Part shown: positions 1-46,076 of the stretch, one piece after another | Position numbering within the stretch: the stretch's first letter is position 1 | How the letters are laid out: each line of letters begins with the position of its first letter | Source: Rubrivivax sp. | GTDB lineage: Bacteria > Pseudomonadota > Gammaproteobacteria > Burkholderiales > Burkholderiaceae_C | NCBI GenBank assembly: GCA_020848515.1 | Contig: JADLIA010000100.1 | Span: 1-46,076 of the forward strand | DNA: 46,076 bases | Direction: 5' to 3' | The notes under the pieces: model-generated | What the model was told of the DNA's origin: nothing | The model's database searches: none | The model's input: the letters and a program-made list of their open reading frames with translations, nothing else | Made by a program: the position numbers and the translations under genes

Positions 1-1464
1 CAGCGGCAGGCCATTCCGCTGGCGCTGCAGGCGCACCCCGAGGGCGCCAACGACCTGATGGTCAGCAGCCAGACCGGCAGCGGCAAGACGGCGGCCTTCC
101 TGCTGCCGGTGCTGCACACCCTGCTGGCCATGCAGCGCGACGCCGAGGCGCGCGACAAGGCCGCCTGGGACGCCCAGGTGGCCGAGGCCCTGGCGCGCGG
201 CGAGGCGCCGCCCAGGAAGCCGCGCCGCAAGAACCCGCTCAACCCGCGCCAGTTCAAGCCCGCCGTGCCGGGCGCGCTGGTGCTGTGTCCCACGCGCGAG
301 CTGGCGCAGCAGGTGGCGCGTGACGCCATCGACCTGGTGCGCCACTGCCGCGGCCTGCGCATCGCCAACGTGGTGGGCGGCATGCCCTATGGCCAGCAGA
401 TCGCCCAGCTGCAGAACGCCGCCCTGGTGGTGGCCACGCCGGGTCGCCTGCTGGACTTGCACCGCGGCGGCCAGATCGTGCTCGATCAGGTGCGCTTCCT
501 GGTGGTGGACGAGGCCGACCGCATGCTCGACCTCGGCTTTGCCGACGCCCTGGCCGAAATCCACCAGCTGACCGCCCAGCGCCAGCAGACCATGATGTTC
601 AGCGCCACCTTCGCGGCGCCGATCCAGCAACTGGCGATGCGCGTCATGCACGACGATGGCGCGCGCGTGCAGAAGGTGCAGGTGGCCACGCCGCAGCAAA
701 GCCACGCCAACATCCGCCAGGAGCTGTACTGGGCCGACAGCCCCGAGCACCGCCGTCGCCTGCTGGACTACTGGCTGCGCGATCCGTCGATCGGCCAGGC
801 CATCGTGTTCGCCTGCACCCAGATCGAATGCGACCAGCTGGCCACCGACCTGCAGCAGGCCGGCTTTGCCGCCGTGGCGCTGCACGGTGCGCTCAGCCAG
901 GCGCTGCGCAACCGCCGCCTGCGCGCACTGCGCGAGGGCCAGGTGCAGATTCTGGTGGCCACCGACGTGGCGGCGCGCGGCATCGACGTGCCCAGCATCA
1001 CCCACGTCATCAACTACGGCCTGCCGATGAAGGCCGAGGACTACACGCACCGCATCGGCCGCACCGGCCGCGCCGGCCGCGACGGCCTGGCGGTGACGCT
1101 GGCCGAGTTCCGCGACCGCCGCCGCCTGGCCGACATCGAGACCTATACGCGCCAGCATTTCCGCCCGCTGGTGGTGGCCGGGCTGGAGCCGACCAAGCAC
1201 TTCCCACCCGTCACCGAGCCGCGCGCGCCGCGCAAGCCGGCGCCGCGCGATGCCGGCGCCGGGCGCGGCAAGGGGCCGCGTGGTGCCAGCCGTCCCCATC
1301 GGGATCATCAGGGTGATTTCAGCCCTGCCGCCCGACTGGCGGGCGCGGGCAGCTCTCAAAAGAAAAGCGCTCCGGCTCGACCGGCACGCCCGGCGCCGGC
1401 CGCCGGCCGTGGCCGCGCCGGCGCTGCCGCGCGCCCCTACGCACCGGGGCGCGCCGGCCGCTGA
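1..1464 (+). CDS. rhlE: DEAD-box RNA helicase, RhlE type (5' end outside window)
   Basis: ATP-dependent RNA helicase of the cytoplasmic DEAD-box family, of the kind that remodels rRNA or mRNA structure. The reading frame is open from base 1, and the first codons give a Q-motif-like QRQAIPLAL, so the true start lies upstream; 487 residues are visible. Motifs appear in order: SQTGSGKT (I), PTRELAQQ (Ia), TPGRLLDL (Ib), DEADRML (II), SAT (III), IVFACTQ (IV), ATDVAARGID (V) and HRIGRTGRAGRDG (VI). A charged insert lies between motifs I and Ia. The last 90 or so residues form a low-complexity Arg/Ala/Pro/Gly tail, typical of RNA-binding tails in RhlE-like proteins. An AT-rich patch in the tail (1350-1372, AGCTCTCAAAAGAAAAGCGC) loosely resembles the short repeat described below. 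The family is certain; the RhlE subgroup is likely. Confidence 0.93.
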   Translation, partial: QRQAIPLALQAHPEGANDLMVSSQTGSGKTAAFLLPVLHTLLAMQRDAEARDKAAWDAQVAEALARGEAPPRKPRRKNPLNPRQFKPAVPGALVLCPTRELAQQVARDAIDLVRHCRGLRIANVVGGMPYGQQIAQLQNAALVVATPGRLLDLHRGGQIVLDQVRFLVVDEADRMLDLGFADALAEIHQLTAQRQQTMMFSATFAAPIQQLAMRVMHDDGARVQKVQVATPQQSHANIRQELYWADSPEHRRRLLDYWLRDPSIGQAIVFACTQIECDQLATDLQQAGFAAVALHGALSQALRNRRLRALREGQVQILVATDVAARGIDVPSITHVINYGLPMKAEDYTHRIGRTGRAGRDGLAVTLAEFRDRRRLADIETYTRQHFRPLVVAGLEPTKHFPPVTEPRAPRKPAPRDAGAGRGKGPRGASRPHRDHQGDFSPAARLAGAGSSQKKSAPARPARPAPAAGRGRAGAAARPYAPGRAGR

Positions 1465-1467
1465 GCC

Positions 1468-1983
1468 ATGCCGGACGCGCTGGCCGGCCTGCGCGGGCCC
1501 ATCGCACCGCTGACCGGTGTCGACGTGGCGGCGCTGCTGCAGGTGCAGGCGGCGTGCTACGGTGACGCGCTGCTCGAAGGCGCCGCGGTGTATGCACGCC
1601 GACTGGCCAGCCCGGCGCACTGCGGCCTGGGCCTGCACGCCGAGGGCCGGCTGCTGGCCTACCTGGCGGCGTACTGGTCGGTGCGCGGCGCCGTTACACC
1701 GCTGCATGGCGACTTCGCGCCCCACGCCGATGCCGATACGCTGTATCTGCACGATCTGGCCGTGCGGCCCGACCACGCCGGACAGGGCCTGGGCCAGCGC
1801 TTGCTGGGCGCCGCCTGGCACCAGGCCCGGGTGCGCGGTGTGCGCCACGCGGCGCTGGTGTCGGTGCAGGGCACGCGCGGCTTCTGGCGGCGCCAGGGCT
1901 TCGCGCCCGCTGCCGCCCAGCCACCGGCGCTGGCCAGCTATGGCGCCGATGCGCTTTACATGACGCGCACGCTGGACGGTTGA
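1468..1983 (+). CDS. GNAT-family N-acetyltransferase
   Basis: Predicted cytoplasmic acetyl-CoA-dependent N-acetyltransferase of 171 residues. The acetyl-CoA binding region is visible as LYLHDLAVRPDHAGQGLGQR, the R/Q-x-x-G-x-G/A type loop after a beta strand, at about residues 90-111, followed by a helix and a final strand pair (HAALVSVQGTRGFWRRQGF) as in GNAT folds. The substrate cannot be deduced. It starts three bases after the helicase stop codon on the same strand, so it is probably translated from the same message. The ATG at 1468 gives the full GNAT domain. Confidence 0.85.
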   Translation: MPDALAGLRGPIAPLTGVDVAALLQVQAACYGDALLEGAAVYARRLASPAHCGLGLHAEGRLLAYLAAYWSVRGAVTPLHGDFAPHADADTLYLHDLAVRPDHAGQGLGQRLLGAAWHQARVRGVRHAALVSVQGTRGFWRRQGFAPAAAQPPALASYGADALYMTRTLDG

Positions 1984-1992
1984 ATCGTTTGG

Positions 1993-3420
1993 TCAGTCGC
2001 GCGCGGCCAGCACGCGCCCCGGGTTCATGATGCCCTGCGGGTCCAGCGCCTGCTTGATGGCGCGCATCAGCGTCAGCGCCACCGGCGACTTGTAGCGCGG
2101 CAGCAGGTGCGCCTTCAGGCTACCGATGCCGTGCTCGGCGCTGATCGAGCCCTGGTGCCGCGCCACGGCGTCGAACACCAGGGTGTTGACGCGGGCTTCC
2201 TGCTGGCGCATGAACTGGGCCGCATCGCCGCCTTCGGGCGCCTGCACGTTGAAGTGCAGGTTGCCGTCGCCCAGGTGACCGAACACGACCAGCCGCACGC
2301 CGGGGATCTCGGCCGTCAGCAGGGCCTCGGTCTCGGCCACGAAGTCGGGCACGCGCGACACCGGCACGGCGATGTCGTGCTTGATGTTCAGGCCTTCCTC
2401 GGCCTGCGCCATCGGGATGCTCTCGCGGATGTGCCACAGCCCTCTGGCCTGGGCGATGCTTTCGGCCACCACGGCGTCGCTCACGCAGCCGGCTTGCAGC
2501 GCGGTTTCCAGCAGTTGCTCGAACTGGGCGCGCGCGTGCGCCTCGCTTTCCAGGTCGGCGCTGTCCAGCAGCACGCACCAGGGGGTGTCGCGCCACAGCG
2601 GCACGCGCATCTGAGGGTAGTGCCGGTCGACCAGGCCGAGGGCGAACTGGCCCATCACCTCGAAGCCGGTCAGCCCCGCGCCCAGGTGGCGGTGCGCCAG
2701 CCCGAGCAGTTCGAGCGCCGCCGCCAGCGAGGGCACGGCGGCCCAGGCGGTCAGCGTGGCGGCGGGGCGCGGGTAGAGCTTCATCGTGGCGGCGGTGATG
2801 ATGCCCAGCGTGCCTTCGCTGCCGATGAACAGGTCGCGCAGGTCGTAGCCGGTGTTGTCCTTGCGCAGGCCCGACAGGCCGTCCCAGACCTCGCCCTGCG
2901 CGGTGACCACCTCCAGGCCCAGGCACAGCTCGCGCGTGTTGCCATAGCGCAGCACCTGCGTGCCGCCGGCATTGGCGCCCAGGTTGCCGCCCAGCATGCA
3001 GCTGCCTTCGGAGCCCAGGCTGAGCGGGTACAGCAAGCCCGCGTCCTCTGCCGTGGCCTGTAGTTTCTGCAGGATGCAGCCGGCCTCGGCCGTGAGCGTC
3101 AGGTTGGCGCGGTCGATGGCGCGCACCGCGTCCATGCGGCCCAGGCTCAGCAGCAGCTGGGTGCCGCTGTCGTCCGGCACCGAGCCGACCGACAAGCCGG
3201 TGTTGCCACTTTGCGGCACGATGGCTACGCCGCGCGCGGCGCAGGCGCGCACCACGGCGGCGACTTCGGCCGTGCTGCCCGGGCGCACCACGGCCAGCGC
3301 GCGGCCCCGCACGCGGCGGCGCCAGTCCTGCTCGTAGGCCGTCAGGTCACCTTCGGTCAGCACATGGGCCGCGCCCACCGTCTGGCGCAGCTGATCCAGC
3401 AAGGGGGTGTCGGTGGTCAT
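1993..3420 (-). CDS. FAD-binding oxidase of the glycolate oxidase / D-lactate dehydrogenase (GlcD) type
   Basis: Flavoprotein of 475 residues that should oxidise a 2-hydroxy acid such as D-lactate, glycolate or 2-hydroxyglutarate. The N-terminal PCMH FAD-binding domain includes VPQSGNTGLSVGSVPDD and GNLGANAGGTQVLRYGNTR. The C-terminal FAD-oxidase domain carries VVFGHLGDGNLHFNVQAPEG and ISAEHGIGSLK, with the conserved histidines of the family. The length is normal. Substrate specificity cannot be read from the sequence. The leader upstream of the ATG at 3420 is unusual: the short repeat copy at 3435-3471 sits immediately upstream and runs up to the Shine-Dalgarno-like CAGGAG. Confidence 0.9.
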   Translation of the reverse strand: MTTDTPLLDQLRQTVGAAHVLTEGDLTAYEQDWRRRVRGRALAVVRPGSTAEVAAVVRACAARGVAIVPQSGNTGLSVGSVPDDSGTQLLLSLGRMDAVRAIDRANLTLTAEAGCILQKLQATAEDAGLLYPLSLGSEGSCMLGGNLGANAGGTQVLRYGNTRELCLGLEVVTAQGEVWDGLSGLRKDNTGYDLRDLFIGSEGTLGIITAATMKLYPRPAATLTAWAAVPSLAAALELLGLAHRHLGAGLTGFEVMGQFALGLVDRHYPQMRVPLWRDTPWCVLLDSADLESEAHARAQFEQLLETALQAGCVSDAVVAESIAQARGLWHIRESIPMAQAEEGLNIKHDIAVPVSRVPDFVAETEALLTAEIPGVRLVVFGHLGDGNLHFNVQAPEGGDAAQFMRQQEARVNTLVFDAVARHQGSISAEHGIGSLKAHLLPRYKSPVALTLMRAIKQALDPQGIMNPGRVLAARD

Positions 3421-3434
3421 GTCAATAACTCCTG

Positions 3435-3471
3435 AATTGATAGCTGCCAGCGCTTGCCGGGCAAGCGCTGG
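3435..3471 (-). repeat. Short palindromic repeat, partial copy A
   Basis: On the minus strand it reads CAGCGCTTGCCCGGCAAGCG followed by CTGGCAGCTATCAATT. The first half is a perfect hairpin (CAGCGCTTG/CAAGCGCTG). The second half has the left arm GCTAT of the 17-bp core, but the right arm is not conserved. It lies in the leader of the FAD oxidase gene, between it and the DUF2069 gene. Confidence 0.8.
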
Positions 3472-3480
3472 ATGCCGAAA

Positions 3481-3888
3481 TCAATGCGAAACCGCGGGGC
3501 CGGCGGCGGCCGCGCGCGCCGCTCGCTGGCGCAGCCGCACCTGCGCCGCACAGGCGGCGAACAGCAGCAGCACCAGCGCCACCTGCGCCAGGGCGCAGCG
3601 CGCCGACACACCGTGGTCGCTGGTGGCGCGCACCACGCCTTCGACGAAGTACAGCCAGACGAACAGCGCCAGGCCGCGACAGGTCTGCATGCGATAGCGC
3701 AGCAGCCCGGGCAGCGCCAGCGCCAGCGGCAGCACCTTCAGGGCCAGCCACGAGCCGCCCGGGCGCAGCGGCGCCAGCCACAGCTCCCACGCCAGGCCGA
3801 GCGCCATCAGCGCCAGCAGGCTGGCGACGGCGACGATGCGGGTGGCCTGCACGGCAGGTGAGGGGTGGGCGGGCATGGGCGGTGGCAT
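3481..3888 (-). CDS. DUF2069 family small inner-membrane protein
   Basis: Hydrophobic protein of about 135 residues matching my recollection of the DUF2069 family; the function is unknown. About four membrane segments can be seen: one near residues 15-34 (VASLLALMALGLAWELWL), then LALKVLPLALALPGLL, LALFVWLYFVEGVV and VALVLLLFAACAA. The central motif YFVEGVVRATSD is what I recognise as characteristic. The frame is open further upstream, but the hydrophobic protein begins at MPPPMPAHPSP; starts at 3888, 3876 or 3900 are all possible. It is divergent from yihY, with starts only about 10 bases apart, so the promoters must overlap the opposite coding regions. Confidence 0.75.
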   Translation of the reverse strand: MPPPMPAHPSPAVQATRIVAVASLLALMALGLAWELWLAPLRPGGSWLALKVLPLALALPGLLRYRMQTCRGLALFVWLYFVEGVVRATSDHGVSARCALAQVALVLLLFAACAAQVRLRQRAARAAAAGPAVSH

Positions 3889-3898
3889 CATAACGAGC

Positions 3899-5143
3899 AT
3901 GCAGTTCGATGCGCTGGCGGCGCGGGCCCAGGCCTTTCTGACCGAGCTCACCGACTTTCCGGTGCGGCCCACCGCGCACACGCTGTGGCAGCGCTTCCGG
4001 CAGGACCGGCTGGGCCTGACGGCCAGCGCGCTGACCTTCACCACGGTGCTGGCGCTGGTGCCCTTCGTGGCCGTGGCGCTGTCGGTGTTCACCGCCTTTC
4101 CGGCCTTCGGGCAGTTGCAGCAGGCGCTGCAGCAGTGGTTGATCGACAGCCTGATCCCGGCCAGCATCGCCGACAGCGTGATGGGCTACCTGACCCAGTT
4201 CGCCGGCCAGGCCAGCGAGCTCGGGCTGCTGGGCTTTGCCGGGCTGACCCTGGTGTCGCTGTCGCTCATGCTGACCATCGACAAGACGCTCAACCAGATC
4301 TGGCGCAGCAGCCAGACGCGCCCGCTGAGCCAGCGCATCCTGGTGTACTGGACGGCGCTGACGCTGGGGCCGCTGGTGATGGGCGCCAGCCTGGCCATCA
4401 GCTCCTACGTGGTGACGGCCTCGCGCGGCTGGCTGCCCGACCTGCCGGGCAGCGTGGACGCGGCGCTGGCGCTGCTGCAGCTGCTGCTGATGGTGGGCAG
4501 CCTGACGCTGCTGTACCGCCTGGTGCCGAACACGCCGGTGCGCTGGCGTCACGCGCTGGCCGGCGCGCTGTTCGTCAGCGTCTGCCTGGGGCTGGCGCGG
4601 CAGGGACTGGGGTGGTACCTGACGCGCATGCCCACCTATTCGGTCATCTACGGTACCCTGGCCACGCTGCCGATCCTGCTGCTGTGGATCTACCTGGGGT
4701 GGCTGATCGTGCTGTTCGGGGCCGTCATCGCCGCCTACCTGCCCAGCCTGCTGTCGGGCGTGGCGCGGCGCGGCGGCGGGCCGGGCTGGGACTTCCGGCT
4801 GGCGCTCGAGCTGCTGCAGGCGCTGGCCGCCGCGCGCGATGGCGCCGGGCGCGGTCTGACGCTGCCGCAGCTGGCGCAGGCGCTGCGGGTGGACGCTCTG
4901 CAGCTGTCTGCGGCCATGGCGGCGCTGACCGGGCTGGACTGGGTCGGCCAGCTGGGCACCCGCAGCGAAAACGAGGAGCCGCGCCATGTGCTGCTGATCG
5001 AGCCGCGCCGCCAGCTGCTGCGCCCGCTGGTGGAGCGCCTGCTGCTGGCGCCCGACGAGGCGCTGGCCGGCTGGTGGGCGCGTGGCCTGCGCAGCGAGGC
5101 GACGGTGGCCGATGTGCTGTCGCCGGCGGCCACCGATTCATGA
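3899..5143 (+). CDS. YihY-family inner-membrane protein
   Basis: Membrane protein of 414 residues of the YihY/UPF0761 (formerly called RNase BN) family, whose molecular function is unsettled. The N-terminal part has the family features: a pre-membrane segment (TLWQRFRQDRLGLTASALTF) and about six hydrophobic helices between residues 35 and 290, including VLALVPFVAVALSVF, LAGALFVSVCLGLA and LPILLLWIYLGWLIVLFGAV. About 120 soluble residues follow, resembling a winged-helix extension (LTLPQLAQALRVDALQLSAAM). The start at 3899 removes an unlikely 21-residue extension and begins MQFDALAARAQ, as expected. Confidence 0.88.
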   Translation: MQFDALAARAQAFLTELTDFPVRPTAHTLWQRFRQDRLGLTASALTFTTVLALVPFVAVALSVFTAFPAFGQLQQALQQWLIDSLIPASIADSVMGYLTQFAGQASELGLLGFAGLTLVSLSLMLTIDKTLNQIWRSSQTRPLSQRILVYWTALTLGPLVMGASLAISSYVVTASRGWLPDLPGSVDAALALLQLLLMVGSLTLLYRLVPNTPVRWRHALAGALFVSVCLGLARQGLGWYLTRMPTYSVIYGTLATLPILLLWIYLGWLIVLFGAVIAAYLPSLLSGVARRGGGPGWDFRLALELLQALAAARDGAGRGLTLPQLAQALRVDALQLSAAMAALTGLDWVGQLGTRSENEEPRHVLLIEPRRQLLRPLVERLLLAPDEALAGWWARGLRSEATVADVLSPAATDS

Positions 5144-5169
5144 GAAACATGGCCTGAGCCGGCGACCAG

Positions 5170-5196
5170 CAAGCGCCAGCAGCTATTATTTTTGAA
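5170..5196 (+). repeat. Short palindromic repeat, partial copy B, overlapping the mutY stop codon
   Basis: CAAGCGCCAGCAGCTATTAT followed by TTTTGAA. It keeps the CAAGCGCCAGCAGCTAT half of the repeat and an AT-rich second half without a clear right arm. Read on the minus strand, it supplies the last codons of mutY and its TAA stop. Confidence 0.75.
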
Positions 5197-6289
5197 CTGA
5201 AGGACGCACTTCGCCCAGCCTGCCGCGGGGCGCCTGGGGCGCCGCGGCCGGTGCCGCCAGCAGGCGGCGCACTGGCGCTGGCAGCCCCAGCGCCGGCCAT
5301 TCGTCGGCGCCGAACCAGCGCCCGTCGGCGTGGCGCAGATCGGTGGCGCGCAGCCGCACGCTGACCGGGTGCAGGTCCAGGTCGCGGTGCGTCAGCACAT
5401 GGCGGCGCGGCGGCTCGGTGACGGCCTGCCCGTGCACCCGCGCCGGCAGGCTCGCCAGCAGGGTCGCCCGATCGTCGAACAGCGGCAGGCAGAACAGGCG
5501 CGCCCAGATGCCGTGCTCGGGCCGCTGCTGCAACCACACGCGGCCCTGCGCGTCGCGCGCCAGCAGCAGCCACAGCTCGAGCCGCTGGCGCGCCACGCGC
5601 CGGCGCTTGACCGGGTAGCGCTCGGGCTGGCCTGCGGCGGCCGCCACGCAGAGGTCGTGCAGCGGGCAGCGCGGGCAGTCGGGGCGGCGCCGGTGGCACA
5701 CGCTGGCACCCAGGTCCATCAGGCCCTGGGTGTAGACCGGCATGGCGCGCCGCAGGTCGGTGCGCGGCAGCAGGGCCTCGGCCTGCACCCACAGGGCCTG
5801 CTCGTGGCGCGCCAGCGCCAGGTCGTGGCCAAAGCCCAGGGCGCGCGTCAGCACGCGCTTGACGTTGCCGTCCAGGATGGCCGCGCGCTCGCCGAAGCAG
5901 AACGCCGCGATCGCCGCCGCCGTCGAGCGGCCGATGCCGGGCAGCCGCGCCAGCTCGGCCGCGCTGGCCGGAAAGCGCCCGCCATGGTGCGCCACCACGT
6001 CGCGCGCGCAGCGGTGCAGGTGGCGCGCACGGCGGTAGTAGCCCAGGCCGCTCCACAGGCCCAGCACCTCGTCCTCGCTGGCCGCGGCCAGCCGTTCGAC
6101 GTCGGGAAAGCGCGCCAGAAAGCGCGGGTAGTAGGCCAGCACCGTGGTCACCTGGGTCTGCTGCAGCATGATTTCCGACAGCCACACGCGATAGGGATCG
6201 CGCGTGCCTTGCCAGGGCAGGTCGTGGCGGCCTTGGCGGCGCTGCCAGGCCATGACGCGCGCGGCCAGCTCGGCGCCGCCGCCGTTCAC
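5186..6289 (-). CDS. mutY: A/G-specific adenine DNA glycosylase MutY
   Basis: Removes adenine mispaired with 8-oxoguanine. The 367-residue protein has the catalytic glutamate in SEIMLQQTQV (about residue 39), the helix-hairpin-helix LPGIGRSTAAAI (about 116-127), the catalytic aspartate in ILDGNVKRV (about 140) and a [4Fe-4S] cysteine set C-X6-C-X2-C-X5-C (about 198-214). A C-terminal MutT-like domain contacts 8-oxoG (LELWLLLARDAQGRVWLQQR onward). The GTG start at 6289 overlaps the stop of the GTPase gene (GTGA), implying translational coupling. The frame stays open further upstream, but that part is not MutY-like. The stop codon lies within a short repeat copy (5170-5196), so the last residues and the terminator TAA appear to be repeat-derived. 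Confidence 0.96.
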   Translation of the reverse strand: MNGGGAELAARVMAWQRRQGRHDLPWQGTRDPYRVWLSEIMLQQTQVTTVLAYYPRFLARFPDVERLAAASEDEVLGLWSGLGYYRRARHLHRCARDVVAHHGGRFPASAAELARLPGIGRSTAAAIAAFCFGERAAILDGNVKRVLTRALGFGHDLALARHEQALWVQAEALLPRTDLRRAMPVYTQGLMDLGASVCHRRRPDCPRCPLHDLCVAAAAGQPERYPVKRRRVARQRLELWLLLARDAQGRVWLQQRPEHGIWARLFCLPLFDDRATLLASLPARVHGQAVTEPPRRHVLTHRDLDLHPVSVRLRATDLRHADGRWFGADEWPALGLPAPVRRLLAAPAAAPQAPRGRLGEVRPSVQK

Positions 6290-8259
6290 GCCGGGACGAC
6301 CTCGGTCAGCTCCGGCGGGGCGGTGTCGGCAGCGTCGGTGGCGCTGGCGCGGCGCAGCTCGTGCCCCAGCTCGCGCAGGCGCTGGGCCGTGGCCTGCAGG
6401 GCCTGCTGCTCCTGCTGGAGGTCGTGGATGCGCTGGTCCAGGCTGCCGGCCGCGTCCTGGATGCGTTCGACCGCGTCGATGCGGCGACCGTAGGCGCGTC
6501 GCCGCTCGCGCAGCTGGGTGTCGAGCTGGCTGGTGGTGGCCTTGTTCCACAGCTCGATGTCGCCCAGGGCGGTTTCGAAGATCGAGCGCACCCGCGTCAG
6601 CAGCGCACGCACCAGCTTCTCGGAGAAGCCGGCGCGCGCCAGCTGGAGCATGTGACCCACGCCCAGGTAGCGCAGGTGGCTGCGCTCGACCGCGTCCAGG
6701 TCGCTGACAAAGCGCTCCATGGCGGGCGGCTCGGCGGCCTGCAGCGCAAACCCGTAGTCGGTGTTGAGCTGGACAAACGCCGCCTTCAGCATGGCGTGGA
6801 TCTCGCCTTCCAGCGCCTGCACCTGCCGGATCACGCCGCGCAGCCGCTCAAAGCCGTCGGCGTAGGACTTCTTGATGCCGAGCTTCAGGCCCGGCTCGCG
6901 CAGGGCGGCGTTCAGCTCGGCCAGCTCGCGCTTGATCGACGCATTGCCCAGCAGCTGGAACACCTCGCGCAGCAGCTTCAGGTGCACCGAACGCACGGCC
7001 AGCACGCTGGCGGCGCTGCGGTCGAAGTCGGCCTTCTCCTGCTCGATGCGCAGGCGCATCTGGTGGATCACCTGGTGGTTCTTGCCGCGCAGGCCGTTGA
7101 GCTCGATGGTCTGGTCGGACAGCTCGCGCCCGCGCATGGCCAGGGTGCGTTCCGCCTCGGCCTGGGCACGGGCCACGCCGGCACCGATGGCGTCGTGCAG
7201 CATGGCGTGGCGCGCGCCCAGCACCTGCTGGCCCAGCAGATCCTCGAAGTGCGGCAGGCGGCTGTCGGCCAGCAGGGCCGCATCGCCGCGCACCTTGGCC
7301 AGCAGGCCCTTCTGCGCCGACAGCGCCAGCACCTGATCGTCCTGCAGCGCCAGGGTGCGCGCGGTGTCGGCGCATTGGCGGGCGATCTGCGCTTCGATCT
7401 GCGCCGGCGTGCTGAGCTCGTCCCACAGGGCGTCGATCTTGTTCAGCACCACGAAGCGCGAACTGCTGCTGTCCTGCATGGTGGCCACATGCTCGCGCCA
7501 GATGCCGAGGTCGGACTTGGTCACTCCGGTGTCGGCCGCCAGGATGAACACCACGGCCTGCGCCTGCGGGATCAGGTTCACCGTCAGCTCGGGTTCGGCG
7601 CCGATGGCGTTCAGCCCCGGGGTGTCCAGCACCACCAGGCCCTGCCTGAGCAGCGGGTGCGCCATGTTGATGAGGGCATGGCGCCAGCGCGGCACCTCCA
7701 CCAGGCCCTGGGCGTTGACCGGCGGGTTGTCTTCCGGGCGGTCGTCGTGCCAGAAGCCGAGCGCACGCGCCTGCGCCTGGTCGACGTAACGCACCTCGGA
7801 TACCTTCTCCATGGCACTGGCCAGCTGCTGCGGGTCGTTCACGTCCAGATCGACCCGCGTCCACTGCTCCGGCGCCATGCGCCATTCCATCAGGGCCTGG
7901 GGCTGCAGGCGCGTTTCGATCGGCAGCAGGCGCAGGCAGGGCGGCAGCTCGGCGTCGTAGGCCAGCTCGGTCGGGCACATGGTGGTGCGCCCGGCGCTGG
8001 CCGGCATGATGCGGCGACCGTAGCCGGCAAAGAACACCGCATTGATCAGCTCCGACTTGCCACGCGAGAACTCGGCCACGAAGGCCACCATCACCTTGTC
8101 GGAGCGCAACTGCTCGACCAGGCGCTGCAGGCTTTCGTCGGTCGCGTCGTCCAGCAGGCGCTGCTGCCGCAGCCAGGCCGCCAGGTTCTTCAGGCGCGAA
8201 CTCATTTCGCGCCGCCATGCCCCGTGCCTGTCGAACTGTTCGCTGAAAGCCGCCACCAT
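6286..8259 (-). CDS. Dynamin-like large GTPase
   Basis: Bacterial dynamin-like GTPase of about 657 residues. The GTPase domain has G1 AEFSRGKS at about 62-69, a conserved RTTMCPTEL (G2 region), G3 LDTPGLNAIG at about 207-216 and G4 NKID at about 272. The rest is helical and rich in charged residues (coiled-coil-like LDQRIHDLQQEQQALQATA near the C-terminus), as expected for a dynamin stalk. The first residue of the P-loop is Ala rather than the usual Gly. Family members act on membranes; the role here is unknown. No clear membrane-spanning segment is visible. It lies between mutM and mutY on the same strand and is coupled to mutY by a 4-base overlap. Start chosen at MVAAFSEQFDRHG; an ATG at 8316 is also in frame. 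Confidence 0.85.
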   Translation of the reverse strand: MVAAFSEQFDRHGAWRREMSSRLKNLAAWLRQQRLLDDATDESLQRLVEQLRSDKVMVAFVAEFSRGKSELINAVFFAGYGRRIMPASAGRTTMCPTELAYDAELPPCLRLLPIETRLQPQALMEWRMAPEQWTRVDLDVNDPQQLASAMEKVSEVRYVDQAQARALGFWHDDRPEDNPPVNAQGLVEVPRWRHALINMAHPLLRQGLVVLDTPGLNAIGAEPELTVNLIPQAQAVVFILAADTGVTKSDLGIWREHVATMQDSSSSRFVVLNKIDALWDELSTPAQIEAQIARQCADTARTLALQDDQVLALSAQKGLLAKVRGDAALLADSRLPHFEDLLGQQVLGARHAMLHDAIGAGVARAQAEAERTLAMRGRELSDQTIELNGLRGKNHQVIHQMRLRIEQEKADFDRSAASVLAVRSVHLKLLREVFQLLGNASIKRELAELNAALREPGLKLGIKKSYADGFERLRGVIRQVQALEGEIHAMLKAAFVQLNTDYGFALQAAEPPAMERFVSDLDAVERSHLRYLGVGHMLQLARAGFSEKLVRALLTRVRSIFETALGDIELWNKATTSQLDTQLRERRRAYGRRIDAVERIQDAAGSLDQRIHDLQQEQQALQATAQRLRELGHELRRASATDAADTAPPELTEVVPA

Positions 8260-8281
8260 GCCACTCCGGATCGTTGGGACC

Positions 8282-8310
8282 ATATTACATGGTGTAACCC
8301 GGCTTGGCAT
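8282..8310 (-). promoter_or_regulatory. Candidate sigma70 promoter for the dynamin-like GTPase / mutY
   Basis: On the minus strand, ATGCCA (8310-8305) and TAATAT (8287-8282) are separated by 17 bases and lie about 25 bases upstream of the chosen GTPase start. The -35 is weak (4 of 6). The site also sits in a small AT-rich island between mutM and the GTPase gene, which suggests the latter is not purely dependent on the mutM promoter. Confidence 0.4.
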
Positions 8311-8355
8311 GGTCACGACGCGCGACCGGGTCCGCGGGTCGTGAGCAAGTTCGCG

Positions 8356-9171
8356 TCAGGCGCGCTGGCAGCGGGGGCAGAAGTAGGTGGAACGCTGGCC
8401 CTGGCGGATCAGCCGCACCGGTGTGGCGCATTGCAGACAGGGTTGCCCGGCGCGCCCATAGACCGCGGCTTCGAGCTGAAAGTGCCCGCTCTCGCCGGTG
8501 GCGCTGGAAAAGTCGCGCAAGGTGCTGCCGCCGCGCTCGACCGCCCGCGCCAGCACCTGCCGCACCGCCGCATGCAGGCGGTCGGCGCGGGCGCGCGACA
8601 GCCGGTCGGCGCGCACGGTGGGCCGGATGCCGGCCTGAAACAGCGCCTCGGAGGCGTAGATGTTGCCCACGCCGACCACCACGTCGCCGGCCAGCAGCAC
8701 CTGCTTGATCGGCGCACGGCGGCCGCGCAGTCCGGCATGGAAGGCCGCCGGATCGAACCGCTCGCCCAGCGGCTCCATGCCCAGCGACGCCAGCAACTTG
8801 CGCGCCGGGTCGAGCTGCAGGCTGGCCGACCACACCACGGCGCCGAAGCGGCGTGGGTCGTGCAGGCGCAGCGTGCCGTGCGTGGTCACCAGGTCGAAAT
8901 GATCGTGTCGCCCCGGCGCCGCCGGTGCGGCGTCAAAGCTCAGGCTGCCCGACATGCCCAGGTGCAGCAGCAGCACGCCCTGATCGAGGTGCAGCAGCAG
9001 GTACTTGCCGCGCCGCCGCACGTCCTGCACCGTGCGGTCCTCCAGCTGCTCCGGGGCACAGCCCAGCGGCCAGCGCAGCGGCAGACCGGGGCGCGCGGCC
9101 AGGATGCGCGCGTCGCGGATGCGGTCGGCGAAGCTCAGCCGCGTGACTTCGACTTCAGGCAGCTCCGGCAT
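8356..9171 (-). CDS. mutM: Formamidopyrimidine-DNA glycosylase MutM (Fpg)
   Basis: Bifunctional glycosylase/AP lyase that excises 8-oxoguanine opposite C. The 271-residue protein begins [11 protein letters not shown]: after Met removal the N-terminal Pro is the catalytic nucleophile and the next Glu assists. The conserved lysine is in [11 protein letters not shown], and the mid-domain [15 protein letters not shown] and the C-terminal zinc finger (CLQCATP...YFCPRCQ, four cysteines) are present. Start chosen at 9171 because the catalytic Pro must be residue 2; an upstream ATG (9195) would bury it. The gene is divergent from the TPR gene, and the GTPase gene and mutY follow on the same strand. 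Confidence 0.97.
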
Positions 9172-9221
9172 GGCGTTCGGGGCGGGCAGTGGCATCGCTG
9201 GGCATCATTTATTATGGATCG

Positions 9222-10979
9222 ATGATGCGGTTTCAACGGCTACTTGGCGGGGCGGTGCTGGCGTGTGCGGCATGGGCGGCCGCCGCCCAGGCTCCTGCTG
9301 CACCACAGGCCGGCGCTGCCCAGGCGGGCGTGCCCGAGACCTCGCGTCTGAACGCCAGGCTGCTGTACGAGCTGCTGCTGGCCGAGCTGCTGGCGCGCGA
9401 GGGCGAGGCCCAGCAGGGCGCCGCCTACATGCTGAACGCGGCCCGGCGCACGGGCGACGAGGCCTTGTTCAAGCGCGCCACCGAGCTTGCCATCCAGTCG
9501 CGCGCCGGCCCTGCGGCACTGGAAGCCACGCGGGCCTGGCGACAGGCGTTCCCGGATTCGGCCCAGGCCGGCCAGTACGAGCTGCAGGTGCTGATCGTGC
9601 TCGGTCGGGTGGCCGAGACCGAGGAGCCGACGCGGCATTTCCTGGCCACCCTGCCGGAGGCCGAGCGCCTGAGCTTCATCACGGCGCTGCCCGCGCTCTA
9701 CCAGCGCGTGCCCGACAAGGCCGAGGCCGCACGCGTGATCGAGCGCGCGCTGGACGGCGCGCTCAGCCAGCCGGCGCTGGCGCCGGCGGCCTGGACCAGC
9801 ATCGGCCGGCTGCGTCTGCAGGCCGGCGACAAGGCCGGTGCGTTGGCGGCCGCGACCCTGGGCCAGAAGGCCGACGCATCCTCGGAGTGGCCGGCCCTGC
9901 TCGGGCTGCAACTGATGGGCAGCGGCGAAACCCAGGCCGAAGCCCTGGTCGAGCGCCATCTGTCCACTGCGCAGGCGCGGCCCGAGCTGTTCATCGCCTA
10001 CGCGCGTGCGCTGATCGAGCAGGGCCGCGGAGGCGACGCCCATCGCCAGCTGGACCGCCTGATCGCGCGGGCGCCGGAGCACCCGGAGGCCTGGCTGGTG
10101 CGCGGGGCGCTGTATGCCGACGAGCGCAAGGACGCCGAGGCCGAAGCCGACCTGCGCCGCTACCTGAGCCTGCTGGAGGCCACACCGGCGACGCCGGACG
10201 CCGAGCCGCCCGAAGGCAGCGCCCACGCCCGCATGATGCTGGCGGGCATCGCCGAGCGGCGCGGCGAGCTGACGCAGGCGCAGCAGTGGCTGGCCTCGGT
10301 CGATTCGCCCGAGCAGGCACTGGCCGTGCAGACGCGCCTGGCGCAGATCCTGGCGCGCCAGGGTCGGCTGGAGGAGGCGCGCCAGTCCATCCGTGCGGCG
10401 CCCGAGCGCAGCCCCGAGGATGCCCGGCTCAAGCTGCTGGCCGAAGCCCAGTTGCTGCGCGATCACGGCCAGCCCGGGCAGGCCTACGAACTGCTCAACG
10501 GCGCGCTGCAACAGACCCCCGACGAGGAAACCCTGCTCTACGAAGCCGCCATGGCGGCCGAGCGCGTGGGAAGGTTCGAGGTGATGGAACGCCTGCTGCG
10601 CCGCCTGATCGAACTCAAGCCCGGCGCCTCGCACGCCTACAACGCGCTCGGCTATGCGCTGGCCGATCGCAACCTGCGCCTGCCCGAGGCCAGAACCCTG
10701 ATCGAGAAGGCGGTGCAGCTGTCGCCCAACGACGCCTACATCCAGGACAGCCTGGGCTGGGTGCAGTTTCGACAGGGCAACCTGCGCCAGGCACGCCAGA
10801 CCCTCGAAGCCGCCTTCCGCAAGCGCCCCGACGCCGAGATCGCCGCCCACCTGGGCGAGGTGCTGTGGATCCTGGGCGAGCGCGAGGCCGCGCTGCGCGT
10901 GTGGCGCGAAGGCCAGCGCCTGGAGGCCGACAACGAGACGCTGCGCAAAACCCTGCTGCGTCTGCGGGTGCGGCTGTGA
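9222..10979 (+). CDS. Exported TPR-repeat protein
   Basis: Protein of about 585 residues with a predicted cleavable signal peptide (MMRFQRLLGGAVLACAAWAAAAQA), so periplasmic or outer-membrane associated. Most of the sequence is helical, with tetratricopeptide-like units. Clearest near the C-terminus are LIELKPGASHAYNALGYALA, LIEKAVQLSPNDAYIQDSLG and WVQFRQGNLRQARQTLEAAF. Such proteins act as assembly scaffolds; the partner is unknown. It overlaps lolB by four bases (GTGA), so the two are translationally coupled, which suggests a role in the cell envelope. An ATG at 9225 is an equally possible start. Confidence 0.85.
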   Translation: MMRFQRLLGGAVLACAAWAAAAQAPAAPQAGAAQAGVPETSRLNARLLYELLLAELLAREGEAQQGAAYMLNAARRTGDEALFKRATELAIQSRAGPAALEATRAWRQAFPDSAQAGQYELQVLIVLGRVAETEEPTRHFLATLPEAERLSFITALPALYQRVPDKAEAARVIERALDGALSQPALAPAAWTSIGRLRLQAGDKAGALAAATLGQKADASSEWPALLGLQLMGSGETQAEALVERHLSTAQARPELFIAYARALIEQGRGGDAHRQLDRLIARAPEHPEAWLVRGALYADERKDAEAEADLRRYLSLLEATPATPDAEPPEGSAHARMMLAGIAERRGELTQAQQWLASVDSPEQALAVQTRLAQILARQGRLEEARQSIRAAPERSPEDARLKLLAEAQLLRDHGQPGQAYELLNGALQQTPDEETLLYEAAMAAERVGRFEVMERLLRRLIELKPGASHAYNALGYALADRNLRLPEARTLIEKAVQLSPNDAYIQDSLGWVQFRQGNLRQARQTLEAAFRKRPDAEIAAHLGEVLWILGEREAALRVWREGQRLEADNETLRKTLLRLRVRL

Positions 10980-11473
10980 AGGCCGCCGTCCGGCGCCTCG
11001 GCGGCGCCCTGTGTGCTATTTTAATGATAGCTGGTTGCGCACACCAGACGGGCGCAAACGCCCCATTTGACTCGCAAACCAGCCATTGGAGCGGGCGCCT
11101 GGGGCTGACCGTGGCGTCCGAGCCGCCGCAGTCGTACTCGGCCGGTTTTGCGCTCAGCGGCAACGCCCTGGTGGGCGAGCTGATGCTCACCTCGCCCCTG
11201 GGCAGCGCCCTGGCCGTGATGCGCTGGCAGCCCGGTCAGGCGCTGCTGCAGCAGGGCGAGCAGACCGCCCGCTTCGAATCGCTCGACGCGCTGGTGGAGC
11301 AGGTCACCGGCACGCCGCTGCCGGTGCGCGCGCTGTTTGGCTGGCTGCACGGTCAGCCGCAGTCGGTGCCCGGCTGGCAGGCCGACCTGAGCGGTCTGCC
11401 CGACGGGCGGCTGTTCGCCCAGCGCCTGATGCCCCTGCCCACGGCCGAATTGCGGCTGGTGCTGGACCGCTGA
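10976..11473 (+). CDS. lolB: Outer-membrane lipoprotein LolB
   Basis: Receives lipoproteins from LolA and inserts them into the outer membrane. The 165-residue protein starts with GTG (overlapping the upstream TGA) and has a lipoprotein signal peptide ending in the lipobox IAGC (Cys about residue 21). The mature part has LolB features: WSGRLGLTV, GELMLTSPLGSALAVMRW and a conserved tail (PTAELRLVLDR). The hydrophobic core and lipobox (residues about 12-22, bases 11011-11040) coincide exactly with a copy of the short repeat. ispE follows 14 bases downstream. The partner gene lolA lies at 15437 in this window. Confidence 0.92.
   Translation: MKAAVRRLGGALCAILMIAGCAHQTGANAPFDSQTSHWSGRLGLTVASEPPQSYSAGFALSGNALVGELMLTSPLGSALAVMRWQPGQALLQQGEQTARFESLDALVEQVTGTPLPVRALFGWLHGQPQSVPGWQADLSGLPDGRLFAQRLMPLPTAELRLVLDR
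11011..11040 (-). repeat. Short palindromic repeat with 17-bp core (11015-11031), inside lolB
   Basis: The core is GCTATTTTAATGATAGC, flanked on the minus-strand left by GCGCAACCA. The copy is in the coding sequence of lolB, reads CAILMIAGCA in frame, and therefore supplies the hydrophobic core and lipobox of the signal peptide. Confidence 0.8.
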
Positions 11474-11487
11474 GGCGCGGAACCGGG

Positions 11488-12345
11488 ATGCGCGCGTTCT
11501 ACGACCTGCCGGCGCCGGCCAAGCTGAACCTGTTCCTGCACGTCACCGGCCGGCGCGCGGACGGCTATCACCTGCTGCAATCGGCCTTCATGCTGATCGA
11601 CTGGTGCGACACCCTGCACGTCGAGCGGCGCGCGGGCGGCGCCCTCAGCCGCCAGGACCTGGGGCCGACCCTGCCGGCCGACGATCTGATCCTGCGCGCC
11701 GCGCGCGCCTTGCAGCAGGCCAGCGGCTGCGCCGAGGGCGCGCACATCATGGTGCACAAGCGCATTCCGGCACAGGCCGGACTGGGCGGCGGCTCGTCCG
11801 ACGCCGCCACCACGCTGCTGGCGCTCAACCGCCTGTGGCGCCTTGGCCTGAACCGGGCGCAGCTGGCGCGCATCGGTCTGGCGCTGGGCGCCGACGTGCC
11901 GTTCTTCCTGCATGGCACACATGGCTGGGTGGAGGGCATCGGCGAGCGCATCCGCACGCTGCAACTGCCGCCGGCGCGTTTTGTTGTGGTGAAGCCGCCG
12001 CAGGGGCTGGAAACGGCAGCGATTTTTCGCGACCCGGCCCTGAAGCGAGACAGCAAACCTGCTATAATCGCAGGCTTTGCTGCAGACCCGTATGGCTTTG
12101 GCCACAACGACCTGCAGCCGGTTGCCGAGCGGCTTTGTCCGCAGGTTGGCCAGGGGCTGGCGCTGCTTGCGCAGCATGGCCTGCATGGCAGAATGACCGG
12201 CTCGGGCAGTGCGGTGTTCGCTCCGGTGGTGCCAGGCGCCATGACCGGCGTGACCGAGGTGCAGGTTCCGCCCGACTGGGGCTTGCGCTGGTGCAGCAAT
12301 CTGGAGTTCCACCCCCTTGGCGGTTGGGCGCCAGGTGAAGTTTGA
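11488..12345 (+). CDS. ispE: 4-diphosphocytidyl-2-C-methyl-D-erythritol kinase IspE
   Basis: Phosphorylates CDP-methylerythritol in the MEP isoprenoid pathway, the pathway that dxs (31684) starts. The 285-residue GHMP kinase has the N-terminal PAPAKLNLFLHVTGRRADGY, the ATP loop PAQAGLGGGSSDAA and the C-terminal MTGSGSAVFA. The start MRAFYDLPAPAKLN is typical. The 3' third contains a good promoter-like sequence (12040-12068) probably serving the tRNA-Gln/prs unit. The order lolB-ispE-tRNA-prs is well known in proteobacteria. Confidence 0.96.
   Translation: MRAFYDLPAPAKLNLFLHVTGRRADGYHLLQSAFMLIDWCDTLHVERRAGGALSRQDLGPTLPADDLILRAARALQQASGCAEGAHIMVHKRIPAQAGLGGGSSDAATTLLALNRLWRLGLNRAQLARIGLALGADVPFFLHGTHGWVEGIGERIRTLQLPPARFVVVKPPQGLETAAIFRDPALKRDSKPAIIAGFAADPYGFGHNDLQPVAERLCPQVGQGLALLAQHGLHGRMTGSGSAVFAPVVPGAMTGVTEVQVPPDWGLRWCSNLEFHPLGGWAPGEV
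12040..12068 (+). promoter_or_regulatory. Candidate internal promoter for tRNA-Gln / prs
   Basis: A perfect -10 box TATAAT (12063-12068) is preceded after 17 bases by the weak -35 CTGAAG, inside the ispE coding sequence. A perfect TATAAT is rare in this GC-rich DNA. It lies about 310 bases before the tRNA and runs through an imperfect inverted repeat (AAACCTGC / GCAGGCTTT). Confidence 0.45.
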
Positions 12346-12384
12346 AGGGGGTTGGCCCGGTGGTATGGGGTCGGTTTCCTGTGT

Positions 12385-12461
12385 AGGGGAGTAGCCAAGT
12401 CGGTTAAGGCACCGGATTTTGATTCCGGCATGCGAGGGTTCGAATCCTTCCTCCCCTGCCA
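12385..12461 (+). tRNA. tRNA-Gln (anticodon TTG)
   Basis: A 77-base cloverleaf. The acceptor stem is AGGGGAG with CTCCCCT, the discriminator is G and CCA is encoded. The anticodon stem CCGGA/TCCGG closes the loop TTTTGAT, with anticodon TTG at 12419-12421. The T arm contains GGTTCGAATCC. It sits between ispE and prs. Confidence 0.96.
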
Positions 12462-12547
12462 AATGACTGTGACCGGGTGGCGTGCCAGCAGGCACGCCAT
12501 TTCGGCTTCTTGCCGTACCGTTTCAGTGTCATTCCGCCGGAAAGCGC

Positions 12548-13525
12548 ATGCAGCCCTCTGACCCTTCCGATTTCCTGGTGTTCACCGGCAACGCCAACCC
12601 GACGCTGGCCGCCGAGATCGCCAGCAGCCTCGGCATCAGTCTGGGCGCGGCCGATGTGGGGCGCTTCTCCGACGGCGAGGTCACGGTCGAGATCAAGCAG
12701 AACGTGCGTGCGCGCGACGTGTTCGTGGTGCAGTCCACCTGCGCGCCGACCAACGACAACCTGATGGAGCTGCTGATCATGGTCGACGCGCTCAAGCGCG
12801 CCTCGGCCGAACGCATCAGCGCCGTGATTCCCTATTTCGGCTATGCGCGCCAGGACCGCCGGCCGCGTTCCACCCGCGTGCCGATCTCGGCCAAGGTGGT
12901 GGCCAACATGCTGCAGGCCGTCGGCGTCAACAGCGTGCTGACCATGGACCTGCACGCCGACCAGATCCAGGGCTTCTTTGACATTCCGGTCGACAACATC
13001 TACGCCTCGCCGGTGCTGCTGGGCGATCTGCGCCAGCAGAACTACGAAGACCTGCTGGTGGTCAGCCCCGACGTCGGCGGCGTGGTGCGCGCGCGCGCGC
13101 TGGCCAAACAGCTCAACTGCGACCTGGCCATCATCGACAAGCGCCGCCCCAAGGCCAACGAGAGCGAGGTGATGCACGTCATCGGCGACATCGAGGGGCG
13201 CAACTGCGTCGTCATGGACGACATGATCGACACCGCCGGCACCCTGGTGAAGGCGGCCGAAGTGCTCAAGCAGCGCGGCGCCAAAAAGGTCTACGCCTAC
13301 TGCACGCACCCGATCTTCTCCGGCCCCGCCATCGAGCGCATCGCCAAGGGCAGCGCGCTCGACGAAGTGGTGGTGACCAACACCATTCCACTCAGTGCCG
13401 CGGCGGCGGCATGCCCCAAGATTCGCCAGCTTTCCGTGGCGCCGCTGATCGCCCAGACGATCCAGCGCATCGCCCGCGGAGAGTCGGTGATGCGTCTGTT
13501 CCAGGAGCAGGAAAACCTGTTCTGA
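12548..13525 (+). CDS. prs: Ribose-phosphate pyrophosphokinase (PRPP synthetase)
   Basis: Makes PRPP from ribose 5-phosphate and ATP, feeding nucleotide, His and Trp synthesis; cytosolic. The 325-residue protein has the family landmarks [10 protein letters not shown], the flexible loop [18 protein letters not shown], the metal/ribose site [11 protein letters not shown] and the PRPP-binding loop [13 protein letters not shown]. Start chosen at [12 protein letters not shown], since the upstream codons belong to the tRNA-prs spacer. It is probably co-transcribed with rplY, which starts about 95 bases downstream. Confidence 0.97.
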
Positions 13526-13619
13526 GGAACCATTCGAGGTTCGCGCGGCCACCGTGGTGGCGGTGAACCGTTTTCAACCCGGGTCGCACTGGTCGCGGTC
13601 GGCCCACAAGGAGTACGTC

Positions 13620-14237
13620 ATGAAATTCGTCGCTTTCGAGCGCAGCAAGCAGGGAACGGGTGCGAGCCGCCGTCTGCGCAATGCCGGCAAGGTGCCGGGC
13701 ATTGTCTACGGCGGTGAGGGTGAGCCCCAGCTGATCGAGCTGGACCACAACGCGCTGTGGCACGCCATCAAGAAGGAAGCCTTCCACTCGTCGGTGCTGG
13801 ACATGGAGCTGGGCGGCAAGACCGCCAAGGTGCTGCTGCGCGATGTGCAGGTCCATCCCTACAAGCAGCTGGTGCTGCACGTCGACTTCCAGCGCGTGTC
13901 GGCCAAGCAGAAGATCCACATGAAGGTGCCGCTGCACTACCGTGGCGAGGAAGAGTCCAACGCCGTCAAGCTGGACAAGTGCCTGATCAACCACATCCTG
14001 AACGAGCTCGAAATCAGCTGCCTGCCGGCCGACCTGCCGGAAGCCATCGAGGTCGATCTGTCCAAGCTGGAAAAGGGTGCGACCGTCACGCTCAAGGACA
14101 TCGCGCTGCCCAAGGGCGTTGAACCGGTGCTGCGTGGCCACAGCGCCGAAGATACGGTGCTGGTGTCGGTGGTGACCCCGGCGGCCGAGGCGGCTGAAGG
14201 CGAAGCCCCGGCGGCCGCCGAAGGCGACAAGAAGTGA
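13620..14237 (+). CDS. rplY: 50S ribosomal protein L25 (long, Ctc-like form)
   Basis: 5S-rRNA-binding ribosomal protein. At 205 residues it is the long bacterial form: an N-terminal L25 domain ([20 protein letters not shown]...[10 protein letters not shown]) plus a C-terminal beta domain (about 100-180) and an Ala/Glu-rich tail ([18 protein letters not shown]). A strong Shine-Dalgarno sequence (AAGGAG) lies 7 bases before the ATG and fixes the start. A hairpin terminator follows at 14276. Confidence 0.97.
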
Positions 14238-14275
14238 TCGTTGCGCGCGGGCTCAGCCTGCCGTGATGACCACCG

Positions 14276-14301
14276 ACGGCCCGCGGACAGCGGGCCGTTT
14301 T
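14276..14301 (+). terminator. Rho-independent terminator after rplY
   Basis: Stem ACGGCCCGC / GCGGGCCGT with loop GGACA, followed by TTTTC. It lies 38 bases after the rplY stop codon. Confidence 0.8.
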
Positions 14302-14351
14302 CATGGGCGGTCCTGCGGGCCCGGCTGTGGTCACGTCGATAATCGCAACCC

Positions 14352-14999
14352 ATGATCAAGCTGTTCGTCGGCCTGGGCAATCCCGGCCCGGAATACGCTG
14401 CCACGCGCCACAACGCCGGCTTCTGGTGGATCGACCAGGTGGCGCGGCAGCTGGGCGTGCGGCTGGTGCCCGAGCGCGCCTTTCATGGTCTGGTGGCGCG
14501 CGCCAGCGTGCAGGGCGCCAGCGTGTGGCTGCTGCAGCCGCAGACCTTCATGAACCTGTCGGGCAAGTCGGTGGCGGCGCTGGCGCGCTTCTACAAGGTG
14601 GCGCCGCAGGAAATCCTGGTGGCGCACGACGAGCTGGATCTGCCGGCCGGCGAGGCCAAGCTCAAGCAGGGCGGCGGCCACGCCGGTCACAACGGTCTGC
14701 GCGACATCCATGCGCAGCTGGGCAGCAGCGACTATTGGCGCCTGCGGCTGGGCATTGGCCATCCGGGAAACCGGCAGGAGGTGGTCGGCTGGGTGCTGAA
14801 GAAGCCGCCGCTGGACGAACAGATCGGCATCGCACAGGCCATAGATCGCGCCGCGCGCGCCTTTGCGCTGCTCGCGGCCGGCGACATGACGGCGGCCACG
14901 CAGGCCATCCACACCTCCAGGCCACCACGCCCCAAGCCACCGCGCAAGCCGCCGCCTTCCCCGGCCGACGCCGGTGCCAGCGAGCGGCCCGATGTCTAG
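14352..14999 (+). CDS. pth: Peptidyl-tRNA hydrolase
   Basis: Frees tRNA from peptidyl-tRNA that has dropped off the ribosome. The 215-residue protein has the catalytic region [20 protein letters not shown], then [35 protein letters not shown] and the conserved C-terminal core. The last 35 residues are a Pro/Arg-rich tail that does not look like the family. The stop codon TAG (14997-14999) falls within the left terminus of the MITE-like element at 14995, so the element's insertion appears to have set the end of this protein. The catalytic domain is intact. Confidence 0.96.
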
Positions 15000-15185
15000 C
15001 AGACTGTCGGACCTGGAAATCGCCGGCTGCAGATCGACCGCAGCGCCCCTTTCTTGGCTTCGCCGCGTTTCGAGAGCGCCGCCTTTTTCCCCAATGGCTC
15101 GGCTGTTGGGCTGCCTATCCGGCAACAACGGGCCTCGCTGGGGCCGATGCGCGCTGTCGGCGCTCCAAGTCCGACAGCCTCCTGG
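14995..15185 (+). mobile_element. MITE-like element, copy 1 (degenerate)
   Basis: About 191 bp, starting TCTAGCAGACTGTCGG and ending GACAGCCTCCTGGT. Its ends form an imperfect terminal inverted repeat of about 22 bp. By hand alignment it is about 85% identical, over the whole length, to the reverse complement of 25590-25781; most differences are toward G or C in this copy, as if it were older. It has no open reading frame of its own worth calling and no clear target duplication. Shared internal blocks include ATCGCCGGCTGCA, TTGGCTTCGCCGC and CTCGCTGGGGCCGAT. Confidence 0.82.
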
Positions 15186-15436
15186 TCGCAGGTGCTTCGC
15201 GCGCGTCGCATGCCTGCCCGGGGTGGTCTGCGGCGCCGCTCAGGGGCGCCATGGCTTCGGCACTGTCTGCGCCTGGCGTCGTGCATCCCATGCCCATCCG
15301 TGGCGCGCCGCAACGTGGGGTCGGGTTCCTCCTCGTTCTGGCGCAGCCTGGGGGCGGCCGGGTGTCCCCATGGTGTGCCGCCGTATCCAGGCGTCACCGA
15401 CCGAACTTTCGCCGCGCTGCGTCGCTCAGAGTCACC
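15186..15436. other. Unassigned gap between the repeat element and lolA
   Basis: About 250 bases with no convincing gene, terminator or tRNA. It contains small palindromes (GGCGCCGCTCAGGGGCGCC) and out-of-frame open stretches with no family resemblance that I recognise. It must hold the lolA promoter, but no clear -35/-10 pair is visible. Confidence 0.5.
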
Positions 15437-16096
15437 ATGAAACCTTGCCCCATGCATGTTCCTAGGCTGTCCGCGGTCGCCTTGGTGTGGTTCGCCCTCG
15501 GGGCGCCGGTGGCCCGCGCCGACGGGTTGCAGAACCTGGACGCCTTCATTCGCCACAGCCGCAGCGGCAGCGCGGATTTCACGCAGACCGTGACGGCACC
15601 GGCCAAGCCGGGTCAGCCGGCGCGGGTCAAGACGTCCAGCGGTCGCTTCGAATTCCAGCGTCCGAGCCGGTTCCGGTTCGACTACCAGAAGCCGTTCGTG
15701 CAGACCATCGTCGCCGACGGCAAGACGCTGTGGCTGTATGACGCCGACCTCAACCAGGTGACGCAGCGCGCGCAAGCGCAGGTGCTGGGGCAGACGCCGG
15801 CGGCGCTGATTGCCGCCGCGCCCGATCTGCGTGCGCTGCAGGCCGAGTTCACGCTGGCGGCGGCGCCGGACCGCGACGGCCTGCAATGGGTCAGCGCCAC
15901 GCCGAAGCAGCGCGACGGTCAGCTGCAGCAGGTGCTGGTCGGCTTTGACGGCGAGCGGCTGGCCGCCCTGGAGATCGTCGACAGCCTTGGCCAGCGCTCG
16001 GTGCTGAAATTCGGGCGGATCGAGGTCAACCCGGCCTTGCCGGCCAGCACCTTCGAGTTCAAGCCCCCGGCCGGCGCCGACGTGCTGCGCCAGTGA
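15437..16096 (+). CDS. lolA: Periplasmic lipoprotein carrier LolA
   Basis: Carries lipoproteins across the periplasm from LolCDE to LolB (encoded at 10976). The 219-residue precursor has a signal peptide (MKPCPMHVPRLSAVALVWFA... ending at ARA-D, about residue 31). The mature part shows the LolA fold: SGSADFTQTVTAP, SGRFEFQRPSRFRFDYQKPF, VADGKTLWLYDADLNQVT and the C-terminal FEFKPPAGADVL. Start chosen at the ATG 15437. It converges on the LOG-family gene. Confidence 0.95.
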   Translation: MKPCPMHVPRLSAVALVWFALGAPVARADGLQNLDAFIRHSRSGSADFTQTVTAPAKPGQPARVKTSSGRFEFQRPSRFRFDYQKPFVQTIVADGKTLWLYDADLNQVTQRAQAQVLGQTPAALIAAAPDLRALQAEFTLAAAPDRDGLQWVSATPKQRDGQLQQVLVGFDGERLAALEIVDSLGQRSVLKFGRIEVNPALPASTFEFKPPAGADVLRQ

Positions 16097-16118
16097 GCCC
16101 GCCGCAGGGTCACCCGCG

Positions 16119-16991
16119 TCACAGGCGGTAGAAGCTCTGGATGGCGTCCCAGGCCTGGGCGGGTGTGTCCACCACGCGGTACAGCTGCAGGTCCTCGGGC
16201 GCGATGGCGCCTTCTTCCACCAGCATGTCCAGGTTGAGCAGGCGGCTCCAGTAGCTGCTGCCGCACAGCACGATCGGCACCGGCCTGGCTTTGCGCGTCT
16301 GCACCAGGGTCAGCACCTCGAACAGCTCGTCCAGGGTGCCGAAACCGCCCGGAAAGACCACCAGCGCCTTGGCGCGCATCATGAAGTGCATCTTGCGCAG
16401 CGCGAAGTAGTGGAACTTGAACGCCAGGTAGGGCGTGACGTAGGCGTTGGTGTGCTGTTCGTGCGGCAGCGCAATGTTCAGACCGACCGAGGGCATGCCG
16501 ACGTCGTGGGCGCCGCGGTTGGCCGCTTCCATGATGCCCGGGCCGCCGCCGGTGCAGATGAACAACCGGTCCTCGGCGCGCTGGCGCTCGCTGTGGGTGG
16601 CCACCAGCCGTGCGAACTCACGCGCCTGGGCGTAGTAGACGGCGTTGCGCACCGCCAGCTCGGCCGCGGCAAGGGCGGCGGCGTCGCCGCTGGTGCGGGC
16701 GCTGGCGAGCTGCTGCGCCGCTTCGTCGGGCGCGACGAAGCGTGCGCTGCCATAGACCACCACGGTGCTGTGCACGCCGGCGGCGCTCAGGTCGAGGTCG
16801 GGCTTGAGCAGCTCGAGCTGAAAGCGCACACCCCGGGTTTCGGGGCGCAGCAGGAATTCGGGGTCGGCAAAGGCCAGGCGGTAGGCCGCCGGTTCGAGCG
16901 GGGTGCCGTTCTGCGCATGTGCCTGCAACGTGGCCCAGGCGTCCTGGATCGAGGTGAGCGACGACGTCTTGATGTCTTGCGTGGTTTCCAT
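16119..16991 (-). CDS. LOG-family (TIGR00730) Rossmann-fold protein
   Basis: 290-residue protein of the LOG/YgdH family, many members of which are nucleotide 5'-monophosphate phosphoribohydrolases (cytokinin-activating in plants, nucleotide salvage in bacteria). Visible motifs are VVYGSARF, FICTGGGPGIMEAANRGA and the signature PGGFGTLDELFE, which carries the catalytic residues. The N-terminal 80 residues are an extension typical of the longer bacterial subgroup. Start chosen at METTQDIKTSS (16991), since the upstream codons read through an AT-poor spacer. The exact substrate is unknown. Confidence 0.88.
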   Translation of the reverse strand: METTQDIKTSSLTSIQDAWATLQAHAQNGTPLEPAAYRLAFADPEFLLRPETRGVRFQLELLKPDLDLSAAGVHSTVVVYGSARFVAPDEAAQQLASARTSGDAAALAAAELAVRNAVYYAQAREFARLVATHSERQRAEDRLFICTGGGPGIMEAANRGAHDVGMPSVGLNIALPHEQHTNAYVTPYLAFKFHYFALRKMHFMMRAKALVVFPGGFGTLDELFEVLTLVQTRKARPVPIVLCGSSYWSRLLNLDMLVEEGAIAPEDLQLYRVVDTPAQAWDAIQSFYRL

Positions 16992-17212
16992 GGGCGCGAT
17001 CTTATTGAACCTGTCAGCAGCCGTTGACCGCCTGCCATCGTATGGCTTCGGTATCGTGAAGTTTGAACCTGGTCCACTGAACCTGGTGCTGAAAACACTG
17101 AAATCGGATCGGCGCTGTCCGCCCGATACGGGCACGCTGTGGCGTTGCCAATGCTCTCCACAGCACGGGCTGTTGCTGCGCCTTGCGCCTTGCATCGCCT
17201 CCCGTCGACAAC

Positions 17213-17238
17213 AAAAAAGCCCCGGGCGGGGCTTTTTT
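17213..17238 (-). terminator. Rho-independent terminator of efp (bidirectional in form)
   Basis: Stem AAAAAAGCCCC / GGGGCTTTTTT with loop GGGC, 22 bases beyond the efp stop codon on the minus strand. T runs on both strands would allow it to work in both directions. Confidence 0.88.
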
Positions 17239-17259
17239 GGGGGTGCACGCTGGCCTGCG

Positions 17260-17814
17260 TCAGACGCGGCGGCGGTATTCGCCGGTGCGGGTGTCGATCT
17301 CGATCCTGTCGCCCTGGTTGACGAACAGCGGCACCGCGACCTCGAAGCCGGTGGCGATCTTGGCCGGCTTGAGCACCTTGCCCGAGGTGTCGCCCTTGAC
17401 GGCCGGCTCGGTCCAGGTGATTTCGCGCTCGACGCTGGTGGGCAGCTCGACCGAGATGGCCTTGCCGTCGTAGAACACCACTTCGACCGCCATGCCGTCT
17501 TCCAGGTAGCTCAGGGCGTCGCCCATGTTGCCGGCCTCGACCTCGTACTGGTTGTACTCGCCGTCCATGAACACGTACATGGGGTCGGCAAAGTAGGAAT
17601 AGGTGCATTCCTTGTGGTCCAGGATGACCTGGTCCATCTTGTCGTCGGCCTTGAACACCACTTCGGTGCCCATGTTGGACAGCAGGGCCTTGAGCTTCAT
17701 GCGCACGGTGGCGGCGCCGCGGCCGCCGCGGGCGTATTCGGTCTTGAGGACGATCATCGGGTCCTTGCCGTGCATGATGACGTTGCCGGCACGGATTTCC
17801 TGGGCGAGTTTCAT
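17260..17814 (-). CDS. efp: Translation elongation factor P
   Basis: Relieves ribosome stalling at polyproline stretches. The 184-residue protein has three beta-barrel domains. The modification loop in domain I reads ARGGRGAA with an arginine at residue 32, the position rhamnosylated by EarP in Pseudomonas and Neisseria, instead of the lysine of E. coli EF-P. The start at [13 protein letters not shown] gives this numbering. earP lies 134 bases upstream on the same strand, and a strong terminator follows efp. Confidence 0.97.
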
Positions 17815-17948
17815 GGCTGTGATTCCAGTGTGTGAGGTGAGCGTGGGCCGCTCGTGCACTGGCTGTGAGAAAGGGCGTGCGCGCGGCGGCAGCGTGGCAA
17901 AAGACAGCCGCGCTCACGACTTGGCAGCTGATTTTGCAAAGCCTTGAA

Positions 17949-19085
17949 TTATAACGTTTGCCGCGCCACGAACCGCAGCAGCTGGGTGGCCAGATCGGTC
18001 TGCGCGTGCAGGCGCTGGCGGGCCGCCTGTACGCCGCGGCGCCAGGCGGGCAGGTCGGGGGCGGGCAGGGTGCCACCGTCGATGCCGTTCCAGGCGAGGT
18101 GGAACTGGCGCAGGCTGGCCGGCGCTTCCAGCCAGTCCAGAAAGGCGCGCAGCTTGGCGTGGTGGGCGTTGTCCTCGGGTTGCGGGTAGATGTGCCAGAC
18201 CAGGGGCTGGCCGGCCCACAGCGCACGCACCAGCGAGTCTTCGCCGCGCACGAAGTTCAGGTCGCAGGCCCACAGCAGTTCGTCGTAGGCGATTTGCGTG
18301 AACCGCGGCAGGTATGAAATCGATAGCTGCTGGCGCTGACTGGAAGGGCGCTGCAGCCGGTTTTCCTGCTCAAGCACCTGCTCCACCGCCTGCCTGGCGC
18401 GGCCGGCGGTGACCAGCAGGCGCGTCGGTTCGGGCGAGCCGCGCAGCTGCGCGATCCAGGTCGCCAGCGCGGGGGGCTCGTAGCAGAACAGCGAGATCAG
18501 CCGCTCGCCTTGCCAGTCGATGCCTTGCCCGGCCAGCCAGGCGCGGCGATCGAAGGCGGCCTGGCGCGCCGGCAGGTCGTCTTCGCGCAGCAGCCCACCG
18601 GTGGCCGGGGTGAAGCCGGGGTAGAAGAACCACTTGGTCCAGCCGCGGGCGGGCCCCTGCAGCACCGGCGAGGGCAGGCCGTGCATGCGCTCGACGTACC
18701 CCTCGGCGCTCAGGTCCTCGAGGTTGATCCATACCGGTGGTTTCAAGCCTTTGTGGTTCGCAGCGCTTATCCTTTCAGCGCCGGCAGCTATGAATTCAGT
18801 AGCAATCTGGCAGCCGAAGGCTTCCACCCAGACATCGGCCGGCGGCAGCCCGGCCAGCCGCATGGGGTCCAGCGGTCGCGTCCACGGCAGCACCTGCACG
18901 CCGGTCGGGCGTGTGGCCGCGGGCGCCATCCAGTCCAGCGCGCGCGCGTCGTCCACCCACAGGCGCACCTGCTGCGCACGCGCCGCCAGCGCCGTCGCCA
19001 GGCGCCAGCAGACGCCCAGGTCGCCGTGGTTGTCGATGACCTGACAGAAGATGTCCCAGCGCAGCGGGGGGTGGGGTTCGGGCAC
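17949..19085 (-). CDS. earP: EF-P arginine rhamnosyltransferase EarP
   Basis: Transfers rhamnose from dTDP-rhamnose to Arg32 of EF-P, encoded just downstream. About 378 residues from the GTG at 19085 (ATG codons at 19124 and 19151 are in frame, but the latter overlaps the uvrC start). Recognisable blocks: [20 protein letters not shown] (catalytic Asp region), [43 protein letters not shown] (conserved Glu) and PLVWHIYPQ. Two segments, about residues 95-108 ([11 protein letters not shown]) and 249-258 ([10 protein letters not shown]), coincide with copies of the short repeat at 18762 and 18313. From my memory of the family, they look like insertions in surface positions. All core motifs remain. 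Confidence 0.92.
18313..18340 (-). repeat. Short palindromic repeat, partial copy C, inside earP
   Basis: On the minus strand it reads CAGCGCCAGCAGCTATCGAT then TTCATA. The left part is fully conserved; the right arm is ATACC instead of ATAGC. It is translated within EarP. Confidence 0.75.
18762..18803 (+). repeat. Short palindromic repeat with 17-bp core (18787-18803), inside earP
   Basis: AGCGCTTATCC, then TTTCAGCGCCGGCA, then the core GCTATGAATTCAGTAGC. The layout is the same as the intergenic copy at 29082. It is in the earP coding sequence and is translated from the opposite strand as [14 protein letters not shown]. Confidence 0.78.
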
Positions 19086-19149
19086 GCTGGCATTGTGGGG
19101 CAAGGCCCGCCGTGGCGGCGCCATGGCGTGGCTTCGTACACTGCGCACC

Positions 19150-21126
19150 ATGACCGATGCCCCGGCGCGCGACGACGCGCCGCCCCCGCCACCCGCCGCG
19201 CCGCGCCACCGCCCCGAGCTGCTGGCGCAGGTGGCGGCGCTGCCCGGTCTGCCCGGCGTGTACCGCTACTACGATGCGGCCGACAACGTGCTGTACGTGG
19301 GCAAGGCGCGCAACCTCAAGCGCCGCGTCAGCAGCTACTTTCAGAAAAACCACGGCGGCACGCGCATCGGCCACATGGTCGGCAAGATCGCGCGGCTGGA
19401 AACCACCGTGGTGCGCTCCGAGGCCGAGGCGCTGATTCTGGAAAACAACCTGATCAAGCAGCTGGCGCCCAGATACAACATCCTGTTTCGGGACGACAAG
19501 AGCTACCCCTACCTGAAGATCACCGGCAGCGAAGGCGTGCCGGACCGCGGCGAGGGCGCGCCCCGACCCGAGGCCTACGCGCGCATGACCTACTACCGCG
19601 GCGCCACCGACCGCCGCAGCCGCTACTTCGGTCCCTATCCCAGTGCCTGGGCGGTCAAGGAAACCATCGAGCTTTTGCAAAAGGTGTTTCGCCTGCGCAC
19701 CTGCGAGGACACGGTGTTCGCCCATCGCACGCGGCCCTGCCTGCTCTACCAGATCAAGCGCTGCACCGCGCCCTGCGTGCGGCTGATCGGCCAGGCCGAC
19801 TACGCCGCCGACGTCGCCCAGGCCGAGCGCTTTCTGCGCGGCCAGACGCAGCAGCTGCTGACCGAGATGGAACGGCGCATGATGGCGCACGCCGACGCGC
19901 TGGAGTTCGAGCAGGCGGCGGCGATCCGCAACCAGATCCAGTCGCTGTCGCGCGTGCTGCATCAGCAGGCGGTGGAGGTGGGTGGTGAAGCCGACGTCGA
20001 CATCATCGCCGTCAAGGTGCAGGGCGGACGCGCCTGCGTCAACCTGGCCATGGTGCGCGGTGGGCGCCACCTGGGCGATCGCGCCCACTTTCCCAGTCAG
20101 GTCGAAGATGCGCACGCACTGGCCGGCGAGCGCGAGGACGCCGAGCTCACCAGCGTCGAGGCGCAGGTGCTGGACGCCTTCATCGCCCAGCACTACCTGG
20201 CGCTGCCGACGCCGCCCCAGCTGATCACCAGCGAACCGGTGACGCGCACGCTGCTGCAGGCCTTGTCGGACAAGGAAGAGCGCAGGATCAGCGCCACCCA
20301 TGCGCCGCGCGGCCAGCGCCGCGTATGGCTGGAGATGGCGCAGCAGAACGCCGCCCTGCAGCTGGCGCGCCTGCTGGCCGAAGAAGGCTCGCAGCAGGCG
20401 CGCACGCGGGCGCTGGCCGAGGCGCTGGAGCTGCCGACCGAGGCGCTGGATCAACTGCGCATCGAATGCTTCGACATCAGCCACACCGCGGGCGAGGCCA
20501 CGCAGGCCAGTTGCGTGGTGTTCGAAGGCCATCGCATGGCCAGCAGCGAGTACCGGCGCTACAAGATCGACGGCATCACCCCCGGCGACGACTACGCCGC
20601 CATGCGCCAGGTGCTGCAGCGGCGCTACGGCAAGATCGCCGAGGCGCTGCGCGAACAGGGCAACGCCGCCTCCGTGCGCATGCCCGATCTGGTGCTGGTC
20701 GATGGCGGCAAGGGCCAGGTCAGCGTGGCGCGCGAAGTGTTCGAGGCGCTGGCGCTCGATCTGTCGCTGATCGTCGGCGTCGAAAAAGGCGAAGGCCGCA
20801 AGGTCGGGCTGGAAGAGCTGGTGTTTGCCGACGGCCGGCCCAAGGTCTATCTGGGCCACGACTCGGCCGCGCTGATGCTGGTGGCGCAGATCCGCGACGA
20901 GGCGCACCGCTTCGCCATCACCGGCATGCGGGCGCAGCGCGCCAAGGTGCGCGTGGGCGGCAGCCAGCTGGAAGACATCCCCGGCGTCGGGCCCCGCAAG
21001 CGTGCGCGCCTGCTGCAGCGCTTTGGTGGCGTGCGCGGGGTGGAGGCCGCCAGCATCGACGATCTGGCCACGGTCGAAGGCATCTCGCGTGCGCTGGCCG
21101 AGGACATCTACCGTGCGCTGCATTGA
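19150..21126 (+). CDS. uvrC: Excinuclease ABC subunit C
   Basis: Makes both incisions in UvrABC nucleotide excision repair. The 658-residue protein has an N-terminal GIY-YIG nuclease domain ([20 protein letters not shown], about residues 36-55), a Cys-rich middle ([14 protein letters not shown]), a UVR motif ([17 protein letters not shown]), an RNase H-like C-terminal nuclease ([23 protein letters not shown]) and a final tandem helix-hairpin-helix ([16 protein letters not shown]). Start MTDAPARDD. An unusually Pro-rich N-terminal extension precedes the nuclease domain. Confidence 0.97.
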
Positions 21127-21165
21127 CCGGATTGCGCATCAAATCGGCATCTGGCGCAGGGGTAG

Positions 21166-21195
21166 TAAGCGCAGGCAGCTATCGTTTACATAGCA
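21166..21195 (+). repeat. Short palindromic repeat with 17-bp core (21178-21194), intergenic
   Basis: TAAGCGCAGGCA followed by the core GCTATCGTTTACATAGC. It lies between uvrC and pgsA. Confidence 0.8.
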
Positions 21196-21253
21196 TGCAG
21201 GGGCTTGGCGGAGCACGCTGCGTGCCCGCAAGCCGCGTGACACAATCGCCGCC

Positions 21254-21820
21254 ATGTTCTTCACCCTGCCCACGCTGCTGACCTGGACGCGCATCGTCGC
21301 GATTCCGCTCATCGTGGGTGTGTTCTACCTGCCTCTGTCCGCGCCGACCGCCAACCTGGCGGCCACCGTGATGTTCATGGTGTTCGCCTGGACCGACTGG
21401 CTGGACGGCTTTCTGGCCCGCAAGCTGAACCAGACCTCGGCCTTCGGCGCCTTTCTCGACCCGGTGGCCGACAAATTCCTGGTCTGCGCCAGCCTGCTGG
21501 TGCTGGTGCACCTGCAGCGCACCGACGTGTTCGTGGCGCTGATCATCATCGGACGCGAGATTGCCATTTCTGCCCTGCGCGAATGGATGGCTAAGATCGG
21601 CGCCAGCAAGAGCGTGGCCGTGCACATGGTGGGCAAGCTCAAGACCGCGGTGCAGATGGTGGCCATCCCGTTCCTGCTGTACGACGGCGTGCTGCTGGAG
21701 CGCATCGATGCGCGCTGGTGGGGCAACCTGCTGATCTGGGTGGCGGCGGTGCTCACCGTGTGGTCGATGGTGTACTACCTGCGCAAGGCCCTGCCCGAAA
21801 TCCGCGCCCGCGTGCAGTGA
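21254..21820 (+). CDS. pgsA: CDP-diacylglycerol-glycerol-3-phosphate 3-phosphatidyltransferase
   Basis: Inner-membrane enzyme for the committed step of phosphatidylglycerol and cardiolipin synthesis. The 188-residue protein has the CDP-alcohol phosphotransferase signature DG-x2-AR-x8-G-x3-D-x3-D, visible as DGFLAR...GAFLDPVAD (about residues 56-78), and several membrane helices (IPLIVGVFYLPLSA, FLVCASLLVLVHL, LLIWVAAVLTVWSMVYYL). The ATG at 21254 gives the normal start MFFTLPTLLTWTRI. It follows uvrC, with a short repeat in the spacer. Confidence 0.95.
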   Translation: MFFTLPTLLTWTRIVAIPLIVGVFYLPLSAPTANLAATVMFMVFAWTDWLDGFLARKLNQTSAFGAFLDPVADKFLVCASLLVLVHLQRTDVFVALIIIGREIAISALREWMAKIGASKSVAVHMVGKLKTAVQMVAIPFLLYDGVLLERIDARWWGNLLIWVAAVLTVWSMVYYLRKALPEIRARVQ

Positions 21821-21827
21821 CGCCCGC

Positions 21828-22745
21828 ATGAACCCTTCTTCCCCGGACGCCAGCGGCGCCACGTTGATCCGCCTGATGCCGGCCGTCTTCGTCGTCATCT
21901 GGGCCACCGGCTTCATCGTCGCGCGCTACGGCATGCCGCATGCGCCGCCGTTCAGTTTTCTGCTGTTGCGCTACGCGTTTTCGGTGGCCTGCTTCCTGCC
22001 GTGGATCGTCCTGGCCCGTGTGGCCTGGCCGCGCACCGGCCTCGAATGGCTGCACCTGGGCGTCACCGGCGTGCTGATGCACGGCGGCTACCTGGGCGGC
22101 GTGTGGGCGGCGGTCAAGGGCGGCATGGGTTCGGGCCTGTCGGCGCTGATCGTCGGCATTCAGCCGGTGCTCACCGCCGTCTGGCTGGCGGGCATGGGTG
22201 GGGCCGGCGCCCGCGTCAGCGCGCGCCAGTGGAGCGGGCTGCTGCTGGGCTTTGCCGGGCTGGTGCTGGTGGTGTGGCGCAAGCTGACGCATGGCGCGCC
22301 GGGCGACCACGTCACCGCCACCAACCTGGCCTGGGCGGTGCTGGCCCTGGTCAGCATCACCGCCGGCACGCTCTATCAGAAGCGCTTCGTGCGTCCCTGC
22401 GACGTGCGCACCGCCAACACCGTACAGCTGCTGGCCGCAGCCCTGGTGACGGCGCCGCTGGCCTGGCTGGAGCCTGAATCCGTGCGGTGGAACGGCCAGG
22501 TGGTGGGGGCGCTGGCCTGGTCGGTGCTGGGCCTGACACTGGGCGGCAGCTCGCTGCTGTACCTGCTGATTCAGCGCGGCGCGGCGTCCAGCGTGGCCAG
22601 CCTGATGTATCTGGTGCCGCCTACCACGGCGGTGATGGCCTGGGCGCTGTTCGGTGAGCCGATCGGCGTCACCACGCTGGCCGGCATCGCACTGACGGCC
22701 TTTGGCGTCAGTCTGGTGGTGCGGCCCGCCGCCGGCAGGCCCTAA
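21828..22745 (+). CDS. EamA/DMT-family transporter
   Basis: Predicted inner-membrane drug/metabolite exporter of 305 residues with two EamA repeats, about ten hydrophobic helices. Examples are [39 protein letters not shown] and [20 protein letters not shown], the last being the conserved second-repeat segment. Substrate unknown. It starts 8 bases after the pgsA stop codon and is probably co-transcribed with it. Confidence 0.88.
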
Positions 22746-23056
22746 GCTGGTCGGCCCAGGCTCGGCCGCTGTGCCCTGGGCGGCACAGGCACCAGTCAAA
22801 AATCACGTCCAGCCGTTGTAGCGGCGCAGCGGCAGACCGGATTTTCCCCCGGTGGCCTGGGCAATTGAGTCTAGAATGCGTCCCTCGCCGTCTGGGGATT
22901 GCGTCAGCGCAGAACCAGTGTCACGTGGGTGACCGTGTGATTGAAACGCCCTGCTGCGGCGATGGGCCAAGCAAAGGAAAACCGGGTTGGACCGGCTTGC
23001 CAGACACGCATGCCGTTCTGGCCTGGTCCTTGAATTTTTTCGAGAGGGACACATTC
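22746..23056. other. Gap between the EamA gene and hupB
   Basis: 311 bases without a convincing gene. It should carry the hupB promoter. A possible -10 TAGAAT is at 22872-22877 but has no good -35. The last bases hold the Shine-Dalgarno GAGAGGGA that serves the GTG start of hupB. No hairpin followed by a T run was seen. Confidence 0.5.
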
Positions 23057-23329
23057 GTGAACAAGACCGAGCTGATCGAGCACATCGCCAAGAATGCGGA
23101 CATTTCCAAGGCCGCCGCCACGCGTGCCCTGGAGGCGGCCATCGGCGCCGTCAAGACCACGCTGCGCAAGGGTGGAACGGTGTCGCTGGTGGGTTTTGGC
23201 ACCTTTGCCGTGGGCAAGCGTGCGGCGCGCTCGGGCCGCAACCCCCGCACGGGCGCAACGATTAAAATCAAGGCAGCCAAGGTACCCAAGTTCCGTCCCG
23301 GCAAGGCCTTGAAGGACGCGCTGAACTGA
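23057..23329 (+). CDS. hupB: DNA-binding protein HU
   Basis: Small nucleoid-associated histone-like protein of 90 residues. It begins with GTG and reads (M)[18 protein letters not shown], with the DNA-intercalating arm region [20 protein letters not shown] containing the conserved RNP, and ends [25 protein letters not shown] ribosome-binding site precedes the GTG; there is no in-frame ATG that would give a complete protein. It is followed 19 bases later by tRNA-Val. Confidence 0.97.
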
Positions 23330-23348
23330 TGCCATGTCGGTCCGGCTG

Positions 23349-23424
23349 GGGTGCTTAGCTCAGTTGGTAGAGCGGCGCCCTTACAAGGCGTAGGTCGGCG
23401 GTTCGACCCCGTCAGCACCCACCA
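23349..23424 (+). tRNA. tRNA-Val (anticodon TAC)
   Basis: A 76-base cloverleaf. The acceptor GGGTGCT pairs with AGCACCC, the discriminator is A and CCA is encoded. The anticodon loop CTTACAA is closed by GCGCC/GGCGT, with anticodon TAC at 23382-23384. The T loop contains GTTCGAC. A terminator follows at 23446. Confidence 0.97.
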
Positions 23425-23445
23425 GCATCCTCCACCGATTGCAGC

Positions 23446-23471
23446 AAAGGCGAACCCCGGTTCGCCTTTTT
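23446..23471 (+). terminator. Rho-independent terminator after hupB / tRNA-Val
   Basis: Stem AAAGGCGAAC / GTTCGCCTTT with a 4-base loop and a T run (TTTTT). It lies about 20 bases beyond the tRNA. Confidence 0.88.
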
Positions 23472-23508
23472 CGTTTTTACGCCACCGCGTACACCGAGAG
23501 TCTCGCGC

Positions 23509-25431
23509 ATGTTCGATTTCGTTCGCCGGCACACCAAGCTCATCATGGGCGTGCTGTTCCTGCTGATCATTCCGTCCTTCGTGCTGTTCGGCATCGAGGG
23601 CTACACCCGTTTCAACGATGGTGCCACGAAGGTGGCCACGGTCAACGGTCAGCCGGTCACCCAGATGGAATGGGACAGCGCGCATCGGCTGGAGATCGAC
23701 CGCCTGCGGCAGGGCAACCCGAACCTGGACCTGAGCCTGCTCGATTCGCCAGCGCTCAAGTACGCGACGCTGGAGCGGCTGGTGCACGAACGTGTGCTGG
23801 CCGCCGCGGCCGCCGACGAGCATCTGATCGCCACCGACGCCCGCCTGGCGGCTGAACTGCAGCGCGACCCCACCATCGCCAGCCTGCGCCGCGCCGATGG
23901 CACCCTGGACATGGAGCGCTACCAGCAGCTGCTGGCCGCCCAGGGGCTGACGCCGGCCGGCTTCGAAGCCAATGCGCGACACGAGCTGTCGTCGCGCCAG
24001 GTGCTGGGCGGGGTGTCCGAGACCGGGTTTTCCAGCGCGGCCCAGGCCCAGGTCGCCATGGGGGCGTTTCAGGAGCGCCGCGAAGCCCGCGTGCAGCGCT
24101 TTGCCCCGGCCGAGTTTGCCGACAAGGTCCAGCCGACCGACGCCGATCTGCAGAGCTACCACCAGACCCATGCGTCGCGCTACCAGGCGCCGGAAACCGC
24201 CAGCGTGGAGTACCTGGTGCTGGACCTGGAGAGCCTGAAGAAAAGCGTCAGCGTGAGCGAGCAGGACCTGCGCACCTACTACGAGCAGAACGCCGCCAGC
24301 TTCGGTACGCCGGAGACGCGGCGCGCCAGCCACATTCTGCTGAGCGCGGCGCGCGACGCACCGGCCGCCGAGCGCGAAAAGGCCAAGGCGGCGGCCACCG
24401 CCCTGCTGGCGCAGCTGCGCCAGGCGCCCGACAGCTTTGCCGAGCTGGCGCGCAAGTCCTCTCAGGACGACGCCAGCGCCGTCAGCGGCGGCGATCTGGG
24501 GCGCTTCGAGCGCAACAAGGGCATGGATCCGGCCATCGCCCAGGCCGCGTTCGGGCTGGCCAAGGTGGGCGACATGAGCGAAGTCGTGGAAAGCGATTTC
24601 GGCTTTCACATCGTACGGCTGACCGAGATCAAGGCGGCCGAGGTGCCGCCGTTCGAGAAGATGCGGGCCCAGCTGGAAGACCAGTTGCGCACGCGCCTGG
24701 CGCAGCAGCAGTTCAGTGAAATGGCCGACGAGTTCCGCAACCTGGTGTACGAACAGTCGGACAGCCTCAAGCCCGCGGCCGACAAGCTGCACCTGACCAT
24801 CCAGACGGCCGACAAGCTGTCGCCCACGCCGGCGCCGGGCGCCAGCGGGCCGCTGGCCAACCCGAAGTTCCTCGGCGCCCTGTTTGCCGCCGACGCCGTC
24901 GACAAGAAGCGCAACACCGAGGCCATCGACCTCGGCGGCAACCAGATCGCCTCCGGCCGCATCGTGTCGCACACCCCGGCGCATGCGCGCGCCTTCGACG
25001 AAGTCAGGACCGAGGTGCGTCAGGCCTTCGTGCGTGAACGCGGCGCCGAACTGGCGCGCCAGGAAGGTCAGGCCCGTCTGAAGGCCTGGACGGCGCAGCC
25101 GGCATCGGCCACCTCACTGGGTGCGGCGTTGGTGCTGTCGCGCGACGAACCCCAGGGCCAGCCGATGGCGCTGGTGGAGGCAGTGCTGCGGGCCGACCCC
25201 GCCAAGCTGCCCGGTTTCGTCGGCGTCGACCTCGGGGCGGAAGGGTTTGCCGTCGCACGTGTCGACAAGGTGCTGGCTGCGCCGACCCAGAGCGCCGAGC
25301 AGACGGCCCAGAGCCGGGCGCGCTACGACCAGCTGTGGGGTCTGGCCGAGGCCCGCAGCTACTACGAGTTGCTCAAGGCGAAGTACAAGGCCCAGATCCT
25401 GGTCCCGGCCCCTGCCCCGACGGCGCGTTGA
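23509..25431 (+). CDS. ppiD: Periplasmic folding chaperone / peptidyl-prolyl isomerase PpiD
   Basis: Membrane-anchored chaperone that helps newly exported proteins fold. The 640-residue protein has a single N-terminal membrane helix (KLIMGVLFLLIIPSFVLFGI), a SurA-like N-terminal region (VNGQPVTQMEWDSAHRLEID), a central parvulin domain at about residues 265-375 (RRASHILLS, FAELARKSSQDDASAVSGGD, DFGFHIVRL) and a long C-terminal chaperone region. The length and layout match PpiD rather than SurA. The upstream hupB gene is the same neighbour as in E. coli. A terminator follows at 25457. Confidence 0.95.
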   Translation: MFDFVRRHTKLIMGVLFLLIIPSFVLFGIEGYTRFNDGATKVATVNGQPVTQMEWDSAHRLEIDRLRQGNPNLDLSLLDSPALKYATLERLVHERVLAAAAADEHLIATDARLAAELQRDPTIASLRRADGTLDMERYQQLLAAQGLTPAGFEANARHELSSRQVLGGVSETGFSSAAQAQVAMGAFQERREARVQRFAPAEFADKVQPTDADLQSYHQTHASRYQAPETASVEYLVLDLESLKKSVSVSEQDLRTYYEQNAASFGTPETRRASHILLSAARDAPAAEREKAKAAATALLAQLRQAPDSFAELARKSSQDDASAVSGGDLGRFERNKGMDPAIAQAAFGLAKVGDMSEVVESDFGFHIVRLTEIKAAEVPPFEKMRAQLEDQLRTRLAQQQFSEMADEFRNLVYEQSDSLKPAADKLHLTIQTADKLSPTPAPGASGPLANPKFLGALFAADAVDKKRNTEAIDLGGNQIASGRIVSHTPAHARAFDEVRTEVRQAFVRERGAELARQEGQARLKAWTAQPASATSLGAALVLSRDEPQGQPMALVEAVLRADPAKLPGFVGVDLGAEGFAVARVDKVLAAPTQSAEQTAQSRARYDQLWGLAEARSYYELLKAKYKAQILVPAPAPTAR

Positions 25432-25456
25432 GTCGCGGCCCCGTCGACCCATGCAT

Positions 25457-25481
25457 GAAAAGCGCCATCGGCGCTTTTTTT
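25457..25481 (+). terminator. Rho-independent terminator after ppiD
   Basis: Stem AGCGCC / GGCGCT with loop ATC, preceded by an A run and followed by seven Ts. It lies 26 bases after the ppiD stop codon. Confidence 0.88.
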
Positions 25482-25589
25482 GCGACAGAGCACGGGCGGG
25501 CCTTGTGCGTCAGGCTCAGCCGGATCGAAGGCGGGAGCATCGTTGCCCGCGGCGCTGCAGGTGTCGCGCGCTCAGTGGCGATTGGTCAG

Positions 25590-25781
25590 CCTAGGAGGCT
25601 GTCGGGCTTGGAGCGCCGAAAGCGAAGATCGGCCCCAGCGAGACCAGTTCTTGCCGGATTTGCAGCCCAATAGCCGAGCAATTGGACAAAAAGCCGGTGC
25701 TTTCGAAGAGCGGCGAAGCCAAAAATGGGCCGCTGCGGTCGATTTGCAGCCGGCGATTTCCAAGTCCGACAGCCTCCTAGG
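25590..25781 (-). mobile_element. MITE-like element, copy 2, with 5-bp target duplication
   Basis: A 192-bp element starting CCTAGGAGGCTGTCGG and ending CCGACAGCCTCCTAGG. The ends form a near-perfect terminal inverted repeat of about 22 bp. It is flanked on both sides by the direct repeat GTCAG (25585-25589 and 25782-25786), the hallmark of transposition. It is about 85% identical, in reverse orientation, to 14995-15185. It has no transposase gene and no convincing ORF, so it would be non-autonomous. It lies in the gap between the ppiD terminator and tRNA-His. Confidence 0.85.
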
Positions 25782-25838
25782 GTCAGAGGCCAGAAAAAGC
25801 CCATGACCCTTTGTGCAGGGCCATGGGCGCCGATTCGG

Positions 25839-25915
25839 TGGGGTGGCTGATGGGACTCGAACCCACGACGACAGGAATCACAATCCTGGACTCTACCAAC
25901 TGAGCTACAGCCACC
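25839..25915 (-). tRNA. tRNA-His (anticodon GTG)
   Basis: On the minus strand: the extra 5' G(-1) typical of tRNA-His, acceptor GTGGCTG/CAGCCAC, discriminator C and encoded CCA. The anticodon loop TTGTGAT has anticodon GTG, and the T arm contains GGTTCGAGTCC. The remainder of the 25432-26038 gap is otherwise accounted for by a terminator and a MITE-like element; no promoter for the tRNA was identified with confidence. Confidence 0.97.
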
Positions 25916-26038
25916 ACTGAGAACCGTTGATTATAGGACATACGGTATGCGCGCGTGGCTGGCCTTCGGGGTGAGATCCTCCCATCCTGCGTCGATCCGC
26001 TCTAGACTGGCGCTGCCACCATCAAGCGGAGACACAGA

Positions 26039-26950
26039 ATGCTGAAATCCGATCACCTGAACGACGCCCAGGCGCTGCTGAACCTGAACGATCTGCCGGC
26101 GGCGCCGTCGCGCCGGCGCGCGCTGAGGCTGGGCGTTGGCATGGGCTACGCCGCGGCCGCCCTGCCGGTGATGGCGCAGACCGCCATCCGCACCCCCACC
26201 GACGGCCTGACCGTGGGCGAGGTGAACATCGACGTGGCCGGCTTCAGCATGCCGGCCTTTCGCGCCCAGCCGGCCGGCAGGAGCGGGCTGCCGGTGGTGC
26301 TGGTGCTGTCGGAAATCTTCGGCGTGCACGAGTACATCGCCGACACCGCCGTGCGTCTGGCGCGTGCCGGTTACCTGGCGATCGCGCCCGAGTTGTTCGT
26401 GCGCCAGGGCGACGCGCAAAGCTATGGCGAGATGGCCAAGCTGATGAGCGAGGTGATTGCCAAGGTGCCCGATGCTCAGGTGATGGGCGATCTGGACGCC
26501 ACCGTGGCCTGGGCCGCGCAGCATGGCGGCAACTCCGACAAACTGGCCGTCACCGGTTTCTGCTGGGGCGGGCGCCAGACCTGGCTGTTTGCCGCCCATC
26601 ACCCCAAGGTCAAGGCCGGCGTGGCCTGGTATGGGCGCCTGGTCGGCACCGCCACGCCGCTGACGCCCCGCCACCCGGTGGATGTGGCGGCGCAGCTGAA
26701 GGCGCCGGTGCTGGGCCTGTATGGCGGCGCCGACACCGGCATCCCGCTGGACACGGTCGAGCAGATGAAGGCCGCGCTGGCGGCCGCCGGCACGCAGGGC
26801 AACGCTGCGGCCAGGGGTTCGGCGTTCGTGGTCTACCCGGATGCGCCGCACGCCTTCCATGCCGACTACCGCCCGAGCTTTCGCAAGGAAGCGGCCGAGG
26901 ACGGCTGGAAGCGCGCGCTGGCCTGGTTCAAGCAGCACGGCGTGGCCTGA
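26039..26950 (+). CDS. Dienelactone hydrolase-family protein
   Basis: Alpha/beta hydrolase of 303 residues. The nucleophile is Cys in GFCWGGRQTW, with Asp in YGGADTGIP and His in PDAPHAFHADYR, the Cys-Asp-His triad of dienelactone hydrolases. An N-terminal extension with SRRRALRLGVGMGYAAAALP looks like a twin-arginine-type signal or membrane segment, suggesting export, unusual for the classic cytoplasmic chlorocatechol enzyme. The substrate is unknown; no other catabolic genes surround it. Confidence 0.85.
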   Translation: MLKSDHLNDAQALLNLNDLPAAPSRRRALRLGVGMGYAAAALPVMAQTAIRTPTDGLTVGEVNIDVAGFSMPAFRAQPAGRSGLPVVLVLSEIFGVHEYIADTAVRLARAGYLAIAPELFVRQGDAQSYGEMAKLMSEVIAKVPDAQVMGDLDATVAWAAQHGGNSDKLAVTGFCWGGRQTWLFAAHHPKVKAGVAWYGRLVGTATPLTPRHPVDVAAQLKAPVLGLYGGADTGIPLDTVEQMKAALAAAGTQGNAAARGSAFVVYPDAPHAFHADYRPSFRKEAAEDGWKRALAWFKQHGVA

Positions 26951-27288
26951 GGTGCCCGAGGCGATCGCCGGCGCCCTGCCTTGCGCGCCACCGCAGGCGC
27001 ACGCATCGTGGGCCTGGTCGGCTGGCAGCAGGGTGTGCGGTGGATCGGCGCCGGGCAGAACGAAAAAGGCTTGCGAGGCGCGTCAGGCAAGCGCCAGACG
27101 CTATTGATAATATAGTGCAGAGTTTCGCGCCATATGGAACATCAAACCGTGTCTTTTCGCCCATGATGTCTCGTTGCAAATCCGCGCCATAGCGGAGCTG
27201 CTGCTGTGGTTTGCGCCTCATCCTGGCCAGCAATCCACCGGTTTTGTTTGTTCCATCCAGCACGCAACGCCACACGAGCCATCGGGCT
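26951..27288. other. Gap between convergent genes, with operator-like site and a short repeat copy
   Basis: 338 bases between two genes that point toward each other. It contains a short repeat copy (27088-27118) and, at 27124-27139, TTCGCGCCATATGGAA. On the other strand the latter reads TTCCATATGGCGCGAA, resembling the TTCC-N-GAA operators of IclR-type regulators as I remember them. No promoter-dependent gene starts here, so it may be a relic of a deleted regulated gene. Nothing else is visible. Confidence 0.4.
27088..27118 (+). repeat. Short palindromic repeat with 17-bp core (27100-27116), intergenic
   Basis: CAAGCGCCAGAC followed by the core GCTATTGATAATATAGT, which has one mismatch in the right arm. 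Confidence 0.78.
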
Positions 27289-28149
27289 TCAGCCGCGTGC
27301 CACCGGCAGCCCTGGGGTGCGGCACCACTCGCTCCAGCTGCCGGCGTACAGCGCCGCCGGGGCATAGCCGGCCAGCTCCATGGCCAGCAGGTTGGGCACG
27401 GCGCTGACGCCGCTGCCGCAGTGGTGCACCACGCCGGCCGGGTCGCGGCCGGCCAGCAGGGCGTCGAATTCGGCGCGCAGCTGGGCCGGCGCCTTGAAGC
27501 AGCCGCGCCCATCCAGGTTGTCGACGTAGGGGCGGTTGAGCGCGCCGGGGATGTGGCCGGCCACCGGATCGAGCGGCTCCTCGTCACCGCGAAAACGCGC
27601 GGCGGCGCGGGCGTCGATCACGGTCTGCCCGGGCTGGCCCAGCCCGGCCTGCACCTCGTGAACGTGCAGCAGGCGGCGCCGCGGTGGCTGCAGCTGGAAC
27701 CGGGTGGCGGGGTGCTCGGCCGCCGGGCCGGAGGCCACCGCGCCGCCCGCCGCCAGCCAGGCCTGCAGGCCGCCGTCCAGCACCGCCACCGCGTCGTGAC
27801 CCGCCCACTTGAACATCCACCACAGGCGGCCGCAGTAGTTGCAGCCGTTGCGGTCGTACACCACCGCCTGCATGGGGTTGGCAAAGCCGACCGCGGACAG
27901 CCAGGCGGCAAAGCGCTCACGCGGGGGCAGCGGGTGGCGCCCGCCGTTGATGGCCTCGGCCGGCGGGTGGGCGCTGAGGTCGCGCTCCAGATGCGCCTGA
28001 CGGCTGCCGGCGATGTGCTGTTCGGCAAACATGGCGTCGGCCCGGGCCGGGTTGCCCAGTTCGCCGCTGCAGTCGAACACCATCAGCGGCGCGCCGCTGG
28101 CCTGCAGCGCCTGAAGTTCGGCGACGGTAATGAGGTGGGTATAGGTCAT
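27289..28149 (-). CDS. sseA: Rhodanese-type sulfurtransferase (3-mercaptopyruvate sulfurtransferase-like)
   Basis: Two-domain sulfurtransferase of 286 residues. The N-terminal rhodanese domain is inactive in form. The C-terminal domain carries the active-site loop HHCGSGVSAVPN with its catalytic cysteine, the CGSGVxA type seen in 3-mercaptopyruvate sulfurtransferases rather than the CRKGVT of thiosulfate rhodaneses. Expected donor 3-mercaptopyruvate; cytoplasmic, no signal peptide. It is 14 bases downstream of the EamA gene on the same strand and probably in the same transcript. Confidence 0.88.
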   Translation of the reverse strand: MTYTHLITVAELQALQASGAPLMVFDCSGELGNPARADAMFAEQHIAGSRQAHLERDLSAHPPAEAINGGRHPLPPRERFAAWLSAVGFANPMQAVVYDRNGCNYCGRLWWMFKWAGHDAVAVLDGGLQAWLAAGGAVASGPAAEHPATRFQLQPPRRRLLHVHEVQAGLGQPGQTVIDARAAARFRGDEEPLDPVAGHIPGALNRPYVDNLDGRGCFKAPAQLRAEFDALLAGRDPAGVVHHCGSGVSAVPNLLAMELAGYAPAALYAGSWSEWCRTPGLPVARG

Positions 28150-28163
28150 GGGTCAGCCTGGGT

Positions 28164-29051
28164 TCAGTGACTTTCAGCCGGCGGGTTGGGCAGGGCTCGG
28201 GCGCGCAGCACGGTGGCCGCGATGCCGCTGGCGACGATGGTGGCCATGCCCAGCCAGCCGATCAGCGGCAGCTGATCGCCGAACAACAGCAGGCCGAACA
28301 GGGCCGCGAACACGATGCCCGAGTATTGCAGGTTGGCCACCACCATGGTGGCGCCGCGGGTGTAGGCGCGTGTCATGCACAGCTGCCCCAGCGCCGCCAG
28401 GATGCCAACCGGCAGCAGCCACAGCGCCTGCACGGTATGGAGCGGATGGGTGTCGAAGAACTGCATGCCGATGCCACCCGCCAGCGCCGCGCCGAGCGAG
28501 AAATAGAACACCGTGCGCGCCTCCGGCTCGCCGACGCGGCCGAGCGCCGCCACCTGGATGTAGGCCAGCGCCGACATCAGGCCCGACAGCAGCCCGATCA
28601 GCCCGGCAAACAGCTGGTTCTGCTCCAGCGTGGGGCGCAGCATCATCACCACGCCGGCAAAGCCGGCCATCACCGCCATCACCAGCGGGCCCTGGCGGCG
28701 GATGTCGGCCAGCTGCCCCATCAGCAACGTGCCGCCGACCAGGAAGGCCGCCACCCAGACGCCGCTCATGTAGTTCAGCGTCATGGCGGTGGCCAGCGGC
28801 AGGTGGGCGATGGCGTAGAACCAGCACACCAGCGCCGACACGCCGACCACGTTGCGCCACACGTGCATCATGGGCACGCTGGTGTGCAGGCGCACGCCGC
28901 GCGAGCGGCACAGCGCCCACATGAACAGCACGCCGATGGCGCCGCGATAGCACACGATCTCCAGCGGCCCGAAGTAGGGTGAGGCGAACTTGATGCACAC
29001 GCTCATAAGGGCGAAGAAGAGCGAGGCGGCGACCATCCAGGCGGCTTGCAT
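28164..29051 (-). CDS. EamA/DMT-family transporter
   Basis: Inner-membrane protein of 295 residues with two EamA repeats and about ten hydrophobic helices (MVAASLFFALMSVCIKFA, VLFMWALC, ALAYIQVAALG, NLQYSGIVFAALFGLLLFGD). Substrate unknown. It starts 30 bases upstream of a short repeat copy and is followed by the sulfurtransferase gene. Confidence 0.87.
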   Translation of the reverse strand: MQAAWMVAASLFFALMSVCIKFASPYFGPLEIVCYRGAIGVLFMWALCRSRGVRLHTSVPMMHVWRNVVGVSALVCWFYAIAHLPLATAMTLNYMSGVWVAAFLVGGTLLMGQLADIRRQGPLVMAVMAGFAGVVMMLRPTLEQNQLFAGLIGLLSGLMSALAYIQVAALGRVGEPEARTVFYFSLGAALAGGIGMQFFDTHPLHTVQALWLLPVGILAALGQLCMTRAYTRGATMVVANLQYSGIVFAALFGLLLFGDQLPLIGWLGMATIVASGIAATVLRARALPNPPAESH

Positions 29052-29081
29052 GGCGTGTGATTATCAGACAAAAATGCCTGC

Positions 29082-29125
29082 AGCGCTTGTCCCATGTGCG
29101 CCAGCAGCTATCAATAAAATAGCGC
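29082..29125 (+). repeat. Short palindromic repeat with 17-bp core (29107-29123), intergenic, best full-length copy
   Basis: AGCGCTTGTCCCATGTGCGC, then CAGCA, then the core GCTATCAATAAAATAGC and GC. This shows the whole layout: a GCGC-type palindrome followed by GCTAT-N7-ATAGC. It lies between the EamA gene and the Rieske oxygenase gene. Confidence 0.85.
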
Positions 29126-29171
29126 CTGGGGCGTTTGCCGCCAGGCGCCGCGGGCTCAGGGTGCCGCGCGC

Positions 29172-30308
29172 TCAGGTGGTGACGCGCATGCCCATGGCAC
29201 GCCGGTACCACTCGTGGAAGTGCTGCATGCCGTCTTCCATCGGGCTCTGGTAGGGGCCGACTTCGTTGTCGCCGCGCAGCATCAGGGCCTTGCGGCCGGC
29301 GTCCATGCGCTCGGCGATCTCGTCGTCCTCGATCGCGGTTTCCATGTAGGCGGCGCGCTGGGCCTCGACGAACTCGCGCTCGAAGCAGGCGATCTCTTCG
29401 GGGTAATAGAACTCCACCATGTTCAGCGTCCTGTCCACGCCCGTCGGGTGCAGGGTGGAGACGGTGAGCACATGCGGATACCACTCGACCATGATGTGCG
29501 GGTAGTAGGTCAGCCAGATCGCGCCGCGCTCTGGCAGCCGGCCTTCGCGGTACTTCAGCAGCACCTCGTGCCACTTGCGGTAGACGTCCGAGCCCGGCTT
29601 GCCGAAGCTGGGCGCCACGCCCACCGTCTGCACCGAGTACTCGCGCCCGAACTGCCACTTCAGGTCGTCACAGGTGACGAAGTTGCCCAGGCCGGGGTGG
29701 AAGGGGCCGACGTGGTAGTCCTCCAGGTAGACCTCGATGAAGGTCTTCCAGTTGTAGTTGCACTCGTGCAGTTCGACGTGATCGAGCACGTAGCCGTCGA
29801 ACGACAGGTCCTTGGCGGTGGTCATGCCGGCCAGGTCGGCGGCGATGTCGCGGCCGTTGTCATCGAACAGCAGACCGTTCCACTGGCGCAGCGGGTAGTT
29901 GCTGAGGTTCAGGCAGGGGTCGCGCTCGAAGTGCGGTGCGCCCAGCAGCTCGCCGCGGCTGGAATAGGTCCAGCGGTGGATGGGGCAGACGATGTTGCCG
30001 CCCGCATGGCCCTTGCCTTCGGCCAGCAGGTTGCCGCGCCCGCCCAGCATGATGGCCTGGCGGTGGCGGCAGCAGTTGGAGACCAGCTGGATCTGGCCCT
30101 GCGCGTCGCGCAGCAGCGCGCGCCCGCCGGCTTCCTGCGGCAGCACGAAATAGTCGTGGGCTTCGGGTACCGCCAGCGCGTGCCCCACGTAGCGCGGGCC
30201 GGACTCGAAGAGCAGCTTCTTTTCGCGCTCGTACAGCGCCGGATCGAAATAGGAATGGACGGGAAGTTGACTTGCCGCCTGCTGTAACTGAAGACTCAAA
30301 TCAGACAT
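29172..30308 (-). CDS. Rieske-type ring-hydroxylating oxygenase, alpha subunit
   Basis: Predicted non-heme iron oxygenase of 378 residues. The Rieske [2Fe-2S] motif is split as C-x-H (NCCRHRQAIM, about residues 79-83) and C-x2-H (VCPIHRW). The catalytic iron site is in EVYLEDYHVGPFHP (D-x2-H-x4-H type) with a later Asp/Glu. The length suits the alpha subunit of an aromatic dioxygenase, demethylase or similar enzyme. No beta subunit, ferredoxin or reductase gene is adjacent, so the electron supply is unlinked; the substrate is unknown. Start chosen at MSDLSLQLQQAASQ. Confidence 0.87.
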   Translation of the reverse strand: MSDLSLQLQQAASQLPVHSYFDPALYEREKKLLFESGPRYVGHALAVPEAHDYFVLPQEAGGRALLRDAQGQIQLVSNCCRHRQAIMLGGRGNLLAEGKGHAGGNIVCPIHRWTYSSRGELLGAPHFERDPCLNLSNYPLRQWNGLLFDDNGRDIAADLAGMTTAKDLSFDGYVLDHVELHECNYNWKTFIEVYLEDYHVGPFHPGLGNFVTCDDLKWQFGREYSVQTVGVAPSFGKPGSDVYRKWHEVLLKYREGRLPERGAIWLTYYPHIMVEWYPHVLTVSTLHPTGVDRTLNMVEFYYPEEIACFEREFVEAQRAAYMETAIEDDEIAERMDAGRKALMLRGDNEVGPYQSPMEDGMQHFHEWYRRAMGMRVTT

Positions 30309-30518
30309 GGTGTGCCGATGTTGAAGACTCCCCCTATGAAGGGGCAGGAAGTAAGCGCCTGGCATCCGAGGATATTGCGCGCGCGAACCCGCGCGCCACG
30401 CGCGCCGGGGAACCTTTTATTTTAGCCGCCTTGCCGCGGCCGGCCCCGGGCTGGCCCCGGGCCGATCGGTCGGTGGGCCGGTGGCCTGGGCGACGGGCGG
30501 CCCGCGCCTTGCCGCCGC

Positions 30519-30533
30519 CGCCTAAAATAGGCG
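30519..30533 (+). promoter_or_regulatory. Palindrome overlapping a -10-like box upstream of xseB-ispA-dxs
   Basis: CGCCTAAAATAGGCG is a perfect inverted repeat (6-bp arms, AAA between). It contains TAAAAT (30523-30528), a plausible -10, 16 bases before the xseB ATG. No convincing -35 was found. It may be an operator or a short hairpin in the leader. Confidence 0.4.
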
Positions 30534-30548
30534 CTTTTGTTCGCGCAC

Positions 30549-30788
30549 ATGAGCCGAAAAGCCGCTTCCGCTCCGGCCCAGCCTGCCAGCTATGGCGAGG
30601 CGGTGCAGCAGCTTGAACAACTGATCGCCGGGCTCGAATCCGGCCAGCTGCCGCTGGAAGATCTGCTGAGCCATTACCAGCGTGGCACGGAGCTGCTGCG
30701 CTACTGCCGCGACCGCCTGCAGGCCGTCGAAGACCAGGTGCGCGTGCTGGACGAGCGCGGTGACGTGAAACCGTGGATGCCGGAGTGA
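30549..30788 (+). CDS. xseB: Exodeoxyribonuclease VII small subunit
   Basis: Small subunit of the nuclease that degrades single-stranded DNA; 79 residues. The conserved core is [20 protein letters not shown] then [20 protein letters not shown], the helical hairpin of the family, with acidic C-terminus. The large subunit XseA is not in this window. The stop codon overlaps the GTG start of ispA (GTGA). Start chosen at [10 protein letters not shown], an in-frame ATG 12 bases upstream being less likely. Confidence 0.93.
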
Positions 30789-31681
30789 ACGCGCGCGATT
30801 TCCCGACCTGGTCCGACAGGCTGCTGACGCGCGTCGAGCAGGCGCTGGTGGACTGGGTACCGGTCGATGCGCCCGCCGGCCTGGGCGAGGCCATGCGCTA
30901 CGCCGTGCTCGACGGCGGCAAGCGCCTGCGGCCGCTGCTGGTGCTGGCCGCCGCCGAGGCGGTGCAGGGGCACGCCGCAGCGGCGCTGCGCGCGGCCTGC
31001 GCGGTGGAATTGATCCACGCCTACTCCCTGGTGCACGACGACATGCCATGCATGGACAACGACGTGCTTCGCCGTGGCAAGCCGACGGTGCATGTGCGCT
31101 TCGGCCAGGCCCAGGCCCTGCTGGCCGGCGACGCCTTGCAGGCGCTGGCGTTCGAGCTGCTGACCCCCGAGGGCGATGAGGTGCCGGCCTCCATGCAGGC
31201 GGCACTGTGTGGCCTGCTGGCGCGCGCCGCCGGTGCGACCGGCATGGCGGGAGGTCAGGCCATCGACCTGGACAGCGTGGGGCGCGTGCTGACCGAGGCG
31301 CAGCTGCAGGCCATGCACCGGCTGAAGACCGGCGCCCTGCTGCAGGCCGCCGTGCACATGGGCGCGGCCTGCGCCACGCCGGCGCTGCCGGCCCACACCC
31401 GGGCCGCACTGGACCAGTACGGCGCGGCGCTTGGTCTGGCCTTTCAGGTGGTCGACGACATCCTCGACGTCACCGCCGATTCCGCCCAACTGGGCAAGAC
31501 CGCCGGCAAGGATGCCGCGGCCGACAAGCCCACCTACGTGTCCCTGCTGGGACTGACCCAGGCCCAGGCCCTGGCGGCGCAGTTGCACACCCAGGCGCAC
31601 CAGGCGCTCGACGCCAGCGGCCTGACTGCGCTGGCGCCGTTGCGCTGGCTGGCCGACCGCGTGGTCAAGCGCGAGAACTGA
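30785..31681 (+). CDS. ispA: Farnesyl/geranyl diphosphate synthase
   Basis: Polyprenyl chain-elongating enzyme that condenses IPP and DMAPP to farnesyl diphosphate. About 298 residues from the GTG ([13 protein letters not shown]). The first aspartate-rich motif is [10 protein letters not shown], the second [11 protein letters not shown], and the lysine-rich GGKRLRPLL and [13 protein letters not shown] are present. It overlaps xseB by four bases and precedes dxs by two bases: xseB-ispA-dxs, a common proteobacterial operon. Confidence 0.95.
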
Positions 31682-31683
31682 CG

Positions 31684-33588
31684 ATGTCCCAAGCCCTGCT
31701 CGAATCCATCCACAGCCCGGCCGATCTGCGCCGCCTGCCGCGCGCGCAGCTCAAGGGCCTGGCGGACGAACTGCGCGCATGCGTGCTGACCAACGTGGCC
31801 CGCACCGGCGGCCACCTGAGCTCCAACCTGGGCACGGTGGAGCTCACCATTGCGCTGCACTACGTGTTTCAGACGCCACACGACCGGCTGGTGTGGGACG
31901 TCGGCCACCAAACCTATCCGCACAAGATCCTGACCGGGCGACGCGAGCGCATGCCCACGTTGCGTCAGCTGGGCGGCATGTCCGGCTTTCCGCGCCGCGA
32001 CGAAAGCGAGTACGACACCTTCGGCACCGCGCATTCGTCCACCAGCATCTCGGCCGCGCTGGGCATGGCGCTGGCGGCGCGACAGAAGGGCGAGGACCGC
32101 CACGCGGTGGCCATCATCGGCGACGGCGCCATGACCGCCGGCATGGCTTTCGAGGCGCTCAACAACGCCGGGGTCGAGCGCGACGCCCGCCTGCTGGTGG
32201 TGCTCAACGACAACGACATGTCCATCAGCCCGCCGGTGGGCGCGCTCAACCGCTACCTGGCGCAGCTGATGAGCGGCCACTTCTATGCCGCCGCCAGGAG
32301 CGTGGGCAAGACGGTGCTGGGCACGGTGCCGCCGCTGTTCGAGCTGGCCCGGCGGCTGGAGCAGGGCGCCAAGGGCATGGTGGTGCCGGCCACGCTGTTC
32401 GAGAAGTTCGGCTTCAACTACATCGGTCCGATCGACGGCCACGATCTGGATTCGCTGATCCCGACGCTGGAAAACATCCGCGACCTGATGCGCGACAAGG
32501 CCGGGCCGCAGTTCCTGCACGTGGTCACCAAAAAGGGCCAGGGCTACAAGCTGGCCGAGGCCGATCCGGTGGCCTACCACGGCCCAGGCAAGTTCGATCC
32601 GGCGGTGGGCCTGGTCAAGCCCAGCGCCCCGGCAGCGCCCACCTTCACCCAGGTGTTCGGGCAGTGGCTGTGCGACATGGCGGCGCACGACCGCAAGCTG
32701 GTGGGCATCACCCCGGCCATGCGCGAAGGTTCGGGCATGGTCGAATTCCACAAGCGCTTTCCGGACCGCTACTACGACGTCGGCATTGCCGAGCAGCATG
32801 CCGTCACCTTTGCCGCCGGTCTGGCCTGCGAGGGCCTCAAGCCGGTGGTGGCCATCTATTCCACCTTCCTGCAGCGCGCCTACGACCAGCTGATCCACGA
32901 CGTCGCCATCCAGAACCTGCCGGTGGTGTTCGCGCTGGATCGCGCGGGCCTGGTCGGTGCCGATGGCGCCACCCATGCCGGCAACTACGACATCGCCTTT
33001 CTGCGCTGCGTGCCCAACGTCAGCCTGGCCTGCCCGGCCGACGAACGCGAGTGCCGTCAGTTGCTGACCACGGCCTACGAGCAGAGCCATCCGGTGGCGG
33101 TGCGCTACCCGCGTGGTGCCGGAGCCGGCGTGGCACCGCTGGCTCAGCTGACCGGGCTGCCGTTCGGCAAGGGTGAAGTCCGGCGCCAGGGCAAGGGGGT
33201 GGCCATCCTGGCGTTCGGCACGCTGCTGTACCCCGCGCTTGCCGCCGCCGAACGGCTGGACGCCACGGTGGTCAACATGCGCTGGGTCAAGCCGCTGGAC
33301 GCCGAGCTGCTGCTGCAGGTGGCAGCCAGCCACGACGCGCTGGTGACGATCGAGGAGGGCGCCATCATGGGTGGTGCCGGCAGCGCCGTGGCCGAGGCGC
33401 TGGCCGCGGCCGGGGTGGTCAAGCCGCTGCTGCACCTGGGCCTGCCTGACCGCTTCATCGAGCACGGCGATCCGGCGCGACTGCTGGCGCTCGAGGGCCT
33501 GGATGCCACTGGCATCGAGGGTTCGGTGCGCTCGCACCTGGGCTCGTGGCTGATGCCGCCTCAGCGCAACCTGAAAGCGGTCAGCTGA
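31684..33588 (+). CDS. dxs: 1-deoxy-D-xylulose-5-phosphate synthase
   Basis: First enzyme of the MEP isoprenoid pathway (pyruvate plus glyceraldehyde 3-phosphate to DXP), thiamine-diphosphate dependent, cytosolic. The 634-residue protein has [19 protein letters not shown], the TPP motif [18 protein letters not shown], the catalytic [12 protein letters not shown] and [15 protein letters not shown], and a C-terminal transketolase domain. It is complete and of normal length. ispE at 11488 belongs to the same pathway. Confidence 0.98.
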
Positions 33589-33704
33589 CCATTCAGGAGC
33601 GCCACGGCGCCCGGCGATCCGATCAAGTGAATGCCCTAATGGCTGGCGCGGTTTACAAGCCGCTACACTCGACCGGTTGTTCTTTTTTTTGAGGAGTACG
33701 CAAC

Positions 33705-34787
33705 ATGGATCGTCGTTCCCTGATCAAGCGTGCCGGCATCGCCGGGGTGCTGGCTGCCGGCGTGGCGCCGGCGGTGCATGCGCAGGCGGCCGTGCGTTGG
33801 CGCATAGCCACCAGCTTTCCGAAGTCGCTGGAGACCCTGCATGGCTGCGCCGTGAAGTTCTCCGAAACCGTCAAGGCCCTGTCGGGCGGCAAGTTCGAGG
33901 TCTCCGTGCATGCTGCGGGCGAGCTGGTGCCGGCCTTTGGCATCGTCGACGCCCTGGCCGACGATTCGCTGGAAATGGGCGAGACGGCCTCGTACTACTA
34001 CACCGGCAAGCACCCGGCATTTGCCTTCGGCTGCGCCGTGCCGTTTGGTTTCACCGCCCAGCAGATGCAGGCCTGGAAGCGCCACGGCAACGGCCGCAAG
34101 CTGATGGACGAGTTGTACGACAAGTACAACTTCTTCGGCCTGAGCGCCCTCAGCACCGGCACCCAGATGGGCGGCTGGTACCGCAAGGAAATGAAGACCC
34201 CGGCCGACTTCAAGGGTCTGAAGATGCGCCTGGGTGGCGGCGTGTTCGGCGAGTCCATGGCCAAGCTGGGCGTGGTGGCGCAGAACATGCCGGTGGGCGA
34301 GGTGTACCAGGCCCTGGAAAAGGGCACGCTCGATGCCGTGGAGTTCGTCGGCCCCTACGACGACGAGAAGCTGGGTTTCAACAAGGTCGCCAAGTACTAC
34401 TACTACGGCGGCTGGTGGGAAGGCAGCGCGGAGCTGGAGTTCTTCATCAACAAGAAGGCGTTTGCCAAGCTCTCGCCCGAGAACCAGGCCATCGTTCGCG
34501 CCGCTGCCGACGTGGCTTATGCCGATGGCACCTCCAAGTACATGCACCTCAACCCCATCTCGCTCAAGCGTCTGGTGGGCTCGGGCACGCAGCTCAAGCG
34601 CTTTCCCAAACCCGTGGTGGAAGCCGGCTTCAAGGCCGCGCAGGCGGTCTATCAGGAGCACAGCGGCAAGGACGCCCTGTTCAAGAAGATCTACGAAGAC
34701 ATGCGCGCCTTCCAGCGCGACCAGATCCTCTGGAACCGCATCTCCGAGCTGGCGTTCACCCAGGACATGAGCACGCTGAAGATCTGA
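33705..34787 (+). CDS. TRAP transporter substrate-binding protein (DctP/TakP type)
   Basis: Periplasmic binding subunit of a tripartite ATP-independent transporter, 360 residues. The N-terminus MDRRSLIKRAGIAGVLAAGV has a twin-arginine motif and a hydrophobic segment ending near VHAQA, consistent with Tat export. The mature part has the DctP-family features WRIATSFPKSLETL, TYYYTGKHPAF-like stretches, GLKMRLGGGVFGESMAKLG and VEFVGPYDDEKLG. It probably binds an organic acid (keto acid subgroup), but the ligand cannot be read off. The gene converges on the two membrane-subunit genes. Upstream is a poly-T stretch and a good AGGAG site before the ATG. Confidence 0.9.
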   Translation: MDRRSLIKRAGIAGVLAAGVAPAVHAQAAVRWRIATSFPKSLETLHGCAVKFSETVKALSGGKFEVSVHAAGELVPAFGIVDALADDSLEMGETASYYYTGKHPAFAFGCAVPFGFTAQQMQAWKRHGNGRKLMDELYDKYNFFGLSALSTGTQMGGWYRKEMKTPADFKGLKMRLGGGVFGESMAKLGVVAQNMPVGEVYQALEKGTLDAVEFVGPYDDEKLGFNKVAKYYYYGGWWEGSAELEFFINKKAFAKLSPENQAIVRAAADVAYADGTSKYMHLNPISLKRLVGSGTQLKRFPKPVVEAGFKAAQAVYQEHSGKDALFKKIYEDMRAFQRDQILWNRISELAFTQDMSTLKI

Positions 34788-34837
34788 GTGTCAGGGTCTG
34801 GCGCACCCCGGTGTAATTGCCGGGGGGCACAAAAAAA

Positions 34838-34869
34838 ACCGCAGCCTGTCAAGGGCTGCGGTTCTTTCA
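34838..34869. terminator. Bidirectional terminator between the TRAP genes
   Basis: Stem ACCGCAGCC / GGCTGCGGT with loop TGTCAAG, flanked by an A run on the left (34831-34838) and TTCTTTC on the right, so it can stop transcription of both the binding-protein gene and the membrane-subunit genes. Confidence 0.9.
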
Positions 34870-34875
34870 TGCCGC

Positions 34876-36738
34876 TCAGGATGACGGCTTGCCGGCCGCG
34901 CGCTCCAGAGCCTTCACGGGGTCGTCGTCCTCTTGGCCCTGGTTGCCCTCCTGGCCTGCCTCTGGTGAGGACGGGTCGGCGGGAGCTTCCAGGCCTTCGA
35001 TGGCGGGTGATTCTTCGCTGCTGCTGCCCGGCTCCTGGGTACCGATGCCGTCTTCCCGGCCCTCGCCCAATCCTTCGGCCTCGCTGTCCTGGTTGAGCTG
35101 CTCGAACATCTGCTCGCCCACGGCCTTCATGTCCACGTCGACTTTCTTGTCCAGGTTGCTGGTCACCAGGCCGGGGAAGGCGATCAGGATGGCCACCATG
35201 GTCAGCTGCAGCACCAGGAAGGGGATGGCGCCCTTGTAGATCTGCATGGTGGTCACGGGCTCGATGGTCTTGCCCGTCACATGGTCCACATAGGGCTTCT
35301 CGGGTGCGACCGAGCGCAGGAAGAACAGCGCAAAACCAAACGGCGGGTGCATGAAGGAGGTCTGCATGTTCACCGCCAGCAGCACCCCGAACCAGATCAG
35401 GTCGATGCCCATCTTGTCGGCAATCGGCGCGAGCAGCGGGACGACGATGAAGGACAGCTCGAAGAAGTCCAGGAAGAACGCCAACAGGAAGATCATCACG
35501 TTGACGAAGATCAGAAAGCCGATCTGCCCTCCGGGCAGCTTGGCCATCAGGTGCTCGACCCACACCGGCCCGTCGGCCGCCTGGAACACCATGCTGAAGA
35601 TGGTGGCGCCGATCAGGATGAACATCACGAACGACGACAGCTTGGTGGTCGTGCCCAGTGCCTGCTTGAGCAGGTCCATGTTGATGCGCCGGCGCATGGC
35701 AGCCATGATCAGTGCGCCCATGGCGCCCATGGCGCCGCCTTCGGTGGGGGTGGCCACGCCCAGGAAGATGGTGCCCAGCACCAGGAAGATGAGCAGCAGC
35801 GGCGGAATCAGCACAAAGGTCACGCGCTCGGCCAGTTGCGACAGCAGCCCCATGCGCGTGATGCGGTTGACGAGCGCGATCAGCCAGGCGACGAAGGTGC
35901 CGCCGCACATGGCGACGACGATCTTTTCGTCGGTGGGCACGAACTCGACGGGCGTGCCCTGCCACCAGGTGTGCACGGCCTCCATGTTCCTGGCCAGCAC
36001 CACGGCCACGGCCGTGGACAGCAGGGCCAGCACGCCCAGCGAGCGGTAGCCCGAATGGCCATTGGGCTCGCGGAAGGTGCGGGCCTCGGGCGGCAGGGCC
36101 GGCACCATGCTGGGCTTGAAGATGGCCAGCGCAAACACCCACAGGATGTACAGGCCCATGAGCGCAAAGCCGGGGATGAAGGCGCCCTTGTACATGTCGC
36201 CCACGCTCTTGCCCATCTGGTCGGCCAGCACGATCAGCACCAGCGATGGCGGGATGATCTGCGCCAGCGTGCCCGAGGCGGCGATCACGCCCGAGGCCAG
36301 GCGTCGGTCATAGCCATAGCGCAGCATGATGGGCATGGAGATCAGGCCCATGGAGATCACCGATGCGGCCACCACGCCGGTGGTGGCGGCCAGCATGGCG
36401 CCCACCAGCACCACGGCCAGCGCCAGGCCGCCGCGCAGCGGGCCGAACACCTGGCCCACGGTCTCGAGCAGATCCTCGGCCATGCCGCTGCGCTCCAGAA
36501 TCAGCCCCATGAGGGTGAAGAAGGGCACGGCCAGCAGGGTCTCGTTGCTCATGATGCCTATGAGGCGCTGCGGCAGCCAGGAATAGATGGCGCTGGTGAA
36601 CACCCCCAGCTCCACGCCCACCAGGGCAAAGAACAGACCGGCCGCGCCCAGGCTGAAGGCCACGGGAAAGCCCAGAATCAGGAACACGATCAGCCCGGCG
36701 AACATCACCGGGGCAAAGTTGGCAGCGATGAATTCCAT
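34876..36738 (-). CDS. TRAP transporter large permease (DctM)
   Basis: Inner-membrane transport subunit with about 12-13 helices, 620 residues from the ATG at 36738 (MEFIAANFAPVMFAGLIVFL). The family blocks include GFPVAFSLGAAG, TLMGLILERSGMAEDLL, GTLAQIIPPSLVLIVLADQM, ATPTEGGAMGAMGALI and MHPPFGFALFFLR. Unusual is a C-terminal tail of nearly 100 residues after the last helix, rich in Glu, Asp, Ser and Pro, which the usual 430-residue DctM lacks. The frame remains open further upstream, but the membrane protein starts at MEFIAAN. Confidence 0.9.
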   Translation of the reverse strand: MEFIAANFAPVMFAGLIVFLILGFPVAFSLGAAGLFFALVGVELGVFTSAIYSWLPQRLIGIMSNETLLAVPFFTLMGLILERSGMAEDLLETVGQVFGPLRGGLALAVVLVGAMLAATTGVVAASVISMGLISMPIMLRYGYDRRLASGVIAASGTLAQIIPPSLVLIVLADQMGKSVGDMYKGAFIPGFALMGLYILWVFALAIFKPSMVPALPPEARTFREPNGHSGYRSLGVLALLSTAVAVVLARNMEAVHTWWQGTPVEFVPTDEKIVVAMCGGTFVAWLIALVNRITRMGLLSQLAERVTFVLIPPLLLIFLVLGTIFLGVATPTEGGAMGAMGALIMAAMRRRINMDLLKQALGTTTKLSSFVMFILIGATIFSMVFQAADGPVWVEHLMAKLPGGQIGFLIFVNVMIFLLAFFLDFFELSFIVVPLLAPIADKMGIDLIWFGVLLAVNMQTSFMHPPFGFALFFLRSVAPEKPYVDHVTGKTIEPVTTMQIYKGAIPFLVLQLTMVAILIAFPGLVTSNLDKKVDVDMKAVGEQMFEQLNQDSEAEGLGEGREDGIGTQEPGSSSEESPAIEGLEAPADPSSPEAGQEGNQGQEDDDPVKALERAAGKPSS

Positions 36739-36761
36739 GGTGCAGATGCTCCGCGTGCGCG

Positions 36762-37358
36762 TCAGTGGGTCTGGCTGGCGCTCTGCTGCTGGCGCAGCGC
36801 GTCCGCGAGCTCCTGCTCGGCGGTCTTGTCCAGGGCCTTCACGGTCGGATCCGGCCCCTGGCCGCGCAGGAAGGCGATGCACTTGATCAGCTCCGACCAG
36901 CCCTGCAGCAGCAGCAGCACGAAGCCGATCGGCAGCGCCGCCCACACCGGCCAGCGGATCAGGCCGCCGGGGTTGGGTGACATCTCGCCGGAGGCGATCC
37001 GTTCGAACACGATCGGCGTGCTCATCCACAGCACGATGACGCAGACCGGCGTCAGGAACAGCACATAGCCCAGGATCTCGATCCACAGCTGCACGTTCTT
37101 GGGCAGGCGGCTGTTGAGCACGTCGATGCGCACATGCTCGCGGTGCAGCAGCGTGTAGCCCGCGGCGGCCAGAAACGACCAGGCGAACAGATACCACTGC
37201 ACCTCGAGGAAGGCGTTGGAGCTGGTGTCGAAGGCCTTGCGGACCACCGCGTTCAGCGCGCTGATGATGGTGGCACCGAAGATCAGCCAGATGACGAAAC
37301 GACCGAGCGAGGCATTGAGCCAGTCGACGGCACGCGAAAACTTGAGCAGCGCTTGCAT
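36762..37358 (-). CDS. TRAP transporter small permease (DctQ)
   Basis: Small membrane subunit, 198 residues, with four predicted helices (FVIWLIFGATIISALNAVV, YLFAWSFLAAAGYTLLH, EILGYVLFLTPVCVIVLW, WAALPIGFVLLLLQGW) as in DctQ. Start at 37358, where GGAG lies upstream. It ends 24 bases before the DctM start, so both are one operon transcribed on the minus strand. Confidence 0.87.
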   Translation of the reverse strand: MQALLKFSRAVDWLNASLGRFVIWLIFGATIISALNAVVRKAFDTSSNAFLEVQWYLFAWSFLAAAGYTLLHREHVRIDVLNSRLPKNVQLWIEILGYVLFLTPVCVIVLWMSTPIVFERIASGEMSPNPGGLIRWPVWAALPIGFVLLLLQGWSELIKCIAFLRGQGPDPTVKALDKTAEQELADALRQQQSASQTH

Positions 37359-37513
37359 CGGGATCTCCGTGAGGGGGCGTGGTGCGCAGGGTGGGCGCGA
37401 CCAGGGGCGGCGGTAACCGGGTGGGCCATGCCGCAGACAGATCGCAGGCGATTGTAATGAGGCCCCTGGGGCGGCGCCGTATAGCATCGGCACGGTCTGC
37501 GCCATTCGACACC

Positions 37514-38254
37514 ATGAGCACCCTGGCCGAAAGCGCGCGCGCCGCGCTGCAACTCATCGCTTCGCTGGACCCGTTGCTGTGGTCGGTGGTGGGCCGATCG
37601 CTGGCGGTCAGCGGGCTGGCCTGCCTGCTGGCCTGTGGGGTCGGGCTGCTGGCCGGTGCATCGCTCGCGGTGGCGCGCTTTCGCGGGCGCGAGGCCGTGC
37701 TGACGCTGCTGCACACCCTGCTGGCCCTGCCGTCGGTGGTGGTCGGGCTGCTGGTGTATCTGCTGCTGTCGCGCAGCGGCCCGCTGGGTTTTCTGGGTTG
37801 GCTGTTCAGCTTTCAGGCCATGGTGCTGGCGCAGGCGGTGCTGGTGGTGCCGGTGATCGCCGCGCTCACGCGCCAGACGGTGGAAGACGCCGACCTCCGG
37901 CATGGCGAGCAGCTGGCGTCGCTGGGTGCCGGCCCTTGCCTGCGCGGGTTGCTGCTGGCCTGGGACGAGCGCTGCGCCCTGCTGATGGTGCTGATGGCGG
38001 CGTTTGGCCGGGCGGTGTCGGAGGTGGGCGCAGTGATGATCGTCGGCGGCAACATCGACGGCTTCACGCGGGTGATGACCACCGCCATCGCGCTGGAGAC
38101 CAGCAAGGGCGATCTGCCGCTGGCGCTGGGCCTGGGCATGGTGCTGCTGTCGGTGGTGCTGCTGCTCAACGCCGCCATGGCCGGCCTGCGCCATTGGCGA
38201 GCGCGCACCGACGCTCTGGCCCCCGGCGCGGTGCAGGGACGGTGGGCCGCATGA
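37514..38254 (+). CDS. tupB: Tungstate ABC transporter permease TupB
   Basis: Inner-membrane permease of a tungstate importer, 246 residues. About six hydrophobic segments (LACLLACGVGLLAGASLAVA, LLALPSVVVGLLVYLLLS, FQAMVLAQAVLVVPVIAAL, LLSVVLLLNAAMAGL) and a cytoplasmic loop GEQLASLGAGPCLRGLLLAW resembling the EAA loop, plus MIVGGNIDGFTRVMTTAIAL. Start at 37514. It overlaps the next gene by four bases (ATGA). Assignment to tungstate rests on the substrate-binding protein encoded at 38994. Confidence 0.88.
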   Translation: MSTLAESARAALQLIASLDPLLWSVVGRSLAVSGLACLLACGVGLLAGASLAVARFRGREAVLTLLHTLLALPSVVVGLLVYLLLSRSGPLGFLGWLFSFQAMVLAQAVLVVPVIAALTRQTVEDADLRHGEQLASLGAGPCLRGLLLAWDERCALLMVLMAAFGRAVSEVGAVMIVGGNIDGFTRVMTTAIALETSKGDLPLALGLGMVLLSVVLLLNAAMAGLRHWRARTDALAPGAVQGRWAA

Positions 38255-38994
38255 GCCGTCCCGCCGGCCCCCCGGGCGCAGCGGCGCCGCTGATCCGCCT
38301 GCAGGATGTGGGCGTGCGCTTCGGCCGGGTGCAGGCGCTGCAGGGCGTGGGGCTGGAGATCGCCGCCGGCGAGTGCGTGGCCCTGATCGGCGGCAACGGC
38401 AGCGGCAAGAGCACGCTGCTGCGGGTGATCCACGGTCTGATCGCGCCGACCGAGGGCCAGCTGGTGGTGCCGGCGCGCCGGGCGCAGGCGATGCTGTTTC
38501 AGCGCCCCTGGATGATGCGCACCACGGTGCTGCGCAACGTCGCGCTCGGGCTGTGGCTGCGCGGCCTGCCGTGGCGCCAGGCGCAGGAGCGCGCGTTGCG
38601 GGCGCTGGAGCGCGTGCAACTGGCCGAACTGGCGTCGCGCCGCGCGCCCGGCCTGTCGGGCGGGCAGCAGCAGCGCGTGGCGCTGGCGCGTGCCTGGGCG
38701 CAGCAGGCGCAACTGCTGTTGCTGGACGAGCCCACGGCCAGCCTGGACCCGCACGCCAGGCTCGAGGTCGAGGCGCTGATGCGCGCGTTCACCGGCACGG
38801 CGCCCGACGCGGCGCCGTTGACCATGGTGTTCGCCAGCCACCACCTGGGCCAGGTCAGGCGCCTGGCGCAGCGGGTCATCTGTCTGGACCAGGGGCGCGT
38901 GCTGGCCGATCTGCCTGTGGCACAGTTCTTCGACCACGCGCGGCTGAGCTCGGTGGCGCCGGTGGCGGCGGCCTTCGTGCAAGGAGAAATGTGA
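38251..38994 (+). CDS. tupC: Tungstate ABC transporter ATP-binding protein TupC
   Basis: ABC ATPase of 247 residues: Walker A LIGGNGSGKST, signature LSGGQQQRVALARA, Walker B QLLLLDEPTASLD, and the H-loop in VFASHHLGQ. It sits between tupB (ATGA overlap) and tupA (TGATG overlap), so the operon is tightly coupled. The specificity is inferred from TupA. Confidence 0.9.
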   Translation: MSRPAGPPGAAAPLIRLQDVGVRFGRVQALQGVGLEIAAGECVALIGGNGSGKSTLLRVIHGLIAPTEGQLVVPARRAQAMLFQRPWMMRTTVLRNVALGLWLRGLPWRQAQERALRALERVQLAELASRRAPGLSGGQQQRVALARAWAQQAQLLLLDEPTASLDPHARLEVEALMRAFTGTAPDAAPLTMVFASHHLGQVRRLAQRVICLDQGRVLADLPVAQFFDHARLSSVAPVAAAFVQGEM

Positions 38995-39821
38995 TGCAAA
39001 AATTCAGAAACTTTTGGCCTCTGGCGCTTTTGCAGACTGCGCTGGCAGCTATCTTAACGATAGCATTTCCGGTGGCCTGGGCGCAAACCATCGTGATGGC
39101 CTCGACCACCTCGACCGAACAGTCGGGGTTGTTTGCCCACCTGCTGCCGCAGTTCCGCCAGGCCAGCGGCATCGACGTCAAGGTGGTGGCGGTGGGCACC
39201 GGGCAGGCGCTGGACATCGCCCGGCGCGGCGACGCCGATGTGCTGTTCGTGCATGACCCGAAGGCCGAGGAGCAGTTCGTCACCGACGGCTGGGGCCTCA
39301 AGCGCCACCCGGTCATGTACAACGACTTCGTCCTGGTCGGCCCGCGCAGCGACCCGGCCGGGGCGCGCGGCCGCGACATCGTGCAGGCCATGCGGCAGTT
39401 GGCGGGGGCGCACGCGCCCTTCATTTCGCGCGGCGACAAAAGCGGCACCCACAGCGCCGAACTGCGCTACTGGGCCCAGGCGGGCCTGACCGAAGCGCGC
39501 GGGCGTGGCTATCGCGAATGCGGTTGCGGCATGGGGCCGGCGCTGAACATGGCTGCCGCCAGCGGCGCCTACGTGCTGGCCGACCGGGGCACTTGGCTCA
39601 ACTTCAGGAACCGGGCCGACCTGGCAATCCTGGTCGAAGGCGACCCGCGCCTGTTCAATCCCTACGGCGTGCTGGTGGTCAACCCGGCACGCCACCCGCA
39701 GGTCAAGGCCGCCGAGGCACAGAAGTTTGTCGACTGGGTGACGTCGCCCGCCGGTCAGGCCGCCATCGCCAGCTACCGCATCGGGGGCCAGGCGTTGTTT
39801 TTCCCGGACGCGCGACCTTGA
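38994..39821 (+). CDS. tupA: Tungstate-binding periplasmic protein TupA
   Basis: Substrate-binding component, 275 residues, with a cleavable signal peptide (residues 1-30). The mature protein begins TIVMASTTSTEQSGL, the TTTS-x-x-SGL motif I associate with tungstate-binding TupA proteins, followed by VVAVGTGQALDIARRGDADVL and SRGDKSGTH. The hydrophobic core of the signal peptide (about residues 10-24) lies in a copy of the short repeat (39023-39064). The start ATG overlaps the tupC stop. Confidence 0.92.
   Translation: MQKFRNFWPLALLQTALAAILTIAFPVAWAQTIVMASTTSTEQSGLFAHLLPQFRQASGIDVKVVAVGTGQALDIARRGDADVLFVHDPKAEEQFVTDGWGLKRHPVMYNDFVLVGPRSDPAGARGRDIVQAMRQLAGAHAPFISRGDKSGTHSAELRYWAQAGLTEARGRGYRECGCGMGPALNMAAASGAYVLADRGTWLNFRNRADLAILVEGDPRLFNPYGVLVVNPARHPQVKAAEAQKFVDWVTSPAGQAAIASYRIGGQALFFPDARP
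39023..39064 (+). repeat. Short palindromic repeat with 17-bp core (39048-39064), inside tupA
   Basis: GGCGCTTTTGCAGACTGCGC, then TGGCA, then the core GCTATCTTAACGATAGC (perfect GCTATC/GATAGC arms). It is translated as LLQTALAAILTIA in the tupA signal peptide. Confidence 0.82.
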
Positions 39822-39907
39822 GGCGGCGTCTGACCCCCTGAACAGGTGACTGGACTCGCAGAAAATGAAATAATAAGTATCCAGTTACACTTTCAGGAGG
39901 GTTGGTC

Positions 39908-41107
39908 ATGGCATGTTTCCCTTCCTGGCGGACGCTCTGCCACCATGCGTTGGGCGTTGCGCTTGGCCTGCTGCTGCTGCCGGCGCAGGCCCAGATCCGG
40001 GTGTCGATCAATCCGGGCGACCAGATCGAGGCCGATCGCGTGGGCATCTTCAACGCCTGGAAGGGCGCGCTGGATGCCGGGCTGCGCAAGGCCGGCGCCA
40101 GCGCGGCGCAGGCCCGCTTTTCCAGCGACGCCACGGCCGACATGAATGCCGGCCGCGCCAACGTGTTCGACCTGATGGTGGGGCCGGCGCCGGTCATCGG
40201 CAGCGCCGTGCGCTACGGCTACGTGCCGGTGGTCGGCGCCACCCAGAAGGCGCGCGCCGTGCTGGTGGCGGCCGAGGGCAGCGCCATCGCCGACTGGGCC
40301 CAGAGCAAGGGCAAGCGCCTGGGCATGCCGGGCCAGGACAGCGTGGTGACCTATCTGCTGCGTGGCGAGGTGCAGGCCGGCAACACCACGCTGGCACGCC
40401 AGTACCCGTCGATCTACCAGACACGCTACCAGGACGCCCTGCTGACCTGCCTGGAGCTGCGCCGCTGCGACGTGGTGGCGGTGGAGGAGGTCGTGGCCAA
40501 GCGCTGGGCGGCGAGCGGCAAGAAGGTCAAGGTGGTCTGGCAGAGCCGCGAGGTGCCGGGTCTGAGCGTGGCGCTGCACAAGGACGCCCAGGTGTCGGCC
40601 GACACCCTGCGCAGCGCGCTCATGGCCGAGCTGGCCAGGCTCGATGCCTTTGGCTACACCGGCACGTTGACGGTCAAGGATTTCGAGTACGTGTCCACGC
40701 TGGGCTACTTCACGCCGCGCACCCTGGAAGGCGCGACCCTGATCGAAGACCCGGCGCAGGTGGAGTCGCTGCTGGCCGCTGGCGCGCGCTATATCGACGC
40801 ACGCAACCAGGAAGAGTTCGCCGCCGGCCATGTGCCGGGCGCCATCTTGGTGCCGTACGTCGAAAAGAGCGCCAAGGATCCGGGCTACGACCCCAAGCTG
40901 GATCAGTTCGACCTCCAGCGCCTGGGCGACAACAAGGCGCAGCCGCTGGTGTTCGGCTGCAACGGCCCGGAATGCTGGAAGAGCTTCAAGGCCAGCCGCG
41001 CCGCCCTGCAGGCCGGCTACACCAAGGTGTACTGGTTCCGCACCGGTGTGCCGGCCTGGCGCAGTTCGGGCCGCCCGCTCGATCGTGGTGACGCCAAGGC
41101 GGGCTGA
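39908..41107 (+). CDS. Periplasmic binding protein / rhodanese fusion
   Basis: Secreted two-domain protein of 399 residues with a signal peptide (about 1-28, ending AQA). Residues about 30-270 resemble a PhnD/SsuA-like periplasmic substrate-binding domain (VSINPGDQIEADRVGIFNA, LMVGPAPVIGSAVRYGY, KRLGMPGQDSVVTYLL). Residues about 285-399 form a rhodanese domain (YIDARNQEEFAAGHVPGAI) with catalytic loop FGCNGPECWKS, having a second Cys five residues after the first and a Trp, recalling the CW-containing rhodaneses linked to PQQ-dependent catabolism. A good Shine-Dalgarno (CAGGAGGG) sets the start at 39908. It is placed 86 bases after tupA and convergent with modC. The ligand and sulfur acceptor are unknown. 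Confidence 0.85.
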   Translation: MACFPSWRTLCHHALGVALGLLLLPAQAQIRVSINPGDQIEADRVGIFNAWKGALDAGLRKAGASAAQARFSSDATADMNAGRANVFDLMVGPAPVIGSAVRYGYVPVVGATQKARAVLVAAEGSAIADWAQSKGKRLGMPGQDSVVTYLLRGEVQAGNTTLARQYPSIYQTRYQDALLTCLELRRCDVVAVEEVVAKRWAASGKKVKVVWQSREVPGLSVALHKDAQVSADTLRSALMAELARLDAFGYTGTLTVKDFEYVSTLGYFTPRTLEGATLIEDPAQVESLLAAGARYIDARNQEEFAAGHVPGAILVPYVEKSAKDPGYDPKLDQFDLQRLGDNKAQPLVFGCNGPECWKSFKASRAALQAGYTKVYWFRTGVPAWRSSGRPLDRGDAKAG

Positions 41108-41115
41108 ACGGGGCG

Positions 41116-42222
41116 TCAGTCGAGCACCGCCACGCCCTTGATCTGGGCATACACCGACTGCCCGGGCGCCAGCGCCAGCGCCTCGGCCGATTTGCGCGTG
41201 ACGCGCGCCAGCAGCGGTGTGGCGCCGAGGTCCAGCGCCACCAGCACCTGCGCCGGGCCGTCTTCGGCCAGCGAACGCACGCGGGCCGGCAGCACGTTGA
41301 GGATGCTGGTGTCGTGCGCGGCGGACAGGCACAGGCTGACGTCACGCGCCTGCACCCGCAGGCGCACGCGCTGGCCCGGCGTGCGCGGCGGGGTGCCGGC
41401 GCTGTGCACGCAGTGCAGGACACCGTGATCGAACGCCACCTGCAGCAACTGGTAGTGCGGGTCGAAGCTCAGCACCTGTGCGCTCACCAGCGCGCTGGCG
41501 GCATCGCCCTGGGTGCGCGCCACGTCCGGGCGCGTCAGCAGCGCCTCGACCGGGCCGTGCGCGACGACCTCGCCATCGCGCAGCAGCACCAGGTGGTCGG
41601 CCAGGCGGATCACTTCGTCGAGCGCATGGGTGACGTACAGCATCGGCAGGCGCAGCTCGCGCGTCAGCCGCTCGAAGTAGGGCAGCAGTTCGGCCTTGCG
41701 TGCGGCATCCAGCGAGGCCAGCGGCTCGTCCATCAGCAGCAGGCGCGGGCTGGTGGCCAGCGCGCGCGCGATCGCCACCCGCTGGCGCTCGCCGCCCGAC
41801 AGCTGCGCCGGGCGGCGTGCCAGCATGGGGCCCAGGCCCAGCAGCTCGATCGCCTGCGGCAGCGCCACGCGCCGCTCGGCGGCGGGCACGCGCTGCAGAC
41901 CGAAGTCCAGGTTGCCCTGCACCGTCAGGTGCTCGAACAGGCTGGCTTCCTGAAACACCAGGCCCAGCGGGCGCCGGTGGGTGGGGCGCCAGATGCGGTG
42001 CGCGTCGTCCTGCCACACGTCGCCGCCCACCGCCACGCGCCCCGGTGACGGCCGCGTCAGCCCGGCCACGGCGCGCAGCAGCGTGGTCTTGCCACAGCCC
42101 GAGGGGCCGAACAGCGCCGTCACGCCCTGGCCTGGCAGGCGCAGCTCAACCCCGAGCCGAAAGCCGCTGCCCATGCGCACCTGGGCGCGCAGTTCGATGT
42201 CGTGGCCGGTGCCCTGCGTCAT
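41116..42222 (-). CDS. modC: Molybdate ABC transporter ATP-binding protein ModC
   Basis: ABC ATPase of 368 residues: Walker [11 protein letters not shown], signature [13 protein letters not shown], Walker [13 protein letters not shown], switch His in YVTHALDE, then a C-terminal Mop (molybdate-binding, TOBE-like) domain ending [20 protein letters not shown]. The ATG start overlaps the modB stop (ATGA). It powers molybdate import with ModA and ModB. It is convergent with the PBP-rhodanese gene, 8 bases apart. Confidence 0.96.
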
Positions 42223-42905
42223 GCCGGCGCCTTGCGCGATTGCGTCAGGTGCAGGGTCAGCAGCACCAGGAAGCTGAACACCAGCATGCCGCCGGCCAGC
42301 CAGTGCGCCTGGGTGTATTCCAGCGCCTCGACATGGTCGTAGATCTGCACCGAGATGACGCGCGTCTGGCCGGGGATGTTGCCGCCGATCATCAGCACCA
42401 CGCCAAATTCGCCCAGGGTGTGGGCGAAGCCCATCACGGCGCCGGTCAGGTAGCCCGGCCGCGCCAGCGGCAGCGCCACATGCAGGAACGCATCCAGCGG
42501 GCTGGCGCGCAGCGTGGCCGCGGCCTCCAGTGGGCGGCGGCCGATGGCTTCGAAGGCGTTGACCAGCGGCTGCACCACGAAGGGCAGCGAATACACCAGC
42601 GAACCCAGCAACAGGCCCCAGAAGCTGAACGCCAGCGTGCCCCAGCCCAGCGCCTGCGTCAGGCGGCCCAGCGGACCCTGTGGCCCCAGCATGACCAGCA
42701 GATAAAACCCCAGCACCGATGGTGGCAGCACCAGTGGCATGGCCACCAGCGTGCGCACCGGCGTGCGCAACCAGGCCAGCGCGCCCGCGTCGCCGCGCGC
42801 CAGCCACCACGCCAGGGGCGTGCCCAGCACCAGCAGGATGCAGGTGGTGGCCAGCGCCAGCTCGATCGAGAGCCGGACGGCGGCAAGGCTGGTGGCGTCA
42901 AGCAT
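42219..42905 (-). CDS. modB: Molybdate ABC transporter permease ModB
   Basis: Inner-membrane permease, 228 residues from the ATG at 42905 ([16 protein letters not shown]), with about six helices and the EAA loop [20 protein letters not shown]. The motif [20 protein letters not shown] is typical of ModB. An upstream ATG (42953) would add a 16-residue leader. Overlaps modC by four bases. Confidence 0.95.
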
Positions 42906-42952
42906 GGGGCAAAGCAAATGCTCAGGCGGCGCCGGGGCGCCGCCGTAACTCA

Positions 42953-42990
42953 TGTTTTGATAGCTGTTGGCGCTTGATGTGCAAGCGCCG
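42953..42990 (-). repeat. Short palindromic repeat, partial copy D, between modA and modB
   Basis: On the minus strand it reads CGGCGCTTGCACATCAAGCG, then CCAACAGCTATCAAAACATG. The GGCGCTTG/CAAGCGCC hairpin is perfect. The left arm GCTAT of the core is present; the right arm is not. It lies in the modA-modB gap, where the hairpin could act on the transcript. Confidence 0.78.
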
Positions 42991-43014
42991 AAGGCCCATT
43001 TTGCCTTGAAGGGC

Positions 43015-43833
<819 letters not shown>

Positions 43834-43841
43834 AGTCTAAC

Positions 43842-45011
43842 TCAGGGAACGAAGGGATTGGCGAACTCGGGGCGCGCAAGCATGCGGTCGTCCGTCAGCG
43901 CACGCAGGAAGGCCACCAAGTCGGCCTGGTCCTGCGCGTCGATGTCGATCTGATCGATCCGCGGATCCTTGTACGGGTTGGCGCGGCCGTCGCCTTCGTA
44001 CGGGCCGTTGCCGAGCACGCGGCCGCCGGCGGCATGCAGCGCCACCACCGCTTCCAGCGTGGCGACGCTGCCGTCGTGCAGGTAGGGTGCGGTCAGCGCG
44101 ACGTTGCGCAGGCTGGGCGCGCGGAACCTGCCCATGTCCTCGGGCCTGCCGGTGAATTCGAGCAAACCCCGGTTGTTGGTCGGGTAAGCACCGGTGCCGC
44201 CGATGTTGAACAGGCCGATGTTGTAGAACCCCGGCTCGCCCACGCGGCCCTGGGCGCTGACGAACGCACCGCCGCCCAGGTTGGGGCCGCTGTGGCACTG
44301 CGCGCAGAGCGCGCGCTCGCCGAAGAACAGGCGCTGGCCGCGCTGCTCGCTTTCAGTCAGCGTGGCCGTGCCGGCCAGCGCCTGGTCGTAGCGGCTGCCG
44401 GCCGCCACCAGCGTGCGCTGGAAGGCGGCGATGGCCTTGATCACGTTGTCCCAGTGGATGGGCATCGCTTCGCCGCCAAAGGCCTGGGCGAAACGCGGCG
44501 GGTAGCGTGCGTCGTCCTTCAGGCGCTGCACGATGGCGTCGCGGTTGGTGTCGTTCACACCCATCTCGACCGGCTGCTCGCCGAACAGGGGCGTGTGCAT
44601 CTGCTGCTCCAGCGTGCGCGGCGCCGGGTTGCTCCAGTCCAGCGTGGCCTGGTAGGCGGCGTTGACCAGGCTGGGTGCGTTGCGCGGGTGGTTCTGCCCG
44701 GTGGCGCCGCGCGCCACGGCGCGGCCGTCGGCGAAGGCCAGGTTGACGGCGTGGCAGCCGGCGCAGGACAACGTGTTGTTGACCGACAGGCGCACGTCGT
44801 AGAACAGGTGGCGCCCCAGCTCCACCTTGGCTGCATTCATCGGGTTGTCGGCCGGCACCAGGGGCGGCGCCAGGCCTGCCGGCAGTGACCAGGCCCAGGC
44901 TGGCGGCACCGGCGGCGGTCCTGCATCGGCGCTGTCCCCGCCGCCGCAGGCGGCAAGCGACAGCAGGGCAAGTGCGGCAGCGACGCGAGCGCGCAGCGGT
45001 GTGTGCGTCAT
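43842..45011 (-). CDS. MbnH-like di-heme peroxidase-family lipoprotein
   Basis: Predicted lipoprotein of 389 residues with two c-type heme sites, CAGCH (83-87) and CAQCH (236-240). The signal peptide ends in the lipobox SLAAC (Cys22), followed by an Asp at +6. The conserved text WSLPAGLAPPLVPADNPM then AAKVELGRHLFYD and DGRAVARGATGQNHPRN resembles MbnH, the di-heme enzyme that oxidises tryptophan to kynurenine in the copper-binding partner MbnP. No MbnP-like gene is adjacent in this window. The gene faces away from the lipoprotein at 45100; modABC lies downstream on the same strand, 71 bases on. Family likely, function inferred. Confidence 0.87.
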   Translation of the reverse strand: MTHTPLRARVAAALALLSLAACGGGDSADAGPPPVPPAWAWSLPAGLAPPLVPADNPMNAAKVELGRHLFYDVRLSVNNTLSCAGCHAVNLAFADGRAVARGATGQNHPRNAPSLVNAAYQATLDWSNPAPRTLEQQMHTPLFGEQPVEMGVNDTNRDAIVQRLKDDARYPPRFAQAFGGEAMPIHWDNVIKAIAAFQRTLVAAGSRYDQALAGTATLTESEQRGQRLFFGERALCAQCHSGPNLGGGAFVSAQGRVGEPGFYNIGLFNIGGTGAYPTNNRGLLEFTGRPEDMGRFRAPSLRNVALTAPYLHDGSVATLEAVVALHAAGGRVLGNGPYEGDGRANPYKDPRIDQIDIDAQDQADLVAFLRALTDDRMLARPEFANPFVP

Positions 45012-45038
45012 GGTGGGTTCCTCGTGGGTATCGAACGT

Positions 45039-45061
45039 CGTTATTCACCGATAGAATAGCG
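45039..45061. promoter_or_regulatory. Palindromic operator candidate in the divergent gap
   Basis: CGTTATTC, then ACCGATA, then GAATAGCG. The arms are inverted repeats matching 7 of 8. It includes the -10-like TAGAAT (45052-45057) for the plus-strand gene. It lies 28 bases from the di-heme gene start and 39 from the lipoprotein start, so one regulator could control both. Confidence 0.45.
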
Positions 45062-45099
45062 CATCACTCCACCTTCACCACGATAGAAAAGGACGAACC

Positions 45100-46074
45100 A
45101 TGAACATGACGGCACGGCAGGACACGGACTCTTTCTGGGCGCGCGCGCGGCGCGGGCTGCTGGTGGCTACCGGGTTTGCCTTGCTGTCGCTTGCCGCCTG
45201 CGGCGGTAACGGCGACGACGAGGTGGCCGACCGTGGCCCGACCACCATCGAGGTCCAGGCCAAGCTCAACGGCCTGTACTGGGATGCGCAGGCATCGCGT
45301 CTGTACCTGACCGACGACGAGGCAAACGTCAATGCCATCAGAATCTGGGACGGCGACGACAAGTTCTCCGTGGCGCACCAGCTGCCGGCCATGGAGGCCA
45401 ATCAGCGTCACTCGCTGGGCCAGCTCACGCGCGCTGCGGACGGCACGCTGTACGTCACGCGCTTCGGCTTCGGCAGCTACGGCACGGTGGTCGCCGTGCC
45501 CAAGTCGGGCCAACCCTACAACCTGACGGGACTGGCCGGCGACCGCCGGCGCATCGCCATCACGCCCACGGCCGACGGCAAACTGATCGACGGCTGGTTC
45601 CGGGGTGGCGGCGCGCCCGGACCGAGCGGCGTGATCAGCGAGCTGACCGTGGCCGCCGGCGGGCAGGCCAGCGAGCAGGACCTGATCACGGGCCTCAGCA
45701 AGCCTGCCGGGGTGGCGGTGGTGGGCGACCAGCTGTTCGTGTCCGACCAGGGCACGGGCAAGGTGCTGGCCTATTCGCTGGCCGCCGTGCGGGCGCAGCC
45801 GGCGAAGGCCGAGGATGGGCGCGTCGTTGCCGAGTTCATCTCCGCCGACAGCATCGATCTGATGACGGCCGGGCCCGATGGCACGCTGTTCTTCGGCGGC
45901 GGCGCCGGCACGCTGTACGCGGTGGCGCCGGACGGCAAGGTCAGGACGCTGGCCAGCGGCTGGCCCGGCATCCGCGGCGTGGCCTACGACGCGCAGAACA
46001 AGCGCCTGTTCGCGGCCGTGACGGCGCCCAACGCCGCCAGCCCGGCCACCATCCGCATCGTGCCGATCGATTGA
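45100..46074 (+). CDS. Beta-propeller-like (SMP-30/NHL type) lipoprotein
   Basis: Predicted lipoprotein of 324 residues; the lipobox is SLAAC with Cys at about residue 34, after an N-terminal positively charged stretch (RARRG). The lipid-anchor region LLSLAACGG is nearly the same as that of the di-heme gene opposite. The mature part is built of short repeats with a YWD/LYV/LFV pattern (GLYWDAQASRLYLTDDEAN, DGTLYVTRFGFGS, GDQLFVSDQGTGKVLAYSL, GTLFFGGGAGTLYAVAPDGK), as in six- or seven-bladed propellers. Function unknown. RBS AAGGA lies 8 bases before the ATG. The stop codon is at the end of the window. Confidence 0.8.
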   Translation: MNMTARQDTDSFWARARRGLLVATGFALLSLAACGGNGDDEVADRGPTTIEVQAKLNGLYWDAQASRLYLTDDEANVNAIRIWDGDDKFSVAHQLPAMEANQRHSLGQLTRAADGTLYVTRFGFGSYGTVVAVPKSGQPYNLTGLAGDRRRIAITPTADGKLIDGWFRGGGAPGPSGVISELTVAAGGQASEQDLITGLSKPAGVAVVGDQLFVSDQGTGKVLAYSLAAVRAQPAKAEDGRVVAEFISADSIDLMTAGPDGTLFFGGGAGTLYAVAPDGKVRTLASGWPGIRGVAYDAQNKRLFAAVTAPNAASPATIRIVPID

Positions 46075-46076
46075 AC

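Follow-up and report, generated by a model that had tools for sequence, protein, structure and literature searches.

The window, by which we mean the whole 46,076-nucleotide stretch of Rubrivivax sp. DNA analysed here, contains a 192-bp element at 25590-25781 that lies downstream of a ppiD-like gene (SurA_N/rotamase; 23509-25431, plus strand) and is followed by a convergent tRNA-His gene (25839-25914, minus strand). The element reads CCTAGGAGGCTGTCGGGCTTGG ... CCAAGTCCGACAGCCTCCTAGG, and its ends form an inverted repeat, the right one (25760-25781, minus strand) being complementary to the left one (25590-25611, plus strand) at 21 of 22 positions. The pentanucleotide GTCAG flanks it as a direct repeat on both sides (25585-25589 and 25782-25786). 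ORFs overlapping the element gave no Pfam match, and the element itself gave no Rfam match. A sequence-only reading had described a 192-bp element with terminal inverted repeats of about 22 bp, a flanking GTCAG repeat and no ORF, and in these respects it was accurate. Being short, non-coding, bounded by terminal inverted repeats and present in dispersed copies, the element has the properties of a MITE.

Outside the source genome the recurrent unit runs from CTAG to CTAG and the bases beyond it are random, and for this reason the outermost C (25590), which is the first base of the left repeat, and the outermost G (25781) are probably parts of a target scar rather than of the element. The element proper, here called MITE1, would then comprise the 190 non-coding bp from 25591 to 25780 (plus strand), beginning with a CTAG (25591-25594) that is either the target tetranucleotide or its duplicate and ending with a second CTAG (25777-25780).

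An older MITE1 copy lies inverted at 14996-15185 (minus strand), where it is inserted at CTAG, has a right side decayed to CTGG and carries no 5-bp repeat. It is 86% identical to the first copy over 188 bp (14996-15183, the decayed CTGG extending it to 15185), in keeping with the copy of about 85% identity that had been placed at 14995-15185. The CTAG of this older copy is the source of the TAG stop codon of the pth ORF (14352-14999), and a 52-bp version of MITE1 in genome G298 (locus L070) apparently sits at a stop codon too. Other repeats in the window are a short dispersed motif, GATAGCTGCCAGCGCTTG / AAGCGCTGGCAGCTATC, present in both orientations (3436-3480, 18319-18364, 29070-29115 and 39012-39053), a 44-bp inverted repeat (44941-44984 and 45163-45206; 86%, spacing 178 bases), and a 114-bp sequence (17093-17206) that recurs with 95% identity at L036:6513-6626, where it adjoins one of the composite structures described below.

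Distribution and family of MITE1

The source genome assembly, of an Ottowia-like member of the Comamonadaceae (2.48 Mb, 186 contigs, 77% complete), holds about 15 (15-16) copies or fragments of MITE1 with 74-98% identity, and copies or parts of the element occur patchily in 13 of 100 genomes searched, belonging to 8 of 72 genera. The closest foreign copies, in a genome of another genus (G032), are up to 97-98% identical to copies of the source genome. The ppiD/tRNA-His interval of Burkholderiales bacterium 68-10, the nearest named relative (89% ppiD identity), is free of MITE1. A copy at locus L009, flanked by CTGAC repeats, has one clean empty orthologous site in genome G005, where CTGAC occurs once and a CCTAGG relic is lacking; further orthologous sites appear empty too, on loose intergenic alignments. 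A comparison of the 192-bp sequence with phage and plasmid collections gave no match. Multiple copies, near-identical copies in other genera and empty orthologous sites together identify the element, as judged by sequence comparison, as a MITE. The proposal of a non-autonomous transposable element has thus withstood both the search for copies in its own and related genomes and the comparison with empty sites. As separate observations, near-perfect palindromes of 46-52 bp that consist solely of two MITE1 ends occur in other genera (L070:1501-1552, L072 and L073), and elements of about 272 bp in another genus share the same 22-bp ends but have a different interior (L077:1501-1773 and L076).

A search of 299 genomes of the family with the 16-bp tip CCTAGGAGGCTGTCGG led to a complete insertion sequence (IS) of 1,621 bp, present in five copies in two related genera (G059 and G116), whose ends, CTAGGAGGCTGTCGGACTT...AAGTCCGACGGTCTCCTAG, match the MITE1 ends CTAG-GAGGCTGTCGGACTT. 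Its 451-aa protein (encoded at L118:288-1643) is a transposase of the IS1182 family (NCBIfam IS1182, 360 bits; cut-off 270). All five copies have CTAG at both ends, with varying sequence beyond, and in all five the base preceding the left CTAG is C. The sequence common to MITE1 and this IS is confined to about 19-20 terminal bp, at the left end of the IS. Plasmid relatives from Aromatoleum (ISAzo1), Pseudomonas, Polaromonas, Marinobacter and Methylobacter have ends of the form CTAG(G/C)AGNCTGTCGGRCTT or close variants of it, and ISKpn6 shares CTAGGAGCCTG. MITE1 therefore shares both its ends and its CTAG junctions with IS1182-family relatives, and a family that had at first gone unrecognised can now be named. 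The transposase had been expected to lie out of sight, and indeed the 77% complete source genome yielded no close IS1182 transposase. A full IS with matching ends and 5-bp duplications had been suggested as a check; the IS exists, but its junctions are CTAG and the 5-bp repeat is absent. The CCTAG tips and the 5-bp repeat also raised the idea that MITE1 itself belongs to, or derives from, the IS1380 family. This was rejected: the source genome has no PF13701 gene, a relative carries a complete IS1380 copy with an end CCTAGCCCGGATATTTCA, MITE1 lacks the IS1380-like ends CCTAGAAACGGCAGTTG and has only the CCTAG tip in common with them, and a 5-bp duplication does not accompany its copies elsewhere. 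MITE1 is an element of an ordinary, known kind, and a search of the available literature for an IS1182 MITE at CTAG returned no description of it.

The 5-bp repeat and the second MITE family, R2

In the source genome, 4 of 12 measurable MITE1 copies are flanked, at an identical offset, by a perfect 5-bp direct repeat (chance about 4e-10 with random flanks), which, together with the 15-16 copies or fragments, shows that MITE1 is not a product of chance. In a fifth copy of this genome (L003) the repeat is perfect with one extra base. By contrast, other species have about 28 reasonably intact copies that lie at CTAG but are not flanked by a 5-bp repeat (Fisher p 0.005 against the 4 of 12, with 28 taken as the comparison), and the repeat is likewise missing from the G032 copies that are 97-98% identical at best. 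A preference for longer palindromic targets was considered and rejected, as the flanks of CTAG look random in other species.

But where, then, does the GTCAG repeat come from? The source genome contains a second repeat family, R2, of 234 bp (CCTAGAAACGGCAGTTG...CAACTGCCGTTTCTAGG), which has putatively IS1380-like ends with CCTAG tips and generates a 5-bp NTSAN duplication of its own. R2 is frequent in the genus, with matches in 25 of the 60 relatives. R2 copies that lack MITE1, found in relatives, have NTSAN duplications and tips that covary as inverted repeats (CCTAA..TTAGG, CCTCG..CGAGG); the tips are therefore part of R2 and not a CTAG target. An IS1380-like IS in genome G014 has similar ends (CCTAAAAACCGCAGTTAC, 3-4 mismatches in 17 to CCTAGAAACGGCAGTTG) and NTSAN flanks (ATCAT/TTCAT), and its ORF (L101) matches Pfam PF13701 with a score of 59.3 (cut-off 34.7) and NCBIfam IS1380 with 141 bits, below the cut-off of 180.

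At four loci (L026, L031, L036 and L037) MITE1 occupies precisely the CTAG in an R2 tip (mutated to CCAG at L036), in both R2 orientations, and the one CTAG of the tip has become two. The 5-bp repeat of R2 lies outside the MITE1-R2 pair at L026 (GTCAT) and L031 (TTCAA) and is imperfect at L036; L037 begins near a contig end. Two MITE1 copies in genome G002 also adjoin R2 tips, and at L033:1965-2188 MITE1 lies within a 28-bp relic bordered at each end by ATGAT. Relics without MITE1 exist as well: CTCAG-CCTAGG-CTCAG (L174) and, beside an R2 copy, TTCAG-CCTAGG-TTCAG (L177) in the source genome, and CTGAA-CCTAGG-CTGAA (L180) in G002; further ones contain one mismatch. A CC(T/C)AGG relic also borders four R2 copies on one side. 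Among 29 genomes of the genus, the bare-relic pattern was matched in G000 (3), G002 (4), G022 (1) and G008 (1). Such a footprint is not a general product of R2 loss, as it is absent from 25 of the 29 genomes, several of which carry R2 copies. Elsewhere, a 12-bp relic, CCTGGATCTAGG, lies between GTGAC repeats (L188:8536-8557) and is possibly an R2-type scar.

CTAG itself is scarce. In 696 kb of the source genome, sampled from about 50 whole or partial contigs, 81 sites were found where 1,920 are expected, and 38 of the 81 fall in MITE1 or R2, a share that is biased upward because the sample favours contigs with copies. With CTAG depleted 24-fold, R2 tips and relics make up a large share of the targets.

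Discussion

Taken together, the data are best explained by a MITE of the IS1182 type that inserts at the rare tetranucleotide CTAG and parasitises the tips or scars of an IS1380-like MITE, the GTCAG repeat being an older, R2-type duplication; we give this reading a probability of about 0.72. MITE1 would be a non-autonomous derivative of an IS1182-family IS of the ISAzo1-like group, and we infer that a transposase not found in the incomplete assembly binds CTAG(G/C)AGNCTGTCGGRCTT ends and acts on it in trans. Insertion at the 4-bp palindrome would leave CTAG on both sides. R2, with its 5-bp NTSAN duplication, would supply many of the rare CTAGs, both in its tips and in CCTAGG relics. The window copy, with the layout GTCAG-C-CTAG...CTAG-G-GTCAG, would sit in an R2-type scar, GTCAG-C[CTAG]G-GTCAG, and GTCAG would thus date from the older, R2-type duplication instead of marking the insertion of MITE1. 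The repeat had been taken for the element's own target duplication, a view with which neither the matching IS nor the foreign copies at CTAG agree; NTSAN duplications mark the different, IS1380-like family whose tips and relics serve as targets. Since MITE1 sits in the apparent scar of an unrelated small transposon, the repeat was most likely made by that earlier element. Against this reading count the L009 site, the lack of a close IS1182 transposase in the source genome, the mere 19-20 or so terminal bp common to MITE1 and the IS, and an excess of occupied relics: these (at least 5) outnumber the bare ones found (3) by more than random insertion at CTAG predicts.

This excess keeps two other accounts of the solo copies viable. 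The first is a version of the preferred explanation, in which MITE1 did not enter a scar but replaced the R2 hairpin, leaving the R2 duplication and the outer bases in place. The IS1182-type transposase would excise the hairpin of the IS1380-like MITE at its CTAG feet and substitute its own MITE, bare CCTAGG scars being uncompleted exchanges; one transposon family would then overwrite another. We regard such an exchange as possible but unlikely. The layout of the window copy is the expected outcome of either insertion into a CCTAGG relic or exchange of R2. R2 folds strongly (z -7.3), seven of the nine bare relics are in two genomes that carry both MITE1 and R2, and the IS1182-family elements IS1272 and TnSha1, which replace or partly delete inverted-repeat targets, provide a precedent (PMC5678879, PMC4923244). 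Then again, R2 is kept intact in the composites, copies in other species lack palindromic flanks, and R2, at 234 bp, is larger than the targets of 21-85 bp that IS1272 is reported to use.

Rather less likely, in our view, MITE1 in the source genome was moved by the IS1380-like transposase once it had acquired outer CCTAG tips, and the 5-bp NTSAN repeat would then be a duplication made by MITE1 after all. ISEcp1, a member of the IS1380 family, accepts poor alternative ends, and five copies combine R2-class 5-bp repeats with an outer C..G. The single CTGAC of the L009 empty site would also fit, yet this site does not separate a relic that came first from a direct 5-bp duplication. However, the match to the R2 ends is limited to CCTAG plus about one base, the composites show insertion directed to CTAG, and near-identical copies elsewhere are free of the repeat. 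Moreover, solo and R2-tip copies are intermixed in the copy tree, where the solo copies form no lineage of their own (low support). That the element is not mobile at all, but a conserved RNA structure or regulatory element, is highly improbable, as its strong fold as DNA and as RNA (RNA z -9.4) is accounted for by its inverted repeats and it has a patchy distribution, orthologous sites that are empty where looked for and, as noted, no counterpart in Rfam.

If the preferred reading holds, a short direct repeat beside inverted ends, which is a textbook mark of transposition, can stem from an earlier and unrelated insertion, and such borrowed repeats would mislead automatic IS annotation. MITE1 and R2 would offer a natural case of one MITE family exploiting the tips of another as rare CTAG targets, and their relics may record the order of events.

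Among known systems, the ISAzo1-like group, together with ISKpn6, resembles MITE1 in its terminal inverted repeats, CTAG(G/C)AGNCTGTCGG(A/G)CTT, and in having CTAG at both junctions, whereas MITE1 lacks a transposase and has an unrelated, foldable interior. The IS1380-like elements, R2 and the IS in L101, share CCTAG tips and NTSAN 5-bp flanks with the window site but are insertion targets and belong to a family different from that of MITE1. ISPsy36 and ISPsy32, compared here by reported target alone, resemble MITE1 in using 4-bp palindromes, the IS1182 element ISPsy36 being reported at GGCC and ISPsy32 at CTAG, but differ from it in being autonomous (PMC8027508). Finally, IS1272 and TnSha1 have in common with MITE1 the IS1182 transposase family and a target choice linked to palindromic DNA (PMC5678879, PMC4923244). 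Different from MITE1 however, which uses a fixed CTAG and whose composites lose nothing, IS1272 deletes the hairpins that it targets, which it chooses regardless of sequence.

Follow-up and report, generated by a model that had tools for sequence, protein, structure and literature searches.

A conserved periplasmic binding protein-rhodanese fusion of Burkholderiales and its possible role in sulfur-oxyanion handling

What might a bacterium do with a solute-binding domain and a rhodanese carried on one secreted chain? The question is raised by a gene of Rubrivivax sp. (assembly GCA_020848515.1, contig JADLIA010000100.1, positions 1 to 46,076 of the forward strand; the window, as we call it here, is this whole stretch of 46,076 nucleotides). 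A preliminary description had presented the gene as a secreted fusion of a periplasmic binding protein (PBP) and a rhodanese, and its parts are as follows.

39894-39900, + strand: Shine-Dalgarno-like AGGAGGG, a few bases 5' of the ATG (direct sequence reading)
39908-41107, + strand: PBP-rhodanese fusion gene, from the ATG at 39908 to a stop ending at 41107, product 399 aa (open reading frame, Pfam domains, AlphaFold model)
39908-39994, + strand: putative Sec signal peptide, residues 1-29, cleavage site approximate (translation inspected by eye)
39995-40723, + strand: class II periplasmic binding-protein domain, about residues 30-272 (PF12974 match, fold matches)
40751-41065, + strand: rhodanese domain, residues 282-386 (PF00581)
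40958-40978, + strand: active-site loop C351-N-G-P-E-C356-W357 (translation)

The two-domain reading was borne out, as PF12974 matches residues 67-241 at 44.6 bits (cut-off 27) and PF00581 matches the rhodanese residues at 53.9 bits (cut-off 22.2), which places the protein in both Pfam families. Secretion had also been proposed, and the N-terminus, MACFPSWRTLCHHALGVALGLLLLPAQAQ, does read on inspection like a Sec signal peptide. The loop CNGPECW lies where it had been placed, with the rhodanese active-site cysteine, C351, as the expected nucleophile and C356 at +5 adjoining the tryptophan. Structure prediction, which had been suggested as a check, agreed: in an AlphaFold model built with 31 relatives as input (mean pLDDT 88.3, pTM 0.83) the first domain resembles class II binding proteins of known structure, the best match being ArrX (TM 0.75 by target length, E 2.4e-15) followed by PtxB, PhnD and AioX, all of which cover that domain. 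A profile search with the fusion found PtxB (5jvb, E 1.3e-8) and, over the second domain, rhodaneses of known structure. There were no Rfam matches between positions 33000 and 46076 of the window.

The fusion is conserved across many Burkholderiales and is not a one-off. A profile search recovered it at full length in 21 of 399 sampled Burkholderiales genomes, together with stand-alone copies of each domain, six of them binding proteins. In a wider search, of 398 genomes sampled throughout the phylum, the window's protein was the only fusion recovered, beside two matches to the rhodanese alone. Dozens of genera share the architecture, at identities as low as about 30%. A pattern-based scan yielded 69 loci, nearly all with CNGPECWK; as this string had served as a search pattern, the set is biased to one loop type and to related lineages. 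Because most of these loci were found through the loop, we did not use their loop conservation as evidence and re-measured it on profile-found loci. In the window's fusion and 35 such relatives (E-value limit 1e-30, a set that favours conserved members and shares several genomes with the pattern-found set), C351, C356, W357 and K361 are each present in 36 of 36 sequences, with positions 354 and 355 variable. This invariance of both cysteines and W357, together with an architecture kept so widely, confirms that the fusion is genuine and more than chance. The second cysteine at +5 was absent from about 25 other rhodanese loops read in 13 relatives, a few of their open reading frames being unclear.

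The genes beside the fusion point towards sulfur oxyanions. In 21 of 58 pattern-found loci a sulfite-oxidase-family gene of the SorT or SorA type lies within three genes of it, and a representative neighbour matches SorT structures at 1.6e-145. Of nine partner genes scanned from Sor-bearing loci, seven surpassed the equivalog cut-off for SorT or SorA, or approached it with one of the two as best match. For a scan of ten genes, and for L040 scanned apart, the assignments by locus are these.

L036, L061 (one copy), L067: over the SorT cut-off
L062, L069, L074, L082: over the SorA cut-off
L057, L080: SorA match under the cut-off
L061, second gene: SoxC
L040: SorT, 566.6 against a cut-off of 570

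Small cytochromes over the SorU and SorB cut-offs occur in Sor-bearing fusion loci. Fusion and Sor gene may be on the same strand (gaps of 22-98 bp in five loci), divergent or convergent; the negative gaps at L040 and L043 reflect overlapping open reading frame calls and are not meaningful distances. Among 84 genes adjoining fusions, with sulfite-oxidase genes left out, no other Pfam family occurred more than twice. One fusion found by similarity alone (genome G029) has a SorT gene over the cut-off 395 bp away, in divergent orientation. SorT over the cut-off is present in only 5 of 79 genomes, so its adjacency to the fusion would not be expected by chance, although the loci concerned are related. 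No sulfite-oxidase-cluster neighbour was seen at any of 20 fusion loci from an even sample of the order, by which we rejected a tight SorT link as a rule for all fusions. The window's own genome, which is incomplete, gave no SorT match, and no Sor gene lies beside the window's fusion. With none at the 20 even-sample loci and no SorT match in the window's genome, the Sor link is limited to some lineages. Fusion-bearing genomes carried SoxB in 22 of 26 cases and the remaining genomes in 24 of 53 (p 0.0013 by a Fisher test that ignores relatedness), and SoxB is common in Burkholderiales anyway, which reduces the weight of this link.

Based on the Sor neighbours in part of the family, sulfur-oxyanion chemistry is likely. 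Taking the fusion, its conservation, the invariant cysteine pair and tryptophan and the genomic links with sulfite dehydrogenases and SoxB as the observed starting points, we infer a ligand, a catalytic activity, a direction of transfer, a resolving role for C356 and a co-operation of the two domains. From this context we tentatively favour, at somewhat under an even chance, a periplasmic protein of sulfur-oxyanion capture and sulfur exchange with a two-cysteine mechanism. The binding-protein domain would capture a small sulfur oxyanion, the leading candidates being thiosulfate or sulfite, and the rhodanese domain would exchange sulfane sulfur with it. For instance, C351 might attack thiosulfate, releasing sulfite and leaving a persulfide that C356 would resolve as a disulfide. 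Alternatively, the reverse reaction might form thiosulfate from sulfite and the persulfide. Where SorT or SorA is encoded next door, that enzyme would oxidise sulfite to sulfate. In a fuller proposal the protein would be binding protein and enzyme at once: a sulfur (or thio-) oxyanion held by the PBP domain would pass to the two-cysteine rhodanese on the same chain, and there, in the periplasm, sulfur would be taken off or added. We regard this as possible but rather doubtful.

The fusion might instead be a sensor and not an enzyme. Its binding domain would alert a signalling partner to sulfane sulfur or to a sulfur oxyanion, and the rhodanese cysteines would serve as a redox or persulfide switch, much as AioX and ArrX report arsenic oxyanions. 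ArrX and AioX, which are among the closest folds, are binding proteins that act in sensing; what they recognise is the substrate of an adjacent molybdenum enzyme (PMC5908839). Stand-alone, secreted-looking Cx4CW rhodaneses of the same clade lie directly beside a methyl-accepting chemotaxis gene, on the same strand, in many loci (L088-L091, L094, L097, L155-L160, L167 and L169), which also speaks for signalling. Against this, the 25 most frequent of 101 families neighbouring fusions include no histidine kinase, and in the four fusion loci that have a chemotaxis receptor gene it lies four genes off, beside response regulators. We consider a sensing role unlikely.

Other rhodaneses have other surroundings. 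At L163-L166 a stand-alone Cx4CW rhodanese has immediately after it a membrane protein of a PF03601 cluster (one member scanned). At L150-L153, by sequence inspection, two CNGxWCxQS rhodaneses precede genes for a PhnD-like binding protein and a heavy-metal P-type ATPase-like protein, with cbb3-oxidase-like genes nearby; L154 has one rhodanese.

It is also conceivable that the fusion is an ordinary periplasmic sulfurtransferase or thiol-redox protein, whose binding domain merely tethers, dimerises or docks it and has no ligand relevant to the chemistry. The pocket bears on this in two ways. In profile alignment to PtxB (5jvb, 5o2j) the PhnD/PtxB-type pocket is partly lost, only the serine matching S145 being kept: the S-T-S of PtxB is D-S-V in the fusion and the pocket histidine of PtxB is replaced by another residue. 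In 31 fusions, even so, the binding domain carries R83, P93, D144, S145 and Y149 without exception, as would be expected of a working site. Because D144, S145, Y149 and R83 are so kept, the binding site is probably in use; with the PtxB/PhnD-type set incomplete, the pocket does not reveal its ligand. Same-clade rhodaneses that stand alone show that the domain can occur unfused, in keeping with a mere tether, but the clade has also been joined to an unrelated PstS-type domain, which argues the other way. On balance a passive binding domain seems improbable to us.

The immediate surroundings of the window's fusion suggest a third possibility.

37379-39821, + strand: TupB, TupC and TupA, tungstate-type uptake, directly upstream of the fusion (NCBIfam, synteny)
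41116-43770, - strand: ModC, ModB and ModA, molybdate-type uptake, convergent with the fusion (Pfam domains, synteny in four congeners)

ModC ends 8 bases past the fusion stop. TupA (227.6 bits, equivalog cut-off 400) and TupB (161.5, cut-off 320) both score below their NCBIfam cut-offs. Three congeners (G014, G017 and G019) share the order tup-fusion-mod, and a fourth (G018), whose contig starts there, shows fusion-mod. The distant fusion locus L082 is flanked by a SorA gene and, on its opposite side, by ModC/ModB-like genes. The fusion does not appear to be the substrate-binding protein of an ABC transporter, as the tup and mod sets each have their own, and the 25 commonest of the 101 families neighbouring other fusions contain no recurring permease. 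One could imagine that the fusion binds thiomolybdate or another thio-oxyanion and strips off or swaps the sulfur, leaving an oxyanion that Mod or Tup can import; its place between these operons and beside the ModC/ModB-like genes of L082 would fit, as would the Sor partners, which are molybdoenzymes, but no tup or mod neighbours were found beyond the window's genus and L082 at the threshold used and the chemistry would be wholly inferential, so that we regard this as very unlikely. Elsewhere in the window are a second, tandem rhodanese protein (27319-28125, - strand), an MbnH-family di-heme enzyme (43842-45011, - strand; TIGR04039, 428.6 bits, cut-off 362.85) and, divergent from the latter, a lipoprotein-like gene with weak SGL/NHL matches (45100-46071, + strand).

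Returning to sulfur-oxyanion capture and exchange, if both domains share one substrate the fusion would be a capture-and-convert design for extracytoplasmic sulfur oxyanions, tying rhodaneses to periplasmic sulfite oxidation. The proposal also gives a testable role to a conserved two-cysteine rhodanese clade, so far undescribed, that is found with chemotaxis receptors as well. We found no earlier description of a PBP-rhodanese fusion in the open-licence literature.

How, then, does the fusion compare with known systems? Its first domain has its fold in common with the oxyanion binders ArrX, AioX, PtxB and PhnD, all of which, unlike the fusion, are single-domain proteins. SorT/SorU and SorA/SorB sulfite dehydrogenases are frequent neighbours in the pattern-found set, and are partners by context only.

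Among rhodaneses one close likeness is to PQQ_CXXCW (TIGR03865), secreted proteins in which, as in the fusion, a cysteine pair is followed by tryptophan. The loop had been likened to CW-type rhodaneses but with four residues between the cysteines, and this was upheld: the true PQQ_CXXCW members that we read have three (Cx3CW, as in CLADCWMSWNA) against the Cx4CW of the fusion, and they have no binding domain. The fusion matches that profile weakly, at 55.3 bits against a cut-off of 128.05, and in a tree of the rhodanese domain (116 rows by 125 columns, with many forks unresolved) the PQQ_CXXCW members are set apart from fusions and stand-alone copies with support of 100/94; by score, cysteine spacing and tree we rejected membership. 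Two proteins near the PQQ_CXXCW cut-off (L202 and L203) have Cx4CW loops (CSGSRCW and CSGVQCW) and not Cx3CW. The fusions themselves do not form one clade in this tree of many unresolved forks, and a single origin is still possible.

The spacing of the pair recalls TsoB (NF045694), a selenoprotein fusion of rhodanese and DsbD with the published motif UxxxxU (PMC13188914), which is spaced like CxxxxC. The rhodanese part of TsoB matches the fusion at 47.3 bits, far below the cut-off of 805, and the fusion has neither the DsbD part nor selenocysteine; as only the rhodanese part matched, at such a score, membership was again rejected. A search aimed at aligning UxxxxU with C351 and C356 gave only DsbD-type matches.

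A parallel in design comes from within the rhodanese clade itself. Genome G389 encodes two proteins (L161:6848-8245 and L162:7301-8698), with more in two of four congeners, in which a Cx4CW rhodanese of the same clade is placed, as in the fusion, C-terminal to a periplasmic oxyanion-binding domain. That domain is a PstS-type phosphate-binding one (TIGR00975, 259.6 bits, cut-off 205) and that of the fusion is PhnD-like. The rhodaneses of L161 and L162 group with stand-alone copies (93/92), and for this reason the PstS joining looks like a separate fusion event. If so, the same dithiol rhodanese clade would have been joined separately to PhnD-like and to PstS-like domains, which would make the pairing of an oxyanion-binding domain with a two-cysteine rhodanese a recurrent design.
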